This document shows, piece after piece, positions 1 through 64,000 of a DNA stretch of 64,000 bases. Positions within the stretch are counted from its first letter, which is position 1. Every line of letters starts with the position of its first letter. The stretch comes from [Synechococcus] sp. NIES-970 (GTDB lineage: Bacteria > Cyanobacteriota > Cyanobacteriia > Cyanobacteriales > MRBY01): NCBI GenBank assembly GCA_002356215.1, contig AP017961.1, forward strand, positions 1 to 64,000, written 5' to 3'. The position numbers were made by a program, and so were the translations under genes. Under the pieces are notes generated by a model. The model did no database searches, had not been told where the DNA came from, and worked only from the letters and a program-made list of their open reading frames with translations.

Positions 1-242
1 CTGGAGATTTTTTTTGATGGGGGAAAAATATTCTATATTCTGAGGCTGATTTTCCCTTGTCAAAAAAGATAGTAAATTTCAACTATTTGTGCTGTTGCTG
101 TTTTTCTTTTGGGGTGATCGCCTGATGTCTGATAGAAATCAGGAAAGATTCAGAGAAATTTAAAGAAGCCCCCAAGACAATTTAAGGCAAAAAAAGGAAT
201 AAAAAGTACCATCATGGCGATCGCTTGAATTGAGAATGGAAA
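1..242. repeat. Long direct repeat, copy A
   Basis: This stretch recurs at 8150-8391 in the same orientation with high identity over its whole length. It holds no convincing reading frame. It begins at the window edge, so the repeat may extend further left. Differences between the copies are mostly G/C here against A/T in the other copy; for example the HIP1 octamer near 218 is intact here and reads GTGATCGC there. Its nature (remnant mobile element or duplicated segment) cannot be decided from sequence alone. Confidence 0.85.
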
Positions 243-292
243 CAATTGTTTTCAGAACCAAAACTGCCCCATCCCTGAGGCGGAATCTTTGA

Positions 293-883
293 TTAACTAT
301 GCCGCTGCTTTCTGAGATTTGAGGCGATCGCAAATCCGCTTAACTTGCATTGCTGACCATGCCTTACCTCGTTTTGTGGGGATACCTTCAGCATTGAGAT
401 ATCCCGCTCCCCATCGACTGATTCAAACCCGAACGCAGGTGACCCATAGGCATAACCGCCCTTTTCAGCTTTGGCGCGTCTACCCCCCTGGATTCGTTAA
501 TAATGTCTCTCTCTAGTTTGGCGACAGCAGGCATCATAGTGAGGATCATGTAGCCCTGTGGCCTTGTAGTATAAAAAGATTAATGCTTTTTTGGCAGGTT
601 GTAGAACATCGTCTACCAGTGTCAGAACATCACGGGTATTTCTGGCTAGTCTGTCTAATTTAGCCGCGATAATTCCATCCGCCTCATCCCGAACCATATC
701 TAAGGCCGCTTGGAATTGGGGGCGATCGCCAGTCTGCTTACCTAAACCAACCTCCTTAAAAATGCCGATAAGTTCGTGTCCGAAGGCGTAGCAATAAGCC
801 TCAATCTTTTTCTGCTGCTCTGCTAAGGAGGTGTTTTTTGCCTGCGATTCACTGGAAACCCTGATATATCCTAGCAGTTTCAC
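293..883 (-). pseudogene. Serine recombinase (resolvase/invertase type), frameshifted
   Basis: The first 110 or so codons form a resolvase catalytic domain. It starts MKLLGYIRVSSESQ, with the nucleophile serine in the RVSS motif, and continues with AKLDRLARN. After the codons for KATG the frame breaks. The expected helix continues in another frame as MILTMMPAVAKLERDIINES, and after a run of six C/G bases near 488 it shifts again to GRRAKAEKGGYAYGSPAFG, the usual link to the DNA-binding part. A stop follows at 293. Two frameshifts make this a dead gene unless they are sequencing errors, which is possible for the homopolymer one. The C-terminal DNA-binding region is short, so the gene may also be truncated. 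Confidence 0.8.
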
Positions 884-1100
884 TTTTAGGATGTGTGTGA
901 GTTTCTTCTAAAAGTCAGCCTGATAATACTCTCCTTGGCTGAACAGAAAAAGAGAATCGAAGCCTAGTGTCAGGCATTTAGACAAAGAGCAGTGGAAGGT
1001 GAATTACTAGATCTGTTTTTCCTTGCAAAAGTATTTTCTAGTAAACGAGTTGAGTAATGGATTTCAATTTAGATTAGAGGGGTCTGCGATAGATAAAAGT

Positions 1101-1514
1101 TTAGAAAGAAGTGCCACTCGTACAAACTGTTTCAAGAACTGCGCAGTCATAGCCACCATAATCAGAACAGGTATCAATTGCATAGTATTCTGCGAGATCT
1201 GGGTTTTCACCCCAACCAGAACCATAGCTACCATTAGAAGCAACCGCTAGTGAACCACAAGCATTGCTAAACCAAACAAGACTTTCACAATCACCTGTCC
1301 CATTAGATCTTTGATTACATTGGTTTTGGGCAATATTAATGGCAGCTTGTTGATTGGAATAATCATAGGAGTACCCATAGGTGCCTGTCTTTGGAGAGTA
1401 AGAAATAGCACCAAAATAATTTTGTGCTAATACAGGGCCAGAAGAGAGCAAAGGAAAAATCCCAAGGAAAATGAAATGAGATGTCCAGTGTGTGAGAAAT
1501 CTTGAGAGAAACAT
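1101..1514 (-). CDS. Secreted DUF4189-type protein
   Basis: A 137-residue protein with an N-terminal hydrophobic signal segment ending near PVLAQ, followed by a small cysteine-rich domain. The core begins YFGAISYSPKTGTYGYSYDY and has an alanine/asparagine helix (QQAAINIAQNQC), then CESLVWFSNACGSLAVA, as in DUF4189 proteins, which are secreted and of unknown role. Six further cysteines suggest disulfides outside the cytoplasm. The reading frame stays open upstream to 1622, but the start at 1514 puts the signal peptide at the N terminus and is preferred. It stands alone, with no operon partner. Confidence 0.7.
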   Translation of the reverse strand: MFLSRFLTHWTSHFIFLGIFPLLSSGPVLAQNYFGAISYSPKTGTYGYSYDYSNQQAAINIAQNQCNQRSNGTGDCESLVWFSNACGSLAVASNGSYGSGWGENPDLAEYYAIDTCSDYGGYDCAVLETVCTSGTSF

Positions 1515-1763
1515 TGAAGCGACCTTGACTTTTAACTCCAAGTATAAATGATGTACTTGAAAATATTGGACTGGTAGCAATAAAGAGATAATGACGAATT
1601 GTAGCAATGGATAAAATTTCACGGTAGTCCAATGTGATTGAAGATATACTTCGGGAGAGCTAGACTATGTCTAATAAAGTGCGACACTCTTTGTCTTAAA
1701 GTTGCGATTTAAGCAAGACACACTAAATTTTCCGCTCAAATAAGATTTTTTCAATACAGATAA

Positions 1764-2029
1764 ACTAACTTTTACGTCGGATGAATTGGAGCGTTTGGAG
1801 GTTTTACGGCAGAAGTTTACCAGAGGAGTTTTAGGCGATCGCCAAATTGCAATTGAAAGTCAAGCGAAAACAGCTTGATGAAAAGTTAAGGCAGTTAGAG
1901 CAAGAGCAAAATCGTCTGAAACTGCGAGAGAATCTGAAGGAACGCATACAAGCCGCCAAAGATGGGATTAGGCCGACCAAGCTCGAAGGAAGCTGCACGT
2001 TAAGGATGATGGGTGATCTTGTTTTCTAA
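1764..2029 (+). pseudogene. Possible frameshifted coiled-coil protein
   Basis: Two overlapping frames look like halves of one protein. The first reads LTFTSDELERLEVLRQKFTR up to the HIP1 site near 1835. The second continues as a charged helix rich in K, E, Q and L (QLKVKRKQLDEKLRQ onward) to a stop at 2029. No start with a ribosome binding site is evident and the family is not recognised. A short unrelated frame in the second half alone is the alternative reading. Confidence 0.3.
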
Positions 2030-2065
2030 AATAGATTTGTTAACCTAACTGAGAAGGCGATCGCC

Positions 2066-2275
2066 ATGACTCTGCAAGATATCCAATCCCAAATTTTGAA
2101 ATTACCAACCCAAGATAAATGGCAGCTCGTCCAAACCCTTTTAAATGCCATCCAACAGGATACTACTGCCTCAATTACTGCGCCGAAAACCTATCCCCTA
2201 CGCGGTTTACCCATCACCATTAGCGAAAACTTTGACGATCCCATGCCCGAACTCTGGGAGGCATTAGCAGAATGA
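2066..2275 (+). CDS. Antitoxin of a VapBC-like module
   Basis: A 69-residue protein: an N-terminal helical segment (MTLQDIQSQILKLPTQDKWQLVQTLL) like those of short cyanobacterial antitoxins, then a proline-rich linker and an acidic tail (DDPMPELWEALAE) of the sort that blocks a PIN toxin active site. Its stop overlaps the start of the downstream PIN gene by four bases (ATGA), the usual translational coupling of such pairs. Function is inferred mainly from size and position. Confidence 0.7.
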   Translation: MTLQDIQSQILKLPTQDKWQLVQTLLNAIQQDTTASITAPKTYPLRGLPITISENFDDPMPELWEALAE

Positions 2276-2667
2276 TTCTCCTAGATACTCATACATGGCT
2301 ATGGTTACTCCATGATCCTGACCAATTATCTACCCCAGCCCAAAGCATCATCACTGAAGCTGAAAACAGTAACAGTATTCTTATTTCCAGTATTTCAGTC
2401 TGGGAAATTGCTACCAAACAGAACCTGAATAAACTACAGCTCCCCTTACCCATTAACCAATGGTTTGAACTAGCCCAACAACAACCTGGTACAACGATTG
2501 AACCTCTTATGCCCCTCGATGCTATCCACAGTGCCAACCTCCCTGGAGAATTTCATAAAGACCCAGCTGACCGAATATTAGTGGCGATCGCCCGACGCTA
2601 TGACGTCCCTTTGATTACTTGCGATCAAAAAATCTTGAACTATCCTCACGTCAAAACTATCTCGTAA
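2272..2667 (+). CDS. PIN-domain toxin (VapC type)
   Basis: A 131-residue PIN-domain protein, expected to be a Mg-dependent RNase. It has the conserved acidic residues in order: the first Asp in LLDTHTW at the N terminus, Glu in SVWEIATK, and the C-terminal acids in HKDPADRILVAIA and ITCDQKIL. WLWLLHDP is typical of the subgroup of VapC toxins common in cyanobacteria. It is coupled to the antitoxin by an ATGA overlap. The last 11 bases overlap the end of the convergent gene at 2657-2932. Confidence 0.88.
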   Translation: MILLDTHTWLWLLHDPDQLSTPAQSIITEAENSNSILISSISVWEIATKQNLNKLQLPLPINQWFELAQQQPGTTIEPLMPLDAIHSANLPGEFHKDPADRILVAIARRYDVPLITCDQKILNYPHVKTIS

Positions 2668-2932
2668 TGGTTTGCATCTGGTCGCTAAGTTTGTGAGCTG
2701 TCCTCAGATGAAAGTCTTTTTGACGGTTCGCCATATGGACTAGCGAGCGTATTTGAACAGAAACCTTGTGATTTAAAGCCAATTGGATAAGGTTTAATGG
2801 CTCCTCGTCATTAACCTCAAATTGTTCTTGATACCGCCGCCGCTCCTCAGTGGCCTTTTGTTTCTCAAGCTTCTTAGTCTCAAGGAGATCGCGGGCCTCT
2901 TCAATAAATGCGGCCGGCAAAACTTTTGGCAT
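2657..2932 (-). CDS. Hypothetical charged protein
   Basis: A 91-residue, highly charged, probably helical protein. The N-terminal half is Lys/Glu/Arg-rich (ETKKLEKQKATEERRRYQEQF) and a more hydrophobic segment follows (LNLIQLALNHKVSVQIRSLVHMANR). I do not recognise the family. It is convergent with the PIN toxin and overlaps it by 11 bases at the 3' end. No strong ribosome binding site precedes the ATG. Confidence 0.45.
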   Translation of the reverse strand: MPKVLPAAFIEEARDLLETKKLEKQKATEERRRYQEQFEVNDEEPLNLIQLALNHKVSVQIRSLVHMANRQKDFHLRTAHKLSDQMQTITR

Positions 2933-3433
2933 TGTTTATGTGGGTACAGTCTTTCTATAACACTGTAAGGCAAGGTTATCCTACTACAACTCACACTGAT
3001 CTATGTGTTGGAACAACAGTCGATATAAAAATTGACGTAGGTTTTAACAAATTTTTTCTTTCTGCATTACAGAGTATTACCATTTTTGGTGTGGCGTTAT
3101 ACCAAATCAATAAATTGCGGATACAGATAATCCCCCCATTAACCATTCCCAGCGGGTTGGGCTCTGCACTTTTTCTGCGGATAATCCCTGAATTCATTCA
3201 CTAATATCCTTCTGCATATCCTTTAGCTTCTTATAAATTCACCATTTCACTGTCCTCTTCAATGCCTGCAAGACTCACTCAGTCCACTTCAGGGAATGCT
3301 TATTTATTGAGAGTAGAAGCACAAAAGCAAAAAGGGACATTGCCGTAACGCCCCCAGTTGAGTGTTTGATCAGGATTCGTGATCTCAGTAATTGAGACGG
3401 GTCTTGATACTTGATGTCGTTTCAGCTGATAGG
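2933..3433. other. Intergenic, no recognisable gene
   Basis: About 500 bases. Short open frames exist on both strands here but have no ribosome binding site, no family resemblance and an atypical composition. I see no repeat, RNA gene or clear terminator. Confidence 0.5.
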
Positions 3434-3922
3434 TTATGACCCATGGGTTAACGCAGGGGCAGCTTGGACTTGGGCTAAGAATTTCGCATATTCATCGCCC
3501 ACCATAAAGTTCAGATACCGATCTGACATATCACTGGTGAGGAGTTCTAGAAGAACTGTGTTTTCGAGCCAAAATTCGATCACCGCGAAGGGACCGCGAT
3601 CGCAGAAACGACAGATCCAGCCTTCTCGGGCAGCAATTTCCTGAATGGTGGATAGGCTAATGGGCACAGATAGGGCAGCATGGACATGGGTGAAATTGGA
3701 GCGATCGCCGACCTGTTTGCTCGCATCCACCGCTTCATCCCCTGGGATCAAAACGACATCGGCAGGGAAAATTTCGATCGCTGTACCATGAGCATCATTG
3801 GCGATCGCAATATAAGCACCTGGGTGAATGGGAAATTCAAAAAATTGTCCGTGCATGAGTTCAGCTAGGACTTTTGCGACTCGGGCAGGTTGATGGGCGG
3901 CAAGAGAAAGATGGTGAAGCAT
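3434..3922 (-). CDS. Conserved cyanobacterial VOC-like protein
   Basis: A 162-residue cytoplasmic protein. It starts MLHHLSLAAHQPARVAKVLA and continues with PGAYIAIANDAHGTAIEIFP, a beta-alpha-beta pattern resembling half of a glyoxalase/VOC fold, with His and Glu residues that could bind a metal. The ATG at 3922 is chosen because GGAGAG lies just upstream; the open frame continues to 4096 but that extension is lysine/leucine-rich and unlike a domain. It is divergent from the STAND gene with a 202-base gap, so the two may share a control region. No enzymatic role is known to me. Confidence 0.65.
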   Translation of the reverse strand: MLHHLSLAAHQPARVAKVLAELMHGQFFEFPIHPGAYIAIANDAHGTAIEIFPADVVLIPGDEAVDASKQVGDRSNFTHVHAALSVPISLSTIQEIAAREGWICRFCDRGPFAVIEFWLENTVLLELLTSDMSDRYLNFMVGDEYAKFLAQVQAAPALTHGS

Positions 3923-4124
3923 TGTTGTCTCTCCATTAAATGGGGTTTGAGTGTCTTGTAAATATCCTGTTTGATATCTTTTGGACCTCTTTTGGATATC
4001 TTCTAGTTTGCGTTTTCCCTCGCTGTAATTCCAGGGAAGATAAGTAAACTTAAGGAGTAACTTAAGGGGAAAGATCAAGAGCAACTTAAGGAGCAACCAA
4101 ACGGAATCTTAGAGTTAGGGCGAT

Positions 4125-7100
4125 ATGGGACGTAAACGGGGTGTTGTTTTAAGTGACAGTGGCGATCGCCGATTACAGATTGCCAAATTGCAGCTTGCCC
4201 AACAAACCTCCCAGGGAAAAACCGCCTGGACACTAGAGCAGTTAAGTGAACACACCCAACTTTCAGAGAAAACCATCGCGAAAATTGTTGGTCGTCAAAT
4301 TGCCGTTGATAAACAAAGTCTGGAGCTATTTTTTGCTGCGTTTCAGTTAGTCCTAGAACCGACTGATTATGACTATCCCGACTCTGCTATGAGTCCCCAA
4401 ACTGGGGCATCACCGACCCAAAACCCGACGGTGAACTGGGGGGAAGCGCCCGATGTTTCAGTCTTTTATGGCAGAGACGAGGAATTAAACCAACTGCATC
4501 GCTGGTTACAAGGGGATGTGCCCGCCCGTTGTATTGGCATCTTTGGGATGGGCGGTATTGGTAAAACGTCTTTGGTGACGACCTTTGTACATCAAGTGGT
4601 GGAGGCGGTGGATTGTGCCTATGGGTTTGAGTTTGTGATTTGGCGATCGCTGCGTAATGCCCCCACCCTGACGCAAATTTTAGGGGAATGGATTAGCCTG
4701 GTTTCCCGTCAGCAAGACTCCACGGCAACGACGGCAAATCTCCTGCCCTATCTGCAAAAACACCGCTGTTTGTTGGTTCTAGATAATGGTGAAACGATTT
4801 TAAATACGGGGCAATCGGGGCGTTATCGTCCGGGCTATGAGGATTATGGAGAATTAATTCGTCTGTTTGGGGAAGTGTCCCACCGCAGTTGTTTGATCTT
4901 GACCAGTCGTGAGAAGTCTTTGGAATTTATCACCCTGGAAGGGGAATTATACCCAGTGCGATCACTCAATTTACAAGGGGCAAACCAAGCGATTCCGGCA
5001 CTTCTACAGGCGAAGGGCTTAACGGGTACACCAACACAATTGGCGCAATTAGCGGCAAGGTATGGGGGTAGTCCCCTGGCGATTAAGATGATTGCCACGG
5101 TGATTCAGGATGTGTTTGCGGGAGATATGGCAGCATTTTTAGGGCAGGAGATGGTTCTATTTGGTGGTATTCGTCACCTGTTGGATCAGCAGTTCGCACG
5201 ATTGTCTTCCCTGGAAAAGACTTTGATGTATTGGTTGGCGATCGCGCGGGATTGGGTCACTCTAGCGGAATTGCAGGGCTATCTCTTACCGCCTGTACCA
5301 TTAGGGGCGGTGGTGGAAGCCTTGGCGAGTTTACATTGGCGATCGCTCATCCAGATTCAAGGTCAACGCTACACCCAACAGCCCTTGGTGATGGAATATA
5401 TGACGGAAAGCTTGGTGGAACAGCTTTGTTGCGCCTTAATCAATTGGGGACTCAATGGTGATCCGAACGAGCCATCGACCCGGGGTTTGCTCCATTGCCA
5501 TGCCATTTTGTTTGCCAACGCGAAGGAGATGATTCGGGTCAGTCAGGAACGCTTGATTGTGGGGGCATTAGTGGCGCAACTCCAGTCCCATTTTGGTTGC
5601 CAAGGGGCGATCGCAAATCATCTCAAGGGGGTCTTAGCCCAACTCCAACAACAGGTTGAACCCAAAGTTTTGACGGGACAGCAAGCACCTCAACCCAGCT
5701 ATGGGGCGGGAAATCTGCTCAATTTATTAGTCCATTTGCAGGCGGATCTCCGGGGGATTAACTGTGCAGGTTTGGCTGTGTGGCATGGCTATCTACCGAA
5801 AATTCCCTTACCTCAAACGGACTTTCGTTATAGTGATGTCAGCCATTCCGTGTTGGCGCAGACCTTTAGTGCCGTTTTTGCCGTTGCCTTTAGTCCCTGC
5901 GGTCAGTACTTTGCCACGGGGGAAATTAATGGTTATCTACGTCTCTGGCGGGTGCAGGATGGTCAGCTGATTTGGGCAGTGCGTGCTTGCCAAGCTTGGG
6001 TCTGGGCGATCGCCTGTAGTCCGAGTGGCACTTATCTTGCCGCTGCCACGGGGGATAGGGAAATTAGTCTGTGGTATCGAGAGGATGGCATAAAAGCCAA
6101 GGTTTTCCAAGGTCATGGGGATCAACTCCATCAGGTTGTCTTTGATCCGACGGAAACCTATTTAGCCTCCGCCAGTGGTGATGGTACGGTGCGACTGTGG
6201 GATTTAGCGACAGGCAAAATGCTCCATACCTTTGCAGGTCACGGCTCCCATGCCTATGGGGTTTGTTTTAGCCCCGATGGATCTATGCTGGCGACGGCGG
6301 GTAGCAATCAACGGATTTTTTGCTGGGATGTGCGGACGGGTCATCTGTGCCAAACTTTGGGGAGTAGCCCAGAGGCGGAATGTCACACTGCAGTCATCTA
6401 TAGCATTGATATCAACCCCCAGGGCGATCGCCTCATTAGTGGTAGCGGTGATCATTGCCTAAAATTATGGGATCTCACCACCGGTCAATTACTCCAAACC
6501 CTAACGGGGCATTCTTCCCATGTGTTGTCGGTCAAATTTAGTCCCGATGGCATGGCGATCGCCAGCAGTAGCAGTGACTGTACCATCCGCCTGTGGGATA
6601 GCCAGAGCGGTGCGCCACAATCTTTACTCCAAGCCCATATGAATTGGGTACGTACCGTGACCTTCAGCCCCGATGGTCAAACCCTGCTCTCCGCCAGTAG
6701 TGACTACACCATCCGACTATGGCAGGTCAAAACGGGACATTTACAACGCACTTGGTTCGGCTATAACCAATGGGTTTGGTCGCTGGAATTACTCCCCCAA
6801 CAGTGCATTGCCGGAGGTTTAGGGGATGGTTCTATTGGGATTTGGGAAGCCACTTCCGGCAAGTTAACTCGCATTTTATCAAGTCATCAAAGTTGGGTAC
6901 TTTGTCTAACGATCAACCCTGCCCAAACCCTTTTAGCCAGTGGCAGCGGCGACAATACCATTCACCTCCACCATTATCCCAGTGGCAAAACTCTACAAAT
7001 TCTAGAGGGACATCGTGGTCAAGTCTTAGGTCTCCAATTCAGTCCGACGGAGCCTCTGCTGGCAAGTGGTAGCAGTGATTATCAGATTTGCCTGTGGGAT

Positions 7101-7754
7101 GTGGAACAGGGACAGATTATTCGTCGTTTGGCAGCCCATCAAGATTGGGTGCGCTCCTTATGCTTTAGCCCTAATGGGCAATGGTTAGCCAGTGGTAGCC
7201 ATGATGGTACAGCGAAAATTTGGGAGGTTGCCACGGGGGAATGTGTGCGGACTTTTGATCAGTTTCAAGGCTGGGTCTGGAGTGTCGCCTTCCATCCTCA
7301 AGAAGCGCTGGTGGCGATCGCCTGCGGTCAGGAAGTCACCACTTGGGATCTCACCACGGGTCAACATTTGCAAACTTACCGGGGTGCAACCTCTTGGGTA
7401 CGGAGTATTTGCTTTAGTCTCGATGGTCAATGGTTAGCCGGGGGAGGGCAGGATCAGTACATTCACCTGTGGGCAGTTGCCAAACCAGACCATCACCGCT
7501 GTTTTCAGGGTCACAACCAAACGATTTTGGGTCTTAAATTTATGGGAAATGGCATAGATAACAATCTGCAACTAGTGAGCAGTAGCGCCGATGAAACCTT
7601 AAAAATTTGGGACATTACCACTGGGCTGTGTCAACAAACCCTACAACCGGAACGACTCTATGCGGGTATGCAAATCACAGGTCTGCGGGGGTTAGCTCCA
7701 GGGGCGATCGCCAATCTGCAATCTTTAGGGGCGATCGAGGACTCCTCCAGTTAA
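4125..7754 (+). CDS. STAND (NB-ARC) ATPase with 14 WD40 repeats
   Basis: A 1209-residue signal-transduction ATPase. Residues 1-85 form a helical, HTH-like N-terminal domain (LEQLSEHTQLSEKTIAKIVG). The NB-ARC module follows, with Walker A GMGGIGKTS at 141-149, Walker B LLVLDN at 216-221 and a later GGSPLAIK motif. From about residue 580 to 1175 I count 14 WD40 units, each ending in an xLWD-like strand, enough for two seven-bladed propellers. Such proteins are nucleotide switches in which repeats sense a ligand and the N-terminal domain signals. Cyanobacteria carry many; some relatives act in defence against phage, but nothing here proves that role. No partner gene follows. Confidence 0.92.
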   Translation: MGRKRGVVLSDSGDRRLQIAKLQLAQQTSQGKTAWTLEQLSEHTQLSEKTIAKIVGRQIAVDKQSLELFFAAFQLVLEPTDYDYPDSAMSPQTGASPTQNPTVNWGEAPDVSVFYGRDEELNQLHRWLQGDVPARCIGIFGMGGIGKTSLVTTFVHQVVEAVDCAYGFEFVIWRSLRNAPTLTQILGEWISLVSRQQDSTATTANLLPYLQKHRCLLVLDNGETILNTGQSGRYRPGYEDYGELIRLFGEVSHRSCLILTSREKSLEFITLEGELYPVRSLNLQGANQAIPALLQAKGLTGTPTQLAQLAARYGGSPLAIKMIATVIQDVFAGDMAAFLGQEMVLFGGIRHLLDQQFARLSSLEKTLMYWLAIARDWVTLAELQGYLLPPVPLGAVVEALASLHWRSLIQIQGQRYTQQPLVMEYMTESLVEQLCCALINWGLNGDPNEPSTRGLLHCHAILFANAKEMIRVSQERLIVGALVAQLQSHFGCQGAIANHLKGVLAQLQQQVEPKVLTGQQAPQPSYGAGNLLNLLVHLQADLRGINCAGLAVWHGYLPKIPLPQTDFRYSDVSHSVLAQTFSAVFAVAFSPCGQYFATGEINGYLRLWRVQDGQLIWAVRACQAWVWAIACSPSGTYLAAATGDREISLWYREDGIKAKVFQGHGDQLHQVVFDPTETYLASASGDGTVRLWDLATGKMLHTFAGHGSHAYGVCFSPDGSMLATAGSNQRIFCWDVRTGHLCQTLGSSPEAECHTAVIYSIDINPQGDRLISGSGDHCLKLWDLTTGQLLQTLTGHSSHVLSVKFSPDGMAIASSSSDCTIRLWDSQSGAPQSLLQAHMNWVRTVTFSPDGQTLLSASSDYTIRLWQVKTGHLQRTWFGYNQWVWSLELLPQQCIAGGLGDGSIGIWEATSGKLTRILSSHQSWVLCLTINPAQTLLASGSGDNTIHLHHYPSGKTLQILEGHRGQVLGLQFSPTEPLLASGSSDYQICLWDVEQGQIIRRLAAHQDWVRSLCFSPNGQWLASGSHDGTAKIWEVATGECVRTFDQFQGWVWSVAFHPQEALVAIACGQEVTTWDLTTGQHLQTYRGATSWVRSICFSLDGQWLAGGGQDQYIHLWAVAKPDHHRCFQGHNQTILGLKFMGNGIDNNLQLVSSSADETLKIWDITTGLCQQTLQPERLYAGMQITGLRGLAPGAIANLQSLGAIEDSSS

Positions 7755-8149
7755 AGGACGAGGAGCCGCTAACCCGTAAGAATGGATTATTAACGAAAGA
7801 TTAGGCAGTGGTGATCGCCGTCTGAAATTTTCAGAACCTACCCGAATCGGTTATCGAATTTTTGGATCCCGATGTCTCATCATCGACTGATTTATATAAG
7901 TTCATCAATAGACTCAAAAAAGAAAAATAGTGATTTTGTACTAATTTTTGCGATACAGAGGATTTGCTACAACTTACGCACTCACTGGGGCGGCGGAAAT
8001 GCTATAGAGGTCGCTAATTCTCAATAATTCACAGAAAATAGGGGTTTATTAATGATCAAAAGAGAGAGAATCTATAGCAAATCCTATGCATGGGTGAAAG
8101 CATCATTCACTGGTTAGATCGAGGAAATTTCCCCACATATTACGTACCT
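7755..8149. other. Intergenic, no recognisable gene
   Basis: Non-coding sequence between the STAND gene and the second copy of the long repeat. The short frame overlapping the 3' end of the STAND gene is a shadow. No terminator with a clear stem and U-run was found. Confidence 0.5.
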
Positions 8150-8391
8150 CTGGAAGGTTTTTTTTAATGGGGGAAAAATATCTATATTTTGAAGCTAATT
8201 TTCTCTTGTTAAAAAAGATAGTAAATTTCAACTATTTGTGCTGCTGCTGTTTTTCTTTTGGGGTGATTGCCTGATGTCTAATAGAAATCAGGAAAGATTC
8301 AGAGAAATTTAAAGAGTTTCCCAAGACAATTTAAGGCAGAAAAAGGAATAAAAAGTATCATCGTGGTGATCGCTTGAATTGAGAATGGAAA
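8150..8391. repeat. Long direct repeat, copy B
   Basis: A direct repeat of positions 1-242, with small indels near the 5' end and scattered substitutions. Most substitutions replace G or C of copy A by A or T, and the HIP1 octamer of copy A is degraded here to GTGATCGC. The two copies flank the recombinase remnant, the VapBC-like pair and the STAND gene, an interval of about 7.9 kb. Confidence 0.85.
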
Positions 8392-8526
8392 TGAACGTTA
8401 TGACTAATCATGTGTAATTGTATTAAGTAAAAGGGTTTGAAATGGTCTATGTTTTTCAAATCTCAAAAGTGAAACTAAAATAAGTTTTTATGTACTGTTA
8501 TGGGTAGGTAATATAAAAGCTGACCC

Positions 8527-10740
8527 CTAATTCTTCGTAATCCAAAGCAGTGTGCTGTGCCAATTGACTTGTTTGTTTTGGAGTTGCCGCTCAAATAGTT
8601 GCTGGATTTGGTGAATTTCTGGGGTTGTCAGGTGGATACCGAGGTGGTCGATGTAGGCAGGACGGGTTTTGGCTGGCGTAAACCAACGTTTGATCAATTG
8701 TGGACTGATATAAATTTGCGTGGTTTGGCTTTCCTGCTGCAATTCACAGACTAAATCTAATTTTGCAAACATTGTTTTTAACGTTGTTGCATTCCAATTC
8801 ACCATGGCATCATCAGGATTGTCATAAATCGCTTCTTCTGCAGCCATGAGCTTTTTGGTGAGTGGAGGGGTCAATTCCTCAAGTTCTAATAATTTGTAGA
8901 GTCTTTGCCCAAGACAAGGAATCGTTTCTACTAATCGCAGGGATGTTTGCGCTGTGAGGAGTAATTTCAGTTGGGTGGCGATCGCCACTTTATTTGTTGC
9001 ACCCATAAAAACGTTACGACCAATGATTTTATCGAAGGTGATCTCTGGGGCGATTCTGTTTAATTGGTCAGTTACATCAGTGGGTTCACAACGAATAATT
9101 TGTGGTCGTTGCACTTCATCGAGACGGGCGGCTTGGGCTGCCAAATTATTTTCTTCATCAAGACTCCATACGAGACTATAAACGCCACCTTCAGGCGATC
9201 GCCGTAGGGCTTCCCAAGTGAGTAAACCGTTGCCAGCATTGAGATCAAGGATGACATCATGCCGTTGGATGGTGAGATCAGAGAATAGGCGATCGCGAAT
9301 CTCGCCGAGTTGTTGACCTGTTTCTGAGAGTGTCCGTTGCAACCATCGTTCCGTCGCTGCATCCGTTTTGCCATAGGTTAAAACTTCCAAGCGATGATGA
9401 TTTAACCCTTCAGAAAATGCGGTAATTTGTGCCTCACGCCGCTGCAATACTCGTTCTTTGATTTGTTTTTCATAGCCTTGTTCCGACGGATCATAAAATT
9501 GTTTTCCCTGTAAAAAATCTGGTAAATATTGCTGCTCTACCCAATGTTCTCGATAAGCATGGGGATATTGATAATCTGCGCCATGACCAAATTCTTCCTT
9601 GTCGCGATTGGGATCTTTTAGGTGGTTTGGGACATCAGAAATTTGCTCTTTTTGTACGGTGGCGATCGCATCAAAAAAGCCCATTACACTATTAGATTTG
9701 GGGGCAGTAGCAAGGTATAAAGTCGCTTGGGCGAGGGGATAACGACCCTCCGGCATCCCAATACGATCAAAGGTTTCCGCACAGGCATTGACGATAGTAA
9801 CCGCATGGGGATCAGCTAACCCAATATCTTCGCAGGCAAGAATCAGTAATCGCCGAAAAATATACCTTGGTTCTTCCCCTGCATAGAGCATCCGCGCCAG
9901 CCAATACAAGGCGGCATCTGGATCTGAACCTCGCACACTTTTAATAAAGGCACTAATCGTATCGAAATGGGCATCCCCTTCTTTGTCGTATAAAACCGCC
10001 CGCTGCTGGATCGAATCTTCGGCGATCGCCAAGGTAATTAAAATTTCGCCATTGGGTTGTGCTTCCGTTGTTTCAACAGCGAGTTCTAAGGCATTTAATA
10101 AAGTTCTCGCATCACCATTAGCGACTTGAATTAAATGGGCTTTTGCCTCTGGTACAATGATGACCTTTTGTTCACCATAACCCCGTACTTTATCTCCCAA
10201 TGTTTGTGCTAAAACCTGTTCTAAATGGTGGGATTCTAAAGAGGTTAACTGAAAAATTCTTGAGCGACTAACGAGGGCTTTATTGACTTCAAAATAGGGA
10301 TTTTCTGTCGTCGCACCAATCAAAATTACTGTGCCATTTTCCACCCATGGTAACAACGCATCTTGCTGGGCTTTATTAAACCGATGTACCTCATCAATAA
10401 ATAACAGCGTACTTTTTTGAAAATATTTGTACTGTTCCTGGGCTTTGGCGATCGCCTCCCGGATATCCTTAATCCCAGCTAACACCGCATTTAAACTGAC
10501 AAAATAAGACTCGGTGGTGTTGGCGATAATCCTTGCTAGCGTTGTCTTTCCCGTCCCCGGTGGACCATAAAAAATCAAGGATGAAATCTGATCTAAGGCG
10601 ATCGCCCGTCTGAGTAATCTACCCGGCGCGATAATGTGTTCTTGCCCGACATACTCATCTAAAGTTCTGGGGCGCATCCGATCCGCTAGGGGAGCTTGGG
10701 TTTGACGGTGTTGCTGGGCACTGTGATCAAATAGATCCAT
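8527..10740 (-). CDS. rarA: RarA-type AAA+ ATPase fused to a methyltransferase-like domain
   Basis: A 737-residue protein. Residues 1-430 are a RarA/MgsA replication-associated recombination ATPase, a clamp-loader relative that acts at stalled forks: Walker [10 protein letters not shown], Walker [21 protein letters not shown], sensor-1 ATTENP, and the C-terminal tetramerisation region with [19 protein letters not shown]. Residues from about 460 form a second domain with a Rossmann methyltransferase motif ([17 protein letters not shown]). This RarA plus extra-domain fusion is known from cyanobacterial genomes. The start is the ATG at 10740. The full length and intact motifs suggest a working gene, perhaps a second copy next to a chromosomal one. 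Confidence 0.93.
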
Positions 10741-10790
10741 ATAATTCGGAAAAGTGATGCTATCTCATTATCGCGATCAATAAAGTTTAA

Positions 10791-10922
10791 GGGGCGGTCG
10801 CCGAAGTTTTGACCGATATGGATCACGAAATTACGATGCTAGAAGAAAAACTTAACAAAACCCGCTAGATCAAACAGGGCATGATGCAAGAGTTGCTCAC
10901 TGGGCGTATTCGGTTAGTTTAG
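10791..10922 (+). pseudogene. Type I restriction specificity subunit (HsdS), 3' remnant
   Basis: Forty-four codons match the typical C-terminal tail of HsdS: AVAEVLTDMDHEI, then LEEKLNKTR, an in-frame TAG, then IKQGMMQELLTGRIRLV and a stop. In HsdS this is the second conserved coiled coil and the final IKQGMMQELLTG motif. Everything upstream is gone and the internal stop shows that it is dead. It indicates that a type I restriction-modification locus once lay here. Confidence 0.85.
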
Positions 10923-10940
10923 GCAAAGAATGAATATTGT

Positions 10941-11318
10941 TCATTCCCACCGTGACCCTTCATAATTGCCGAGAATTTTTGTATCTTTTGTGAGCAAAAT
11001 ATTTTGCCCCATCATCGCCTGCGCCACAATCAACCGATCAAACGGGTCACGAGTCCAGTCTATTCCCAACCCACAGCCAATCACTCGATTAAAATCCCGA
11101 TCACAAATTTTTAAACCTAGGCGATCGCTCAGATCTATCACAATTGCATCTGCCGCCACCGTAACCCGCTCAATCTCATACAAATATTGCAACTCCAAGC
11201 GCACCATCGGCGAAATATAGAGATCATGATCATTGATTAAGGCGATCGCTATATCTGTAAACTTTTCCGTTAGCCCCCCATACAACCAAACGACAATATG
11301 CGTATCAAGGTAGATCAA
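10941..11318 (-). CDS. PIN-domain toxin (VapC type), TTG start
   Basis: A 125-residue PIN-domain RNase. Conserved acids lie in YLDTHIVVW, VRLELQYLYE, WTRDPFDRLIVAQA and LTKDTKIL. The open frame runs back to 11366, but a TTG at 11318 preceded by a perfect AGGAGG six bases upstream gives an N terminus (IYLDTHIV) that aligns with the family, so I choose it. It overlaps the end of the antitoxin gene by 14 bases, the coupling expected in such operons. Confidence 0.88.
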   Translation of the reverse strand: MIYLDTHIVVWLYGGLTEKFTDIAIALINDHDLYISPMVRLELQYLYEIERVTVAADAIVIDLSDRLGLKICDRDFNRVIGCGLGIDWTRDPFDRLIVAQAMMGQNILLTKDTKILGNYEGSRWE

Positions 11319-11547
11319 GATTAACCTCCTGTTCCCAGCTGAGGGAAACCAAATCATCAGGATCACCTAAAATGACACTAGGGCGACGTACCAAGCTCTG
11401 TAACTTATCTACCTTTTCCACAAGCACAATTCTTAAACGCTTCCCCCCTCGATTAATTTCCAGAGGCAAACCCGTATTTAAAACCTCATCCAAAAGATTA
11501 AACAGATTCCCCCGTAATTCCGTTGGTGTGACACTTTTCATCATCAT
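11305..11547 (-). CDS. Phd/YefM-type antitoxin
   Basis: An 80-residue antitoxin. The N terminus (VTPTELRGNLFNLLDEVLNT, then PLEINRGGKRLRIVLV) is a Phd/YefM DNA-binding fold; the acidic C terminus (DPDDLVSLSWEQEVNLDLP) would wrap the PIN toxin. It is first in the operon and would repress it together with the toxin. Two 20-bp direct repeats start eight bases upstream of its start codon and are the likely operator. Confidence 0.85.
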   Translation of the reverse strand: MMMKSVTPTELRGNLFNLLDEVLNTGLPLEINRGGKRLRIVLVEKVDKLQSLVRRPSVILGDPDDLVSLSWEQEVNLDLP

Positions 11548-11554
11548 CTCCCCC

Positions 11555-11595
11555 TAACGTACATATCTCTAAATATAACGTACATATCTCTAAAT
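11555..11595. promoter_or_regulatory. Tandem operator of the toxin-antitoxin operon
   Basis: The 20-base sequence TAACGTACATATCTCTAAAT occurs twice, at 11555-11574 and 11576-11595, a 21-bp period equal to two helical turns. It sits directly upstream of the antitoxin start (11547, minus strand). This is the expected place for the autoregulatory binding sites of a Phd/YefM protein. Binding itself is an inference. Confidence 0.75.
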
Positions 11596-11682
11596 GACGG
11601 TAAACCCTGAACAATATGACGAAATCATTGAATAAAAATGATCATTCTCTAGACTCTCAAATCATTCCAAAATCGAATTAAG

Positions 11683-11973
11683 CTATCTTCCCAAGCAATT
11701 ACAGAATTCTGCCAACAAAACAAAATTCAAGAACTCGCAATATTTGGCTGAGTTCTCCGCGATGGTTTTCGCCCCGATAGCGATCTCGATTAACCCATTA
11801 CAGCCTAATGGCTCTCGTCGGCATCCAGCAACAACTCGAAGACCTCACCGGACACAAATATAGACCTCATCAAAAAACGCGCCGTTGAAAATAGCCATAA
11901 CTGGATCCGTCGCTAAAACATCCTAGAAACCGCCCAAACTATCTATGAATCGGGACACATCTTATCTGTTTGA
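11683..11973 (+). pseudogene. MntA-type nucleotidyltransferase, decayed
   Basis: Reading across frames recovers LSSQAITEFCQQNKIQELAI, then FG, a stop in place of Ser, VLRDGFRPDSDLD, and later DLIKKRAVENSHNWIRR and NILETAQTIYESG. This is the minimal nucleotidyltransferase of a MntA-HepT module with the GSxxRxxxxxxSDxD motif destroyed by stop codons, plus at least one frameshift. An intact relative lies at 62511-62810. Confidence 0.75.
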
Positions 11974-12015
11974 TATCGCCAAACTCTGTAAAAAAATAAT
12001 TATCAATTCAAAAAA

Positions 12016-12120
12016 ATAGAAATCACCTTAAAGCAATTCCCTCTTGATTTACAGCAGCTCATCACAGAACTCATTCAAACCAATCAACCTCTCACGATTA
12101 CCGACAACGGTTGGTCATAG
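12016..12120 (+). pseudogene. Antitoxin remnant
   Basis: Thirty-four codons read IEITLKQFPLDLQQLITELI and then QTNQPLTITDNGWS before a stop. This resembles the small antitoxins of cyanobacterial PIN modules, which carry TITDNG or TITENG followed by PLA. No start codon or toxin partner remains. It directly follows the decayed nucleotidyltransferase. Confidence 0.55.
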
Positions 12121-12273
12121 TAAATAGCCATGGTGAGGAATTAAATTATTTTTATTACGCCACCAGTTATGACCTGTTTCCATCGGTTCTAGTAAATATT
12201 TTGGTATTGTTGTCCCAGTCAATACTTTTTTGATGGTGCCGGTGAGCCATCGAATATCATCCCAAAAGCTCAT
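12115..12273 (-). CDS. Possible small protein (52 residues)
   Basis: An ATG at 12273 opens a 52-codon frame (MSFWDDIRWLTGTIKKVLTG onward, ending HHGYLL). Its start overlaps the stop of the preceding minus-strand frame as ATGA, the pattern of translational coupling, which argues that it was once a real gene. It is rich in Trp and basic residues, with no family that I recognise. The frame upstream is broken, so it may no longer be expressed. Confidence 0.35.
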   Translation of the reverse strand: MSFWDDIRWLTGTIKKVLTGTTIPKYLLEPMETGHNWWRNKNNLIPHHGYLL

Positions 12274-12690
12274 TTTTTCCTAATTTTATAGACAGGTTTT
12301 TTGGGTGATGCAGATTCCACAGATTCTGCTGGTGGATCTGGCTCCAGTGGTAATGACTCAATATCAAGCTGAGTAATTAGTTCACCGGAGATGCATACCT
12401 CTGTATTCTTCATATTTTTAGGGGGTATGGATCTGCTACGAATCTCGGTTACCCACTGATGTTCAAATATTGGCTTTAATGCACCAAATTTTTCAATGTT
12501 GAGGGGTAATCAAGCAACCAAATCAGCTTTGGAAGTTGTCCAATCTTTTTCATCAACTGGAAAAATCAGTTTTGGGAATAAGCGAGTAATGCTTCTTCTA
12601 GGGCAAGCATTGGACGTCATAGCGATCCAGATGGGTTCGATAGCCCATCAGACGCCTAGTACATTATGTGACGATAGATGCTGAAGAATG
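12270..12690 (-). pseudogene. Decayed gene of unknown family
   Basis: The minus strand carries a frame (LPLNIEKFGALKPIFEHQWV onward, then a proline/glutamate-rich part, ending PVYKIRKK) that stops at 12270. Its upstream continuation in the same frame (TRLFPKLIFPVDEKDWTTSK) is cut by a TGA, and further upstream only pieces in shifting frames remain. The mixture suggests a damaged gene that formed an operon with the small frame downstream. I cannot name it. Confidence 0.4.
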
Positions 12691-12795
12691 TTAACTCTCA
12701 AGTGGCTTTTTTTGTGAATCAGTAGGCCCGGCCTGCTTGAGAGCTGGGTCAATGTCATTGCAGTCAGAGCAGCCTACTCTACAAGAACTCTAATT

Positions 12796-13014
12796 TCAGC
12801 GCATATTGACGACTTCCGAAGCACTCCGCTGTTTTCGGCGTTCTTGCAAAGACTTATCAATCAATTTTGCAACTAGCCAAGAGACAGATCTTTCATCTGT
12901 CTGCGCCCATTCCTCTAGCTCTTGCTTTAACTCTGGAGAAACGTAAGCAACTACTCGCTCCAAGTCTGTTTTACCGCCCATTTTAAGCTTTACTTCTGAT
13001 TTTCTTGCTTCCAA
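12796..13014 (-). CDS. Ribbon-helix-helix (CopG-like) protein
   Basis: A 72-residue protein. Its middle (VVAYVSPELKQELEEWAQTD, then ERSVSWLVAKLIDKSLQERR) is a ribbon-helix-helix fold: one strand and two helices, which bind DNA as dimers on short palindromes or repeats. It is divergent from the aminopeptidase gene, and a perfect 15-bp inverted repeat lies between the two start codons, a plausible operator. No toxin-like partner lies downstream, so it is more likely a local or plasmid regulator than an antitoxin. Confidence 0.75.
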   Translation of the reverse strand: MEARKSEVKLKMGGKTDLERVVAYVSPELKQELEEWAQTDERSVSWLVAKLIDKSLQERRKQRSASEVVNMR

Positions 13015-13041
13015 GATACCAGCAATAGCCTAGCCTGTGTT

Positions 13042-13076
13042 GTGCTATGCCATGCTAGCACAGCATGGCATAGCAC
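13042..13076. promoter_or_regulatory. Perfect 15-bp inverted repeat between divergent genes
   Basis: GTGCTATGCCATGCT at 13042-13056 is followed, after a five-base spacer, by its exact reverse complement at 13062-13076. It lies 28 bases from the ribbon-helix-helix start and 21 bases before the chosen map start, so it would cover promoters of either gene. An operator for the ribbon-helix-helix protein is the simplest explanation; a hairpin in the map leader is the alternative. Confidence 0.75.
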
Positions 13077-13096
13077 GAATAATCAAAGCTTTATCC

Positions 13097-13921
13097 ATGA
13101 ACCGTCAGAATTTGCTCTCAATCGCCGGAGATTTTGTCCAACCCCAGAGCCCTAAAGGCCTTGTCTTGCTTTCGAGTAGAGAATTGGTCAAGATGCGGCG
13201 GGTTGGACAGCTTGCTGCGAACCTCCTCAAGCATTTGGAATCAATGGTGCAACCTGGGGTGAGTACACAAGCTTTAAACGATGAGGCAGCGCATTGGATG
13301 CAAGCCCATGGGGCAATCAGTGCCACCCTTGGCTATGCACCCCCTGGTCATTCCCCTTTTACGAGTTCAATTTGCACCAGCGTTAATGAGGTGGTTTGTC
13401 ACGGAATTCCGAATCCAAAGCAGATTCTCAAAGACGGAGATATTATCAATATCGATGTGACACCACGGCTAGACGGTTATCATGGCGACACGTCTAAAAC
13501 ATTCCTGGTGGGTAATGTATCCGCAACAGCTCGGAAACTAGTTGAAGCCACTCAAGAATCGATGATGCGAGGCATTGCTGAAATCAAGCCTGGGGCAAGA
13601 ATTGGTGATATTGGCGCTGCAATTCAAGCCTATGCCGAGGCGAAGGGGTTCTCAGTTGTTCGAGATATGGTTGGACATGGCATAGGCAAACAAATGCATA
13701 CAGAGCTGCAAATTCCTCACTATGGCAAACGAGGTAGCGGCTTGAAACTGCGTCCAGGCATGGTTTTTACGGTTGAACCGATGCTAAACGAAGGGACTCA
13801 CGAGCTTAAATTTCTTGCGGATGGTTGGACTGCGATTACGAAAGACAAAAAACTCTCTGCTCAGTTTGAACATACCGTTGCTGTAACTGAGGAAGGGGTA
13901 GAAATTCTCACTCTTCCTTAA
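13097..13921 (+). CDS. map: Type I methionine aminopeptidase
   Basis: A 274-residue enzyme that removes the N-terminal Met from new proteins. All metal ligands and catalytic residues of the family are present: Asp120 (NIDVT), Asp131 (GDTSKTF), His194 (GHGIG), Glu227 (VEPML) and Glu258 (FEHTV), with His102 in the CHGIP motif. The open frame extends to 13037, but that part runs through the inverted repeat; the ATG at 13097 (MNRQNLLS) is preferred. About 25 residues precede the usual start of the fold. As an accessory copy beside a ribbon-helix-helix gene it is probably additional to a chromosomal Map. Confidence 0.93.
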   Translation: MNRQNLLSIAGDFVQPQSPKGLVLLSSRELVKMRRVGQLAANLLKHLESMVQPGVSTQALNDEAAHWMQAHGAISATLGYAPPGHSPFTSSICTSVNEVVCHGIPNPKQILKDGDIINIDVTPRLDGYHGDTSKTFLVGNVSATARKLVEATQESMMRGIAEIKPGARIGDIGAAIQAYAEAKGFSVVRDMVGHGIGKQMHTELQIPHYGKRGSGLKLRPGMVFTVEPMLNEGTHELKFLADGWTAITKDKKLSAQFEHTVAVTEEGVEILTLP

Positions 13922-14009
13922 ATTTCGGGACGCAAATCCTTATTTATTCCTTGAGAGAGAAGCACAATATTGCTCTAAAAATAAACCGCCGCTCAGGAAT
14001 CCGGTCCCT

Positions 14010-14276
14010 GTGGGGATAGCTGACTCATTAACATCATCGTCAAGGGACTGGGTCTATCTAGCCCTTTCCCTAAGTTTTTATCATTGGGGGTGGCGCGACA
14101 GTGTCATAGACGATTGGCATGAAAAGTTATTGCAGCAAACTTACCAGCTCTGGTTAAGGCTCGAAAGTCTTTGCCAATGGTCGGTTGAAGCTGAAAAAAG
14201 GGTCGACAGATACTTTCTAATAGAATCGAGTCTGATTAGTGACTGCCTGTATTTGGAAGGTTTCGAAGACCTCTGA
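14010..14276 (+). CDS. Hypothetical small protein
   Basis: An 88-residue frame, Trp-, Leu- and Ser-rich (DWVYLALSLSFYHWGWRDSV), with no clear ribosome binding site and no family that I recognise. It ends just before a 70-bp repeated segment. It may be a chance frame; I include it because no other gene explains 13922-14286. Confidence 0.25.
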   Translation: MGIADSLTSSSRDWVYLALSLSFYHWGWRDSVIDDWHEKLLQQTYQLWLRLESLCQWSVEAEKRVDRYFLIESSLISDCLYLEGFEDL

Positions 14277-14286
14277 AAATATCATA

Positions 14287-14356
14287 AGAATCTGATAAAT
14301 CACGAGAAGAATTTGAAAGAACTTGAGTATTGGAAATCATTACACTCAGGTTAATT
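14287..14356. repeat. Repeated promoter-like segment, copy 1
   Basis: Seventy bases that recur at 17260-17329 with about 80 percent identity, including shared blocks AAGAATTTGAAAGAA, TTGAG, ATTGGAA and TACACTCA. This copy lies right before an SDR gene fragment; the other lies after the AraC-type regulator and before a fragment of a secreted protein. A promoter/operator controlled by the AraC-type protein is a reasonable guess. Confidence 0.7.
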
Positions 14357-14358
14357 AC

Positions 14359-14499
14359 ACTTTTATCGCTTCGCAAGCTGCGTTAGGTCGAGTGGGTCTT
14401 CCCGATGACATTGTCAGGGCGATCGCATCTTTACTTTCTAAAAATAACCGCTGGGTAAATACTCAGAGAATTGAGGCCTCTGGCGGTATGTCTTCTTAA
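14359..14499 (+). pseudogene. SDR oxidoreductase, C-terminal remnant
   Basis: Forty-six codons read ALGRVGLPDDIVRAIASLLS, then NNRWVNTQRIEASGGM and a stop. This is the end of a short-chain dehydrogenase of the kind with GRVGxPDDIG, ASLLS and RIEASGG motifs. The N-terminal four fifths are missing. It follows the promoter-like repeat directly and precedes an intact SDR gene of a different subtype. Confidence 0.8.
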
Positions 14500-14547
14500 T
14501 TCACAATTGCCAGACAAAAGGGATCTAGTACAAAAGGAAAACTTCTT

Positions 14548-15282
14548 ATGCTGAATGTAGAAAATAAAGTGATTGCTATCACCGGAGCCAGTAGCGGTAT
14601 CGGTGAAGCCACCGCGAAGCTGCTCGCCCAAAATGGCGCAAAAGTCGTTTTGGGAGCGCGGCGGACAAATAAACTGGAAAGGCTAGTCGAGGAGATTCAT
14701 GCCTCCGGTGGCATAGCAGAGTTCAAAGCGGTCGATGTCACCGATCGCGACGATGTGAAAGCATTTGTGGAGTTTGCCAAAGCCAAATTTGGTCGCGTCG
14801 ATGTCATTTTTAACAATGCAGGTGTGATGCCCCTATCGCCGATGAATGCCCTGAAAGTCGAGGAGTGGGACAACATGATCAATGTGAATATCCGGGGCGT
14901 ATTGAATGGTATCGCAGCGGGGCTACCAATTATGGAAGCGCAAGGACGGGGGCAAATCATCAATACTGCGTCCATTGGTGCCCATGTGGTCGTACCTACG
15001 GCAGCAGTTTACTGTGCAACCAAGTATGCAGTTTGGGCAATTTCTGAAGGACTGCGGCAGGAATCACAAACTATTCATGTCACGACTATTTCTCCGGGGG
15101 TCGTTGCCACTGAACTTGGCTCTGATATCACCGATGAGTCATCCAAGGACTTGTTAAAAGAACTTCGCAAAACTGCCCTCTCCTCAGAGGCGATCGCCAG
15201 AGCCGTTTTATACGCTGTGTCCCAGCCGGACGATGTTGATGTCAATGAAGTGATTGTCCGCTCGATCAGCCAGACGATGTAA
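14548..15282 (+). CDS. SDR family oxidoreductase
   Basis: A 244-residue short-chain dehydrogenase. It has the dinucleotide-binding motif TGASSGIGEATAK, NNAGVMP, and the catalytic Ser (NTASIGAH) with YCATK as Tyr-xxx-Lys. The ARRTNKLE region after strand 2 suggests NADP. The substrate cannot be told from sequence. AAAGGAAA precedes the ATG. It begins a run of two reductase genes and the AraC-type regulator, all co-directional, and may be controlled by that regulator. Confidence 0.9.
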   Translation: MLNVENKVIAITGASSGIGEATAKLLAQNGAKVVLGARRTNKLERLVEEIHASGGIAEFKAVDVTDRDDVKAFVEFAKAKFGRVDVIFNNAGVMPLSPMNALKVEEWDNMINVNIRGVLNGIAAGLPIMEAQGRGQIINTASIGAHVVVPTAAVYCATKYAVWAISEGLRQESQTIHVTTISPGVVATELGSDITDESSKDLLKELRKTALSSEAIARAVLYAVSQPDDVDVNEVIVRSISQTM

Positions 15283-15311
15283 ACCCATCATGCAGTGACG
15301 AGGAAAATCTT

Positions 15312-16193
15312 GTGTATGTAGTTTTTGGTGCGACTGGACAGACGGGTTCTGCCGTTGCTGATGCCTTGCTGGAGAAAAATCAGTTGGTGCGGGTCGTTTT
15401 GCGCTCGGATAAAACCGCCGCCGCTTGGCGGGCAAAAGGCGCAGACGTTGCCTTTGCAGATCTCAGCGATTTAAAGGCGATGACCCATGCGATGGAGAAT
15501 GCGGACGCTGTCTACGCGATGAACCCGCCTGCATACAATGTCGTTGATATGTTTGCAGTTGCAAAAGGAATTGGTGAGCGTTACGTTGCCGCCATCAAAA
15601 ATTCCGGCGTGCAGAAAGTCGTGTTGCTGTCTTCGATCGGCTCGCAACATGCTTCAGGTACGGGAAACATTTTGACGACGCACATTTTGGAGACAATGTT
15701 CAGTGAATTGGAAATTCCTGTTGCTTTTTTGCGAGCATCGGCGTTTATGGAAAATTGGAGCAGCGTGGCGCAGGTTGCTGCTGAGCAAGGCATTTTGCCG
15801 AGCTTCTACACACCGCTTGAGCGCAAAATTCCGATGGTTTGCGCCGTAGATATCGGACGTGCTGTTGCCCAAGCGATGATCGAAGATTGGACGTGCCAGC
15901 GCATCATTGAACTGCACGGTGCAGCAGATTATTCGCCAAACGATGTTGCCGCTGCTTTTGCCGCCGCACTCGGACGCGACGTGCAGGCTGTCGCTGTCCC
16001 TGAAAGCGAATGGCAATCAACGATGTCCAGGTTCGGCTTTTCGCCTGAAACCGTTAACAGTTACAGCGAAATGATGCGCGGCTTCAATTCTGGTCATGTT
16101 GTTTTTGAAGGTGGAAGCCACGTTCAAACAATCAAGGGGCAAACGATGATTGCAGATGCCATCAGCAAAATGATTACAGAACAAGTCTTTTGA
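15312..16193 (+). CDS. NmrA-like NAD(P)-binding protein
   Basis: A 293-residue atypical SDR of the NmrA/QorB group. VVFGATGQTGSAVADALL is the nucleotide-binding motif, followed by RVVLRSDK. The family lacks the Tyr-Lys catalytic pair and acts as a redox sensor or quinone reductase-like protein. It starts with GTG at 15312, with GAGGAAA eight bases upstream, and lies 29 bases after the SDR gene, so the two are probably cotranscribed. A related gene lies at 20900-21763. Confidence 0.87.
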   Translation: MYVVFGATGQTGSAVADALLEKNQLVRVVLRSDKTAAAWRAKGADVAFADLSDLKAMTHAMENADAVYAMNPPAYNVVDMFAVAKGIGERYVAAIKNSGVQKVVLLSSIGSQHASGTGNILTTHILETMFSELEIPVAFLRASAFMENWSSVAQVAAEQGILPSFYTPLERKIPMVCAVDIGRAVAQAMIEDWTCQRIIELHGAADYSPNDVAAAFAAALGRDVQAVAVPESEWQSTMSRFGFSPETVNSYSEMMRGFNSGHVVFEGGSHVQTIKGQTMIADAISKMITEQVF

Positions 16194-16364
16194 TCTGCTT
16201 ATTGAGTTGGCGAAATCCCTCCAATGGGAGAGGCAGCGATCGCGGCATCAGGTTTTAGTGTGTAATCATTGGCTGGATTCTGGCTGGCGACCATTTTGGC
16301 TGCGCCAGAGTGAGGTTGAGAAATGTCAATTTGTAACTGTAAGTAATCGGTGAGAGCAAGCCCC

Positions 16365-17252
16365 ATGGCCAGCAACCAGCTCAACTCGCTTGAACTCTGC
16401 CAACGGTTCAATAAACCACTGATGATCTCCAGTCGTCAAATGAACTGGAGTGGCATTTTGGTTGAGCAGTGTCAAAGTCCTGTTTCAACCTATGAGGTAG
16501 AACTCCCAGCCCTCTCAGACCACTGGCTCAGCTTACACCTAGGGAATTCTACTCCTTTAATTCAGAAACGGGGCGATCGCCGACATGAATCAATCCTTCA
16601 TGAGGGGGACAATCTCTTTATTCCAGCTGGACAGCCAAGCTACTGGTATAAAGGTAAAAGTGGTATCACCTGCTCTCCACTATTCATTTGCTTGAAACCA
16701 GAACTGATTCAACAGGTTGCTGAAGCTTCTGATATTGATTCAAGACGGTTCGAGTTTATGCATTGTTTTGGTCAGCAAGATTTGCAACTTCACCAAATAG
16801 GCATGCTGCTGTTTGCTGAGTTGCGATCAGGTGGGGTCATGGGGAAACTTTATGCCGAATCACTTGCTCAAATTTTGGTGATTCATTTGCTGCGACACTA
16901 TTCGAATCTGACGCAGCCGATCGCATCCCAAAACAGCAGCTTCTCTCGTATCCAGATGCAGCAGGTGATTGATTACATTCAAACTTACTTGAATCGAGAC
17001 TTATCCCTGACTGAACTGGCCAGTGTTGTTAACATCAGCCCAACTTACTTTGCGAGTCTATTTAAGCAAGAAATGGGAATTTCGCCCCACCAGTATGTGA
17101 TTCGACAGCGGGTAGAACGGGCGAAATTGATGTTGTCAAAAACGGATTTGGCGATCGCAGATATTGCCTTACAGGTCGGCTTCTCCAGCCAAAGTCACCT
17201 AACGCAACAGTTTAAGCGTCTTACTGGTATGACACCGAGACAGGTTCGCTAA
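16365..17252 (+). CDS. AraC family transcriptional regulator
   Basis: A 295-residue regulator. The N-terminal 190 residues form a cupin-like sensing domain (DNLFIPAGQPSYWYKG). The C-terminal 100 hold two helix-turn-helix units: LTELASVVNISPTYFASLFK and IADIALQVGFSSQSHLTQQF, ending RLTGMTPRQVR. An ATG at 16365 is chosen; an in-frame GTG at 16350 is also possible. The repeated 70-bp segments at 14287 and 17260 flank its neighbourhood and are candidate binding regions. Effector unknown. Confidence 0.9.
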   Translation: MASNQLNSLELCQRFNKPLMISSRQMNWSGILVEQCQSPVSTYEVELPALSDHWLSLHLGNSTPLIQKRGDRRHESILHEGDNLFIPAGQPSYWYKGKSGITCSPLFICLKPELIQQVAEASDIDSRRFEFMHCFGQQDLQLHQIGMLLFAELRSGGVMGKLYAESLAQILVIHLLRHYSNLTQPIASQNSSFSRIQMQQVIDYIQTYLNRDLSLTELASVVNISPTYFASLFKQEMGISPHQYVIRQRVERAKLMLSKTDLAIADIALQVGFSSQSHLTQQFKRLTGMTPRQVR

Positions 17253-17259
17253 CACCAGA

Positions 17260-17329
17260 AGAATCTGCTAAATCACCGTAAGAATTTGAAAGAAGTTGAG
17301 CATTGGAACTTACTACACTCAAGTTAGCT
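17260..17329. repeat. Repeated promoter-like segment, copy 2
   Basis: A second copy of the 70-bp segment at 14287-14356, located eight bases after the AraC-type gene stop. Downstream sequence encodes what looks like the signal peptide of a lost secreted protein, which supports a promoter role for the repeat. Confidence 0.7.
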
Positions 17330-17354
17330 GAGACAAAGGCAACCTGTAGGGAAA

Positions 17355-17474
17355 GTATATAAACACCGCCTAACAATCCCGTTGATAGTGGCCGTTGCAG
17401 GGGTGACCTCACCCCTGCCGATTGTGGCGGAGTCTCTCAGATGTCATTCCCTTACTGGCATTGCCAGGGTTTGA
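17355..17474 (+). pseudogene. Truncated secreted protein (signal peptide only)
   Basis: A 39-codon frame reads VYKHRLTIPLIVAVAGVTSP, then LPIVAESLRCHSLTGIARV and a stop: a basic N terminus, hydrophobic core and small residues before a likely cleavage site. No mature domain follows. Within it, GCAGGGGTGA at 17397-17406 and its exact reverse complement at 17409-17418 form a 10-bp dyad. It looks like the 5' end of a gene deleted when the TetR region joined here. Confidence 0.4.
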
Positions 17475-17531
17475 ATAACTATTGGCTCAAATTGAATGTG
17501 CTGATTAGTAAAGCAATCCCTTGTTGATAGC

Positions 17532-17562
17532 GTCACTAAGCGCTATATTGTCACTTAATGAC
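17532..17562. promoter_or_regulatory. Likely TetR operator
   Basis: The sequence GTCACTTAATGAC at 17550-17562 is an inverted repeat, and the related half GTCACTAAG occurs at 17532-17540. Both lie just upstream of the TetR-type gene, the usual place for an autoregulatory TetR operator. Binding is inferred. Confidence 0.5.
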
Positions 17563-17586
17563 ATGTTTTTTGAAGAGGAGACTGTC

Positions 17587-18258
17587 GTGGAAAGTGACAT
17601 TACCAAAGACACAAAGCAGAGCGATCGCAAGCCAGGGAGGATGAGTGAACAGCGACAACAGCGGATACGTCTGGAGATTTCGCGGGAGGCGGCGCGTTTG
17701 TTCTGGGAGCAAGGCGTCGCTGCCACGACCGGTGAACAAATCGCCGCTGCAGTGGGTCTCTCGGTGCGCACTCTCTGGCGGTACTTCCGCAATAAAGAGA
17801 GCTGTGTCGAGCCGGTCTTGGCGCAGGATGGCGAAGAGTTTGTGGCGCTATTGCGCCGCTGGCCTCGGGATGTCTCCCTGGAAGATCACCTTGTCGAGTG
17901 GGCGATGAATCGTACTCAAGATCCCGACCAGCAGTCCTTTGATCAGGCTGTGATCAAGATGACTGTGCTGGCCGAAAAAGAGCCTGATCTGCGGACAGCC
18001 TGGCTAATGACCAACGACCGAATAGAGCACGCTCTAGTCGAGATCTTCGCAGATCGCCTGCGGCGATCGCCTGACGATATTGAGGTACGGCTGCACGCTG
18101 CGGCGGCCACCGCAGTCGTGCGCGTTATCAGTGAAGACATCAGTGCGGCCCTGATGGCAGGAGCCGATCCCACCTCGCTTGGCAACACGCTTGGGCAGAT
18201 GGCCCGCGCCGTGCATACAGCTACAGGTGGGGCGGTCGGCGATCCTGTCGATCCTTAA
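17587..18258 (+). CDS. TetR/AcrR family transcriptional regulator
   Basis: A 223-residue repressor-type protein. The N-terminal HTH reads RLEISREAARLFWEQGVAAT, then TGEQIAAAVGLSVRTLWRYF, the classic TetR pattern; the rest is a helical ligand-binding domain. The start is a GTG at 17587 with GAGGAG six bases upstream; the frame stays open to 17521 without a better site. Base composition here and in the next gene is richer in G and C than in the flanking cluster, which suggests a different origin. Confidence 0.9.
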   Translation: MESDITKDTKQSDRKPGRMSEQRQQRIRLEISREAARLFWEQGVAATTGEQIAAAVGLSVRTLWRYFRNKESCVEPVLAQDGEEFVALLRRWPRDVSLEDHLVEWAMNRTQDPDQQSFDQAVIKMTVLAEKEPDLRTAWLMTNDRIEHALVEIFADRLRRSPDDIEVRLHAAAATAVVRVISEDISAALMAGADPTSLGNTLGQMARAVHTATGGAVGDPVDP

Positions 18259-18306
18259 ACCAATTAACAACTGAAATCAGCAACAAGAGTAAAGGAGTTG
18301 ATCCTC

Positions 18307-18456
18307 ATGTCTAAATTTTCTTCTAGCCACCCATGGAAGTCAAAAAAGACCACCGCAACGTCCTCATCACCGACAACACCTGCGTCAACAATGTCGTCGC
18401 TGACTATCTCTATTGACCTCGAACTGCCCGACGGAGGAGCAACCTGCACGCCATAA
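18307..18456 (+). pseudogene. Alpha/beta hydrolase (TAP-like C terminus), remnant
   Basis: An ATG at 18307 with AGGAG upstream opens a 49-codon frame ending DLELPDGGATCTP. A second frame inside it reads DHRNVLITDNTCVNNVVADY before a stop. Joined, they give the end of a secreted alpha/beta hydrolase of the tripeptidyl-peptidase type, with a catalytic His in DHRN and a final Cys. A frameshift and loss of the first 90 percent leave it dead. It probably formed an operon with the TetR gene. Confidence 0.6.
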
Positions 18457-18511
18457 CCGCAAAATCGCAAAGGCTTGAAAACAATTCTGGAATGACATTG
18501 AGGATAGAGTC

Positions 18512-19252
18512 ATGATTAAACATAGAAACGCTAGGCTACGACTGTTTGGGTTGCTGTGGTTGGCAGGTATGGCCGGGGTGATATCCCTGGTATTGGTGCC
18601 GTTGCCCTTGCTCCCAGAGGGTGCCCCATCTGTCGCCGTGGTCAGGCTGCTAGTGCTGGTGCAACCCATGATTTTGCTGTCGGTGGCGGTGCTGATAGGC
18701 GTGCTCTTGGCCCACCGGCTAGAACTAACGGCACCGGGGGCAGAGGCGCTGGCCGCAGGGCGATCATGGCGGCAAGCTATGATTCCTCAACTGTTGCCCG
18801 GCGTGGTGGGGGGGTTGATCAGCGGCGGACTACTGACGGCGATCGCCCTCCTGTCTCGCCCGCTGCTGCCACCAGCCTATGGGGCGGCTGAGCCCACGCC
18901 GCTGCTAGTGCGATTTCTCTACGGCGGTATCACCGAAGAAATCCTAATTCGCTGGGGACTGATGACGCTGCTGCTCTGGCTGGGCTGGCGATTTGGGCAG
19001 CAGCGCCAGGGTAAACCCCAGGCTCGATGGGTGGTCGTCGCCATTGCCGTCTCCTCCCTGGTGTTTGCTGTGGCCCACTTGCCCGCTGCGATCGCCCTAG
19101 GACTGCCCTTAACTCCAGCCTTGCTAGGGTTCTTGCTGATCCAAAACTCTTTATTTGCAGTAGTTGCGGGGTATTTATTCTGGCGCTACGGGCTAGAGAC
19201 CGCCATGATCGCCCACCTGACGGTTCATGCCGTGCTGGCCCTCATCGGCTAA
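18512..19252 (+). CDS. CPBP family intramembrane protease
   Basis: A 246-residue membrane protein with about seven hydrophobic segments. It carries the three CPBP motifs: Glu142-Glu143 with Arg147 (TEEILIRWG), His189 (FAVAHLP) and a final His-rich helix (MIAHLTVHA). Bacterial members of the family related to CAAX proteases act in self-immunity or maturation of peptides. It is G/C-rich like the TetR gene before it. Substrate unknown. Confidence 0.88.
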   Translation: MIKHRNARLRLFGLLWLAGMAGVISLVLVPLPLLPEGAPSVAVVRLLVLVQPMILLSVAVLIGVLLAHRLELTAPGAEALAAGRSWRQAMIPQLLPGVVGGLISGGLLTAIALLSRPLLPPAYGAAEPTPLLVRFLYGGITEEILIRWGLMTLLLWLGWRFGQQRQGKPQARWVVVAIAVSSLVFAVAHLPAAIALGLPLTPALLGFLLIQNSLFAVVAGYLFWRYGLETAMIAHLTVHAVLALIG

Positions 19253-19354
19253 GGATTTAGACACCCTTATTTGCCTCATCGACAGCGCTGCTCTACGCGG
19301 CAGTTTCACTCTTAAGCATCACTGCATCTATCACCAAACATTGGAGATAAAAAT

Positions 19355-20035
19355 ATGTCACGCAAAGCGATCGCAACTAAGCGCCTAATTCACGCGAATC
19401 ATGAAGCAAGACACATCCGCTTGCTTCGCAAACCCTTCCAGATCATTCGCGCCAATTTTCGCGCCTACCTCATCATCAACACCATTGTGTATGGCTTGGT
19501 CATCATCGGGATGGTAGCGGCGATGGTCTTCCCCGACCTAGGCGCAACTCGGTTGGCCACCATGGAAGACAACGGAACGGCGGATCTTGTCCGATCGCTA
19601 TTCAATAATCCGTGGCTGTTCTCACTGACCATCCTGGGAGTCAACGTCATGACTGGCGCACAGTGGATTGTGCTCCCTTCGCTGATCGTTCCCTTTACTG
19701 GTATCGCCCTATTTGCGTATAAGACATTCACTTTAGGTTTAGCCATGGCTCCGACCACCGAGATTATGACGGTGGCCCTGATCCCGCACTCGCTGACGGT
19801 ACTCATCGAACTCCAAGCCTACGCCCTATTGATGTTTGGCGCATACATCCTCGGTCGGTCTTGGGTTCGCCCTGCCACCATCGGTGCTCGGAACCATCGT
19901 CAGGGTTACGTCCGTGGGCTAAAACAGCTCGGTTGGCTGAGCCTGGCCACACTCCCACTGTTCATCATCGGCGCGATTTGGGAGGCGTTCTCGCTCCGCT
20001 ACCTGGTTCCTCTGCTAACCCAATGGTTGTTGTAG
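19355..20035 (+). CDS. SpoIIM-like integral membrane protein
   Basis: A 226-residue protein with about five transmembrane segments after a basic N terminus (RLIHANHEARHIRLLRKPFQ). The pattern NPWLFSLTILGVNVMTGAQW, then PFTGIALFAYKTFTLGLAM and IPHSLTVLIELQAYAL, matches the stage II sporulation protein M family, which is common outside spore-formers and often sits near CAAX-type proteases. TTGGAGATAAAAAT precedes the ATG. Role unknown. Confidence 0.75.
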   Translation: MSRKAIATKRLIHANHEARHIRLLRKPFQIIRANFRAYLIINTIVYGLVIIGMVAAMVFPDLGATRLATMEDNGTADLVRSLFNNPWLFSLTILGVNVMTGAQWIVLPSLIVPFTGIALFAYKTFTLGLAMAPTTEIMTVALIPHSLTVLIELQAYALLMFGAYILGRSWVRPATIGARNHRQGYVRGLKQLGWLSLATLPLFIIGAIWEAFSLRYLVPLLTQWLL

Positions 20036-20094
20036 CGCTAAACAGACCAAACCATGATTGTTTCTTGAATCGATTGTTAACTCTGCAATTTTAG

Positions 20095-20394
20095 ATGGTG
20101 AATCAGATGATTAAGTACAAAGATTTTGCGCCTCGAATTACTGAACAGGGACCCTTCGGCGGCCCTTCCGGGTATGAATCTTTTTCGGAGATTGTGAGTG
20201 CTGTAAATCAGTGGATCGAAAGCACAACGATACAGGTGATCAATGTTGAAACTGTTGTTTTACCCGATCGCATCGAAGGCACTGATGATGGTGACTACGG
20301 AGTGACGACCAGTAATGCTTTCTACCCAGTGATGATCAGTCAGGGTCTTGCAATCAAATACTTTCAATGTGTGCGGGTTTGGTACAGAGAATAA
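20095..20394 (+). CDS. Hypothetical conserved-looking protein
   Basis: A 99-residue soluble protein (NQWIESTTIQVINVETVVLP, then YGVTTSNAFYPV) that looks like a compact alpha/beta domain, with a good hydrophobic pattern and codon use. I cannot name the family. It precedes a membrane protein gene by 20 bases and could be cotranscribed with it. The start may be 20095 or the ATG at 20107. Confidence 0.55.
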   Translation: MVNQMIKYKDFAPRITEQGPFGGPSGYESFSEIVSAVNQWIESTTIQVINVETVVLPDRIEGTDDGDYGVTTSNAFYPVMISQGLAIKYFQCVRVWYRE

Positions 20395-20414
20395 GCGTCA
20401 CCGGAGAAGAAATA

Positions 20415-20786
20415 ATGAAACGATCTACCTTGTTTACTCTTCTGTATCTTGCCTTGGGAGTCTGTCTGACGGCGATCGCGTTTGGATACCCAAACCTGCC
20501 TTCGGGTCTTCAAACCAGCTTGTTCATCAGTGGAGGAGCGTCCTACATCGCTTGTATTTTCAATCCATTTTTGCGGGAGAGCACAATCCGTTTCTATCGC
20601 CGCCGCAATTCATCGGTCATCCTATCCTCGTTGGTGATTGGACTCACTATTATTGGGATGATTTGGGAGGTTCAAAGTCAGAATTGGGCGATGGAAGCTT
20701 TTTTAGGAGCGTTTTCGCGGCTAATCATTGTTTTAGGGTTTGCTGAAAACATTGTGATTATAAGGCAAGTGAATTCTGAACATTAG
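20415..20786 (+). CDS. Small membrane protein, unknown
   Basis: A 123-residue protein with about four predicted transmembrane helices (TLFTLLYLALGVCLTAIAFG; ILSSLVIGLTIIGMIWEV). GGAGAAGAAATA precedes the ATG at 20415, which is preferred over the longer open frame. No family recognised. Confidence 0.6.
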   Translation: MKRSTLFTLLYLALGVCLTAIAFGYPNLPSGLQTSLFISGGASYIACIFNPFLRESTIRFYRRRNSSVILSSLVIGLTIIGMIWEVQSQNWAMEAFLGAFSRLIIVLGFAENIVIIRQVNSEH

Positions 20787-20899
20787 GGTCTAAATCGAAT
20801 GATGCCGAGCAATATGCCTGTACAAAACGTTAATTCGAGCCCTTGAGGCATCGCTTTTTTAGTCAAAGCTTACTGCAACACCCCATCAGGAGGTTTTCA

Positions 20900-21763
20900 A
20901 TGAACCAGAAGATTTTAGTAACTGGTGCAACTGGGAGCAACGGTACAGAGATTGTCAAGCGACTCGCAGCACAGAACGTGCAAGTCCGCGCCATGGTTCG
21001 TGACCATGATCGAGCAAAGAAGATTGCGCTCCCGAATGTTGAAGTAGTGGAGGGGAACTTTGATCGCCCTGAGACCTTATTGAAGGCGCTGACTGACGTA
21101 GACCGTGCCTTTCTCTTAACGAACTCTACAGAACGCGCAGAGGCCCAACAACTCGCGTTTGTTGACGCGGCTCGTCAGAGTGGTGTCAAGCATATCGTCA
21201 AATTATCGCAATTTGCAGCCGATGCCCATTCGCCTGTGCGCTTTTTGCGTTACCATGCCGCAGTCGAAGCGGCAATTCAAGCATCAGGAATGACGTACAC
21301 GTTTTTGCGTCCCAACCTCTTTATGCAGGGCTTATTAAGCTTTAAATCGACAATCGCGAGCCAAAACGCCTTTTATGCAGCAATCGGCGATGCAAAGGTC
21401 AGCGTGGTAGACGTGCGCGATATTGCAGACGTTGCAGTAGTTTCTCTAACAGAAACAGGGCATGAGGGAAAGGTTTATGACCTCACCGGACCACAGGCAT
21501 TGACTCATGCTGAGATGGCAGAACAACTCTCGGCTGCGCTCAATCGTCAGATTGCATTTGTCGATATTCCATCTGAAGTAATGCGCGATCAACTGCTCAA
21601 CATTGGGATGCCACCTTGGCAAGCAGACGGGCTGATTGAGGATTATGCGCACTACCGACGCAATGAGGCTGCGGCAGTTTCGTCTGGTATACAGGACGCA
21701 ATTGGTAAAGAGCCGCGCAGTTTTAAAACATTCGCCTCTGACTACGCAGCAATGTTTGGCTAG
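20900..21763 (+). CDS. NmrA/QorB-type NAD(P)-binding oxidoreductase
   Basis: A 287-residue atypical SDR. It starts MNQKILVTGATGSNGTEIVK with the nucleotide motif and continues with VRAMVRDHDRA and GNFDRPETL, as in NmrA-like quinone or azo reductases. A perfect AGGAGG lies seven bases before the ATG at 20900. It resembles the gene at 15312-16193 in fold but is clearly divergent. The substrate cannot be told. Confidence 0.88.
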   Translation: MNQKILVTGATGSNGTEIVKRLAAQNVQVRAMVRDHDRAKKIALPNVEVVEGNFDRPETLLKALTDVDRAFLLTNSTERAEAQQLAFVDAARQSGVKHIVKLSQFAADAHSPVRFLRYHAAVEAAIQASGMTYTFLRPNLFMQGLLSFKSTIASQNAFYAAIGDAKVSVVDVRDIADVAVVSLTETGHEGKVYDLTGPQALTHAEMAEQLSAALNRQIAFVDIPSEVMRDQLLNIGMPPWQADGLIEDYAHYRRNEAAAVSSGIQDAIGKEPRSFKTFASDYAAMFG

Positions 21764-21832
21764 ACGCAGCCCAATCAGCCTAGGCCAAATAGTACAGATA
21801 TGGAGTTGAAGTGCAACTCTGGGGTGAGCATT

Positions 21833-22444
21833 ATGGTGCAGCATGAAAAACAAGATGAAACACGACCGTTGGCGATCGCGCCGCGCCTGTGGCTCTGGTG
21901 GACATTGGCTACTACAATTGCGGGGGTAATCGTCGGAGCACTGGAAGAGTCAGGATTTCAGTTTATAGCAACCATAGTTTTTACAGGTTTTTTTATTGGC
22001 GTAGCCCAATGGCTCGTTTTGCGCCAGTACATTCCTAAAGCCTTTTGGTGGATAGTGGTTAGCACACTGGGATGGACTTTTGGACTCTTGCTGGTGAGTC
22101 CTAACGTAACCCTTGATCCGCTTATTCAATTCCTAAATAGGCTGGGCGCGTGGGAAGTTTTTTGGATGAATTTGGTCAAACAGCCGATTGTACTGGCTAT
22201 TTTTGGCGCGGCTCAATTTCCGATTTTGAGACGATTTGTCCGTAAAGCGCATTGGTGGATTTTGGTCAGCGCTTTAGGAGGTGCGCTAGAAGGAGCAAGT
22301 GGCTCAACTGTCGCGTATATTTTGCAGCCGGGGCTACTACCAGCACCATTCCTGACAGCATTGAGCTATGGGACAGGTTGGCTAGGCTACGGCATCGTCA
22401 CCGGAATTTGCCTGCAATGGCTACTACGTCATCACCCTCGATAG
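21833..22444 (+). CDS. Polytopic membrane protein, unknown
   Basis: A 203-residue protein with six or so hydrophobic segments and an internal duplication: GVAQWLVLRQYIPKAFWWIV in the first half and GAAQFPILRRFVRKAHWWIL in the second. This Q-W-L-V-L-R pattern is known from uncharacterised cyanobacterial membrane proteins. The start may be 21800 or 21833; the second gives the shorter soluble lead. Confidence 0.65.
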   Translation: MVQHEKQDETRPLAIAPRLWLWWTLATTIAGVIVGALEESGFQFIATIVFTGFFIGVAQWLVLRQYIPKAFWWIVVSTLGWTFGLLLVSPNVTLDPLIQFLNRLGAWEVFWMNLVKQPIVLAIFGAAQFPILRRFVRKAHWWILVSALGGALEGASGSTVAYILQPGLLPAPFLTALSYGTGWLGYGIVTGICLQWLLRHHPR

Positions 22445-22610
22445 GGCAATACAGTGCCGTCGTTTTGCCCATCGTCACCCCTTGTTTTGTTCCACATTGG
22501 AATGTATTAGTTGCCTCTTATTGAGGACGAACTACTTAGCGAAAGGTTTTCAATCAAAAAGGAGCATATACGTGTTTAACGCCACAAATAGAAAAGGTGA
22601 GATATCAATC

Positions 22611-22955
22611 ATGTTCAAGCTATCTTCTAAAGTTTTTGTCTTGTTAGTTACGATTACTGCATTGGTGCTGACGTGTTTACAATCTTTTGAGGTAAAACCT
22701 GCCCTATCTGAAATCTCTGTAGCCTCTCTAAACCAGTCAACGCTTGTCGCAACTGCTCCTCTTCCCCCTAACCTTGTTCAGGCTGTTTTAGGAGGCAGAC
22801 CTGTTTATGTACTGAATGTAACCAGAACTGAAGATACCGTTCTAATTCGCTGTTATCCCGGCTATGAACCCACGATCGCCGTTCGAGCCATGGGTAGCAA
22901 TCCCAATGCCAGTGGCCAGAAAGAAGGCGTCATGACGTGTCGTTCTTCTGTTTAG
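22611..22955 (+). CDS. Small secreted protein, unknown
   Basis: A 114-residue protein with a signal peptide (KLSSKVFVLLVTITALVLTC) that could also be a lipoprotein-like segment, although the Cys is not in a good lipobox. The mature part contains VYVLNVTRTEDTVLIRCYPG. The open frame begins at 22482, but only the ATG at 22611 gives an N-terminal signal. No family recognised. Confidence 0.55.
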   Translation: MFKLSSKVFVLLVTITALVLTCLQSFEVKPALSEISVASLNQSTLVATAPLPPNLVQAVLGGRPVYVLNVTRTEDTVLIRCYPGYEPTIAVRAMGSNPNASGQKEGVMTCRSSV

Positions 22956-23195
22956 AAGTAACTTGTATGCCTCTGAGATCAATCGGTCTACACAACGAGG
23001 AGAAAAGCATTGTGCTGCAACCAGAAGATGCGATCGCTGCATTCTCTAGTTTTGAGTGACTGACAAAAGTTTGCCCTGTAGGTTGGTTGGGTTTCGGAAG
23101 TTTTATCAGTCAAGCAGCATCTAGTCAGGCGCCCCAGCGCCAAATCTAAGGATCTAGAACCCCTTATCGACAATCGTACTGAATGGAGAAAAACC

Positions 23196-23597
23196 ATGAA
23201 TAAGCCCGAGTTTTTTGTTACCCCCGGCTATGGGGAATACATGCTGAATGAATTACATTACTCGCAAGCAGTTAAAATTGGCGATCGCGTGGAGACATCC
23301 GGCCAAGGTGGTTGGGATGACAACCTACAAATTCCTGAATCGCTGGCAGATGAGATTACCCAGGCGTTTCGGAACGTAGAACGAACCCTAGCAACTGCTG
23401 GTGCAGGTTGGGAGCATGTTGTCCACGTTAATTCTTACCATGTTGGGGGGTTGCCCCCAGAAGTTAACGATGTGATGGTCAGGCTATATCGCCATTACAT
23501 GCCTAACCACGCCCCCATTTGGACTCAAGTAGGAGTTGCAGCTCTAGGGCTACCGACGATGCGAATTGAAATTCGTGTTACTGCAATTATTTCGTGA
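23196..23597 (+). CDS. RidA family protein
   Basis: A 133-residue Rid/YjgF-type protein. These trimeric enzymes hydrolyse reactive enamine/imine intermediates. Family marks are the N-terminal Tyr-Ser-Gln-Ala region (HYSQAVKIGDRVETSGQGGW), the helix QAFRNVERTLATAGAGWEHV and the C-terminal strand with RIEIRVTAI, whose Glu is the usual water-positioning residue. AATGGAGAAAAACC precedes the ATG. It sits between cargo genes with no clear operon partner. Confidence 0.88.
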   Translation: MNKPEFFVTPGYGEYMLNELHYSQAVKIGDRVETSGQGGWDDNLQIPESLADEITQAFRNVERTLATAGAGWEHVVHVNSYHVGGLPPEVNDVMVRLYRHYMPNHAPIWTQVGVAALGLPTMRIEIRVTAIIS

Positions 23598-23647
23598 GCT
23601 ATGTGTAGGTGGTAGCACTGTCGCTAGAACTGCCGCCTACACATAGC
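23598..23647. terminator. Long hairpin after the RidA gene
   Basis: GCTATGTGTAGGTGGTAG at 23598-23615 pairs with CTGCCGCCTACACATAGC at 23630-23647, leaving only two mismatched positions. It begins at the stop codon of the RidA gene. There is no uridine run after it, so it may protect the 3' end or stop transcription weakly rather than act as a classic intrinsic terminator. Confidence 0.6.
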
Positions 23648-23678
23648 GTGAAAACTTTTATCCCAGCAAGATAGCATT

Positions 23679-24593
23679 ATGAATCATCGTTTTCTTTTAC
23701 CCATTTCTTTAGCTATAGGTAGTTCGGGCATATTACTTACTTCACCTGTCTCAGCAGAGCTGAGTAATAGATTGTATGCTCCGCAGATTGCACAGCGACC
23801 AAGGATAAGTCATTCGACCGCTGTAGATGATAGCTCTTTGGGCAGTGTAAAAAGACAAGAGCGACCAGATTGGGCCAGTTTCTTCGACGGCGCTGAGGCT
23901 CAAGGAACTATCGTAATATTAGATCAGCGCGGAGGTGCTCAGCAATTGTGGGTCTACGACCAGGAACGGGCTGATAGGGCCTATTCTCCGGCATCAACAT
24001 TTAAAATTCCGCATTCTCTCTTTGCACTCGATGCCGGTGTTGTTCGGGATGAATTTCAAGTGTTTGAGTGGGATGGCGTGGAAAGGGACTTTGCGCCACA
24101 CAATCAGGATCAAGATTTGCGCTCAGCGATGCGAAACTCAGCCGTTTGGATTTACGAAATGTTTGCTAAGGAAATCGGAGAAGCGAAAGCAAGAGAGTAT
24201 CTAACAGAAATTGACTATGGCAACGCAGACCCAAGCACTAGCGGAGGTGCCTATTGGATTGATGGAGCGCTAGCAATCTCGGCACAAGAGCAAGTTGATT
24301 TTCTACAAAAGCTGTATCGAAACGAGCTCCCTTTTAAGGTTGAGCACCAGCGATTAGTCAAGGATATTATGATCGTTGAAGCAGAGCAGAATTGGATTCT
24401 ACGGGCTAAAACTGGCTGGGAAGGGCGCTGGGGTTGGTGGGTAGGATGGGTCGAGTGGCCAACAGGCCCTGTGTTCTTCGCTCTCAATATCGATACACCA
24501 AATCGATTAGACGATCTCTATAAAAGAGAGGCAATTACACGCGCTATCTTGCAATCTATTGATGCATTGCCTACGGAAGAAAGTCCAAATTAA
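23679..24593 (+). CDS. Class D (OXA-type) beta-lactamase
   Basis: A 304-residue secreted serine beta-lactamase. It has a signal peptide ending near PVSA (about residue 26), an unusually long linker to residue 60, and then every class D motif: STFK (Ser106, Lys109), SAV (154-156), YGN (180-182), WIDG (193-196) and KTGWEG (244-249), followed by GWWVGWVEWPTGPVFFALNI. Ser106 would be the acylated serine and Lys109 the carbamylated base. It should hydrolyse penicillins in the periplasm; the spectrum cannot be read from sequence. No integron or IS lies beside it, so it looks like native cyanobacterial stock. Confidence 0.93.
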   Translation: MNHRFLLPISLAIGSSGILLTSPVSAELSNRLYAPQIAQRPRISHSTAVDDSSLGSVKRQERPDWASFFDGAEAQGTIVILDQRGGAQQLWVYDQERADRAYSPASTFKIPHSLFALDAGVVRDEFQVFEWDGVERDFAPHNQDQDLRSAMRNSAVWIYEMFAKEIGEAKAREYLTEIDYGNADPSTSGGAYWIDGALAISAQEQVDFLQKLYRNELPFKVEHQRLVKDIMIVEAEQNWILRAKTGWEGRWGWWVGWVEWPTGPVFFALNIDTPNRLDDLYKREAITRAILQSIDALPTEESPN

Positions 24594-24836
24594 AGTATCC
24601 TCTGTCAATTTTATCTAACATAATTTGACTGCATGCATCCACAAGATAATGGGTGGCGATCGCCATCCATCGCGGCACAGTTAAAGAAGTTCGCGAGAGA
24701 AAAAGAGGTCTTCAATAGTGGCAGTTTTAAGTGGTCTACCACCTTTAGTTCCATCTCTGTGCTTTTAATGGGGATATTCCCCTTCAATTTCGATTGATCG
24801 AGACTGTCCACTGTTTCGGAGGATGGTCAATGGAGA
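24594..24836. other. Intergenic between convergent genes
   Basis: Separates the beta-lactamase gene from the 3' end of the nitrilase cluster. A minus-strand frame reading GTKGGRPLKTATIEDLFFSR and a stop near 24677 hints at an old gene end, but I cannot assign it. An imperfect hairpin around 24605-24632 (GTCAATTTTATC against AATTTGAC) could serve termination from either side. Confidence 0.35.
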
Positions 24837-25133
24837 TTAGTCGAACTCAGTGTCATCGGCTAAGATTCTGACCTGGGCCTTTGGTTGATCCGTGAATTTA
24901 TTGGCTTTTTGTTCAATATATTGGAGTTGCTTGAGAGCCAGGGAACAGGGACGACCATAGCGCTGTTCGACCCGCTTACTTGCAAGGGTCAGAGCCGTTT
25001 GGGAGCGATGTACAAAATCCGTCAGACCATAGTATTGTCCTGCCTGAAAGTAGTCATGGACGACGGTGGAGGGGGAATAAAACTGATCCTGGGAACCGTC
25101 GGGCCAAACAATGTCAAAAGTAACGGCTGGCAT
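24837..25133 (-). CDS. MSMEG_0570-type nitrogen starvation response protein
   Basis: A 98-residue protein, last gene of the Nit1-type cluster. It begins MPAVTFDIVWPDGSQDQFYS and has YYGLTDFVHRSQTALTLASK, matching the small MSMEG_0570 family found only with this cluster. Its biochemical role is unknown. It lies six bases after the AIR-synthase-like gene and is surely cotranscribed. Confidence 0.88.
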   Translation of the reverse strand: MPAVTFDIVWPDGSQDQFYSPSTVVHDYFQAGQYYGLTDFVHRSQTALTLASKRVEQRYGRPCSLALKQLQYIEQKANKFTDQPKAQVRILADDTEFD

Positions 25134-25139
25134 AGATAT

Positions 25140-26117
25140 CTAAGGGCTTCCTGTAAAGCCAGTGAGGGGAACATGGTCGAGGTGCCAAAAGTCGAGGCTG
25201 GTTTCCCCCAGTTTGAGGGTTAAGGTATGGCCTGGGGTAATGGTGGCGATCGCCCCGGCGACTAACCCCTGATCTTGGCATAGGGTTTGTACTTCAGAGA
25301 CCTGCTCTGGGGGCACAGCCAGTAAAAAACCATAACTCGGAAAACTGAGGAGCCACTGTTGTAAATCGAGTTGTGGTGGACAGGGAATAGCGCCGATATC
25401 CAAGACGGCACCGCAATTAGATGTTTCCAAGAGCATCAAAGTTGTGCCGATAATTCCCCCCATACTGACATCTTTACCCGCGCTACATAAACCCCGTTCG
25501 GCCAAGAGCGGTAATAAACCCCATTGGGCCTGAAGTTGAGCCGGATCTGCTTGGGTGGCAGCATCCCAACAGTAGGGCAGTTGGGGCCGGGGTTGCCCTT
25601 GAAAATTAGCGACTAACACGAGGCGATCGCCCACCTGGGCATCAAAACTGGTAATCAGCCGTTTTGCCCGGCCAAGGATCGCGACCCCCAAGGCATCATA
25701 TTCACTGTGGGTATTGGTATGACCCCCGACAATTGGTACCTGAAACTTTTCTGCCGCTGCCTGCATCCCGGCCCAAATTTGCTGTGCCTGCTGGTCGCCA
25801 CAGGTCCACAGAGCATCCACAACCGCCAAGGGCCGTCCCCCCATGGCATAGATATCACTGACATTTACGAGCACCCCGCACCATCCTGCAAACCACGGAT
25901 CCTGCTGCACCAATGCGGGGCTCATGCCCTCCGCCGCCAGCAGGAGAAAGCCAGCTTGGTCTGGGATGGCTGCACAATCATCCCCAAGCAGAATGGCTTG
26001 CCCCTGGGCCGTAAATTGCTGTTGAAAGTGCCGGGAAGCGAGTTGGATGTCCTGTTTATGCAAAAGGCCCAGATTGTGGCGTAGGGTCTCTGCCAACTGG
26101 GGTAAAGTGATGTTCAC
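25140..26117 (-). CDS. AIR synthase-related protein (Sll0787 type)
   Basis: A 325-residue member of the PurM/ThiL/SelD-like ATP-binding superfamily: GDDCAAIPDQAGFLLLAAEG, then NVSDIYAMGGRPLAVVDALW and VGGHTNTHSEYDALGVAILG. Members of the superfamily use ATP to activate a substrate; this subgroup always goes with the Nit1 nitrilase. The GTG at 26117 (NITLPQLAETLRHN) is chosen because the alternative TTG at 26171 would overlap the previous gene by 29 bases and adds a residue stretch foreign to the family. Confidence 0.88.
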   Translation of the reverse strand: MNITLPQLAETLRHNLGLLHKQDIQLASRHFQQQFTAQGQAILLGDDCAAIPDQAGFLLLAAEGMSPALVQQDPWFAGWCGVLVNVSDIYAMGGRPLAVVDALWTCGDQQAQQIWAGMQAAAEKFQVPIVGGHTNTHSEYDALGVAILGRAKRLITSFDAQVGDRLVLVANFQGQPRPQLPYCWDAATQADPAQLQAQWGLLPLLAERGLCSAGKDVSMGGIIGTTLMLLETSNCGAVLDIGAIPCPPQLDLQQWLLSFPSYGFLLAVPPEQVSEVQTLCQDQGLVAGAIATITPGHTLTLKLGETSLDFWHLDHVPLTGFTGSP

Positions 26118-26142
26118 GCCAAGTATTTTGATAATTATTCCT

Positions 26143-26661
26143 TTAAGAAACGAGCCAAGTCCCCAAATCAAGTTGGGGTCGGGAATTTACTGCCGGTGGA
26201 TAAAAGTTTAAATCTGCCTCCATGAGATGGTGGGGGCGATCGCAAATGTCCACTTCCGCCAGGGAATGCCAATGTTGCCGCTGGAAAAAACGCACATTCT
26301 GTAGCTGCACCGTCGCCAGAAACTGAGTACAGCCCCAACCATGGGCAGTGGTGACCGCTTTATAGATCAGCCCCTTACCAATGCGTCCCACCCGCCGAAA
26401 CTCTGGATGTACCCCCAGGCGGCCACCATACCAAACCTCGGGCTCACTTTCGTAGATGCGCACAACCCCAACCACCTTACTCTGGGGAGATGAGCTCTTG
26501 TCCAAAGCGACAATCGGATAGGCAACCTGATCGAGGTCATCAAAATCATTGCCCGTAAAAATTCCCTGTTCTTCGCAAAAAATGTCCTGTCTTAAAGCAA
26601 AATAAGCGCGAATTTCCGCCACAGACTGGGCGAGTTCAAACTGAAATCGTTCACTGCTCAT
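26143..26661 (-). CDS. GNAT acetyltransferase (MSMEG_0567 type)
   Basis: A 172-residue N-acetyltransferase-like protein of the Nit1 cluster. The acetyl-CoA binding region is VVGVVRIYESEPEVWYGGRL, followed by GVHPEFRRVGRIGKGLIYKA with the Arg-x-x-Gly-x-Gly/Ala type loop. GGGAGG lies a few bases before the ATG at 26661. The acceptor is unknown; fixed linkage to the nitrilase and radical SAM genes suggests that it modifies a pathway intermediate. Confidence 0.9.
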   Translation of the reverse strand: MSSERFQFELAQSVAEIRAYFALRQDIFCEEQGIFTGNDFDDLDQVAYPIVALDKSSSPQSKVVGVVRIYESEPEVWYGGRLGVHPEFRRVGRIGKGLIYKAVTTAHGWGCTQFLATVQLQNVRFFQRQHWHSLAEVDICDRPHHLMEADLNFYPPAVNSRPQLDLGTWLVS

Positions 26662-26675
26662 TTCCCGTAACCTCC

Positions 26676-27770
26676 CTAATTTTCAAAGGTAGACAATGCG
26701 GAACAGGCACCACATTTCGCACAACCGGCTTTGATCGCTTTAGAAGACATGCCTGCCTCCTTAAGAATTTGACCCACCTTTTGGTAGAGAGCGAACATCA
26801 ACTCTGGATCAGGGGCTGGATGGGTTGCCAGGGGCGTGCCAGAAATGGGGACAAAAGGCACCACAAAGGGATAAACACCAAGGCTGACTAATTTCTCTGC
26901 CGCCGTCACAAGTGTTGCAAAACTATCTCCTAAACCGGCTAGCAGGTAGGTGCTGACTTGGCCCCAACCGAATACTTGCACAGCTGCTTCATAAGCTTGG
27001 TAGTAGTAGGAAACAGGGACTTCTGCTTTGCCAGGCATAATTTTGACACGGACTGCGGGATCAACAGCCTCTAGGTGCATTCCTAAGCTATCTACACCAG
27101 CGGCTTTTAAGCGCTCAAACCAGACAAAATCGGCGGGGGGTTCACATTGGGCTTGGATGGGAATATCGACTTTTGCTTTGATGGCAGCGGCACATTTGGT
27201 CAGGTAAGCCGCACCGCGATCGCCTGTGTTGGGAGTCCCTGTGGTCATGATCACCTGCTCAATGCCATCGAGCCGCACCGCCGCTTCCACAACCTCTGCT
27301 AACTGTTCCGGGAGTTTGCGGGCAATGGTTTGTTCTGCTTCTAGGGATTTTTCGATCGCACAAAATTGACAGGCTGTACTTTCGTCCCGGTAGCGCATAC
27401 AGGTTTGTTGCACCGTTGTGGCGAGCACATTGTTGCTATGGAGAAGGGCAATTTTCCAGTAAGGAATCCCCTCCGCTGTCTCTAGGTCGTAGAATTTGGG
27501 ACGTCCTTGCAGGGTAATGGGGGCAATCTCTTGGTGATGTTTCTGGAGCTTGGCTTCACTCCGTTGGGAATCTAGGGTGGCATGGTAAGGCGATCGCCCA
27601 GCGGTATTCGTATAGGTAGGAACCATCACGGTGGTCCCGCCAATGGTCACTGCCCGGTGATCCGAAGGCCCTGCCCCCCCTTGGCGTCCAGTCATCGTGG
27701 CCTCTGTGAGGCGGAGACCGTGGGACTGGAGTTCTGTAATCAGACGTTGTTTATCTATGGGCATAGTCAT
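26676..27770 (-). CDS. Radical SAM protein (MSMEG_0568 type)
   Basis: A radical S-adenosylmethionine enzyme of about 364 residues. The cluster-binding cysteines are in TCMRYRDESTACQFCAIE, a C-x9-C-x2-C spacing peculiar to this family, and a second Cys cluster ends the protein (AGCAKCGACSAL), suggesting an auxiliary iron-sulfur centre. The start is uncertain among a GTG at 27788 and ATGs at 27770 and 27764. It lies a few bases after the nitrilase gene. The radical chemistry and substrate are not known. Confidence 0.9.
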   Translation of the reverse strand: MTMPIDKQRLITELQSHGLRLTEATMTGRQGGAGPSDHRAVTIGGTTVMVPTYTNTAGRSPYHATLDSQRSEAKLQKHHQEIAPITLQGRPKFYDLETAEGIPYWKIALLHSNNVLATTVQQTCMRYRDESTACQFCAIEKSLEAEQTIARKLPEQLAEVVEAAVRLDGIEQVIMTTGTPNTGDRGAAYLTKCAAAIKAKVDIPIQAQCEPPADFVWFERLKAAGVDSLGMHLEAVDPAVRVKIMPGKAEVPVSYYYQAYEAAVQVFGWGQVSTYLLAGLGDSFATLVTAAEKLVSLGVYPFVVPFVPISGTPLATHPAPDPELMFALYQKVGQILKEAGMSSKAIKAGCAKCGACSALSTFEN

Positions 27771-27794
27771 AGGGATTGGTGATGGCACACTAAA

Positions 27795-28796
27795 TTAGGG
27801 ACAGGAGGCAGTAATGTCTGAGGAATTGGGAAGTGGCGTTACTGTTGGCGAAGAAGGTAAAGAACTCGTTTTGAGGGTGGCCCAAGGCTCGCTATTGAGT
27901 TGCACCTGAAACAGATCAGGACGGGAGTAATGTCCCACCGAATCCATCATTCGCTTGCGTTTGGTAATCAAGGAAAAATCTAAATCGGCGATCGCCAAAC
28001 CTTCCCCTTCATAAATAGGTTCACAGAGGTGTTTGCCTTCAGGACTAATAATGGCCGTATAACAACCACCACTAAGGGCCTTATGCATCTTTTCATTGCT
28101 GGTCAATTGGGCCTTCTGTTCTGTCGAGAGCCATCCCGTTGCATTGACCACGAAACAGCCGGATTCGAGGGCATGGTGACGCATGGTCACTTCCATTTGC
28201 TCCGTAAAAATTTGCCCCACCATGGATCCCGGAAATTGACCGCAGTGAATCTGCTCATGTTGGGCCATCAGACTATAGCGAGCAAGGGGATTGTAGTGCT
28301 CCCAGCAAGCCAAAGCACCCACACGGCCCACAGCTGTATCGACCGTCGTTAAACCAGCGCCATCCCCTTGACCCCAAACCATCCGTTCGTGGTAAGTAGG
28401 GGTGATTTTGCGGCGTTTAAGGCGCAATGTCCCGTCATGGTCAAAAATCAATTGGGTGTTGTAAAGGGAACCCTCCTCCCGTTCATTTACCCCTAAAACC
28501 ACCACCATGCCATGGGCTTGGGCCGCCTCAGCTACCGCTGTCGTCACTGGGCCAGGGATTGTGACCGCTTGTTCATACAGCTGGAGGTGGCTTTTGCCCA
28601 TCAGCACTGGGGGCTCGATAAAAGAAAAGTAAGGGTAGTAAGGAACAAAGGTCTCTGGAAAAACAATGAGTTGCACTCCCTCCTTGGCCGCTTGGGTAAT
28701 TGTCTCCAGAATTTTTTCTGTTGTATCTGCACAACTAAACAAAACCGGACTAATTTGTGCCGCTGCCGCCCGAATTGTTTTCGAGTAATCAAGCAT
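27795..28796 (-). CDS. Nit1-type nitrilase
   Basis: A 333-residue carbon-nitrogen hydrolase that should convert a nitrile to the acid plus ammonia. The catalytic triad is complete: Glu48 ([12 protein letters not shown]), Lys130 ([14 protein letters not shown]) and Cys164 ([14 protein letters not shown]), with Glu137 as the structural second Glu. The open frame extends 58 codons upstream into a low-complexity stretch; the ATG at 28796 ([14 protein letters not shown]) fits the family. It is the core enzyme of the cluster, which has been linked to cyanide use in Pseudomonas and to nitrogen stress in Synechocystis. Confidence 0.93.
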
Positions 28797-28957
28797 AGTC
28801 GCTACCGGGGAAACAACAAACTCACAAAAAACGAATTTGGCAACCAAAGATATTTCAAAAAAGTGATTGAAATATCCAGAAATTTTTATTGAATATAAAA
28901 AATTTGCGGGTTGCCCAATAAACTCTCTAGGATTTTCAGAAATAAAACCCTTGATTT

Positions 28958-29440
28958 CTACATGGTCCAAGTATCAAGAATAAACGCCCCTTCTTTACGG
29001 TGCATTAAAATTAAATCCATCACATCCAAGGGATTAATCGGGCGAATACCAGGAATCAAGGAAGCTTCCCCATGACCGTAAAGAGCCTGCAGTGCAAAGC
29101 GACAAGCATAGACTTTTCCGCCAGTTTCCATAATCTTAACCAGGCGATCGTTCATGGCTAAGTGACCTGGGAATCCTTCATCGCCAAGTTTCGGGAAGCC
29201 CCGCTGTACTCCCAAAGTCACCCCAGGGCCATACAGTAGCACAGAGGTTTCAAATCCTTTTTTAATGAGGCGACTTGCTTGTAATAAATTGACTAAACCA
29301 ATGGAACCTTCAAAGGCTACTGTGTGAAAGGTGATCAATGCTTTTTCGCCAGGATCTGCTTGGACATCAGGAAAGACTTTTTCTTCATAATCTACAAGAA
29401 AGTCACCGGTCTGATGGGCAGGGATTGTTACTTCAGGCAT
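28958..29440 (-). CDS. MSMEG_0572/Sll0783-type nitrogen starvation protein
   Basis: A 160-residue protein, first gene of the Nit1-type operon. It carries [20 protein letters not shown] and [20 protein letters not shown], a DsrE-like fold pattern. The Synechocystis homologue (Sll0783) is induced by nitrogen starvation and affects polyhydroxybutyrate storage. AAAGGAAAATTTCCC precedes the ATG. A 161-base gap separates it from the nitrilase start. Confidence 0.9.
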
Positions 29441-29842
29441 GGGAAATTTTCCTTTGATTTTTAGGTTTTAATGTGTCGAGTTGTGCCTCACTTTAAGGGG
29501 AGAATTCAAGACAACCTGTATCATCGCTGACAAAAAAAGACCTTCTATGTAAAGCAATAGTTTTTTGATGGAAAGAGTGATTCAGACATTGGCTTTCTAA
29601 CTAAGATTAAGCTTGTTTAATGGTGAATATCTGGTACTTCTACCCCAATTAAGGTGTGGTGATTGTGTTCTAAAAAGAACTATTGATTTCGCTAGGTTAG
29701 ACCACCAAAATAGCGGCTATTTGGCAATAGTTCGTCGATCGCCTATGGGTAGTGACAAACTGATGGGATCGGTAACAATCCTTACAGGAACAGGGGTTGA
29801 CTAGGCTTACAGTTGAGCCAAATACACCTAAGAGCAACGGCA
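29441..29842. other. Divergent control region of the nitrilase cluster
   Basis: Four hundred bases between the operon on the minus strand and the flavoprotein gene on the plus strand. Promoters for both must lie here. I looked for the nitrogen-control (NtcA) pattern GTA-N8-TAC on both strands and did not find a good match. The short frame at 29613-29804 has no support. Confidence 0.5.
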
Positions 29843-31081
29843 ATGCAGACCCATTACCCGGTAATAATTGTTGGGGGTGGCCAGGCAGGACTTGCCCTCA
29901 GCTATCTCCTCAAGCAAAACAATATTGACCACCTAATCTTTGAGAAACACAAAATTGGTCATGCGTGGCGTAATGAACGCTGGAATTCTTTTTGTTTAGT
30001 GACCCCCAATTGGCAATGTCGGCTCCCTGGTTTTTCCTATGCGGGGCCTGATCCTAATGGCTTTATGGCCAAGGAAGAGATTGTTTCTTATTTAGAAGCC
30101 TATGCGCATTCTTTTAATCCGCCCATTCGAGAGGGGGTAACGGTTTCCAAGGTGAGTTCGTCTGGAACCAAGTTTGCAGTGGCAACATCCATCGGTGACT
30201 ACACGGCTGATCAAGTGGCGATCGCCACGGGTGGATACCACATTCCGAAAATTCCTCCCATCGCCGCCCAACTTCCCCGTGAGTTACAGCAAATCCATTC
30301 CGTGCAGTACAAAAATCCCCAGGATCTTCCCGACGAAGTATTGATTGTGGGCACTGGCCAGTCGGGTTGTCAAATTGCCGAAGATCTTCATTTGGCGGGA
30401 AAAACAGTTCATCTTGTCACCGGTAGTGCGCCCCGGGCACCGCGTCGTTATCGGGGCAAGGATGTGGTGGAGTGGCTAGAACTCATGGGTTATTACGACC
30501 TCCCCATTGACCAGCACCCCCAGAAAGAAATGGTTCGCCATAAAACCAATCACTACGTTACAGGACGGGATGGGGGTCGTGATATTGATCTGCGCCGCTT
30601 TGCCCAAGAGGGAATGCGCCTCTATGGCCGCTTGCAACGTATTACCGGACAGACTCTCCATTTCGGGAATGATTTAAAACAAAATTTAGATCAGGCTGAT
30701 GCCACCGTGGTAAAGATTCAGGGCAATATTGACAAATTTATTGCCGATAATCACCTCGCTGCTCCTCCAGAGGCCCATTATCAGCCCATTTGGGAGCCAG
30801 ATATGGAACCACAATCTATTAACCTCGAAGAAACCAACATCGGTGCGGTGATCTGGGCGACGGGCTTCCGCTCGAATTTTGGTTGGATTGATCTACCGGT
30901 TTTTAATGAATTGGGAGAACCGCTACATGACCGGGGTGTGACTGCTGTAGACGGGTTATATTTTCTCGGTTTACCCTGGCTCTATACCTGGGGTTCTGGT
31001 CGCTTTTCTGGTGTCGCTCGTGATGCAGAATATTTGGCGACACAGATTACAGCAAGGCTTTTGGTTCCAGCTTCTGCATAA
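29843..31081 (+). CDS. Flavin-dependent oxidoreductase (MSMEG_0569 type)
   Basis: A 412-residue FAD/NAD(P)H monooxygenase-like protein. FAD is bound by VIIVGGGQAGLALSYLL at the N terminus; a second dinucleotide motif, VLIVGTGQSGCQIAEDL, lies near residue 170, and the C-terminal flavin motif is DGLYFLGLPWL. It is a fixed member of Nit1-type clusters and here divergent from the rest. The ATG at 29843 is preferred over a TTG at 29813. The oxidised substrate is unknown. Confidence 0.92.
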   Translation: MQTHYPVIIVGGGQAGLALSYLLKQNNIDHLIFEKHKIGHAWRNERWNSFCLVTPNWQCRLPGFSYAGPDPNGFMAKEEIVSYLEAYAHSFNPPIREGVTVSKVSSSGTKFAVATSIGDYTADQVAIATGGYHIPKIPPIAAQLPRELQQIHSVQYKNPQDLPDEVLIVGTGQSGCQIAEDLHLAGKTVHLVTGSAPRAPRRYRGKDVVEWLELMGYYDLPIDQHPQKEMVRHKTNHYVTGRDGGRDIDLRRFAQEGMRLYGRLQRITGQTLHFGNDLKQNLDQADATVVKIQGNIDKFIADNHLAAPPEAHYQPIWEPDMEPQSINLEETNIGAVIWATGFRSNFGWIDLPVFNELGEPLHDRGVTAVDGLYFLGLPWLYTWGSGRFSGVARDAEYLATQITARLLVPASA

Positions 31082-31134
31082 CATCCTCCCGGCGCTCATC
31101 CTAATGGGTAGAGTGAGGGGCAGCTCCCCATTAG

Positions 31135-32202
31135 TTAAATTAGACCTTGTTTTGTGGCTTGATAAATGGCTTGATAGCGATTTTTAGCTTGTAGTTTACT
31201 CAAGGTGCGGTTTAGGTGGAACTTTACGGTACTTTCACTGATGTGGAGCTGTTGGGCAATGTCACGATCGCGCAATCCTGTTGTGAGGAGGATTAAAATC
31301 TGACGTTCCCGTTGGGAGAGTGAATCCTTTGATGTGTGGGCTTGGGTAGTGGCCCCATAGGGCAAAGTGAGGCTAATTTGGTGAGCTGCTTCTTGGGAGT
31401 CGATCCCGACATTGCATTGTCCCCCAAGGGTTTGTACAAAAAATTCAATGTCAGCAAAAGGCGATCGCCCGATTTTTTTCGTCAGGGTAGAGGCGGCAAT
31501 AATTCCTTCGAGGCAAATTTCCGTATCCCCGTAGGTGAGCCGGCAGTAATGACAGTTGAATTGATTGAGGATTTCTACGGTTTTGATCAATAGATAGGTC
31601 AAACTGGGCGTCAAGGGTCGCTCTGTGCCAATCAGACTAAGCTGGCTAGTGGTTAAAAAGCTGCTCAGGTGATCTGAGAGGGGGTAAGATTCCCCGGTTT
31701 GGCCTTTATTGGACGCTTGGGGTTTTCTTTGGGCAGCATCTAAGGCGATCGCCCCGGCCATACATAGCACCTGCAAAACCTCTAAAAATTCTGGCAAAAA
31801 AGTTTCATGGCTAAAAGCCGCTAACACACCAATAATTCGTTTTTGGCTGACGAGGGGATAACCCGCAAAACCTTGGATTCCATTGGTGATCGCCCAGTCA
31901 CGGTCTTTGACCCAAGCTTCTTCAGCCAATTGATTACTCAGGAACGGAATCCCATTTTTAGCAATTTTTCCAACCTTATAGGCACCCATGGGAACCCATG
32001 CAAAACTGCCGTTAATATTTTCAGACAACCCCGATGAGGCCACTAACCGGAGAGATTGCCGATCTGGCTCAGTTAACCAAATTCGCGCAAAAGCACAATT
32101 AAAGTCTCCAATCAACGCTTCGGTTAAACGTTTGGCGATCAACGCTGGTTCCAAACAACCGGAAATGCCCTGGGTAATGCGATGAACCCTTTGCAAGTCC
32201 AT
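31135..32202 (-). CDS. GAF domain LuxR-type transcriptional regulator
   Basis: A regulator of about 355 residues. Residues 10-170 form a GAF sensor (NCAFARIWLTEPDRQSLRLV; GFAGYPLVSQKRIIGVLAAF). The C terminus has a LuxR HTH: LSQRERQILILLTTGLRDRD, then IAQQLHISESTVKFHLNRTL. Convergent with the flavoprotein gene and 53 bases from it, it is the likely regulator of the nitrilase cluster. The start may be the ATG at 32202 or a GTG at 32226; neither has a clear ribosome binding site. Confidence 0.88.
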   Translation of the reverse strand: MDLQRVHRITQGISGCLEPALIAKRLTEALIGDFNCAFARIWLTEPDRQSLRLVASSGLSENINGSFAWVPMGAYKVGKIAKNGIPFLSNQLAEEAWVKDRDWAITNGIQGFAGYPLVSQKRIIGVLAAFSHETFLPEFLEVLQVLCMAGAIALDAAQRKPQASNKGQTGESYPLSDHLSSFLTTSQLSLIGTERPLTPSLTYLLIKTVEILNQFNCHYCRLTYGDTEICLEGIIAASTLTKKIGRSPFADIEFFVQTLGGQCNVGIDSQEAAHQISLTLPYGATTQAHTSKDSLSQRERQILILLTTGLRDRDIAQQLHISESTVKFHLNRTLSKLQAKNRYQAIYQATKQGLI

Positions 32203-32444
32203 AATTAAGCAAGCAGAATCAAGCACGGCATCGGTAAAGTAGGCACGAATTTTCTTCCTCTAGTTAACGCGAGCCAGCTCATCTACGTCAGTCAGTAGTG
32301 AACAAATGAATCAGCTTTATGGAGTAGAGGTCGATTTTCGGGGGTAAGGGCAGCATGAGTAATGGCTAGATTGTAGTAACCAGGGGCATATTGGGGATTC
32401 TTTTCCTTGGTGCGCCCGGAGTAAAAAATTGCCCGTCCGCAATT

Positions 32445-32660
32445 CTATTTTCCCTCAGCGTCAGCAATACCAAAGTTGGTACAGGCATTAAGGTAGTTAT
32501 TATCAAGGGTGATTGCTTGGGTAAAGTCAGCGATCGCTTCTTCATAGCGTTTTAACTCATAATGGCGGTTACCCTAGGCAAAATAAGCCTCTAAGTTGTC
32601 AGGATTAGCCGCAATTTGTCCACTAAAATCCTCAAGGGTTTTGTCTACGCGGTTGGGAAG
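32445..32660 (-). pseudogene. TPR protein remnant
   Basis: The minus strand reads VDKTLEDFSGQIAANPDNLE, AYFA, a stop, GNRHYELKRYEEAIADFTQA and ITLDNNYLNA before the next stop: about two tetratricopeptide units with a TAG in place of Gln in the first. It overlaps the 3' end of the broken secreted-protein gene. The N terminus is absent. Confidence 0.65.
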
Positions 32661-33268
32661 GTAAATAAACATCCGTCTGGGGCGAATCAAAACGGAATGT
32701 TACCAAGGGCACATCTGATATTTCCGAGAAAGGCTCTAAGTTGGGCGGTGGCGTCTGAAAAGAAGGTGGTGAAACTTGTAACGGCTCAGATTGGGGATGG
32801 CAGCGGCGATAGCCGAAATAATGATTCACTTTGTGATGGTAAATTCGTCGCCCATTCTCAAAGATAGATAGTGATGTCCAGGGCTGGCGAGTTTGAGGGC
32901 CGCTCGTTGCAATCTGATAGGTGTAAATATATTCCGTTGCTTTATAAACTGTCACGGGGGGCTGTTGAGAGACTTCAATAATGCCCCTTGGCACCATTAA
33001 TGTTTTTTTTTGTACTGCGGGATTGACCAACATAATAATATGCCGTTGGTACATAACAGCCTGTGCCTTGGTCCTGATAACCAAGACTACAGATTGCGGC
33101 AAAATATTCTGGCGTCGTTAGTGCTGCTTGCGTATTCATTTCTCGGTTACTACAGAGCACGGAGCGATCATTAGCCTGAGCTGGTAACAATGGTGTCAGT
33201 CCCCATAATATTCCTGCCCCTAGTCCAACTATGCCCCAATGGGCGATCGCCTTTTTATTTAATGTCAT
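32632..33268 (-). pseudogene. Secreted protein split by a frameshift in a 9-base homopolymer
   Basis: An ATG at 33268 opens a signal peptide (HWGIVGLGAGILWGLTPLLP, then AQA) and a domain with paired cysteines (VLCSNREMN, AAICSLGYQD). The frame breaks at a run of nine T/A bases at 33003-33011. In the other frame the protein continues TLMVPRGIIEVSQQPPVTVY, then EYIYTYQIATSG, a WTSLSIFENGRRIYHHKVN strand set and GYRRC. The join is smooth, so a single-base slip explains it, either a real mutation or a sequencing error. The family is cyanobacterial and uncharacterised. Confidence 0.65.
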
Positions 33269-33819
33269 TATTGACACAATATCTCTTCTTGAGTTGACCT
33301 GAATATCAAGTAAGTAGGATAAATTAGACCATTGAAACCGAAAGATGCTCATAAATTTTCATCGGTATGGTTGAATGTGATAACAGACGTCATAAACAAT
33401 TGTGAGGCTAAATTATCCGAGAGAACAATAAATTTATTTTATGATCATAATTTTGTAAGAATATTTCTTACTTAAATAAAATTTTCCTTAGAGGTATTTT
33501 TATAAAAAATATCTTTATGTTTTTGTGATTTTTTATATATGTTCTTTTGTCTAGAGACTCTTGACAAATTGATTGATGAACAGCTTAATTTTTTTAGCAA
33601 GGAAATAAAATAATATTTGCCAAATTTCGATCATGCTTTTTTCAGCATAAACCTGTTTTTGCGTAGTCAGTACTGAGCCACAGATCTCCCCATCCCGTCA
33701 TCCTCTAAAGCATTGGGGTTGCTAGATCTATGGAATGTGAGTTGAAATACCTCGTCAAACAGCATAACTATTCTGGGTTGGCCACTACTTAAGGGTATCT
33801 AAGCTTCCTAGTGAGAACG
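33269..33819. other. A/T-rich intergenic region
   Basis: About 550 bases with strong A/T bias and no coding signal. It should hold promoters of the broken secreted-protein gene (leftward) and the EAL gene (rightward). No repeat or RNA gene recognised. Confidence 0.5.
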
Positions 33820-34650
33820 ATGACTACTCTTCTTCCTGTCCAATCTGACCACCTCATCGCCGCAGAGTTAGCCCAAGCGATTGTCAACAATCAGTTAAGC
33901 GTCGTTTACCAACCCCAAGTAGAATCCCATAGTGGTACTATTGCAGGATTTGAAGCCTTACTTCGTTGGCAACATCCCGAAATTGGTGTGATTCCTCCCA
34001 GTTTATTTATTCCCATCGCTGAAGCAACAGGACTTATTACTGAACTTGGAGATTGGATCTTAGAGCAAGCCATTGGTCAACTAAAGGAGTGGCAACATCA
34101 GTACCAGCATGACTTAAAAATGTCGGTCAATATTTCTGTCCAGCAGCTCACCACTCCTGATTTTATTTACCGTCTGCAAAATTCCCTAGAGAAGCACCAA
34201 TTAGCGCCCCATTCCCTTGAGCTAGAAGTCACGGAATCAATTGCCATTGAAGACTTCGAAGAAGTGCGACCTATTTTACAATTTCTCCAAAGTCTAGATA
34301 TTCAGATTGCTATTGATGATTTTGGGACAGGCTATGCTTCTTTCACTTATTTGCAACTTTTTTGTTGGGATATCCTCAAATTAGATCGTCGTTTTGTTAA
34401 AAATATACACCGAAATTCAGTGAACGCAGCTATTACAGAAAACCTGATCAATATGTCCCATGATCTAGGATTTAAGGTTGTGGCTGAAGGTGTGGAAATC
34501 CAAGAAGAAGCAGTGATACTCCAGCAATATGGTTGTGACAAAGTGCAAGGTTATTACTTTAGTAGACCCATGACTGCTGCTTCAATTGCAACTCGTTTCT
34601 TGGGTCGGAAGATTGCGATTATTGCTTCTACTGAGTCTTGTGCAGCTTAG
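33820..34650 (+). CDS. EAL domain protein (c-di-GMP phosphodiesterase)
   Basis: A 276-residue stand-alone EAL domain. The motifs for metal and c-di-GMP binding are intact: GFEALLRW, NISVQQL, LELEVTES, IDDFGTGYAS, LKLDRRFV, EGVE and QGYYFSRPM. It should therefore hydrolyse c-di-GMP to pGpG. There is no GGDEF or sensory domain, so control must come from expression or a partner. The start is the ATG at 33820; a GTG at 33811 is in frame. It is not in an operon. Confidence 0.92.
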   Translation: MTTLLPVQSDHLIAAELAQAIVNNQLSVVYQPQVESHSGTIAGFEALLRWQHPEIGVIPPSLFIPIAEATGLITELGDWILEQAIGQLKEWQHQYQHDLKMSVNISVQQLTTPDFIYRLQNSLEKHQLAPHSLELEVTESIAIEDFEEVRPILQFLQSLDIQIAIDDFGTGYASFTYLQLFCWDILKLDRRFVKNIHRNSVNAAITENLINMSHDLGFKVVAEGVEIQEEAVILQQYGCDKVQGYYFSRPMTAASIATRFLGRKIAIIASTESCAA

Positions 34651-34758
34651 AAAATCTTAACCACGCTACTAACTCCCTACTTAGAAGCGAGTAATTGAGC
34701 TATTTTGCCAGTGGCAATCCTAAATCAAGAAAAAATATTAGGCGATCGCCTTACCTGA

Positions 34759-34904
34759 AAGCTTTATGTGATAAAGCTTCTAAGCCGTAAACAAACATAT
34801 AAAAATAGACAAAAAGGAATTAAAGCTTACGATAATCTGAGCCTAAAATCCCTGAAAACATTACTCTGCATGACTTTCAGGGATTCTAATAAGCTTACGA
34901 TAAT
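34759..34904. repeat. Hairpins and short direct repeats in an intergenic region
   Basis: A 9-bp perfect hairpin AAGCTTTAT/ATAAAGCTT lies at 34759-34779. Direct repeats of AAGCTTACGATAAT lie at 34823-34836 and 34891-34904, and between them a 10-bp inverted repeat (ATCCCTGAAA at 34848-34857, TTTCAGGGAT at 34875-34884). The arrangement is reminiscent of a small non-autonomous element or a terminator cluster between the EAL gene and the convergent glutaredoxin-type gene. Open frames over it lack support. Confidence 0.5.
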
Positions 34905-34951
34905 GCGGGTTAAAGCATTCTTACCCAAAAAGGCGATCGCCAATGAATGGA

Positions 34952-35782
34952 CTATTGCATAGATCGAATTTGGGTGATCGCTGCTTCCCGGGATAAAGAA
35001 GTCGATTGTGTCTCCACCGGGCGAGCGCTCACGGTCGAAAAAATTAGCGTTGCCCCCATGAGCGCCATGATGGCATTCTCCGCAAAGCTAACAATTCCCA
35101 GGGGTGCTTTAGAATTCCCGCCAACGCAGGCACAATTTAAGGCAATTTTGTCAACGTAAACAGCCTTAAAAACCGATACCGCACCGCTGACCCCAATCGC
35201 CAAAGAGCTAATCCCAGTTGCCAAGGGAGCAATGCCAGAAAGAAAACCTAAGCCAATTAGTAATTCTGCAAAAGGATAAGTTTTAGCGTAGGGTTTGAAT
35301 TTCTGCGTCACCAAATCATATTTGGCAAAACTCTCGGCGAAGGCATCGATATCCATCAGTTTCAACGAGGCCAACATCGATAACGAAACCCCCATAAAAC
35401 CAGAAATGCCAAGGGATGCCGCTGTGGCAATTAAACCAGCTGTTGAAAATAACGCCACCACAGGTGTGTAAGAATAGTCGGCTTTGTCTGGCTCCAGATT
35501 GAAATACTCTGCCAAGTCACTATAGCCACCAATGCGATCATCACCAAAGAAAATTTGTGGTGTTGTCGGCACATTGTGCTGCGCTTTAAAATCTGCAACT
35601 TCCGCCGCTGTCGTTAATTTTATGTCTTCAAATTCGATGCCATGTTCACCTAAAAGAGCGATCGCCCGTAATCCCCAAGGACATTCATGTTCTGGGGTAG
35701 ACATCCGATAGAGCCGAACAGCTTCAGGTAATGGATGAGTATTACCACCATCGCTGGTTGTGGTTTGTGCTGTTGTAGTCAT
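34952..35782 (-). CDS. Glutaredoxin-like domain fused to a MauE/DoxX-like membrane domain
   Basis: A 276-residue protein. Residues 15-95 form a glutaredoxin fold (AVRLYRMSTPEHECPWGLRA, then FKAQHNVPTTPQIFFGDDRI), with one Cys in the ECPW motif, so a monothiol mechanism. Residues 105-270 are a four-helix membrane domain of the MauE/DoxX kind, with a C-A-C-V-G-G motif near the end. AAGGAGATAAAACTA precedes the ATG at 35782. It is divergent from a MerR-type regulator and its promoter has the stretched spacer that MerR proteins act on. A role in thiol or metal homeostasis is likely. Confidence 0.85.
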   Translation of the reverse strand: MTTTAQTTTSDGGNTHPLPEAVRLYRMSTPEHECPWGLRAIALLGEHGIEFEDIKLTTAAEVADFKAQHNVPTTPQIFFGDDRIGGYSDLAEYFNLEPDKADYSYTPVVALFSTAGLIATAASLGISGFMGVSLSMLASLKLMDIDAFAESFAKYDLVTQKFKPYAKTYPFAELLIGLGFLSGIAPLATGISSLAIGVSGAVSVFKAVYVDKIALNCACVGGNSKAPLGIVSFAENAIMALMGATLIFSTVSARPVETQSTSLSREAAITQIRSMQ

Positions 35783-35829
35783 TAGTTTTATCTCCTTCGA
35801 TTTGAAAGCTGCGGACATTTCATGACTCA

Positions 35830-35861
35830 AGCCTAAACCCTCTACTGGACTATAGAGTCAA
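35830..35861 (-). promoter_or_regulatory. MerR-type promoter of the glutaredoxin-membrane gene
   Basis: Reading leftward, TTGACT (35861-35856) and TAGGCT (35835-35830) are separated by 20 bases, longer than the usual 17. The spacer region holds the dyad CTCTA-N8-TAGAG (35840-35857). Long spacers with a central dyad are the signature of MerR-activated promoters. Confidence 0.7.
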
Positions 35862-35899
35862 GGGCAGAAGGCAGTTATTTTTCCGAAAAAACACCCCTC

Positions 35900-35931
35900 T
35901 TGACCTTCTAGTTAGCTATAAGGTTTAAGAT
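35900..35931 (+). promoter_or_regulatory. MerR-type promoter of the merR-like gene
   Basis: TTGACC at 35900-35905 and TAAGAT at 35926-35931 are 20 bases apart, with a dyad ACCTT-N12-AAGGT at 35903-35924 between them. It lies 30 bases before the regulator gene. Together with the leftward promoter it makes a symmetrical divergent control region. Confidence 0.7.
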
Positions 35932-35961
35932 CAAATCAAAAAGAAGGTACTGGTAATCGCC

Positions 35962-36411
35962 ATGATTGCGGATTTAAAAATTGGTGACGTAGCAAAGCAA
36001 ACACAGGTAGCAGTAGGTGCACTGCGCTACTACGAAGATCAAGGACTGATACATTCAGAGCGGGGGGATAATGGCTACCGTTACTACTCACCAGACATTG
36101 TGCAGCAGGTACTATTCATTAAAAAGGCTCAATCCCTCGGTTTATCCCTGGGGGATATTCGAGAAATTCTGATGGTACATCGCCGTGGCGATTTGCCTTG
36201 TGAATTTGTCCAGCACCTATTGCAAGAAAAGATTCAGCAGCTTGAGGCAAAAATTCAAGAGATGATCCTTTTCAAAACTGAGCTAGAGGCTTATCGCGAC
36301 CGTTGGAGCAGTGATCAGATTCGTCCCCAACCGGAAGATATTTGTCCTTTGATTGACATGGTTCCTCTAACGCAGGTATCTGACCGAAAAATAGGTGTAA
36401 CAAGAATGTGA
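35962..36411 (+). CDS. MerR family transcriptional regulator
   Basis: A 149-residue regulator. The N-terminal winged helix is LKIGDVAKQTQVAVGALRYY, then EDQGLIHSERGDNGYRYYSP; the dimerisation helix follows (LLQEKIQQLEAKIQEMILFK). Two cysteines (LPCEFV and DICPLID) near the effector site suggest a metal or thiol-reactive ligand. It is divergent from the glutaredoxin-membrane gene and should control both promoters. The exact effector (copper, zinc, mercury or oxidant) cannot be decided. Confidence 0.9.
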   Translation: MIADLKIGDVAKQTQVAVGALRYYEDQGLIHSERGDNGYRYYSPDIVQQVLFIKKAQSLGLSLGDIREILMVHRRGDLPCEFVQHLLQEKIQQLEAKIQEMILFKTELEAYRDRWSSDQIRPQPEDICPLIDMVPLTQVSDRKIGVTRM

Positions 36412-36544
36412 CATTGTATTTTTCGGGTAACTGATGAGGTGCTTGGGGTTATGGATCGCTTCGATGATGCTCCCACTCTGTTGGCGATCGCCTATGGTGT
36501 TTGACAGATACCCTCACAAAGGACAGTAGGTAGCTTAGGCCCAA

Positions 36545-37921
36545 CTAGGTATTGTGATTTTCTAGAATGGTTTTCCTGCGAGGTAAGGGTAAGTGAAGAG
36601 TAAATGTACTGCCTTGGCCAGAGCGACTGATGAGGTGGATATCGCCTTGGTGGGCGCGGGCGATCGCCTGGGCAATGGCAAGACCTAAACCTGTACCTCC
36701 GGTGTGGATTGCACGGTCTGCATGCACCCGATAAAAACGATCAAAAATATATTTCTGGTCTGCAAGGGGAATACCAACACCTGTGTCCGTAACTTCTACT
36801 AAAATTTCTCGGCTTTGACGTCTGAGAGTGAGGGTAATTTTGCCCCCTGTGGGGGTGTACTGAATAGCATTGGCAATTAAATTGGCGAGGAGTCGATATA
36901 ATTGCTCTTCGTTGCCAAGGATTTCAAAGGGGTCATTTGGAGGGATCTCAGCAAGGAGGGTGAGATTGGCGGCGATCGCCATTGCAGAGAATTCCTCGAT
37001 CAAGTCTGTTGCGATGATCGCCAAGGAGCAGGGTTGCTGAAGCGGCATCGGCTCTAAATCCAGGCGCGACAACAGCAATAGATCCTGTACCAAATGGGCA
37101 AGACGATTATTTTGACGCTCGATAATTTTTAAAGTTTGACGACTGTCTGCCTCCGTCAGTTGTGGTTCCCCAAGGGTAAAGTCAATGGTCGAACGAATCA
37201 CCGTCAGCGGAGTGCGGAGTTCATGGGCGGCGTCGGCGGTAAATTGTTGAATCTGCAGATAGCCGCGGTAGGCAGGAGCCATCGCTAAATTAGATAGCCA
37301 CCAACTGGCGGCAAGGGCTAAAACCATGACAGTGGGTAGCCCCAGGACTAATTGCCAACGGAGGTGGTGCAGAACCGTTTCATATTCGACGAGCGAGCGC
37401 CCCACTTGGATATAGCCCCAAGGACGCTGGTCATTGGTTTTAAGAGATAGGGTAATTTCGCGGTAGGCAATTCCGTCAGTGTCTATGCGAGTTTGGATCT
37501 GTTCTAATAAGGGCAAATCAAGACTTTGTCTATAATCGGGCACTTGACCCACGGTGGCCAATGATTCACCCGTAAGGGCGATAAATCGCACGTAATAATT
37601 TTCCTGCTCCACCATCCCCACGATGTGGCGTTGCCCACTGGCAATGGCTGTGTCACATGACTGGCTCGTCACACACACCATACCCGGTAAAAAATGTTCC
37701 ACCACAGGTTCTACCTGTCCCACTTCTGCCAAAGCGGGTTCAATGCCGTCATGGAGAGTCCCGGCAATAGTCACTAATTTCCGGTTTAGAGACTGCCACT
37801 GGTCATGGGCGATCGCCCGATAGAATCCCAGCCCAAACACTAGCAAAATTAATCCCGTCGTCCCGGCATACAATGCTGCTAACCGTTGTTGTGTCCGTAA
37901 AAAAGCAAGATTATTTTTCAT
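36545..37921 (-). CDS. rppB: Sensor histidine kinase, RppB type
   Basis: A 458-residue membrane kinase. It starts MKNNLAFLRTQQRLAALYAG, with transmembrane helix 1 and a periplasmic domain with two cysteines (VCVTSQSCDTA), then helix 2 near residue 200, HisKA (FTADAAHELRTPLTVIRSTI, His phosphorylated) and the HATPase boxes (LIANAIQYTP, DTGVGIPLAD, GTGLGLAIAQ). The sequence resembles RppB/NrsS of Synechocystis. The ATG at 37921 overlaps the end of the rppA remnant, so the two were one operon. Its regulator partner is damaged, which may leave the kinase without an output. Confidence 0.9.
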   Translation of the reverse strand: MKNNLAFLRTQQRLAALYAGTTGLILLVFGLGFYRAIAHDQWQSLNRKLVTIAGTLHDGIEPALAEVGQVEPVVEHFLPGMVCVTSQSCDTAIASGQRHIVGMVEQENYYVRFIALTGESLATVGQVPDYRQSLDLPLLEQIQTRIDTDGIAYREITLSLKTNDQRPWGYIQVGRSLVEYETVLHHLRWQLVLGLPTVMVLALAASWWLSNLAMAPAYRGYLQIQQFTADAAHELRTPLTVIRSTIDFTLGEPQLTEADSRQTLKIIERQNNRLAHLVQDLLLLSRLDLEPMPLQQPCSLAIIATDLIEEFSAMAIAANLTLLAEIPPNDPFEILGNEEQLYRLLANLIANAIQYTPTGGKITLTLRRQSREILVEVTDTGVGIPLADQKYIFDRFYRVHADRAIHTGGTGLGLAIAQAIARAHQGDIHLISRSGQGSTFTLHLPLPRRKTILENHNT

Positions 37922-38482
37922 CGAACACTGTTCCCAGCGCCAAGCGATAGCCCAACCCATGCACCGTTTCGATGAGATCATCTGCCCCACAGGTTGCTAA
38001 TTTACGCCGCAGCAAACGCATTTGCGCTGACACCACATTACTTTTTAAGTCAGCATTCATCGACCATCATAGTCGAGGGTCAGACGACCCAAGGTTAAAC
38101 GCCGTGATTGGAGCTGAGGCGATCGCCGCTGCAAAGCCCTCAGCCGTGCCAACAATTCTGCATTACTAAAAGGCTTTACTAAATAATCATCCGCTCCAGC
38201 ATCCAGGCCCTGCACGCGATCTTCTACCCGATCCTTTGCCGTCAACATCAACACTGGCAAAGTATAGTTTGTTTCCCGTAGCCGCTGACAAAGCTCTAAC
38301 CCCGACAACTTCGGCAAGAGCCAATCCACCACCAGCATCGTATATTGTGCCCAGGGACTTTGCAGATAATCCCATGCCGCCTCGCCATCCCTTGCCCAAT
38401 CCACAATATATTTTTCCCGCATTAGGGTGCGCTCAATGATTGCCCCTAAATCTGGCTCATCTTCTACCAATAAAATTCTCAT
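37911..38482 (-). pseudogene. rppA: Response regulator, RppA type, with internal deletion
   Basis: The receiver domain is intact (MRILLVEDEPDLGAIIERTL; phospho-Asp in LVVDWLLPKL; Lys in LVKPF), followed by the linker RRLTLGRLTLDYDG and then a stop at 38057. The end of the winged-helix domain is found in another frame: KSNVVSAQMRLLRRKLATCG, then DDLIETVHGLGYRLALG and a stop at 37911. About 50 residues of the DNA-binding domain are missing between them. As it stands the gene can make only a 141-residue free receiver. The stop overlaps the rppB start. Confidence 0.85.
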
Positions 38483-38567
38483 TGCCCTCGTTTCCACAAA
38501 ATTTCATTGCCATTTCATTTTTGCCCACTACTATCAAGACCATCATCACAAATTTAATCGAGATCCC

Positions 38568-38945
38568 ATGCGCAAATACATCCTTGCTCTCTTCACTTCC
38601 TTAGCTATTCTCCCCACGATCACACCAGCGGCGATCGCCCAGTCGACCCATGGCAATATGCACCATACTGAACCCATGGGTCCCATGGAAACGATGGATC
38701 ATAGCGAGCATATGGAAAATATGAACCATTCTGAACATATGGAGTCCATGGGAGAAATGAACCACCCAGAACATATGGAAGGCATGAACCATGATGAGCA
38801 TCTGGAACATTCCCCAAAAGCAAATCCCGATTGCAGTCATCACACTATTAATGAACCCACCAGCAACATGAGCAATACTGATCTCGTTGTCCATGCTGGT
38901 CATGAACATGGTCGCCGTAAAACCCCTCCTGCAAACAATGGATAA
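38568..38945 (+). CDS. Secreted Met/His-rich copper-binding protein
   Basis: A 125-residue protein with a signal peptide (YILALFTSLAILPTITPAAI, then AQS) and a mature part of repeated Met-Asp/Asn-His-x-Glu-His-Met units (DHSEHMENM, NHSEHMESM, NHPEHMEGM, NHDEHLEH). Such Met/His repeats bind copper in the periplasm. It is divergent from the rppA-rppB pair and leads the copper block, so it is probably a copper chaperone or sponge, comparable in role to CopM or CopK. The ATG at 38568 gives the signal peptide. Confidence 0.85.
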   Translation: MRKYILALFTSLAILPTITPAAIAQSTHGNMHHTEPMGPMETMDHSEHMENMNHSEHMESMGEMNHPEHMEGMNHDEHLEHSPKANPDCSHHTINEPTSNMSNTDLVVHAGHEHGRRKTPPANNG

Positions 38946-39046
38946 CGCGATTCATTCGTTCAGGCTAAATCAGGTGGGGGTGATTAGCCCCTACCTGATT
39001 TAGCTCCCACTGTTCCCCTGGTATTTAAGAGATCTAGCCCAAGACC

Positions 39047-39346
39047 ATGCGTTTTTTTAATCAGTCTTATATTCGCTATATTCACTATGCTCTTGTGCCT
39101 ATTATTCTCCTGCCTTTCCTCCTGACTCTGATTACAGGCTCCCTCTTTCAAGTTGCTGTTTTAACCGATAAAGTTGATCAGTATATTTGGCTGCTGGACT
39201 TGCATCGAGGCACGTTTGGCAATGTTAATCTTGATTTTATTTATCCATTTCTAAATGCTTTTGGTCTGTTTTTTATGGTTGTCACAGGCTTTATTTTGTG
39301 GCTTTTAAAATTCTTAAAAATGGTCCAAAAAAGAACAACAATCTGA
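39047..39346 (+). CDS. PepSY-like transmembrane protein
   Basis: A 99-residue protein with two membrane helices (HYALVPIILLPFLLTLITGS; FGLFFMVVTGFILWLL) joined by a loop with LLDLHRGTFGN. Short PepSY-associated membrane proteins with H-x-x-L-V-P and LLDLHRG motifs are common in cyanobacterial copper gene groups. It sits between the Met/His-rich protein and the multicopper oxidase, co-directional with both. Confidence 0.75.
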   Translation: MRFFNQSYIRYIHYALVPIILLPFLLTLITGSLFQVAVLTDKVDQYIWLLDLHRGTFGNVNLDFIYPFLNAFGLFFMVVTGFILWLLKFLKMVQKRTTI

Positions 39347-39423
39347 ACTTTTAATCTAAGTAAATCAAAAAATAATTAGTAAAAATTGACCACGATTAAC
39401 CCCTACGGATAACAGAATCTGTG

Positions 39424-41349
39424 ATGAAGGAACGATATACAGCCATCAGTCGGCGACAACTATTAAAATTAGCGACGGGATTTGGCGTTAGCGTCGGTTT
39501 ACATCCCCTACTCCAGCGATCAGCCCGTGCCACGGGGGTTGCTTCACCGATGTTAGGGGAACTCCTGCCGATAGATCGCTATCCAAATCAGATTGATCTC
39601 AAAGTCTTTCAGGAACAGATCAAGATCGGCGATCGCCAAAGCAATGCCATCACCGTCAACGGCACAGTACCCGGCCCAGTGATTCGCCTTAAAGAAGGAC
39701 AAATCGCCAAAATTAACGTGAGTAATGAACTCGATAGTGAAACATCAATCCATTGGCATGGGTTAATTTTGCCCGCCACCATGGATGGTGTCCCGGGCAT
39801 TAGCTTTAACGGTATCAAACCCAAAACCACCTTTAGCTATGAATTTCCCGTCAATCAAAACGGCACTTATTGGTATCACAGCCACAGTGGCTTACAGGAA
39901 CAACAGGGGCATTTTGGTGCCTTAATTATCGATTCTCTTCAGCCAGAACCCTTTAGCTATAACCGCGATTACGTCGTGATGCTCTCGGACTGGACAGAGG
40001 AAGATCCTCACCAAGTTCTGAGTAATCTGAAGAAAGTCAGCACTTTTTATAACTACCAACAACGCACGATCGCCCATTTTAGCGAAGATGCTGACTGGGC
40101 AAGAATGCGCATGGACCCCACCGACATCGCCGATGTGACGGGAGCAACCTATACCTACTTGATGAATGGCATGGCGCCAGCGAATAACTGGACGGCGTTA
40201 TTTAAACAGGGGGAAAAAGTCCGTCTGCGATTTATCAATGCCTCCGCCATGACCTATTTCGATGTGCGAATTCCAGGGCTAAAAATGACCGTCGTGCAGG
40301 CTGATGGTCAAAATGTTCAACCTGTGTCCGTAGATGAATTTCGGATTGCGGTGGCAGAAACCTATGATGTGATCGTCGAGCCCGAGGAAAGCAAACCCTA
40401 CAGCATTTTTGCGGAAACAATGGATCGAAGTGGCTATGCCCGGGGGACTTTATCGCCTCAAATGGGTTTGGTTGCGGCAATCCCTCCCTTAAGAACTCGC
40501 CCCCTCCGCACGATGGCAGACATGGGCATGGATCATGGTTCCCACGGTGACCATGGGGGACATGGCCCGAAACAGCAAGACAAACCCATTGATCATAAAT
40601 CCCCGCAGATGGATCATGGGGGCCATGGGATGCAGGCCATGCCAAATGCAAATCATGCTGAACATAACATGTCTGAGATGAATTCATCCCCAGCGATGGA
40701 CCACTCCGGTCATGATATGCACAACATGGATACAGCCCCAGCAATGGATCATTCTGGACATGATATGCGCCAGATGGATGATGGGGGGGCTGATTTGGGT
40801 GAGGCAGTGCCCCATGGCCCAGATCACCATGGGGTCGGTAATGCAGGTGTGCCAATGATGGTCAAAAATCGTCTTCATGAGCCGGGAATCGGTTTAGAAA
40901 GTACCCCCGACCATAAAGTCTTGGTCTATACAGATCTGCGTAGTTTAGAACCGGGATCTGATGGGCGATCGCCCGATCGAGAGTTAGAGCTACATCTGAC
41001 GGGCAACATGGAACGATATATGTGGTCTTTTGACGGCAAAAAATATTCTGAATCACCCATTTTGCAGTTCTACTATGGTGAACGTTTGCGCTTAACCTTT
41101 GTCAACGACACGATGATGGAGCATCCGATTCATCTCCATGGCATGTGGATGGAAATTGACAATGGTGCAGGGGCTTATAAACCTCGTAAACATGTCCTCA
41201 ATGTCAAACCTGCCGAAAAATGCTCTGTCGAAGTCAATGTGGATGTGACGGGGAATTGGGCATTCCATTGTCATTTGCTCTATCACATGGAAGCGGGCAT
41301 GATGCGCACCGTGGCAATTGTGGAACGTCCCATGGGAGAACAGTCGTGA
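39424..41349 (+). CDS. copA: Multicopper oxidase, copper resistance CopA
   Basis: A 641-residue periplasmic multicopper oxidase exported by the Tat route: twin arginine in AISRRQLLKLATGFG. The copper ligands are complete: HWHG, WYHSHSG, HPIHLHGMW and HCHLLYHMEAGMM. Between domains 2 and 3 a long Met/His-rich insert (about residues 365-460: MDHGSHGDHGGHG, MDHSGHDMHNMD) would bind further copper. CopA oxidises Cu(I) and sequesters copper. The start is the ATG at 39424 following an in-frame GTG. Its 3' end overlaps copB. Confidence 0.95.
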   Translation: MKERYTAISRRQLLKLATGFGVSVGLHPLLQRSARATGVASPMLGELLPIDRYPNQIDLKVFQEQIKIGDRQSNAITVNGTVPGPVIRLKEGQIAKINVSNELDSETSIHWHGLILPATMDGVPGISFNGIKPKTTFSYEFPVNQNGTYWYHSHSGLQEQQGHFGALIIDSLQPEPFSYNRDYVVMLSDWTEEDPHQVLSNLKKVSTFYNYQQRTIAHFSEDADWARMRMDPTDIADVTGATYTYLMNGMAPANNWTALFKQGEKVRLRFINASAMTYFDVRIPGLKMTVVQADGQNVQPVSVDEFRIAVAETYDVIVEPEESKPYSIFAETMDRSGYARGTLSPQMGLVAAIPPLRTRPLRTMADMGMDHGSHGDHGGHGPKQQDKPIDHKSPQMDHGGHGMQAMPNANHAEHNMSEMNSSPAMDHSGHDMHNMDTAPAMDHSGHDMRQMDDGGADLGEAVPHGPDHHGVGNAGVPMMVKNRLHEPGIGLESTPDHKVLVYTDLRSLEPGSDGRSPDRELELHLTGNMERYMWSFDGKKYSESPILQFYYGERLRLTFVNDTMMEHPIHLHGMWMEIDNGAGAYKPRKHVLNVKPAEKCSVEVNVDVTGNWAFHCHLLYHMEAGMMRTVAIVERPMGEQS

Positions 41350-42182
41350 AGCATTATCTTTTAAACAAAACCCTAGGGGCGATCGCCTGCGGTTTAGGAC
41401 TGCTGCCTATGGCCCCAGCTGCCGCCGAACACAACCCATTACCAGAAACGGCGATCGCCCAACATCGCCACAGCGCCGACCCAGAAATACCAGCAGGATT
41501 TACCCCTCTTCCCGGTGTAGAACCGGAGTATCACGGCGATCAAACCTACGGACTATTGCTCTTTGAACAATTGGAATACCGTAGCCAGCAAGGGGAAAAC
41601 AGCGTCAATTGGGAAATCAACGGCTGGCGTGGGGGAGATTACCAGCGGCTATGGTTAAAATCCGAAGGTGAAATCGGTACAGAAACAGGCGACGGAGAAC
41701 AGGAAACCCAAATTCTATATTCCAAACTCATCACTTCTTTTTGGGAATTCCAAACCGGATTGCGCTATGACTATGAATGGGGAGAAGACAGCAACAAAGA
41801 TCGTTTTTTAGGGGTGGTTGGATTGCAAGGTTTATTACCTTACAAACTGGAGACTGATGCGGCGATTTTCATCAGTGAGGCGGGGGATCTTTCCGCCCGT
41901 TTGAGCCTAGAACGACAATTACTATTAACCCAGAAGCTGATCCTACAGCCAGAACTAGAAGTCAATCTTGCAGCTCAATCCGTAGAAGAATTTGGCATCG
42001 GCTCAGGTTTAAACGATATTACCTTGAGTGCCCGTCTTCGCTATGAAGTTAACCGGAACTTTGCACCCTATGTGGGGCTAGATTGGTCACGAAAATTTGC
42101 TGGATCTGCAGACTATAGTCGAGCAGAAGGTGAAAGTGTAGAAAATTGGTCTATTGCCGGAGGAGTAAGACTTCTATTTTAG
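41346..42182 (+). CDS. copB: Outer membrane copper resistance protein CopB
   Basis: A 278-residue outer membrane protein. A GTG at 41346 overlaps the copA stop (GTGA), and the signal peptide ends near PAAAEH. A short His-containing lead follows (AQHRHSAD), then the CopB barrel: GDQTYGLLLFEQLEYRSQQG, WRGGDYQRLWLKSEGE and LQTG-like strands, ending GGVRLLF with the terminal Phe typical of barrel proteins. It works with CopA in copper tolerance. Confidence 0.92.
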   Translation: MKHYLLNKTLGAIACGLGLLPMAPAAAEHNPLPETAIAQHRHSADPEIPAGFTPLPGVEPEYHGDQTYGLLLFEQLEYRSQQGENSVNWEINGWRGGDYQRLWLKSEGEIGTETGDGEQETQILYSKLITSFWEFQTGLRYDYEWGEDSNKDRFLGVVGLQGLLPYKLETDAAIFISEAGDLSARLSLERQLLLTQKLILQPELEVNLAAQSVEEFGIGSGLNDITLSARLRYEVNRNFAPYVGLDWSRKFAGSADYSRAEGESVENWSIAGGVRLLF

Positions 42183-42231
42183 AGCTCAATTTTTAACAGA
42201 TAATTCTTGATTTTGCCCATAATCAGCTTCT

Positions 42232-42267
42232 TTTGATAACAATATGTCAATTGTTATCAAAGTTTTT
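42232..42267. terminator. Bidirectional intrinsic terminator
   Basis: An 11-bp perfect stem (TTTGATAACAA at 42232-42242, TTGTTATCAAA at 42251-42261) with an eight-base loop, followed by GTTTTTA on the plus strand. It lies after copB and before the 3' end of the convergent small gene, so it can end transcription from both sides. Confidence 0.75.
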
Positions 42268-42282
42268 ACTCATTTTCCATTG

Positions 42283-42480
42283 CTACTGTTCGATTTCAGA
42301 ATAAGGCATCATGACTGAAATCTCCGTCGATGGATTGGTGCTGGTGCATCTCCAGCCCCAGCCCCGCATCATACCGGCGCGACCCATCATTCCATTCATC
42401 AGGAGAAGACCGATGAGTAAAGAAGCAAAAACACCGCCAGCAAATCCAGCTGCAACTAAAGTTAAAACTTTTGTGTCCAT
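42283..42480 (-). CDS. Small Met-rich membrane protein
   Basis: A 65-residue protein with one membrane helix (LTLVAAGFAGGVFASLLIGL) and then a Met-rich segment (MNGMMGRAGMMRGWGWRC) and a tail with further Met. GAAAGAGG lies upstream of the ATG at 42480. Met-rich small membrane proteins near copA/copB are plausible copper-binding accessories, but no family is recognised. Confidence 0.55.
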   Translation of the reverse strand: MDTKVLTLVAAGFAGGVFASLLIGLLLMNGMMGRAGMMRGWGWRCTSTNPSTEISVMMPYSEIEQ

Positions 42481-42824
42481 GGTCAAACCTCTTTCAACAA
42501 GACTTTTAAAGAGAGACTTTCACTGACCTAACACTATGATCATAGATCCAATAGTCAGCTTTCGCCTCTCGGCGAAAGAAAAGGTAAGACAACGCAAAAT
42601 AATGTAGAATTTCCCCCCAAAAAATTATAATGATTTATTCTCAATCTCACGATTATCATACTGAGCATCAAAATCATCCTTTTGAGACGCACTTGAGCAC
42701 CAGTTTCTATTTTAAATTTTCTCGGTTCAAGATAATTGACAATCAACTTGTTTATAATCATTTTTAGAAGATGACCAATTATTTTATGATCCCGTAAATT
42801 CTTATACCTATTCTAAGGCCGAGA
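42481..42824. other. Intergenic, A/T-rich
   Basis: Between the small membrane gene and the 3' end of the kdp operon. No supported gene, repeat or RNA. The minus-strand frame at 42555-42761 lacks a start context and family. Confidence 0.5.
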
Positions 42825-43946
42825 TTAATTAGTCAAATTTGAACTGTTTGCAATGATATGTAAATCAACCTGTGGCAATAGTCTTACTAATCGCTGTACG
42901 ATAGAGCCTTTAAAGAGTAATTGAAATCGGGAACGACGAGTTTCACCTAAAACAATTTGTGTGATGCGTTCTTGGAGTGCTATCTTAACAATTGTAGTTA
43001 CAATATTTGATGATTCTATCCTTATAAATTTTCCTGAAAATTCTTCACATAATCGCTTACAAGTTTCAATATGTAAGGCTTCTGGTTTTGATAAAAATTT
43101 ACCCGCAGGTGCTACAAATAACACAAATAATTGTCCATTCATATGATTAGCAATTCGAGCACCCCGGCGTAAAAGCTGAATAGAATTCGGATAAGTTGAA
43201 ATACATACTAAAACCCGTTCTCGAATATTGTAATGGAGATTTTTAGCTGCAGAGGCTGATTCTTCTTCAAGATTATCGGCAATTTCACGCAGCGCTAGTT
43301 CCCTTAGGGCAATTAAATTACTGCGACGGAAAAAATTTTGTAGAGCCTGGTCAATTTTTTCAGGTGCATAAATTTTCCCTTCTTGCAGTCGTTCTTGAAG
43401 TGTTTCTGGCGTTACATCCACCACTACAATTTCATCGGCATCATCAATTATGCGATCAGGTACACGTTCTCTTACCACAACCCCAGAAATACGATATACG
43501 AGATCATTTAAGCTTTCTAGATGTTGAATATTAACTGTTGAGTAGACATCGATTCCGGCATCTAGAATTTTTTCAACATCTTGATAACGTTTTTCTTGTT
43601 TAGAGCCGGGTATATTTGTGTGGGCTAGTTCATCTATTAATACTAACTGGGGCGATCGCCTTAAGATTTCCTCGGTATCCATTTCTTGCAATAAAACATT
43701 TCGACAATAAACCTGTTTACGAGGAATGAGCTCTAAGCCTTCAGCTTTCAGGGTTGTTTCCTCCCGCCCATGGGCTTCTAATAAGCCAATAACCACATCA
43801 AAACCATCTTGCTTGAGGGCATGTCCTTCTTCAAGCATTCGGTATGTTTTACCAACTCCAGGGGCCATACCAATAAAAATTTTGTGTTTGCCTCGACGGG
43901 GGAGTGTTTGGTAGTTAGTAGCGGCGATCGCAGTAGGGTTATACAT
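42825..43946 (-). CDS. kdpD: Short KdpD (N-terminal sensor domains only)
   Basis: A 373-residue protein equal to the N-terminal cytoplasmic part of KdpD. The KdpD ATPase domain has Walker A (GMAPGVGKTYRMLEEG) and Walker B (LVLIDELAHTNIPGS), and a universal-stress-protein domain follows (ERVLVCISTYPNSIQLLRRG; ITQIVLGETRRSRFQLLFKG). The membrane helices, GAF and kinase domains are absent; it ends naturally. Short KdpD proteins of this size are known in cyanobacteria such as Anabaena. It is last in kdpA-B-F/G-C-D and no KdpE gene follows. Confidence 0.92.
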   Translation of the reverse strand: MYNPTAIAATNYQTLPRRGKHKIFIGMAPGVGKTYRMLEEGHALKQDGFDVVIGLLEAHGREETTLKAEGLELIPRKQVYCRNVLLQEMDTEEILRRSPQLVLIDELAHTNIPGSKQEKRYQDVEKILDAGIDVYSTVNIQHLESLNDLVYRISGVVVRERVPDRIIDDADEIVVVDVTPETLQERLQEGKIYAPEKIDQALQNFFRRSNLIALRELALREIADNLEEESASAAKNLHYNIRERVLVCISTYPNSIQLLRRGARIANHMNGQLFVLFVAPAGKFLSKPEALHIETCKRLCEEFSGKFIRIESSNIVTTIVKIALQERITQIVLGETRRSRFQLLFKGSIVQRLVRLLPQVDLHIIANSSNLTN

Positions 43947-44007
43947 CTAAAAGAGCAAGGGAATAGTCGGGGAATATGTAGGCTAGAAAGCTCCTGTTCT
44001 CAAAGCT

Positions 44008-44580
44008 TTAGAGCTGATCGAGGGCCAAATTAAGGGTGACTGTATTGACAGCAGGTTCACCAAAAACTCCTAAGAATCGTCCTTCGGTATTCTGTTTAAT
44101 TAAAATTTCTAAGTCATCAGCTGAAAGATTGCGAGCAGCGGCAATCCGGTCGATTTGAGCGATCGCACTAGCAGGAGAAATGTGGGGGTCTAGGCCAGAG
44201 CCAGAACTGTAGAGCAGGTCAGCGGTCGGTTTAATATCGGCAGCTTGCAAAATTTCTGCCCTTGCTTGGGTGAGTTCTAGCAGTTCGGGGTTGCTGGGTG
44301 CGAGGTTAGTCGCTCCCGAAAGACCTGTCGGAAAAGCATCTTCACCGATGCTGTAATTAATGGCACTGGGGCGGCTCCAAAAATAGTCCTCGCGACTAAA
44401 GGCTTGACCGATCAGAGTAGAACCGATGACTTGTCCTTGGCTGTTCGTAACTAGGCTGCCATTGGCTTGGGCCGGAAAAAAGCCCTGGCCGATCACGAAA
44501 ATTAATAAAGGATAAATCAAGGCAGTGAGAAGCCAGAGAACAACTATGGTGCGGATGCTAGTAGTGATGTCTTGAATCAT
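44008..44580 (-). CDS. kdpC: K+-transporting ATPase subunit KdpC
   Basis: A 190-residue KdpC, the single-pass membrane chaperone-like subunit of the KdpFABC potassium pump. It has an N-terminal helix (IRTIVVLWLLTALIYPLLIF) and the typical motifs GSLVTNSQGQVIGSTLIGQA, FSREDYFWSRPSAINY, SGATNLAPSNPEL and SGSGLDPHISPASAIAQIDR. It lies 61 bases upstream of kdpD and after the small F/G-type gene. Confidence 0.95.
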   Translation of the reverse strand: MIQDITTSIRTIVVLWLLTALIYPLLIFVIGQGFFPAQANGSLVTNSQGQVIGSTLIGQAFSREDYFWSRPSAINYSIGEDAFPTGLSGATNLAPSNPELLELTQARAEILQAADIKPTADLLYSSGSGLDPHISPASAIAQIDRIAAARNLSADDLEILIKQNTEGRFLGVFGEPAVNTVTLNLALDQL

Positions 44581-44743
44581 GATTTTTTCAAAGAATTCGG
44601 TTTATGTGGGCAAGCTTGGAATATTTCGATCTTTTGGGTAGCTATCGTGCACTCTTCCTAGCTTTATTTGTCTAAATTTGCTGTTTTGAGCCGACTGGGT
44701 TGAATCTGCTTGTAGATCTGATCAATGATTCTTTTCTATATCA

Positions 44744-44995
44744 TCAAAATTTCTCTGGTTTCAGAATCACAGTAGTAAGATAGGCGGCAAGTCCAACGAC
44801 AACCAGACCAAGAAGACCGAGGGCATAGGCGTTGCCCCGGCTGAAATTATCAGTAGCAGCGTAGAGAGCCGGGGCGATCGCCAAGTTTAAGCACAGAGCC
44901 AGAAACAGCCCTAAAGCGATCCGGGTACGGCGTTGTAAGAGGCGCCCTAGACAGTCATTACAAATTTCAAGGGGATGCAGGGTAAATCTATTCAT
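44744..44995 (-). CDS. Small Kdp subunit (KdpF/KdpG-like)
   Basis: An 83-residue protein with two membrane helices: one after a cytoplasmic N terminus (IALGLFLALCLNLAIAPALY) and one at the C terminus (YALGLLGLVVVGLAAYLTTV, then ILKPEKF) that resembles KdpF. In Anabaena kdp operons a gene called kdpG occupies this place between kdpB and kdpC. It probably stabilises the pump. Confidence 0.75.
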   Translation of the reverse strand: MNRFTLHPLEICNDCLGRLLQRRTRIALGLFLALCLNLAIAPALYAATDNFSRGNAYALGLLGLVVVGLAAYLTTVILKPEKF

Positions 44996-45157
44996 CAGCG
45001 GATCTCCAAATGTATTTTTGGGAGTAGTAGAACGGTTTTAGCTAAAGGACATTGTCAAAACAAGGCAGGGGTTTCAAGGGAGTCGTGGCCCGATCCAGAT
45101 TGGCTTCGGTAGGTTGGTAAGTCGGATCAAGTTCCACTCGGTAAAGTTTGAGGGCTT

Positions 45158-47245
45158 CTAGGCTAGGCCAATACTGCCAACGACAAAATCGATTAGTTTG
45201 ATAGCGATAAAGGGCGCGATGACACCGCCCAGACCAAAAATCAGCATGTTGCGCTGTAACAGTTGATTGGCTGTCAGAGGACGGAACTTCACTCCTTTTA
45301 AAGCCAGAGGAATCAGAGCCGGAATAATCAGAGCGTTGTAGATGAGAGCAGACAGAACAGCCGATTGAGGGCTATTCAGCCCCATAATGTTGAGGGCGCC
45401 GATGCCCGCCGCTGCAAACATCGCTGGGATAATAGCAAAGTATTTAGCAATATCATTGGCAATGGAAAAGGTGGTCAACGCGCCGCGCGTAATCAGCAGT
45501 TGCTTACCAATCGTCACTAGATCAATCAGCTTGGTGGGGTCAGAGTCAAGATCGACCATATTGGCAGCTTCTTTAGCAGCCTGGGTGCCGGAGTTCATCG
45601 CCAAACCCACATTGGCTTGGGCCAGAGCCGGAGCATCGTTGGTGCCGTCCCCCGTCATGGCTACCAGTTTGCCTTGTGCCTGTTCCGCCTGAATGACCTG
45701 AATTTTGTCCTCAGGGGTAGCCTCAGCAACAAAGTCATCGACACCAGCTTCACGGGCAATCACTTCAGCGGTGATGCGGTTATCCCCTGTCAACATGACG
45801 GTACGAACTCCCATCCGCCGCAGTTGGTCAAACCGTTCATGAATGCCGGATTTGATGATGTCTTTTAGGTAGATTACCCCATAAATTTCGTCATCTTGGC
45901 AGAGGGCAAGGGGTGTACCGCCTAAGCGAGAAACCCGCTCAAAAGCTTGATCTAGAGTTTCAGGGACTGTACCACCACGGGATCTTACAAAGCCGCGGAT
46001 TGCATCCACCGCCCCTTTGCGAATTTCGCCACCATCGGGTAAATTTGTGCCGCTCATGCGGGTACGAGCAGAGAAGTCTACTGCTTCCGCCGTATCTTTG
46101 TCGAAGGCGATCGCGGCTCCTTGCTGCTGCGCTAATCGCACAATGGACTTTCCTTCAGGGGTTGTGTCAAAAATACTGGCAGCCAGTGCGACCGACGCGA
46201 CTGTTTTTAGACTATGACCGTTGAGAGGAATAAATTCTTCGGCTAGACGATTACCTAGGGTAATGGTGCCAGTTTTATCTAACACCAGAGTATTGATGTC
46301 ACCGCAGGCTTCGACCGCTCGACCAGAGGTGGCAACAACATTGAATTGGGCGACGCGATCCATCCCGGCAATGCCGATTGCACTCAGCAATCCGCCGATC
46401 GTGGTGGGAATCAGGGCCACTAGCAACGCGATTAGGGTGGCAACGCTTACAGGGCTACCAATATAGGCGGCTGGGGTTGGTAGAGTAGCAATGACAATTA
46501 AAAAAACTAGGGTTAGCACTGCCAGCAGCACCGTCAGGGCAATTTCGTTGGGAGTCTTACTGCGCTCAGCACCTTCTACTAGGGCAATCATACGATCAAT
46601 AAAGCCTTTACCCGGGTCAGCAGTCACCTGAATCGTCAGCTCATCGGAAATAATCTTGGTACCACCCGTGACAGAACTGGCTACATCTGAGCCTGCTTCC
46701 TTTAGCACTGGAGCGGATTCTCCAGTAATTGCCGATTCGTCCACGGAAGCCACCCCATCCAACACTTCCCCGTCGGCAGGGATGATATCGCCTGCGATCA
46801 CTTTAATGCGATCGCCCCGGCTCAAACTGGTGGAATAAACCTCCTCAATGGAGCCATTAGCCAAAATTTTGCGAGCGGTTGTCTCTGACTTCGTAGAGCG
46901 CAGCGCATCCGCCTGAGCCTTACCACGACCTTCGGCCACTGCTTCAGCGAAGTTAGCGAAGACAACGGTAAAGAAAAGAATGATGGCGATCAAACCATTA
47001 AACAGCGCCGAATTATCGGGCACTGGGCCAAAGAGTCCGGGATTAAAGGTCAGCAAAATCGTGATGATCGTGCCCACCCACACCACAAACATGACGGGGT
47101 TTTTGACGATCACGCGCGGATCAAGCTTGTAAAACGCTTCCTTGAAGGCCCGCTGATAAAGACCCGATTGATCGACTTTTGGGGTGTGTCGTCGCTCCTC
47201 ACGGGGGCCACCCGGTTGATGGCGGGGTTGTATGGAACTGGTCAT
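45158..47245 (-). CDS. kdpB: K+-transporting P-type ATPase subunit KdpB
   Basis: The 695-residue catalytic subunit. It carries the P-type motifs: ITGESAPV (actuator), [11 protein letters not shown] (phosphorylated Asp), [10 protein letters not shown] in the nucleotide domain, MLTGDN and [15 protein letters not shown] (hinge). A disordered lead of about 25 residues precedes the family core. It lies 64 bases downstream of kdpA. The 160 bases to the next gene contain a short open frame of doubtful meaning. Confidence 0.96.
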
Positions 47246-47309
47246 GGCTAGTAATGGGTTAAGAAACTAAAGATTAACGGTGTTCAGCGAAGCAATTACT
47301 CATCAAGGG

Positions 47310-49016
47310 TTAGAGCCCAGCCGTAACTTCAGCGGCGGCTTTGGCGATCGCAAACCCTTCCGCAATCGGTCCCAATGCCAGCACCGGTAAGAAAGTTAAT
47401 GCGCCAAGAATGAGGATGGTGCCTGCGGTCACGCCCGTAAACAAAAAGCTGTCAGTATAAAGAGTGCCTGCTGTTTCTGGGACCGGTTGTTTCTGGGCCA
47501 TGCTGTCGGCCAGGTAGATGAGGGCAATCATGGGCATGTAACGACCAATGACTAACGAAAAGCTCGTGCTTAGGTTCCACCAGAGGGTGTTATCTCCTAA
47601 GCCTTCAAAGCCAGAACCATTATTTGCAGCGGCAGAAGCATATTCATAAATCACTTGGGACATGCCATGGAAGCTGGGGTTGCTGATACCCCCCAAGGTT
47701 TCGGGAAAAGCCAGGGTAATCGCACCGGGGATCAAGATGGCGATCGGGTGAGCCAGTAGGATGATGCTAGAGAGGACGATTTCTCGCTTTTCGATCTTGC
47801 GACTGAGAAATTCGGGGGTGCGCCCAACCATTAACCCGGTCAAGAAAACAGTCAGAATCAGAAAGACGAACAGATAAGCAGTACCTGTACCCTGTCCTCC
47901 CCAAATAATTTGTAGAAATATATCTGAGAGCGTCGCAAATCCCCCAGGCGGCATCAGAGAATCGTGCATCCCGTTGACCGCACCGCACATAGTTCCGGTC
48001 GTAGACACCGCCCAGAGGGCTGTGAGTGCCCAGCCAAAGCGCACTTCTTTACCTTCTAGGTTGGGCGCTTGTTCTCCCAGAATACTGTTCACCAGCGGAT
48101 TACCAACATACTCACCGTAGGCAGCAATGCCGATCATGAGGGCATAGAAGATGAAGACCATACCAAAAATTAGCCAGCCCTGGCGAGGTTTGCGCGCCAT
48201 AATGCCATAGGTCAAAATCAATCCTGCTGGAATAATCAGCATGATGATGTTGGTAAACAGATTTACAAAGTTATTGGGGTTTTCGTAGGGGTGAGCCGAG
48301 TTGGTGCCAAAAAAGCCGCCACCATTTTCGCCTAGCTCCTTGATAATCTCAAAGTGCGCGACCGGGCCCCGGGCAATGTATTGAGTTGCACCTTCTAAGG
48401 TTTGGGCAACGGCTGGCCCGGCAAATGTCTCCGGTACACCAGCAATCACTAGGACGATCGCCCCCACAATTGAAATTGGCAGCAAGATTCGGGTGATTGC
48501 CAAGGTCATGTCAATGTAAAAGTTGCCTAGGGGATTCCCCGTTAGACCGCGGATAAAGGCGATCGCCACCGCAATCCCTGTTGCTGCCGAAGTAAACATC
48601 AAAAAGCCCAGCGCCCCTACCTGAGAAAAGTAGCTGTAGGTGGTTTCACCTGAATAATGCTGCTGATTTGTATTGGTGACAAACGAAATAGCAGTGTGCA
48701 AGGCTAAATGCCAACTAGGGGCATCCAGATTAGTCGGATTTAGGGGCAGCGACCCTTGCAATAGAAAGATGAAAAAAACTAAAACCCCCATCATCAGATT
48801 GCTGACCAGCACTGCACTGACGTAGCGAGCCCCTGTCATCGAAGACTGATTAGCAAAGCCTCCAAGGGCAAAGAGCAACCGCTCTAATGGGATAGCAATA
48901 GGATCGAGCAGGGTTCTCTGTCCCATAAAAACCCGTGCCATATACCTGCCTAAAAAAGGCGCAACTGCCAACAAAATTGCCAAGGCGATCGCCAACTGAA
49001 AAAATCCTTGGATCAT
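47310..49016 (-). CDS. kdpA: K+-transporting ATPase subunit KdpA
   Basis: The 568-residue potassium channel-like subunit with ten membrane helices. Selectivity-loop motifs are present: [50 protein letters not shown] and ANNGSGFEG. The ATG at 49016 is chosen; an in-frame GTG lies at 49025. First gene of the operon, it should be induced by potassium shortage. Confidence 0.95.
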
Positions 49017-49508
49017 AAAAAGCACCCAACTAATAACACAAAGAATTCCAAAATTAAGGTTGCTATAAAAAAAAGCTATTCGGAAGTATTTAAAATCATT
49101 AATTTTGCTCTTAAATACCTCAGATTGGGAAATTTTTATCTGAAAACTTCTAACTGTTTCTCTTTAGATTTGGGAGATCAGAGAGATTTTTGAGAATTTT
49201 TTTAGACTGTCCCAAAAACCAAACAATTGGAATAAATTTACTTCCAGGACTAACTTAAAAATATTAAACAGTTCTATTATTTTGTCTTTTAAACAGCTTT
49301 GACAAGGTATAGGAACACATTTACCGAGAATTTATATTTCAAAGACTAAACAAAAAGCTTAAAAGTGTTTAGAGATATTTAGTTTAAATAAACAAACGAC
49401 TACATCATTTGATATAGATCTAATCTAATAACTCAGTCCAGCTCTTAAAATAGATTGATAAATAATCCAAGTCATTCGCTGTTGATTAACTATTTTCAAT
49501 AATTTTCT
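49017..49508. other. Divergent control region of kdp and the kinase-regulator pair
   Basis: Almost 500 very A/T-rich bases between kdpA (leftward) and a histidine kinase gene (rightward). Promoters of both must be here. I could not pick out a dyad or direct repeat convincing enough to call an operator. Confidence 0.5.
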
Positions 49509-50636
49509 ATGCTCCGGTCTAGATCTATGTCCTATTTTGATCAGTTAATCCAGGTTCGTCACCACATTCACTGGCTGATTGGGACGATTTTTGTTTTAGT
49601 CATCTTGCTGGAGTACAGTACGCCGCCCCCCTATGTTTTTGGATATTTGTACATCGGGGCAGTACTGATTGCTAGTATCCGGCTCAATCGTCAAGCCACG
49701 ATTTTTGTGACTTCTATGGCAATTGTTTGCACTTTACTGAATCTACTGATTCCAGGGGTCGAAATCGTAACTCCTGCTACCGTCGCCAATCGGGTGATTA
49801 CTGTCTTGGCCCTGGGGGTTACAGGTTGGCTTGGCGATCGCCTACAAACTTACGAGCAGGCCATTACGCAACAACGGTTACAAATCCAGGCCCAGGAAAA
49901 ACTCGCCCAAATGCGCGAAGATTTTGTCTCGACCCTCACCCATGATTTGAAAACACCGTTACTCGGGGCTCTAGAAACATTACAAGCATTGCGTAGTGGA
50001 AACTTTGGCCCGGTTTCCCTGGCCCAACACCGCGTTTTTGATGTCATGACCCGCAGTCACCAGAAAACGCTGCAACTGGTTGAGACTTTAATGGACATTT
50101 ATCACAATGATGCTGAAGGACTTAAACTTTATCCCCAACGACTTGATCTTTTAGTCCTGGCAGAGGAGACTATCACTGATGTTCTTCCCTTGGCAACATC
50201 ACGGCAGATCCACCTGCGCGTCAGGGATAAAAATTCAGATTTTCGGCGGTCCTATTATGTCAATGGGGATGCACTGCAACTTTCAAGGGTGTTGGTTAAT
50301 CTGCTGTCCAATGCGATTAACCATTCGCGGCGAGGGAGTTCCGTTGAAGTCGTGATTGGGTCTGATCGAGGTTATTATCAGGTGCAAATCATTGATGAGG
50401 GACAGGGCATTCCCAGTGATGAGCTACCACACCTGTTTGATCGCTTCTACCAGGGCCAAGGCGATCGCCAGGCTAAAGGAACAGGATTAGGACTCTACCT
50501 CAGCCGCCAAATTATAGAGGCCCATCATGGTGAAATCTGGGCAGAATCTTACTCTCAAGGCGCAGTCTTTGCTTTTCGGCTACCTGCCTACATGGATCAA
50601 TTACCTGGCCCCACTACCGGCAAAATGATTGCATGA
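49509..50636 (+). CDS. Membrane sensor histidine kinase
   Basis: A 375-residue kinase. Three or four membrane helices fill the first 115 residues (WLIGTIFVLVILLEYSTPPP; FVTSMAIVCTLLNLLIPGVE), then a coiled helix, HisKA (DFVSTLTHDLKTPLLGALET) and HATPase boxes (LLNLLS-like LVNLLSNAINHS, DEGQGIPSDE, GTGLGLYLSR). Its stop overlaps the regulator start (ATGA). It is divergent from kdpA and may sense the membrane or potassium state. A second ATG lies at 49527. Confidence 0.9.
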   Translation: MLRSRSMSYFDQLIQVRHHIHWLIGTIFVLVILLEYSTPPPYVFGYLYIGAVLIASIRLNRQATIFVTSMAIVCTLLNLLIPGVEIVTPATVANRVITVLALGVTGWLGDRLQTYEQAITQQRLQIQAQEKLAQMREDFVSTLTHDLKTPLLGALETLQALRSGNFGPVSLAQHRVFDVMTRSHQKTLQLVETLMDIYHNDAEGLKLYPQRLDLLVLAEETITDVLPLATSRQIHLRVRDKNSDFRRSYYVNGDALQLSRVLVNLLSNAINHSRRGSSVEVVIGSDRGYYQVQIIDEGQGIPSDELPHLFDRFYQGQGDRQAKGTGLGLYLSRQIIEAHHGEIWAESYSQGAVFAFRLPAYMDQLPGPTTGKMIA

Positions 50637-51328
50637 CCTTACCCCTCAGAGTTTTGTTAATTGAAGATGACGAACTATTTCGCCTAGGCCTAGCTACGCG
50701 GCTACAACAAGAGCCCCTGTTAGAAATCATCGCTGAAGCCGAAGACGGTGAAACCGCCCTTAGCCTAGTGACCCAGCAAGAATTTGATATTGTGATTTTA
50801 GATGTGGGCTTACCAGGTATCGGCGGCGTGGAAACCTGTCGACAGATCAAACAACTATTGCCCCATTTACCTATTTTGGTGTTAACGTCCCATTCTCAGC
50901 CAACCTTAATTCATCGGCTTATTGAAGCCCAAGCTCAGGGCTACTGCCTCAAAGGAGTTGCGGCTGAATCTTTGATTTTAGCGATTCAATCAATTGCAGC
51001 TGGTGCTTCCTGGTGGGATGCACAGGCGACCAAACAAATCCACACCCAATTTCAACAGTCCCCTGCTGAGATAACTCAAAGTGCCCTGCTTCAGGGGAAT
51101 CCTCTCACCCAACGAGAACATGAAATTCTGGCTCTGATCGCCAAGGGTAAAAGCAACTCTGAAATTGCCGAAACTCTCTACATTGCAGCGGGTACTGTGC
51201 GTGTTCATGTCCACGCCATTTTACAAAAACTAGAGGCTCGCGATCGCACCCAGGCAGTTATCATCGCCCTACGGCAGGGCCTAATTAAGACCGAGAGTAC
51301 ACCTCCAAATCCAGAGATTGATCGCTAA
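50633..51328 (+). CDS. NarL/LuxR-type response regulator
   Basis: A 231-residue regulator. The receiver has the acidic pair (LLIEDDELF), phospho-Asp in IVILDVGLPGI, Thr/Ser in VLTSHSQ and Lys in YCLKGV. The C-terminal LuxR HTH reads LTQREHEILALIAKGKSNSE, then IAETLYIAAGTVRVHVHAIL. Coupled to the kinase by ATGA. A terminator follows at 51458. It is a candidate for the missing kdp regulator, by position only. Confidence 0.93.
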   Translation: MTLPLRVLLIEDDELFRLGLATRLQQEPLLEIIAEAEDGETALSLVTQQEFDIVILDVGLPGIGGVETCRQIKQLLPHLPILVLTSHSQPTLIHRLIEAQAQGYCLKGVAAESLILAIQSIAAGASWWDAQATKQIHTQFQQSPAEITQSALLQGNPLTQREHEILALIAKGKSNSEIAETLYIAAGTVRVHVHAILQKLEARDRTQAVIIALRQGLIKTESTPPNPEIDR

Positions 51329-51436
51329 ACCCAATATCTAGGGCATCAGGAGGGTTTCAGGCCTGAACAGTTGGCTGCTGCCCATGGATGATGGCTGACG
51401 AAAAGGCGATCGCCCAAGACTTTTTAACAATATGAC

Positions 51437-51574
51437 CAGTTAAAAAGTCAACAAGTTAACAAGCCAAAAATATGGCTTGTTTTTCTAAAATCAATCCCAC
51501 TGCCCTTAATGTCATGGGTATTGCAATTTTTATGCTAGACTTTTTGGCAAGTCAACTTGTTATATTGTTGACTT
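51437..51574. repeat. Octamer repeats in the parA upstream region
   Basis: A contiguous 8-bp array runs CAGTTAAA, AAGTCAAC, AAGTTAAC, AAGCCAAA at 51437-51468. Another AAGTCAAC lies at 51549-51556, exactly 13 octamers downstream of the first, and an inverted copy, GTTGACTT, at 51567-51574. The same octamer forms a longer array inside the gene after parA. It is the likely binding site of that ribbon-helix-helix partner for repression of parA or as part of the centromere. Confidence 0.75.
51458..51485 (+). terminator. Intrinsic terminator after the response regulator
   Basis: A 9-bp perfect stem (AACAAGCCA at 51458-51466 and TGGCTTGTT at 51473-51481) with loop AAAATA, followed by TTTTC-type sequence. 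It lies 130 bases after the regulator stop and overlaps the end of the octamer array. Confidence 0.6.
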
Positions 51575-51601
51575 CTTAGCTTTCCAACTGGTCAAAAAGT
51601 T

Positions 51602-52345
51602 ATGATCATCGCGCTTTGTAATCAAAAAGGAGGGGTCAGTAAAACCACCTCTACGATTTGCCTGGGAGGACTTTTAGCGGAGTCTGCCAAGGTCCTACTC
51701 ATTGATTTAGATCCCCAAGGGAATTTGACAACGGGGTTAGGGATCGAAGTGGAGGATGATCAACTCACTGCCTATGAGGTCATCACGGAACAATGTTCCA
51801 CTGCGGCGGCGATCGCCCCCACGAAGATCAAAAATCTCGATCTTTTGCCTGCGGATATCAGCCTTGCCAAAGGAGAAACAGAAATTCTCGGTAAGGTCGG
51901 CAATTTTTGTTTATTAAAAGAACAACTCGAAACCGTCTTTGATCAATACGATCATATTTTGATTGATTGCCCCCCATCCCTCGGCTTACTGACAATTAAT
52001 GCCTTAACCGTCGCGGATCAGGTGTTGGTTCCGGTGCAATGTCAATTTTTCGCCCTTAAGGGATTAGCTGCTCTACTCGAAACAATTGAATCAGTCAAAA
52101 AACGACTGAACCCAAACATCGATATTCTGGGGGTGCTACCGACGATGTTCGAGCAAACAGTCATGGCACGGGATGTGATTACTTCTCTCGAAAAGCGATT
52201 TGGCAAAAGCTTAGTGTTTCCTGCTGTCCCGAAATCAGTGCGCTTTGCAGAATCGAATTTAGCCGGAGAACCGATTCACCTCTATGTCAACGAGCACAAA
52301 TTAATTTATCCCTACAAATCAATTATTAAAGCAATGGAGGCCTAA
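51602..52345 (+). CDS. parA: ParA family partition ATPase
   Basis: A 247-residue ParA of the small type without an N-terminal HTH. It has the deviant Walker A KGGVSKTTS, VLLIDLDPQGNLT (Walker A-prime) and HILIDCPPSLGLL (Walker B). It drives segregation of plasmid copies on the nucleoid together with the DNA-binding partner encoded four bases downstream. Absence of an HTH implies that the partner does the repression, fitting the octamers in front of the gene. Confidence 0.95.
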   Translation: MIIALCNQKGGVSKTTSTICLGGLLAESAKVLLIDLDPQGNLTTGLGIEVEDDQLTAYEVITEQCSTAAAIAPTKIKNLDLLPADISLAKGETEILGKVGNFCLLKEQLETVFDQYDHILIDCPPSLGLLTINALTVADQVLVPVQCQFFALKGLAALLETIESVKKRLNPNIDILGVLPTMFEQTVMARDVITSLEKRFGKSLVFPAVPKSVRFAESNLAGEPIHLYVNEHKLIYPYKSIIKAMEA

Positions 52346-52348
52346 ACC

Positions 52349-52741
52349 ATGGCACAACGAAAAATCCGACTGACTGACCATGATCCACTAGAATCTAAGA
52401 CTGACAGTGTTTTGAGCAGTTTTTCTGCACCAAAACAAGTCAACTTTTTAGAAAGTCAACAACCTAACAAGTCAACCAGTCAACAGGCTAAAAAGTCAGG
52501 AAGCCGGCAAGTCAACCAGTCTAGTCAGACTCGATTGAAAAAAGCAACCTATCAAATTGACGACTCGGTGATTGAGCGCTTGGATCGGACTTATCTGCAA
52601 ATGAGTTTGGATCGGGGTAAGCAGGCAACTCCCTATAAGGAGGTTTTAGTGGAAACGGCGATCGCCTATTTTCTAGATCAGCTTGAGGAAAATCCGGATC
52701 TGATTGAGCAGGCTTTGGGTCGGCAGGAGAATCGAGGTTAA
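52349..52741 (+). CDS. ParA partner, ribbon-helix-helix type (ParB-like)
   Basis: A 130-residue protein. Residues 1-65 are polar and probably unstructured (Ser, Gln, Asn and Lys-rich). Residues 66-115 look like a ribbon-helix-helix domain: KATYQIDDSVIERLDRTYLQ, then TPYKEVLVETAIAYFLDQLE. It would bind the plasmid centromere and activate ParA. Strikingly, the DNA for the disordered part contains an array of 8-bp repeats, see the repeat at 52437. Other residues of classical ParB are absent, so it belongs with the ParG/omega kind by design, not by proven homology. Confidence 0.8.
   Translation: MAQRKIRLTDHDPLESKTDSVLSSFSAPKQVNFLESQQPNKSTSQQAKKSGSRQVNQSSQTRLKKATYQIDDSVIERLDRTYLQMSLDRGKQATPYKEVLVETAIAYFLDQLEENPDLIEQALGRQENRG
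52437..52524. repeat. 8-bp periodic array inside the ParA partner gene
   Basis: Eleven successive octamers read AAGTCAAC, TTTTTAGA, AAGTCAAC, AACCTAAC, AAGTCAAC, CAGTCAAC, AGGCTAAA, AAGTCAGG, AAGCCGGC, AAGTCAAC, CAGTCTAG. Four are identical and most others share AGTC or CTAA at fixed places, all in strict 8-bp register. Because 8 is not divisible by 3, the array is not a protein repeat; it looks like a DNA binding-site array (candidate parS) that the gene tolerates in an unstructured region. Confidence 0.8.
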
Positions 52742-52784
52742 GAATTGAATTAGCCCAGATGACATATGATTTCAAAGAAAAAAT

Positions 52785-52873
52785 TTATATATTCCAAAAA
52801 TCAGCCGCTTCTTGGGGAAAAGTAGAAAGAACTTTTTGAAAAGCTTCTTCATCTATATGTCTCTTTAAAGCAA
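52785..52873 (-). pseudogene. 3' part of a gene split by IS630 (DUF2267-like)
   Basis: Joined to the 5' part at 53914-54275 across one TA, the frame runs GAT GTA GCT ATT GCT and encodes DVAIALKRHIDEEAFQKVLS, then TFPQEAADFWNI and a stop at 52785. The helix pattern with LPxEAADFW-like ending resembles DUF2267 proteins. The insertion removes the last 30 residues from the upstream fragment. Confidence 0.75.
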
Positions 52874-52875
52874 TA

Positions 52876-53911
52876 CAGCATTTTTGTGATGGTCGAGGTA
52901 CAATGTCGTGTGTGTGAGTAAATCAGATTAAACAAGAACAACCATTGCCTAAAGCCTACTCCATAGACCTCAGACAGAAAATTGTTGATGCCTATGACCG
53001 GGGGGATATCTCCCAACGTGGTCTCGCCAAGCAGTTCGGTGTCGCTACTAGTTTTGTCCAAAAACTCCTCAAACAACGACGTGATACTGGGTCTATCCGT
53101 CCACAATTTCGTCGGGGGCAGATTCCCCCTAAACTCAATGAAGAACACCGAAAGGTTCTGGCCGCTTTGGTGAAAGCCAACAATGATGCGACTCTGGCCC
53201 AACTATGTGCACAACTAGAAGCCGAGATTGGCATCCGGGTAAGCATCACCACCATGCATAAGACATTGAAGCAGATGAATTTTAGCCTTAAAAAAAACCT
53301 TTTATCCTGACGTCAAGGCGACAGACAGAGTGCAACAGGCCAGAGTCGAGTTTTGGGAGAAAGTAAGGCAGATTTTGGCCCAAGACCTGATATTCATCGA
53401 TGAATCAGGCATTAATCTCGCAATGAGAACAACAAGAGCAAGGGCAGAGAAGGGGAAGCGGGCCTACAGTAGTAAGCCAAGCAAAAAAGGAAAAAATGTC
53501 TCACTGGTAGGAGCATTGGGCTTGCAGGGGATAATCGCCCACAGCAGCTTAATCGGAGCGACAGATAGGGTAACTTTTGAGGCGTTCATTTACCAGAAAT
53601 TGGTGCCGCAGTTATGGGCAGGGGCCTGTGTGATGATGGATAACTGTTCGATTCATCTGGGAGAGATGGTGAGAGAGTCCATTGAGGCAGTGGGAGCAAA
53701 ACTTATCTACTTACCGCCCTACTCACCAGATTTTTCTCCCATTGAGAACTGTTGGTCAAAGGTCAAAAACATCATGAAGCGCAGAACAGTGGGCAGCTAT
53801 GAGGAGCTATCAGAGGCGATTGATGAAGGATTTGCAAGGGTGACACCTGAAGATATCAGAGGGTGGTTCACCCATTGCTGTTACTGTACCTCAGAAGAAT
53901 AGAAAACGCTG
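52876..53911 (+). mobile_element. IS630 family insertion sequence
   Basis: A complete element of about 1036 bp. The ends are imperfect inverted repeats that share CAGC(A/G)TTTT at the tips and GAGGTACA about 22 bases in. It is flanked by TA on both sides (52874-52875 and 53912-53913), the target duplication of this family. Removing it with one TA restores a continuous reading frame in the interrupted minus-strand gene, which confirms both boundaries. Confidence 0.88.
52945..53902 (+). CDS. IS630 transposase in two overlapping frames
   Basis: The first frame (52945-53310, start codon TTG) is the HTH part: YSIDLRQKIVDAYDRGDISQ, then RGLAKQFGVATSFVQKLLKQ. The second (useful part from about 53297 to 53902) holds the DDE catalytic residues: Asp in LIFIDESGIN, Asp in MMDNCSIH and Glu in FSPIENCWSKVK. 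They join at a run of eight A (53290-53297), where FSLKK continues as TFYPDVKATDRV. This is the usual site for programmed ribosomal slippage in the family, so the transposase may be functional. Confidence 0.88.
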
Positions 53912-53913
53912 TA

Positions 53914-54275
53914 GCTACATCTCTAATGGCTGTATCAGGAGAAAAATTATGTTCGCCGCGCAATGATTTCACTTCTTTGATCATCTCTGCATAGTCCCCA
54001 AAAGGTCTTCTGGGTTCATTGATATTCCAGTCAGCTATAAAAAGAGCCCTCAAGCAGACAGGTAAAATATTAGCAAAAGCGATAGTATTTTCTAGGGAAA
54101 GTCTGCGACGAAATACTTGAAACACTCCTTGGGTCATCGTATAGCTTACGTGTGTGCTCCACAATCCTGCTGTGTTACGAGCATCCACTAGATATTCATA
54201 AAAATCATCGGAAGCACGTTGATATTCTGCGGGCACTGGCATAATATTTTCTTTGCGCTTTACAATATTTTCCAT
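53914..54275 (-). pseudogene. 5' part of a gene split by IS630 (DUF2267-like)
   Basis: Starts at 54275 or the ATG at 54242 (MPVPAEYQRASDDFYEYLVD). It continues with SYTMTQGVFQVFRRRLSLEN and ILPVCLRALFIADWNINEPR, the helical repeats of a DUF2267-like protein, then DTAIRDVA, where the IS630 element interrupts it. The present frame runs 46 bases into the element before a stop. The role of the family is unknown, but it often occurs near stress genes. Confidence 0.75.
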
Positions 54276-54310
54276 AATTGTAGCTGACTCTAATTATAAG
54301 TCTTATGGAT

Positions 54311-54607
54311 TCAATGATAATATTTCTGCTCTAGCCACATTTTAACTTCCTGTTCAGATCCAAAATTCATATTCTGATTAGAAACTGGGTCATAAACTTC
54401 AAAGTATATATCACCATAGCGGCTAATTTTTCTAGATATTCTAGGTTCATTACAGTAAGTGAATATATCTAATAATGAATGAAATAATCCACCCATTGTT
54501 CCTTTTATTTTTTGCCAAAAATAAAGATTTTCATGAAGTAAAGTAATGATCGAGAAACAATCTTTTACTTTACCTAGATAATTATTACCTAAGTTTTGAT
54601 TTGCCAT
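54311..54607 (-). CDS. Hypothetical protein
   Basis: A 98-residue protein: N-terminal mixed helix (KVKDCFSIITLLHENLYFWQ), and a C-terminal beta-rich part (RYGDIYFEVYDPVSNQN) ending SEQEVKMWLEQKYYH. GGAGAAAA precedes the ATG. It is upstream of the broken DUF2267-like gene on the same strand, 36 bases away, and may have formed an operon with it. Family not recognised. Confidence 0.5.
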   Translation of the reverse strand: MANQNLGNNYLGKVKDCFSIITLLHENLYFWQKIKGTMGGLFHSLLDIFTYCNEPRISRKISRYGDIYFEVYDPVSNQNMNFGSEQEVKMWLEQKYYH

Positions 54608-54847
54608 TTTTCTCCGAGAATAAAGCTCAAGTGATCAATAAAATAGAATTAAATTAATTGGTTAAGCTTTAATAGTTATTTACTTTTAAAAGAAGAATTA
54701 ATCAACTTATGTAAAATTTTTACTCACTTATTTCAAATAATAAAGATGCAGTTAGAATGAATTGTTATGGGTACAGTTTGATTTTTAAAAACTGTTATGG
54801 CTACTGAGCAGCTTAACTGTAATGCCCTGCTCATCCAGGAACAAAAA

Positions 54848-56293
54848 ATGGAGTCTAAGTTTATGACAACTTCGCCTAATAAGACTCTCTACCACACGGT
54901 AGCGGATCGGATTCACGGACTCATTAGCGAAGGCACTCTCCAGCCAGGCGATCGCCTACCATCGGTGCGAAAATTACATCGACAGTGGTCAGTCAGTATT
55001 TCGACAGTCTTAGAAGCTTATCGTCTACTTGAAGATCGAGGATTAATTGAAGCTCGTCCCCAGTCAGGCTATTTTGTCAAAACCATATTAAATTTCCTGC
55101 CTGACGAGCCTAGTCTCAGCACACCGAAATCTGCTGATAATCCTGTTGATACGTCTTTAGCCTTTCGTGTAAATAGTTCAATGTTGAACCCTAGAATCAT
55201 TGGTTTAGGAGCGGCGATCGCAGGCAGTAATCTTTTACCTATAGCTACCCTCAATCGTTTGATGGGCCAAGTGTTACGGGCTAAGCCTGAAGTTGCCCAT
55301 CGCTATAGTTCACCACAGGGCTGTGAAGAATTACGTCATGAAGTGGCACGTCGTCTGATAGACACTGGTTGCTCTATTACGCCAGATCAGATCGTCATTA
55401 CCAATGGAGCAACAGAAGCACTCTATCTTTCCTTAAAGGCTGTTACAAAGCCTGGTGATACCGTTGCCATTGAATCTCCTACTTATCATCTCCTATTAGA
55501 AACCCTAGCGGCTCTTCATCTCCAGATTCTGGAGTTGCCTACCCATCCTCAACATGGTGTTTCACTAATACACCTCGAAGATGCTTTGAAAAATCACCAA
55601 ATTTCAGCCTGTGTCCTCATTGCAAATTTTAGCAACCCCCTAGGTAGTTGCATGAGTGATTCTAAAAAAAAACAGTTAATTAGTTTAATCAATCGCTATA
55701 ATATTCCACTCATTGAAGATGACATTTATGGCGATCTTAACTTTACTGGAAATCGCCCAAAAGCAATTAAATCTTTTGATACTCAGGGTTTAGTCTTGTA
55801 TTGTTCATCTATCAGTAAAACATTATCACCTGGATTAAGAATTGGTTGGGCTGTACCAGGACGTTATCAGACAAAAGTTGAGCAACTAAAGATGACGACC
55901 AACTATATGACAGCAGTTGCTCCACAACTGACAATTGCTGCATTTTTAGCAAACGGTGGTTATGATCGTCATTTACGAAAATTACGACGCACTTACCAGT
56001 CACAAATGTTAAATATGACTCAAGCAATTTGTCATTACTTTCCTAAAATGACCAAAGTATCTAGGCCAAAGGGAGGCTATGTTCTTTGGATCGAGATGCC
56101 AGAGATAGTTGATACTCTTCAGCTATACGAAGATGCGCTACGTCATAATATCGCCATTGCTCCAGGTAGTATGTTTTCTTCATCTGGCAGCTATCGTAAA
56201 TGTTTTCGACTGAATTTTGGTTTACCTTTCACAGAGGAAATTCAGCAAGCAATGATTATACTTGGACAACTTTTACATGAGCAGACAAAATAG
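54848..56293 (+). CDS. MocR-type GntR/aminotransferase regulator
   Basis: A protein of about 481 residues. The N-terminal winged helix of the GntR family reads LYHTVADRIHGLISEGTLQP, then GDRLPSVRKLHRQWSVSIST. A PLP-dependent aminotransferase-like domain follows: TNGATEALYLSLKAV, NPLGSCMSD, IPLIEDDIYGDLNF, and the Schiff-base Lys in SSISKTLSPGLRIGW. Such MocR regulators use a PLP adduct as effector. The start may be the ATG at 54848 (AGGAA upstream) or 54797. It is followed by a GFA gene 29 bases downstream, a possible target. Confidence 0.92.
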   Translation: MESKFMTTSPNKTLYHTVADRIHGLISEGTLQPGDRLPSVRKLHRQWSVSISTVLEAYRLLEDRGLIEARPQSGYFVKTILNFLPDEPSLSTPKSADNPVDTSLAFRVNSSMLNPRIIGLGAAIAGSNLLPIATLNRLMGQVLRAKPEVAHRYSSPQGCEELRHEVARRLIDTGCSITPDQIVITNGATEALYLSLKAVTKPGDTVAIESPTYHLLLETLAALHLQILELPTHPQHGVSLIHLEDALKNHQISACVLIANFSNPLGSCMSDSKKKQLISLINRYNIPLIEDDIYGDLNFTGNRPKAIKSFDTQGLVLYCSSISKTLSPGLRIGWAVPGRYQTKVEQLKMTTNYMTAVAPQLTIAAFLANGGYDRHLRKLRRTYQSQMLNMTQAICHYFPKMTKVSRPKGGYVLWIEMPEIVDTLQLYEDALRHNIAIAPGSMFSSSGSYRKCFRLNFGLPFTEEIQQAMIILGQLLHEQTK

Positions 56294-56322
56294 ATTTTTA
56301 ATTCAAGAAAATTTGGAGAAAA

Positions 56323-56784
56323 ATGATTATGAATACCGTAGTTCATCAAGTAAAAGGTCAGTGCCGTTGTGGCCAGGTAAAATTTGAAGTTACATCAGAG
56401 CCACTAATCACTATGGCTTGTCATTGCACGGGGTGTCAGAAAATGACTGCAAGTGCATTTAGCCTCAGTGCATTATTTCCGAATGATGCTTTTTCGGTCA
56501 TATCTGGTTCACCTGTTATTGGTGGACTGCATGGGAAAACACACCATTATTTCTGTGGACATTGCATGAGTTGGCTATTCACACGACCTGAAGGTCTAGA
56601 TGATTTTGTCAATGTCCGCTCGACGATGCTAGATCACCCGCAAAATTACAAGCCATTTATGGAAACCTATACAGATGAGAAGCTAGAGTGGGTTGCGACA
56701 GGTGCAAAGCATAGTTTTAAAAAGCTCCCGCTGCCAGAAGAGTACCCGGAGTTAATCCAAAAATACGCTAACAGTAGCAGATAG
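56323..56784 (+). CDS. GFA family (glutathione-dependent formaldehyde-activating) protein
   Basis: A 153-residue zinc protein. It has paired Cys motifs: [22 protein letters not shown] and FCGHC, which bind two zinc ions in the Gfa/CENP-V fold. The fold binds glutathione adducts; many members have unknown substrates. TTTGGAGAAAA precedes the ATG. Probably cotranscribed with the MocR-type regulator. Confidence 0.9.
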
Positions 56785-56840
56785 TGAAAATCACCAAAAG
56801 TTAATGGCGATATCGCTTTTTATTGAAGATATGCACTCCT

Positions 56841-57446
56841 TTAGTAAAAGTTTTGTACGGCGTACACTTGGCCTGTAATTGGATTTGTAACGACACCATA
56901 GCCAAAGCGTTGATAGTCGGGAGTCAATAAGTTCTCTCGATGACCTGGGCTATACATCCAACCTTTCTGAGACTCTTCAATCAGACGATAATTTAAAGTA
57001 GCGCCAATCGAACCCGAAATTTCTAGAATATTTTCACCAACACCTTGTTGACCGCCTAAGTCCGCAAAACGATCCGTTGGGGTTTTTCCTTCTGGCGTAA
57101 TGTGATCATAGTATTGCCTTGCCAACATATCTTCAGCGTGTTTCTGGGCTGCTTCGGATAGTAGTGGATCTTCGGTTAGGGGAGAAAGATTGTTGAGTTG
57201 GCGATCGCGATTCACCAATTCCAGAGCCAATGCTCGACTTTCTACTAGAGAGCGGGGTTGATGGGCATCAAATAAACTGATTAACGGTTTTCCAATCAAC
57301 CAATCCTCTCCGCCAGAACCATTGCTGAAATAGAAAAAATTTCTACTACTAACGGCGATCGCGCTTCCAATCAAGATGGCAGTCATCAAAGATTGATGAG
57401 ACCTAGACCAACGGTGAGTCTTTTGATGTCTTTTTCTTCTAAACAT
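56841..57446 (-). CDS. CAP superfamily (SCP-like) secreted protein
   Basis: A 201-residue protein. A basic N terminus (MFRRKRHQKTHRWSRSHQ) and a membrane or signal helix (LMTAILIGSAIAVSS) are followed by a CAP domain: LALELVNRDRQLNNLSPLTE, SEAAQKHAEDMLARQYYDHI, GVGENIL and SPGHRENLLTPDYQRFGYGV, with the paired His/Glu cavity residues. The open frame runs upstream into the replicase gene; the ATG at 57446 gives the proper N terminus. Function of bacterial CAP proteins is mostly unknown. Confidence 0.85.
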   Translation of the reverse strand: MFRRKRHQKTHRWSRSHQSLMTAILIGSAIAVSSRNFFYFSNGSGGEDWLIGKPLISLFDAHQPRSLVESRALALELVNRDRQLNNLSPLTEDPLLSEAAQKHAEDMLARQYYDHITPEGKTPTDRFADLGGQQGVGENILEISGSIGATLNYRLIEESQKGWMYSPGHRENLLTPDYQRFGYGVVTNPITGQVYAVQNFY

Positions 57447-57493
57447 TGAGAAAAATATGTGGGATAAAGCGAAAACACATGGATTTTTAGATA

Positions 57494-60400
57494 CTAAGTC
57501 AGAATTAATGGGCAGTAGAGGCCAGCCATAAACCCTGAGCCTCTTGACATTACATCCAACTGCTGGGCTGCCTGCTGAATCATTGGGAAATGAAATTTCA
57601 CCACCAATCTCCATAAAGGTCGGCGATCGCCCTTCACTAAGGCCATGATTGCGTCTTGGATGGGCCTGAGAATGTCCCACGGAATAGGTGAAACAGGGTA
57701 ATCAGGTATTTGGGCTGGGGGAGATTGACCATTGACCGCTAAAACCGCTGGATTTTGCCGCTCATCTTCAGGGTCTGGGGAGCTGGATCTTGAACTGGGG
57801 AAAAAATGATCCGCTCTCTGTAACCCTTGCTGGATGGATGTTTCAGGAACCGGATCATTTTTCTCTATAGAAAAAATATTGGTTTTCAAAAAATGATCCG
57901 CTTTGGTGGTGATTTTTTCCTCTTCTAGGTCATCAAGAATGCTGTTTTCCTCCCAGAACTGAAATATAGATTCCCGGTCGATATCGCCGAAGTCAATGGG
58001 AGTGATGAGCACTCCCTCACGCTTAGAACGGATGGCTTTACCCTCAGCATCCCGGGTGACATCAAGGCCAAGGAGATTTTTGAGGAAAAAGCCCAGGATG
58101 GCCACAGGGGATTTACGGGGACAATCATCCAGACCGAGGCGGAGCTGGCGGGAAAAGTCCTGACGCTGGTCATCATCATTGAGAATCTGCTTAATCCGTT
58201 CGATGTGGGGGCAATTACTGGCGATGTAACCCCGTTGGAGGATATCGGCTAACCCAAGCTTCCGCATCGCTTTGACAGTGACGGAAAGGGCTACCTGGGT
58301 AACGTCACTCTGGAAGAGCTTACCCTCATTGCTCCTACAGAGGAATTGAAGCTTGCGTTCATCGCGCTGCTTAACAGCTTTCTGCTGTTGTTGGAGCCAG
58401 AAGTGGAGCTGCAGCTTGCGGTAGAAGTTGCGCTGGGTGAGATGGGCCTGGGCGATCGCCTCGGAATCATCCCCATAGAGGGTGAGTAGGTCGCCATGAA
58501 CCTCGGCACATTTATCGGGGTAGGTCTGGTCAAAGGTGCCCTTAGATACCTTGAGTGCTTCCCCAAGCTTGGGTTTACTGGCGAGGATGTCGGCGATGTA
58601 TTGCTGTACCTGCTGGTGACAACCGCCATCGAGGAGCTTACGGATTTTCTTGCGCTGGCCCTTGTCACAGAAAGATTGCTCAATGACCTGGTAACCCTCC
58701 TTGTGGAGCTGGGCGATGACAGAGGCTTTGTAGTCCTTACCCAGCTCATTGTTGAGGCAGATGCGCTCGGCAAAGGCTTTGAGCCAGGGGTTAAAGAGCC
58801 AGTTATCGCCCCAATCGCCAAAGGATTTGAGGTGCTTACGGAGGAGCTGGCCATGTTTGAAGTCATCAAGTAGGAGTTCCTGCACCTTGGTGTGGCCCCC
58901 ATAGCGTTGGGAGAGACTGTTGGCGGTGCTGCTGATGGCCACCAGGCGATCGCCATCATTCCTGACCCTCCCTAATTTCTGGAGGAAGGATTCAACGGAT
59001 TCATGGCCTGCGGCAATGCCAACGACCGATTTAAAGTGGTCGCCCTTGATATTCACCCCAGTGCCAATTACCGCTGTGGCGATCGCCAACTGATAGTGAT
59101 TTAAAACTTCGATGTTCTTGGTGATTTTGTAGGCCGGGTGGGAGGGGTCACGGTTGGTATCACTATCAATGCGGATCGTTGAGAGACTCTGACCAGAGAG
59201 ATACTGCTCCAAAGATTGACTACCAAAACGACTGTTCGCCTTCTGACCTGCCACGGCGATGTAGGTGGGATTATTTTCCTGGAGCTGCTGGGCCGCATAA
59301 ACCAAGGCATCGGTAGTGTCCTGACAAATAATCGCTTTCCGGTTATGGCGGTATTGCTTGCGAATGAGACAAATCTCAGATTGACGAGATTTCGTCAGGG
59401 AAATAGCCCAATCCACAGCAATGGTTTTTAAATCAGCATCAGCCAGAACCACTTGATGGGCGATGCCCATGAGTTCACCAATGTAGGCCATTACTGAGGC
59501 GCGACGTTCCCGGATAGCGGTGGTGCTGTGGCAGATATGCTCCAAGATTTGTTCAATCTCATCCCAGAACAGCACTACCTTCTGACCAGAGAAATCGTAG
59601 TGCCGGAGCTTTAGCACCGAATCCACCACCACACTGAGGCCATTGCTGGGCATCTCTGGGGGTAGGGGACTATCGGCCTCGATGTAGGTCATCTGCCATT
59701 CCTTCGCCTTCTCCGCTGCCAAACCGCGACGGTGGGACATCTGGATGGGGTAATAGCCGAGGCTGCGCAGCTTCTCGATGTGTAGACCCTGTTGGTAGGA
59801 CTTGCCGCAGTTTTTCGGTACCTCCAGGCCCACGATTCGGGCTGCAGTAGGCAGAGGAATCACATCATCGGGGAGATATTGCGCCTCATCGTTGATGGTG
59901 ATTGTCGGGCTAATGGCAAACCGTTGATTAACCTGGAGGGTCTTTTCTGCTGCCTCAGCCAGCTTGAAGGGCTGTAACCAGACATTGGGGGATCTACGGA
60001 CATAATCCTGTAGACCTTCGTCACAATCGCCCTGGGACTTATCCTGCCACTGGCCCCAATCGGCAAACTTAATGGCAGGAATAGCCTTCGCCAATTGGCC
60101 ATAGCCAGCATAAAGATTTTTCTTCCTGAGATTCTGACTATCAGCATCAGGAAGGAGGGTAAAGCGCCAAACCTGGCCATGGGCCGACAACAACCTTTTG
60201 ACAGACTGCTCCCCAAAAATACCGCCAGCAGCCCCCACAAGGATCACTTGAGGACTATGCCGCCATTCAAGGAAAGCGCGGATGAGAGATTTGAGAGCAC
60301 CCTCACAGAAGTTGATTTCGTAGGGTTGGCTGGGGTCAAAGTCTGGAGACTTCCAAAGGAACAAGGGATTTTCGCCTGTTTCCTTGAGCTGGTTACGTCC

Positions 60401-60931
60401 CGTAAAGATAGCCCAATCATATTTACGCTGGGAGCGGTCATCTAGGGCCCGTTGTGCGCCGCAGAACATCCCACTGACAGCATCTATCGCCGTGATGCCA
60501 TAACCGCCCTGACAAGCAAAAAGCCAATGATGGCACAGGGCAAAGTCAATTTCAGCCTGGTCTAATCCACGACGGAGCAAGTCAGCATTTTGGGTCGGGG
60601 TTAATTCCGCCGGATACCCAAGAATTTCCTGATGTCGCTCTGGGATGGTGGGGAGTTGTTCCCGTTGTGCTGCTGCTTGGGCCTGGTGCTCGGCCCGGAG
60701 TTTAGCCAGTTCAGCGCGGTGTTGCTCTGGATCTAGTCCTTTTTCCCGTTCCGGGGCATATAGAGACTGACCGATCGCCGATTGACCGACAAAGCGAAAT
60801 CCAGGGGGTGGATCGTTGTGACTGAAGCAGTGGATCAGTTCCCCAGATTGCTTACAATCGGCTTTGCGCTTGCCGTTGCGGATACCTGCACAGATGGGGC
60901 AATTGCCCTTGAGGAGGGTGAAGTTAGCCAT
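57494..60931 (-). CDS. CyRepA1-type plasmid replication protein
   Basis: A 1145-residue replicase. The N terminus has a zinc-binding motif (NCPICAG...C...C with His nearby), then a DUF3854/TOPRIM-like primase region (EINFCEGALKSLIRAFLEWR; VILVGAAGGIFGEQSVKRLL). A helicase-like module follows: VPKNCGKSYQQG as Walker A, VVLFWDEIEQILEHI as Walker B and GRVRNDGDRLVAIS near the end. This order is that of CyRepA1 proteins, the initiators of several cyanobacterial plasmids. It marks this molecule as a plasmid. The C-terminal 150 residues are low-complexity. Upstream lies a hairpin-rich leader. Confidence 0.9.
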   Translation of the reverse strand: MANFTLLKGNCPICAGIRNGKRKADCKQSGELIHCFSHNDPPPGFRFVGQSAIGQSLYAPEREKGLDPEQHRAELAKLRAEHQAQAAAQREQLPTIPERHQEILGYPAELTPTQNADLLRRGLDQAEIDFALCHHWLFACQGGYGITAIDAVSGMFCGAQRALDDRSQRKYDWAIFTGRNQLKETGENPLFLWKSPDFDPSQPYEINFCEGALKSLIRAFLEWRHSPQVILVGAAGGIFGEQSVKRLLSAHGQVWRFTLLPDADSQNLRKKNLYAGYGQLAKAIPAIKFADWGQWQDKSQGDCDEGLQDYVRRSPNVWLQPFKLAEAAEKTLQVNQRFAISPTITINDEAQYLPDDVIPLPTAARIVGLEVPKNCGKSYQQGLHIEKLRSLGYYPIQMSHRRGLAAEKAKEWQMTYIEADSPLPPEMPSNGLSVVVDSVLKLRHYDFSGQKVVLFWDEIEQILEHICHSTTAIRERRASVMAYIGELMGIAHQVVLADADLKTIAVDWAISLTKSRQSEICLIRKQYRHNRKAIICQDTTDALVYAAQQLQENNPTYIAVAGQKANSRFGSQSLEQYLSGQSLSTIRIDSDTNRDPSHPAYKITKNIEVLNHYQLAIATAVIGTGVNIKGDHFKSVVGIAAGHESVESFLQKLGRVRNDGDRLVAISSTANSLSQRYGGHTKVQELLLDDFKHGQLLRKHLKSFGDWGDNWLFNPWLKAFAERICLNNELGKDYKASVIAQLHKEGYQVIEQSFCDKGQRKKIRKLLDGGCHQQVQQYIADILASKPKLGEALKVSKGTFDQTYPDKCAEVHGDLLTLYGDDSEAIAQAHLTQRNFYRKLQLHFWLQQQQKAVKQRDERKLQFLCRSNEGKLFQSDVTQVALSVTVKAMRKLGLADILQRGYIASNCPHIERIKQILNDDDQRQDFSRQLRLGLDDCPRKSPVAILGFFLKNLLGLDVTRDAEGKAIRSKREGVLITPIDFGDIDRESIFQFWEENSILDDLEEEKITTKADHFLKTNIFSIEKNDPVPETSIQQGLQRADHFFPSSRSSSPDPEDERQNPAVLAVNGQSPPAQIPDYPVSPIPWDILRPIQDAIMALVKGDRRPLWRLVVKFHFPMIQQAAQQLDVMSRGSGFMAGLYCPLILT

Positions 60932-61328
60932 TGCTCACCCCCAGCTCAAGGCGATTTACAGAAATTTTTTGGCCAAAAGGATCGCCAAATGTCAGCTTTG
61001 GGGTTAGCATACAGATACCCCTGGGTTATTAGTTCCAGATACTAATGGGCTCTTTAACCCCCCGCTTATCGAGTATTCGAGCGGAAGACCCCAGCGATGG
61101 GGCAAATGAATAACAGTCAAAAAACCCTTCTGAATCTCTCCGCGCCGGCAAGCAATGGATGATTGAGGGGTTTTTTGCTGCCTAGGCAGCTTTAGCATGA
61201 TCTTTTGATCTCATCGAAAGTTGATAGTTGTGGGTTAACAGCCACATTACAATAAATTTTCTGGATCAGCACATCGAATTTGGATAGCGATAGGCGATCG
61301 CCTACTGGTCACCTTTTTGTAAGTAGCT
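60932..61328. other. Replicase leader with several inverted repeats
   Basis: About 400 bases upstream of the replicase start. Visible dyads: ATTAGT/ACTAAT at 61028-61046; CAAAAAACCC (61118-61127) against GGGGTTTTTTG (61167-61177); and the perfect 14-base palindrome GCTGCCTAGGCAGC at 61177-61190. CCCC-AGCGAT-GGGG also occurs near 61090. No iteron array was seen. Such structures fit an origin or copy-control leader. The short frame at 61004-61198 overlaps them and is not credible. Confidence 0.55.
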
Positions 61329-61760
61329 TTACTCGGTAGGCAGAAACGGGTTGAATACCGCCACTTCTGCCTTTTCGAAATCTTCCACATTGCGAGTCAC
61401 AACACATAGGTCATGGACTGAGGCGATCGCCGCAATGAATAGATCCGGCTGGCTAAATGTGTAATTTTGCTTTCGTCCCCCCTCGACCATCCAGCGCCAC
61501 TCTAAAATTACATCCTCATCTACAGGCAATAGGCGATCGCCAAACCAAGGGCGTAAGGTATGTTCTAGCCACTGGATTAACTCTTGGCGGAAAAGCTCAT
61601 CCTCTACTTGCTCTATCCCAAAGCGAATTTCTGCCATCGTCACGGTGCTGAGATAGAACGATTGGGGAACCTGGCGATCGCTCCAAGTCTTTACCGCTGG
61701 GTGACAATTTTGTTTCCGCAGTTCTGAGATAACGTTTGTATCTAGTAACCAGCCCTTCAT
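61329..61760 (-). CDS. PIN-domain toxin (VapC/FitB type)
   Basis: A 143-residue PIN RNase. It starts KGWLLDTNVISELRK with the first Asp, then VTMAEIRFGIEQ with the Glu, and ends FSQPDLFIAAIASVHDLCVV, then TRNVEDFE with the other acids. It overlaps the antitoxin stop by four bases (ATGA). Confidence 0.9.
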   Translation of the reverse strand: MKGWLLDTNVISELRKQNCHPAVKTWSDRQVPQSFYLSTVTMAEIRFGIEQVEDELFRQELIQWLEHTLRPWFGDRLLPVDEDVILEWRWMVEGGRKQNYTFSQPDLFIAAIASVHDLCVVTRNVEDFEKAEVAVFNPFLPTE

Positions 61761-62065
61761 AGCGCCACTTTTCTAACAGGACTCCGGACACCTGACTGCT
61801 CAAAGTCCAGATCACTAAAAGGGGATTGGGAGAGCAGCTCATGGATATTGGGTTGCTTCATGAGTGGTAAAAGTTGAGCAAACTGATCCGCTGCGATGAC
61901 GACAACCGCATCCTTTCCTCGTACTGTAACTAGTTGTGGCTCAGCATCCTGTGCCAGACGTACTACTTCGCTAAATCGGGCTTTAGCATCCTCTAATTTC
62001 CAGGCCTGAAGATGCTCTAAACTTTGGGGCGTCGCGTCGCCAGAAGGAACTGCAAAGGAAGTCAT
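61757..62065 (-). CDS. Phd/YefM-type antitoxin
   Basis: A 102-residue antitoxin. The N-terminal fold reads AWKLEDAKARFSEVVRLAQD, then PQLVTVRGKDAVVVIAADQF, the Phd/YefM DNA-binding and dimer region; the C-terminal tail (LLSQSPFSDLDFEQSG) binds the PIN toxin. It forms a complete module with the downstream gene, close to the replicase, which suits plasmid maintenance. Confidence 0.9.
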   Translation of the reverse strand: MTSFAVPSGDATPQSLEHLQAWKLEDAKARFSEVVRLAQDAEPQLVTVRGKDAVVVIAADQFAQLLPLMKQPNIHELLSQSPFSDLDFEQSGVRSPVRKVAL

Positions 62066-62172
62066 TCTATTTTACCTGACTATATCTAGTTAGATAATAA
62101 CCCATCAGTAAAATGAGCAGGCAGCCATGGATGAGGGGCTTTAAAACGGGCGATCGCCTTTGAAAAATGGCA

Positions 62173-62521
62173 TTAACTTTGTAAATTTTCTAGCTGAACA
62201 ACGACAGGGGGCAAACTACGTTTCAATGTCTGCCAAACCACCCCTAGATTGATCTGGAAATACTCATGGGCCATTACATTGCGCATGCCTGTCATGATCC
62301 GCCAAGGAATTTCGGGGTGCTGTTGCTTAATCTCTTCTGGGATGTTGGCCGTTGCTTTGCCAATGATAACGAAGTTATATAAAACCGACTACACCAGCAT
62401 TTTATCATCCTCAAATTCCTCAAAGGTAAGCCCCGCTGTAAAATCAGTGATGTCTTGGGCTGCTCGGAGAATAAATATCCTGGATTCTGAGTTGCCAATC
62501 CCGTGAAGTCTTAGAAGGCAC
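62173..62521 (-). pseudogene. hepT: HepT toxin (HEPN RNase), frameshifted with a stop
   Basis: A GTG at 62521 opens TSRDWQLRIQDI; the frame then shifts to AAQDITDFTAGLTFEEFEDD, KMLV, a TAG in place of Lys or Gln, SVLYNFVIIGKATANIPEEI, and the active-site motif RNVMAHEYFQINLGVVWQTL, to a stop at 62173. The RxxxxH-type HEPN motif itself survives but the gene has a frameshift and a stop, so no toxin can be made. It overlaps the intact mntA. Confidence 0.85.
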
Positions 62522-62810
62522 GGATGACGTCCTCTAAAACGGGTTCTCGCAGGTGCTCTCGCAAAGACTGCTCCATACCCAGATCTACCTTGCAGCCGAA
62601 TAAGTCTTCCAGAAAATAACGCACTGCGAGTAATTCAAAGAGGGAAGGTATATTTTCAAACTCCACCAAAAAATCTAAATCACTGCCCTCGGTGGCCTCA
62701 TTTCTGGCTACAGAGCCAAAGAGTCGGAGTGATGTCACCCCCATTTGCTCCAACTCAGGGCGATGTAAAGCGAGTTGTTGTAGTACCCAATCTCGATTTA
62801 GTTGTTGCAT
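62511..62810 (-). CDS. mntA: MntA-type nucleotidyltransferase antitoxin
   Basis: A 99-residue minimal nucleotidyltransferase: LRLFGSVARNEATEGSDLDF is the GSxxRxxxxxxSDxD signature and VDLGMEQSLREHL follows. In MntA-HepT modules it neutralises the HepT RNase by AMPylating a Tyr. The gene is intact while its toxin partner is broken, so it is an orphan antitoxin here. An older dead copy of the same family lies at 11683-11973. Confidence 0.9.
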   Translation of the reverse strand: MQQLNRDWVLQQLALHRPELEQMGVTSLRLFGSVARNEATEGSDLDFLVEFENIPSLFELLAVRYFLEDLFGCKVDLGMEQSLREHLREPVLEDVIRAF

Positions 62811-62906
62811 ATCTATTTCAGTGCCAAAATTTTAAATTTGGTACCATCCTTGCTGTCATTGTAAGGCTAAGCATCGAATCTCCGACTTTGGATTAGGGCC
62901 ATAATC

Positions 62907-63152
62907 GTGGCTGCCCATTTTTGTCAGAGTCACGCTAAAAAGTTTCAACATCTCAAAAATCCTTTCAAAATTCCGACCAGAGGAAATGTGCTGCCGACTA
63001 TGGAGATTGTGCCCCGCCAGAAAAAACCTCCAGAGGTGTATAAGGTGTGGGGAAATTGCCTCTTCATGACCCGTAACTCAGCGGCAGTGGCTGATGAGCA
63101 TCTTGTGGTGCTTGGGTGGAGACCTGATGAGGCTGTGCTACCCATTCAGTGA
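62907..63152 (+). CDS. Hypothetical small protein
   Basis: An 81-residue frame; the last 50 residues (MEIVPRQKKPPEVYKVWGNC, then LFMTRNSAAVADEHLVVLGW) look coherent and could start at the ATG at 63000. No family recognised. It lies between the toxin-antitoxin loci and the parM-like gene. Confidence 0.4.
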   Translation: MAAHFCQSHAKKFQHLKNPFKIPTRGNVLPTMEIVPRQKKPPEVYKVWGNCLFMTRNSAAVADEHLVVLGWRPDEAVLPIQ

Positions 63153-63501
63153 TTGCTTGCCCTCAGCCTGGTGAGTTTTCGCAACAAGTCCGATGAATCC
63201 GACTGTTATCGCCAATGTCAGGATTTTTTATTCCCCGGGGTTTTAGCAAAGCAACACCAAACCGCCAACAGAGAGCCATTAATCAAACACCAGCCCCAAC
63301 AGTAATACAAACTTACCTTTCAAACTTGAATCGGTGTCCGCCATTTTTTTATGAAAAGGGCTGAGCCGAAACAAAAAACCGTCGAATATCGGACGACTTA
63401 AAACACCTTTAGTGAAGTTGTGTAACAAAATGCGGGCTTTTATCCGTGTTTTATCCGTTCTTTCTGGGGCATTTCCTCTTCATCAGTAGGAGGAAAAAAT
63501 T
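63153..63501. other. Control region of the parM-like gene
   Basis: About 350 bases. TTTTATCCGT is repeated at about 63438 and 63449, and a GTCG/CGAC dyad occurs near 63381-63397. An actin-type partition centromere often lies just upstream of its parM gene, so this region is a candidate. No longer repeat array is evident. Confidence 0.4.
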
Positions 63502-64000
63502 ATGTCCAAACTCAAAATTGTGATTGACCCCGGTAGTAGTGCCACGAAGGTGGCCTATTGCCTAGAGAATGCTTCTAGCCAATGTTTTGTGATGTCCCCC
63601 TATTGCGCGGCAGTGCCCCCAGACTACCCGAGATCCTCTGGGTGGATGATGGGGTATACCCATGTGGAGAATGCTTGGGTATCCCATGGCGATGCCTGCT
63701 ATCTCCTGGGTGCTGGTGCCAAGAAGTTTCAGGGTTCTGCTGTGCGCAACAATGACCTGAAATACATCAAGGCTCTGTACAAAATTCTGGGAGTCCTATC
63801 TCATATCCAAACCCAGCTTCAGGAATCACCAACCATAGACCTGGGGATTCTGCTGCCCTTGGACGAATATGTCACAAAAGACCGCCTAGAAGAGAGCCTC
63901 ATGGCAGCCCAGGAGCGGTTTGAATACTGTGGGCGATTGCTCTCATTAGACATCAATGAAATCACCATCTGTCCAGAGGGAGCAGGACTCTTTCTCCAGG
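63502..64000 (+). CDS. ParM/actin-like plasmid protein, truncated by window edge
   Basis: The first 166 codons of an actin-like ATPase: KLKIVIDPGSSATKVAYCLE holds the phosphate-1 loop of ParM/StbA proteins; LDLGILLPLDEYVTKDRLEE-type sequence (IDLGILLPLDEYVTKDRLEE) follows. AGGAGG lies about eight bases before the ATG at 63502. ParM filaments push plasmid copies apart. The gene runs off the end of the window, so the catalytic second half cannot be judged. Confidence 0.8.
   Translation, partial: MSKLKIVIDPGSSATKVAYCLENASSQCFVMSPYCAAVPPDYPRSSGWMMGYTHVENAWVSHGDACYLLGAGAKKFQGSAVRNNDLKYIKALYKILGVLSHIQTQLQESPTIDLGILLPLDEYVTKDRLEESLMAAQERFEYCGRLLSLDINEITICPEGAGLFLQ

Follow-up and report, generated by a model that had tools for sequence, protein, structure and literature searches.

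A probable partition operon with octamers inside and outside the partner gene

Can a plasmid centromere lie inside the gene of the protein that binds it, and be kept there for the sake of the DNA? The question is raised by a stretch of 64,000 nucleotides (the window) from [Synechococcus] sp. NIES-970, which is part of contig C3 (65,838 bp) in a genome of five contigs and 3.12 Mb. Here, a parA gene (51602 to 52345, plus strand) is followed, after a gap of 3 bp, by a gene for a predicted centromere-binding protein of 130 amino acids (52349 to 52741, plus strand; the partner), within which a sequence-only reading had picked out an array of octamers. The explanation that we consider probable is a type-I partition operon consisting of ParA and an octamer-binding ribbon-helix-helix (RHH) partner, with an operator 5′ of parA and the centromere inside the partner gene. 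The partner protein would then probably help to distribute plasmid copies to daughter cells.

The window ParA is a Walker-type ATPase of 247 amino acids without an N-terminal DNA-binding domain. It matched Pfam AAA_31 (E value of 4.4e-59) starting at residue 2, as well as CbiA, and the closest solved chains were ParA/Soj-type ATPases. Its length and the N-terminal position of the Walker motif are those of a small ParA ATPase.

The intragenic array (52437 to 52524, plus strand) is made up of eleven 8-bp cells in strict register with the consensus AAGTCAAC, matched at 8, 2, 8, 5, 8, 7, 4, 6, 5, 8, and 5 of 8 positions; four cells are exact, the second is practically no match and the seventh is weak. 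Tandem Repeats Finder detected the period of 8 weakly (52453 to 52521, score of 40, 60% matches). Identity at lag 8 amounted to 42 of 80 positions, a value that none of 5,000 dinucleotide shuffles reached at this lag or any other from 5 to 12. When 88-bp segments were scored every 4 bases along the 64 kb, the top 11 all fell at the array (37 to 43), and the next best elsewhere had 36 (at 34773). We also redrew the array synonymously, keeping the protein fixed and sampling codons from the usage of the window parA and the 3′ part of the partner; the array score of 61 compared with a mean of 46.4 (SD, 3.4) and was reached by none of 5,000 redraws. The eleven octamers in strict register, four of them exact, that had been described from the letters were thus confirmed far above chance.

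Exact copies of AAGTCAAC occur seven times in the window versus 1.85 expected, a number found in none of 100 shuffles. The whole genome (3,123,859 bp) contains 69 exact matches, and the seven on C3 all lie at 51445 to 52516, confined to 1,072 bp at the parA-partner operon, with three of them in non-coding DNA 5′ of parA. The upstream copies (51445, 51453 with 7/8, 51549, and, on the minus strand, 51567) form part of two arrays. Array I (51437 to 51468, plus strand) has four direct cells, CAGTTAAA AAGTCAAC AAGTTAAC AAGCCAAA, with 5, 8, 7, and 6 of 8 matches. Array II (51549 to 51582), a proposed operator located 20 to 53 bp 5′ of the parA start codon, holds exact octamers at 51549 (plus) and 51567 (minus) that share a register, and weaker cells (5/8) separate and follow them. 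Tandem short repeats in a fixed register are found near the operon. A promoter scan upstream of parA returned a single site, on the minus strand and near chance level.

Homologues of the partner and their genomic context

To follow the array among relatives, we used several searches. Searching plasmids by tblastn with the partner as the query yielded 13 records, of which ten were homologues and three matched the 3′ tail only. The ten homologue records also carry parA (64 to 69% identity); feature tables were used for eight of these plasmids, with H6 and H7, whose matches resemble that of H5, left out. The annotation in the eight records reads “ParA family protein” or “AAA family ATPase,” plus “hypothetical protein,” and the parA of L015 is unannotated. 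A first scan of genome contigs with the window partner (P0001) as the query gave zero matches. With a profile of the C-terminal domain (alignment A2), 26 loci were found in genome contigs; this profile matched six of 386 genomes from the phylum, including four that do not belong to the genus of the window. A scan of viral contigs showed no relative.

We counted 33 loci (the window plus 32 cyanobacterial homologues) out of 40 that had an RHH match. Five of the seven that were dropped (L020, L021, L022, L045, and L051) have divergent partners with short linkers without the KSTSQQ-like repeat, and the other two (L023 and L047, on the same contig) are one broken locus present twice, with parA spread over two frames, an interrupted partner frame, and octamers that are still recognizable. 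Just 3′ of the divergent partner genes of L045 and L051 there are other tandem repeats, with units of 14 bp (3246 to 3297) and 13 bp (3344 to 3386), respectively, which may serve these partners as centromeres located outside the gene.

The counted partners share an architecture of a basic N-terminal segment, a linker of 30 to 316 amino acids rich in KSTSQQ-like repeats, and a C-terminal domain. The N-terminal segment (26 amino acids, 52349 to 52426 on the plus strand in the window) is conserved in alignments A1 and A3, with the A1 consensus MAKRRxRLNDxNDPLSSTDxVLAGFEQ, and is a candidate ParA-contact peptide. In L032 and L040 the open frame lacks the N-terminal motif, and the linker was counted from the frame start. 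By eye, this N terminus (VLAGFE in most homologues) resembles part of the N-terminal peptide of P1 ParB (ILSGFD), as given in PMC9499535.

A parA gene precedes the partner gene in 29 of the counted loci, and contig ends cut the remaining four (L032, L036, L037, and L042); for the 32 homologous loci this means 28 upstream parA genes, with 64 to 85% identity (in three pieces in L015). Such a constant position of the array-bearing gene behind parA, in every locus that reaches far enough, speaks against reading the arrays as replication iterons, i.e., origin repeats bound by an initiator rather than by a ParA partner. Origins inside an initiator gene are known, as in pSK41 rep (PMC5703833), but no initiator was found within ca. 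2 kb on either side in the eight plasmid tables, themselves incomplete, and a unit of 8 bp present in both orientations also fits iterons poorly. We regard this reading as very improbable.

Predicted RHH-like domain at the C terminus

In the AlphaFold2 model of the full-length partner, residues 6 to 63 had a pLDDT of <50 and the remainder was well predicted, while residues 60 to 130 modeled alone reached a mean pLDDT of 91.5. This predicted DNA-binding domain (52529 to 52738, plus strand) has a confident helix-helix arrangement after an extended stretch; the ribbon strand is not visible in the monomer model. When it was aligned with VIA-align to F TraM (4qpo), the solved part of which is an RHH domain, Z was 6.3, under the safe level of the tool, with an rmsd of 1.9 over 53 residues. 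Foldseek gave the domain a TM score of 0.80 by target, but with an E value of 6.1, and for the partner models it gave no match at an E value of 0.001 or better (2.7 or worse for the full-length protein). The A2 profile had no match among solved chains at E values up to 10, a relation to omega included, and neither did this search reveal a sequence relation to ParG of TP228. Pfam RHH_3 matched weakly (best E value of 0.012) in two of 19 members, and by eye the conserved C-terminal sequence, with a short T-F-Q-L stretch and two helices, suggests an RHH fold. Taken together, the models, the structural alignment, and the conserved sequence moderately support a ribbon-helix-helix-like C-terminal domain, the rest of the protein being predicted as disordered.

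No Pfam or NCBIfam model matched the window partner above its cutoff. Pfam DUF3984 stayed below it (21.3 versus 22.1 bits) and spans residues 15 to 67, mostly of low complexity. ParB CTPase and HTH domains were absent at E values up to 1 from P0001 and L012 (Pfam and NCBIfam), L041 (Pfam), and L016 (NCBIfam), and membership in the HTH ParB/Spo0J family was rejected, as there was no ParB-type match to the partner.

Linker arrays persist while the linker protein drifts

The comparison among relatives that the sequence-only reading had proposed came out in favor of the array. All 33 partner genes have octamer arrays in the linker-coding region, with 5 to 53 octamers each, while the linkers vary in length and protein sequence. 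Runs of at least four contiguous cells of ≥5/8 are present in 32 of the 33 linkers, and 261 of 308 neighbor spacings (octamers of ≥7/8, up to 80 bp) were multiples of 8, with 79, 101, and 128 spacings in the three classes modulo 3. The register changes between arrays within single genes (L012 and L016 to L019), so only local register counts, and a long-range register between the upstream copies and the intragenic array was left unused.

The same reading had argued that, 8 and 3 being coprime, the array must be conserved as DNA and not as protein. This argument fails, since a perfect (AAGTCAAC)n encodes KSTSQQVN cyclically in all three forward frames without a stop; on the reverse strand, every frame contains one. 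Three octamers add up to 24 bp, so that a protein repeat is unavoidable and cannot by itself show which level is selected. It may be that the octamer is kept partly for this stop-free reading as one octapeptide in all forward frames. Sense octamers far outnumbered antisense ones in the 33 linkers (165 versus 2 exact, 353 versus 27 at ≥7/8), a bias that may be due to the stops on the reverse strand.

The periodicity could also come from the protein side, with the linker as a low-complexity KSTSQQVN tether, flexible or sticky, and the DNA pattern as a by-product of 24-bp tandem expansion. The three-frame octapeptide is in line with this, as are the linker lengths, which differed by multiples of 8 amino acids in 8 of the 16 differing pairs (18 compared). 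There are also recent tandem duplications, with a 48-bp unit in L014 (by eye) and a 141-bp unit in L016 and L017, to which the DNA likeness in some genes is partly due. Mismatches to the octamer had an N/S ratio of 0.5, i.e., synonymous opportunities were taken twice as often as non-synonymous ones, so the linker peptide is not wholly free.

We nevertheless consider an origin from the protein alone unlikely, as codons favor the octamer to a degree that the protein does not require. In each of the 33 linkers, the octamer score was higher than the mean of 300 synonymous-codon shuffles that kept the protein and took their codons from parA and the RHH part (z values of 2.9 to 16); 30 linkers beat all 300 shuffles, and L013, L018, and L046 tied with the highest. 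For 616 linker octamers, chosen at ≥6/8, the match to the consensus was 0.86, 0.885, and 0.82 at codon positions 1, 2, and 3, and 0.85, 0.88, and 0.81 for 220 octamers from 17 representatives after removing repeated contexts. As the third codon base, octamer position 6 was A in 256 of 257 cases; the exception was octamer position 5, with 39% C and 56% T, still a pyrimidine.

A shift towards octamer codons was also seen without any selection of octamers, when the linkers were compared with parA plus the RHH part: AAG (0.63 versus 0.35; Fisher P = 7e-18), TCA (0.33 versus 0.15; P = 2e-13), AGT (0.36 versus 0.17; P = 2e-13), ACA (0.49 versus 0.24; P = 8e-14), and CAA (P = 0.002). Codons that did not follow the octamer were AAC (P = 0.08) and GTC, which went down (0.16 versus 0.23; P = 0.07) while GTT went up. 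Linkers lean to A-ending codons outside the octamer as well (GAA, 0.88 versus 0.65; CCA), and base composition therefore accounts for part of the codon shift, though AAG runs in the opposite direction.

Divergence between relatives gave a further argument against selection on the protein alone. In 13 pairs pooled (18 were compared, five of them without a parA comparison), pS and pN were 0.256 and 0.147 in the linker, 0.327 and 0.051 in the RHH part, and 0.308 and 0.024 in parA. Drift is thus about six times as fast in the linker protein as in ParA, with silent-site divergence not raised, the linker pS being below the parA pS in only 9 of the 13 pairs.

Non-coding octamers upstream of parA

The case for selection at the DNA level is made by codon choice together with the non-coding copies and their register. 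Since the copies upstream of parA do not code for protein, the octamer most likely functions as DNA, and the presence of these copies on both strands and in register is hard to reconcile with a by-product of protein expansion. We counted 38 octamers of ≥7/8 (either strand) in the 150 bp 5′ of parA at 27 loci, close relatives included, versus 5.4 in shuffles (at most 13 in 200 shuffles). The count exceeded the shuffle mean of the locus itself in 17 of the 27 loci and did not in 10. Per kilobase, octamers at this threshold numbered ca. 1.4 in distant flanking DNA, 1.9 within parA, and 9.7 in these 150 bp. A k-mer count made without the motif at 20 upstream loci had GTTGAC, ACTTGT, and CAAGTT as the top 6-mers and TAACTTGT as the top 8-mer, all of them fragments of the octamer lattice or single-base variants of it.

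The sequence-only reading had also placed the upstream octamers at multiples of eight. The copies are real, but the 104 bp between 51445 and 51549 are, taken alone, a one-in-eight coincidence, and the claim of an upstream register rests for this reason on the pooled register in homologues, for which 19 representatives were used. At ≥6/8, these had 125 sites, 63 on one strand and 62 on the other. Among non-overlapping sites, 77 of 118 same-strand spacings were multiples of 8, compared to a mean of 3.8 and a highest value of 25 register pairs for 200 control octamers, whose highest number of sites was 99. These controls were permutations with ≤5/8 matches to any rotation of the motif (200 of 664 eligible). 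An initial set of 150 permuted octamers, from which only exact rotations had been barred, reached 96 register pairs, above the 77 observed; we attributed this to near-rotations of the motif, hence the stricter set.

Offsets between non-overlapping octamers on opposite strands equaled 2 modulo 8 in 66 of 98 cases, so that both orientations lie mostly on one lattice, as is the case for the omega heptads. Near-palindromic cells (AAGTTAAC), which fit either strand, account for part of this register. At ≥7/8, the register was found in 8 of 12 same-strand and 11 of 14 opposite-strand cases. Eleven of the 19 representatives have upstream runs of four or more cells; in five of the 19, the longest run was reached by 78 to 200 of 200 shuffles that preserve base composition only. 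Two loci have peculiarities in this region. In L009 (reverse strand), a longer tandem repeat of several tens of base pairs with inverted octamer-like cells was seen by eye 5′ of parA, and in L013 (822 to 923 and 1816 to 1895) there is a second parA-start fragment 5′ of parA, with octamers of 7/8 also in the parA-partner gap.

Array II ends ca. 20 bp 5′ of the parA start codon, as would suit a role in autoregulation, and RHH partition proteins regulate their own genes via sites overlapping the promoter (PMC9499535). All octamers might then be operator sites, including a roadblock-type operator downstream, with the centromere elsewhere or absent. The 5 to 53 octamers per gene would not be needed for repression, and the window array lies >800 bp inside the operon, which makes this quite improbable in our view. 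In pSM19035, the repeats double as operator and centromere (PMC9499535), and the operator-only reading is therefore not exclusive of a centromere.

Proposed mechanism and comparison with known systems

We thus favor the type-I partition operon with its centromere inside the partner gene. C-terminal dimers of the partner would bind 8-bp cells (consensus AAGTCAAC, core AGYYA) in either orientation, end to end and in one register. The upstream arrays would be the operator and a secondary centromere, and the array in the linker-coding DNA the main centromere. At a row of bound dimers, nucleoid-bound ParA would meet many flexibly tethered copies of the conserved basic N-terminal peptide, which may stimulate the ParA ATPase.

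A bolder extension, which we offer tentatively and think rather doubtful, is that the centromere is itself translated, so that its DNA encodes the tether and the copy number of the array sets both dimer load and tether length. If true, a single tandem expansion would tune both together, along the range of linkers from 30 to 316 amino acids.

Among partition systems, ParF/ParG of TP228 also combines a ParA-type ATPase with a small RHH partner that has a flexible N-terminal tail, as predicted here, and its repeats differ from the octamer arrays in type and place. Another likeness is to the delta (ParA) and omega (RHH ParB) pair of pSM19035, in which, as is proposed here, a small RHH partner recognizes contiguous non-palindromic repeats in either orientation and the arrays overlap promoters (PMC9499535). 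One omega dimer occupies a single 7-bp repeat in direct or inverted orientation, and full activation of ParA requires four contiguous repeats (PMC9499535). However, the unit is 8 bp (AAGTCAAC) here and 7 bp (WATCACW) there, and the main array here lies inside the partner coding sequence.

The location inside the gene has its parallel in SCP2 of Streptomyces coelicolor, where the parS centromere lies within the coding sequence of its binder ParT and ChIP-seq of ParT shows a peak over its own gene (PMC12260392). The likeness to the arrangement proposed here is in this location. SCP2 has a single inverted repeat of 18 bp and a ParB-like protein that works independently of CTP, in contrast to tandem octamers that form the linker and an RHH-like partner. 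In the RepA_N plasmid pSK41, four Rep boxes are located in the DNA coding for the linker of the initiator, and the linker protein is dispensable for replication (PMC5703833). Binding sites, proposed ones in the present case, in DNA encoding the protein's own linker are common to both cases; pSK41, however, concerns replication, a winged-HTH initiator, and four boxes, and the present locus partition and an expanding octamer array.

A centromere in the gene of its binder (SCP2 ParT) and an origin in the linker-coding part of an initiator gene (pSK41) were already known. A literature search, with subscription journals mostly outside it, found no octamer array described in a cyanobacterial partition gene. 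Within the literature searched, what is new is a tandem RHH-type array that forms the linker of its proposed binder and expands with it, across a family of cyanobacterial plasmids.

If the proposed function is true, this family of plasmid partition systems would gain a defined centromere and a binding code, as the partition counterpart to origins located inside initiator genes. A single stretch of DNA would have to satisfy both an 8-bp binding register and a 3-bp reading frame, and natural arrays ranging from 5 to 53 octamers are available for comparison. The locus could also serve as a stability cassette for vectors of Picosynechococcus and related organisms.

Copies of the 3′ tail of the partner gene

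Downstream of the operon in the window there is a transposase-like gene, judged by eye, in two open frames (52945 to 53310 and 53330 to 53902). Among plasmids, the only near DNA matches to the 3′ end of the partner gene were three Picosynechococcus records, which tentatively places the window in this genus. The last ca. 84 bp of the gene (52657 to 52744 in the window) recur without the rest of it at five other loci, with ca. 77 to 83% identity: L024 (1414 to 1500), L025 (849 to 936), L026 (pAQ5; 108 to 191), L011 (91 to 174), and L010. These loci belong to Picosynechococcus or to the genus of the window, and the tails have no exact octamer. Each copy starts at the HIP1-like GGCGATCGCC, which L024 and L011 carry exactly and the others with one or a few bases changed. 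In L024 and L025 the copy lies directly behind unrelated par cassettes, and in L024 GGCGATCGCC is in frame after the ParB stop. This looks like an exchange of par cassettes at GGCGATCGCC that left the old 3′ tail behind.
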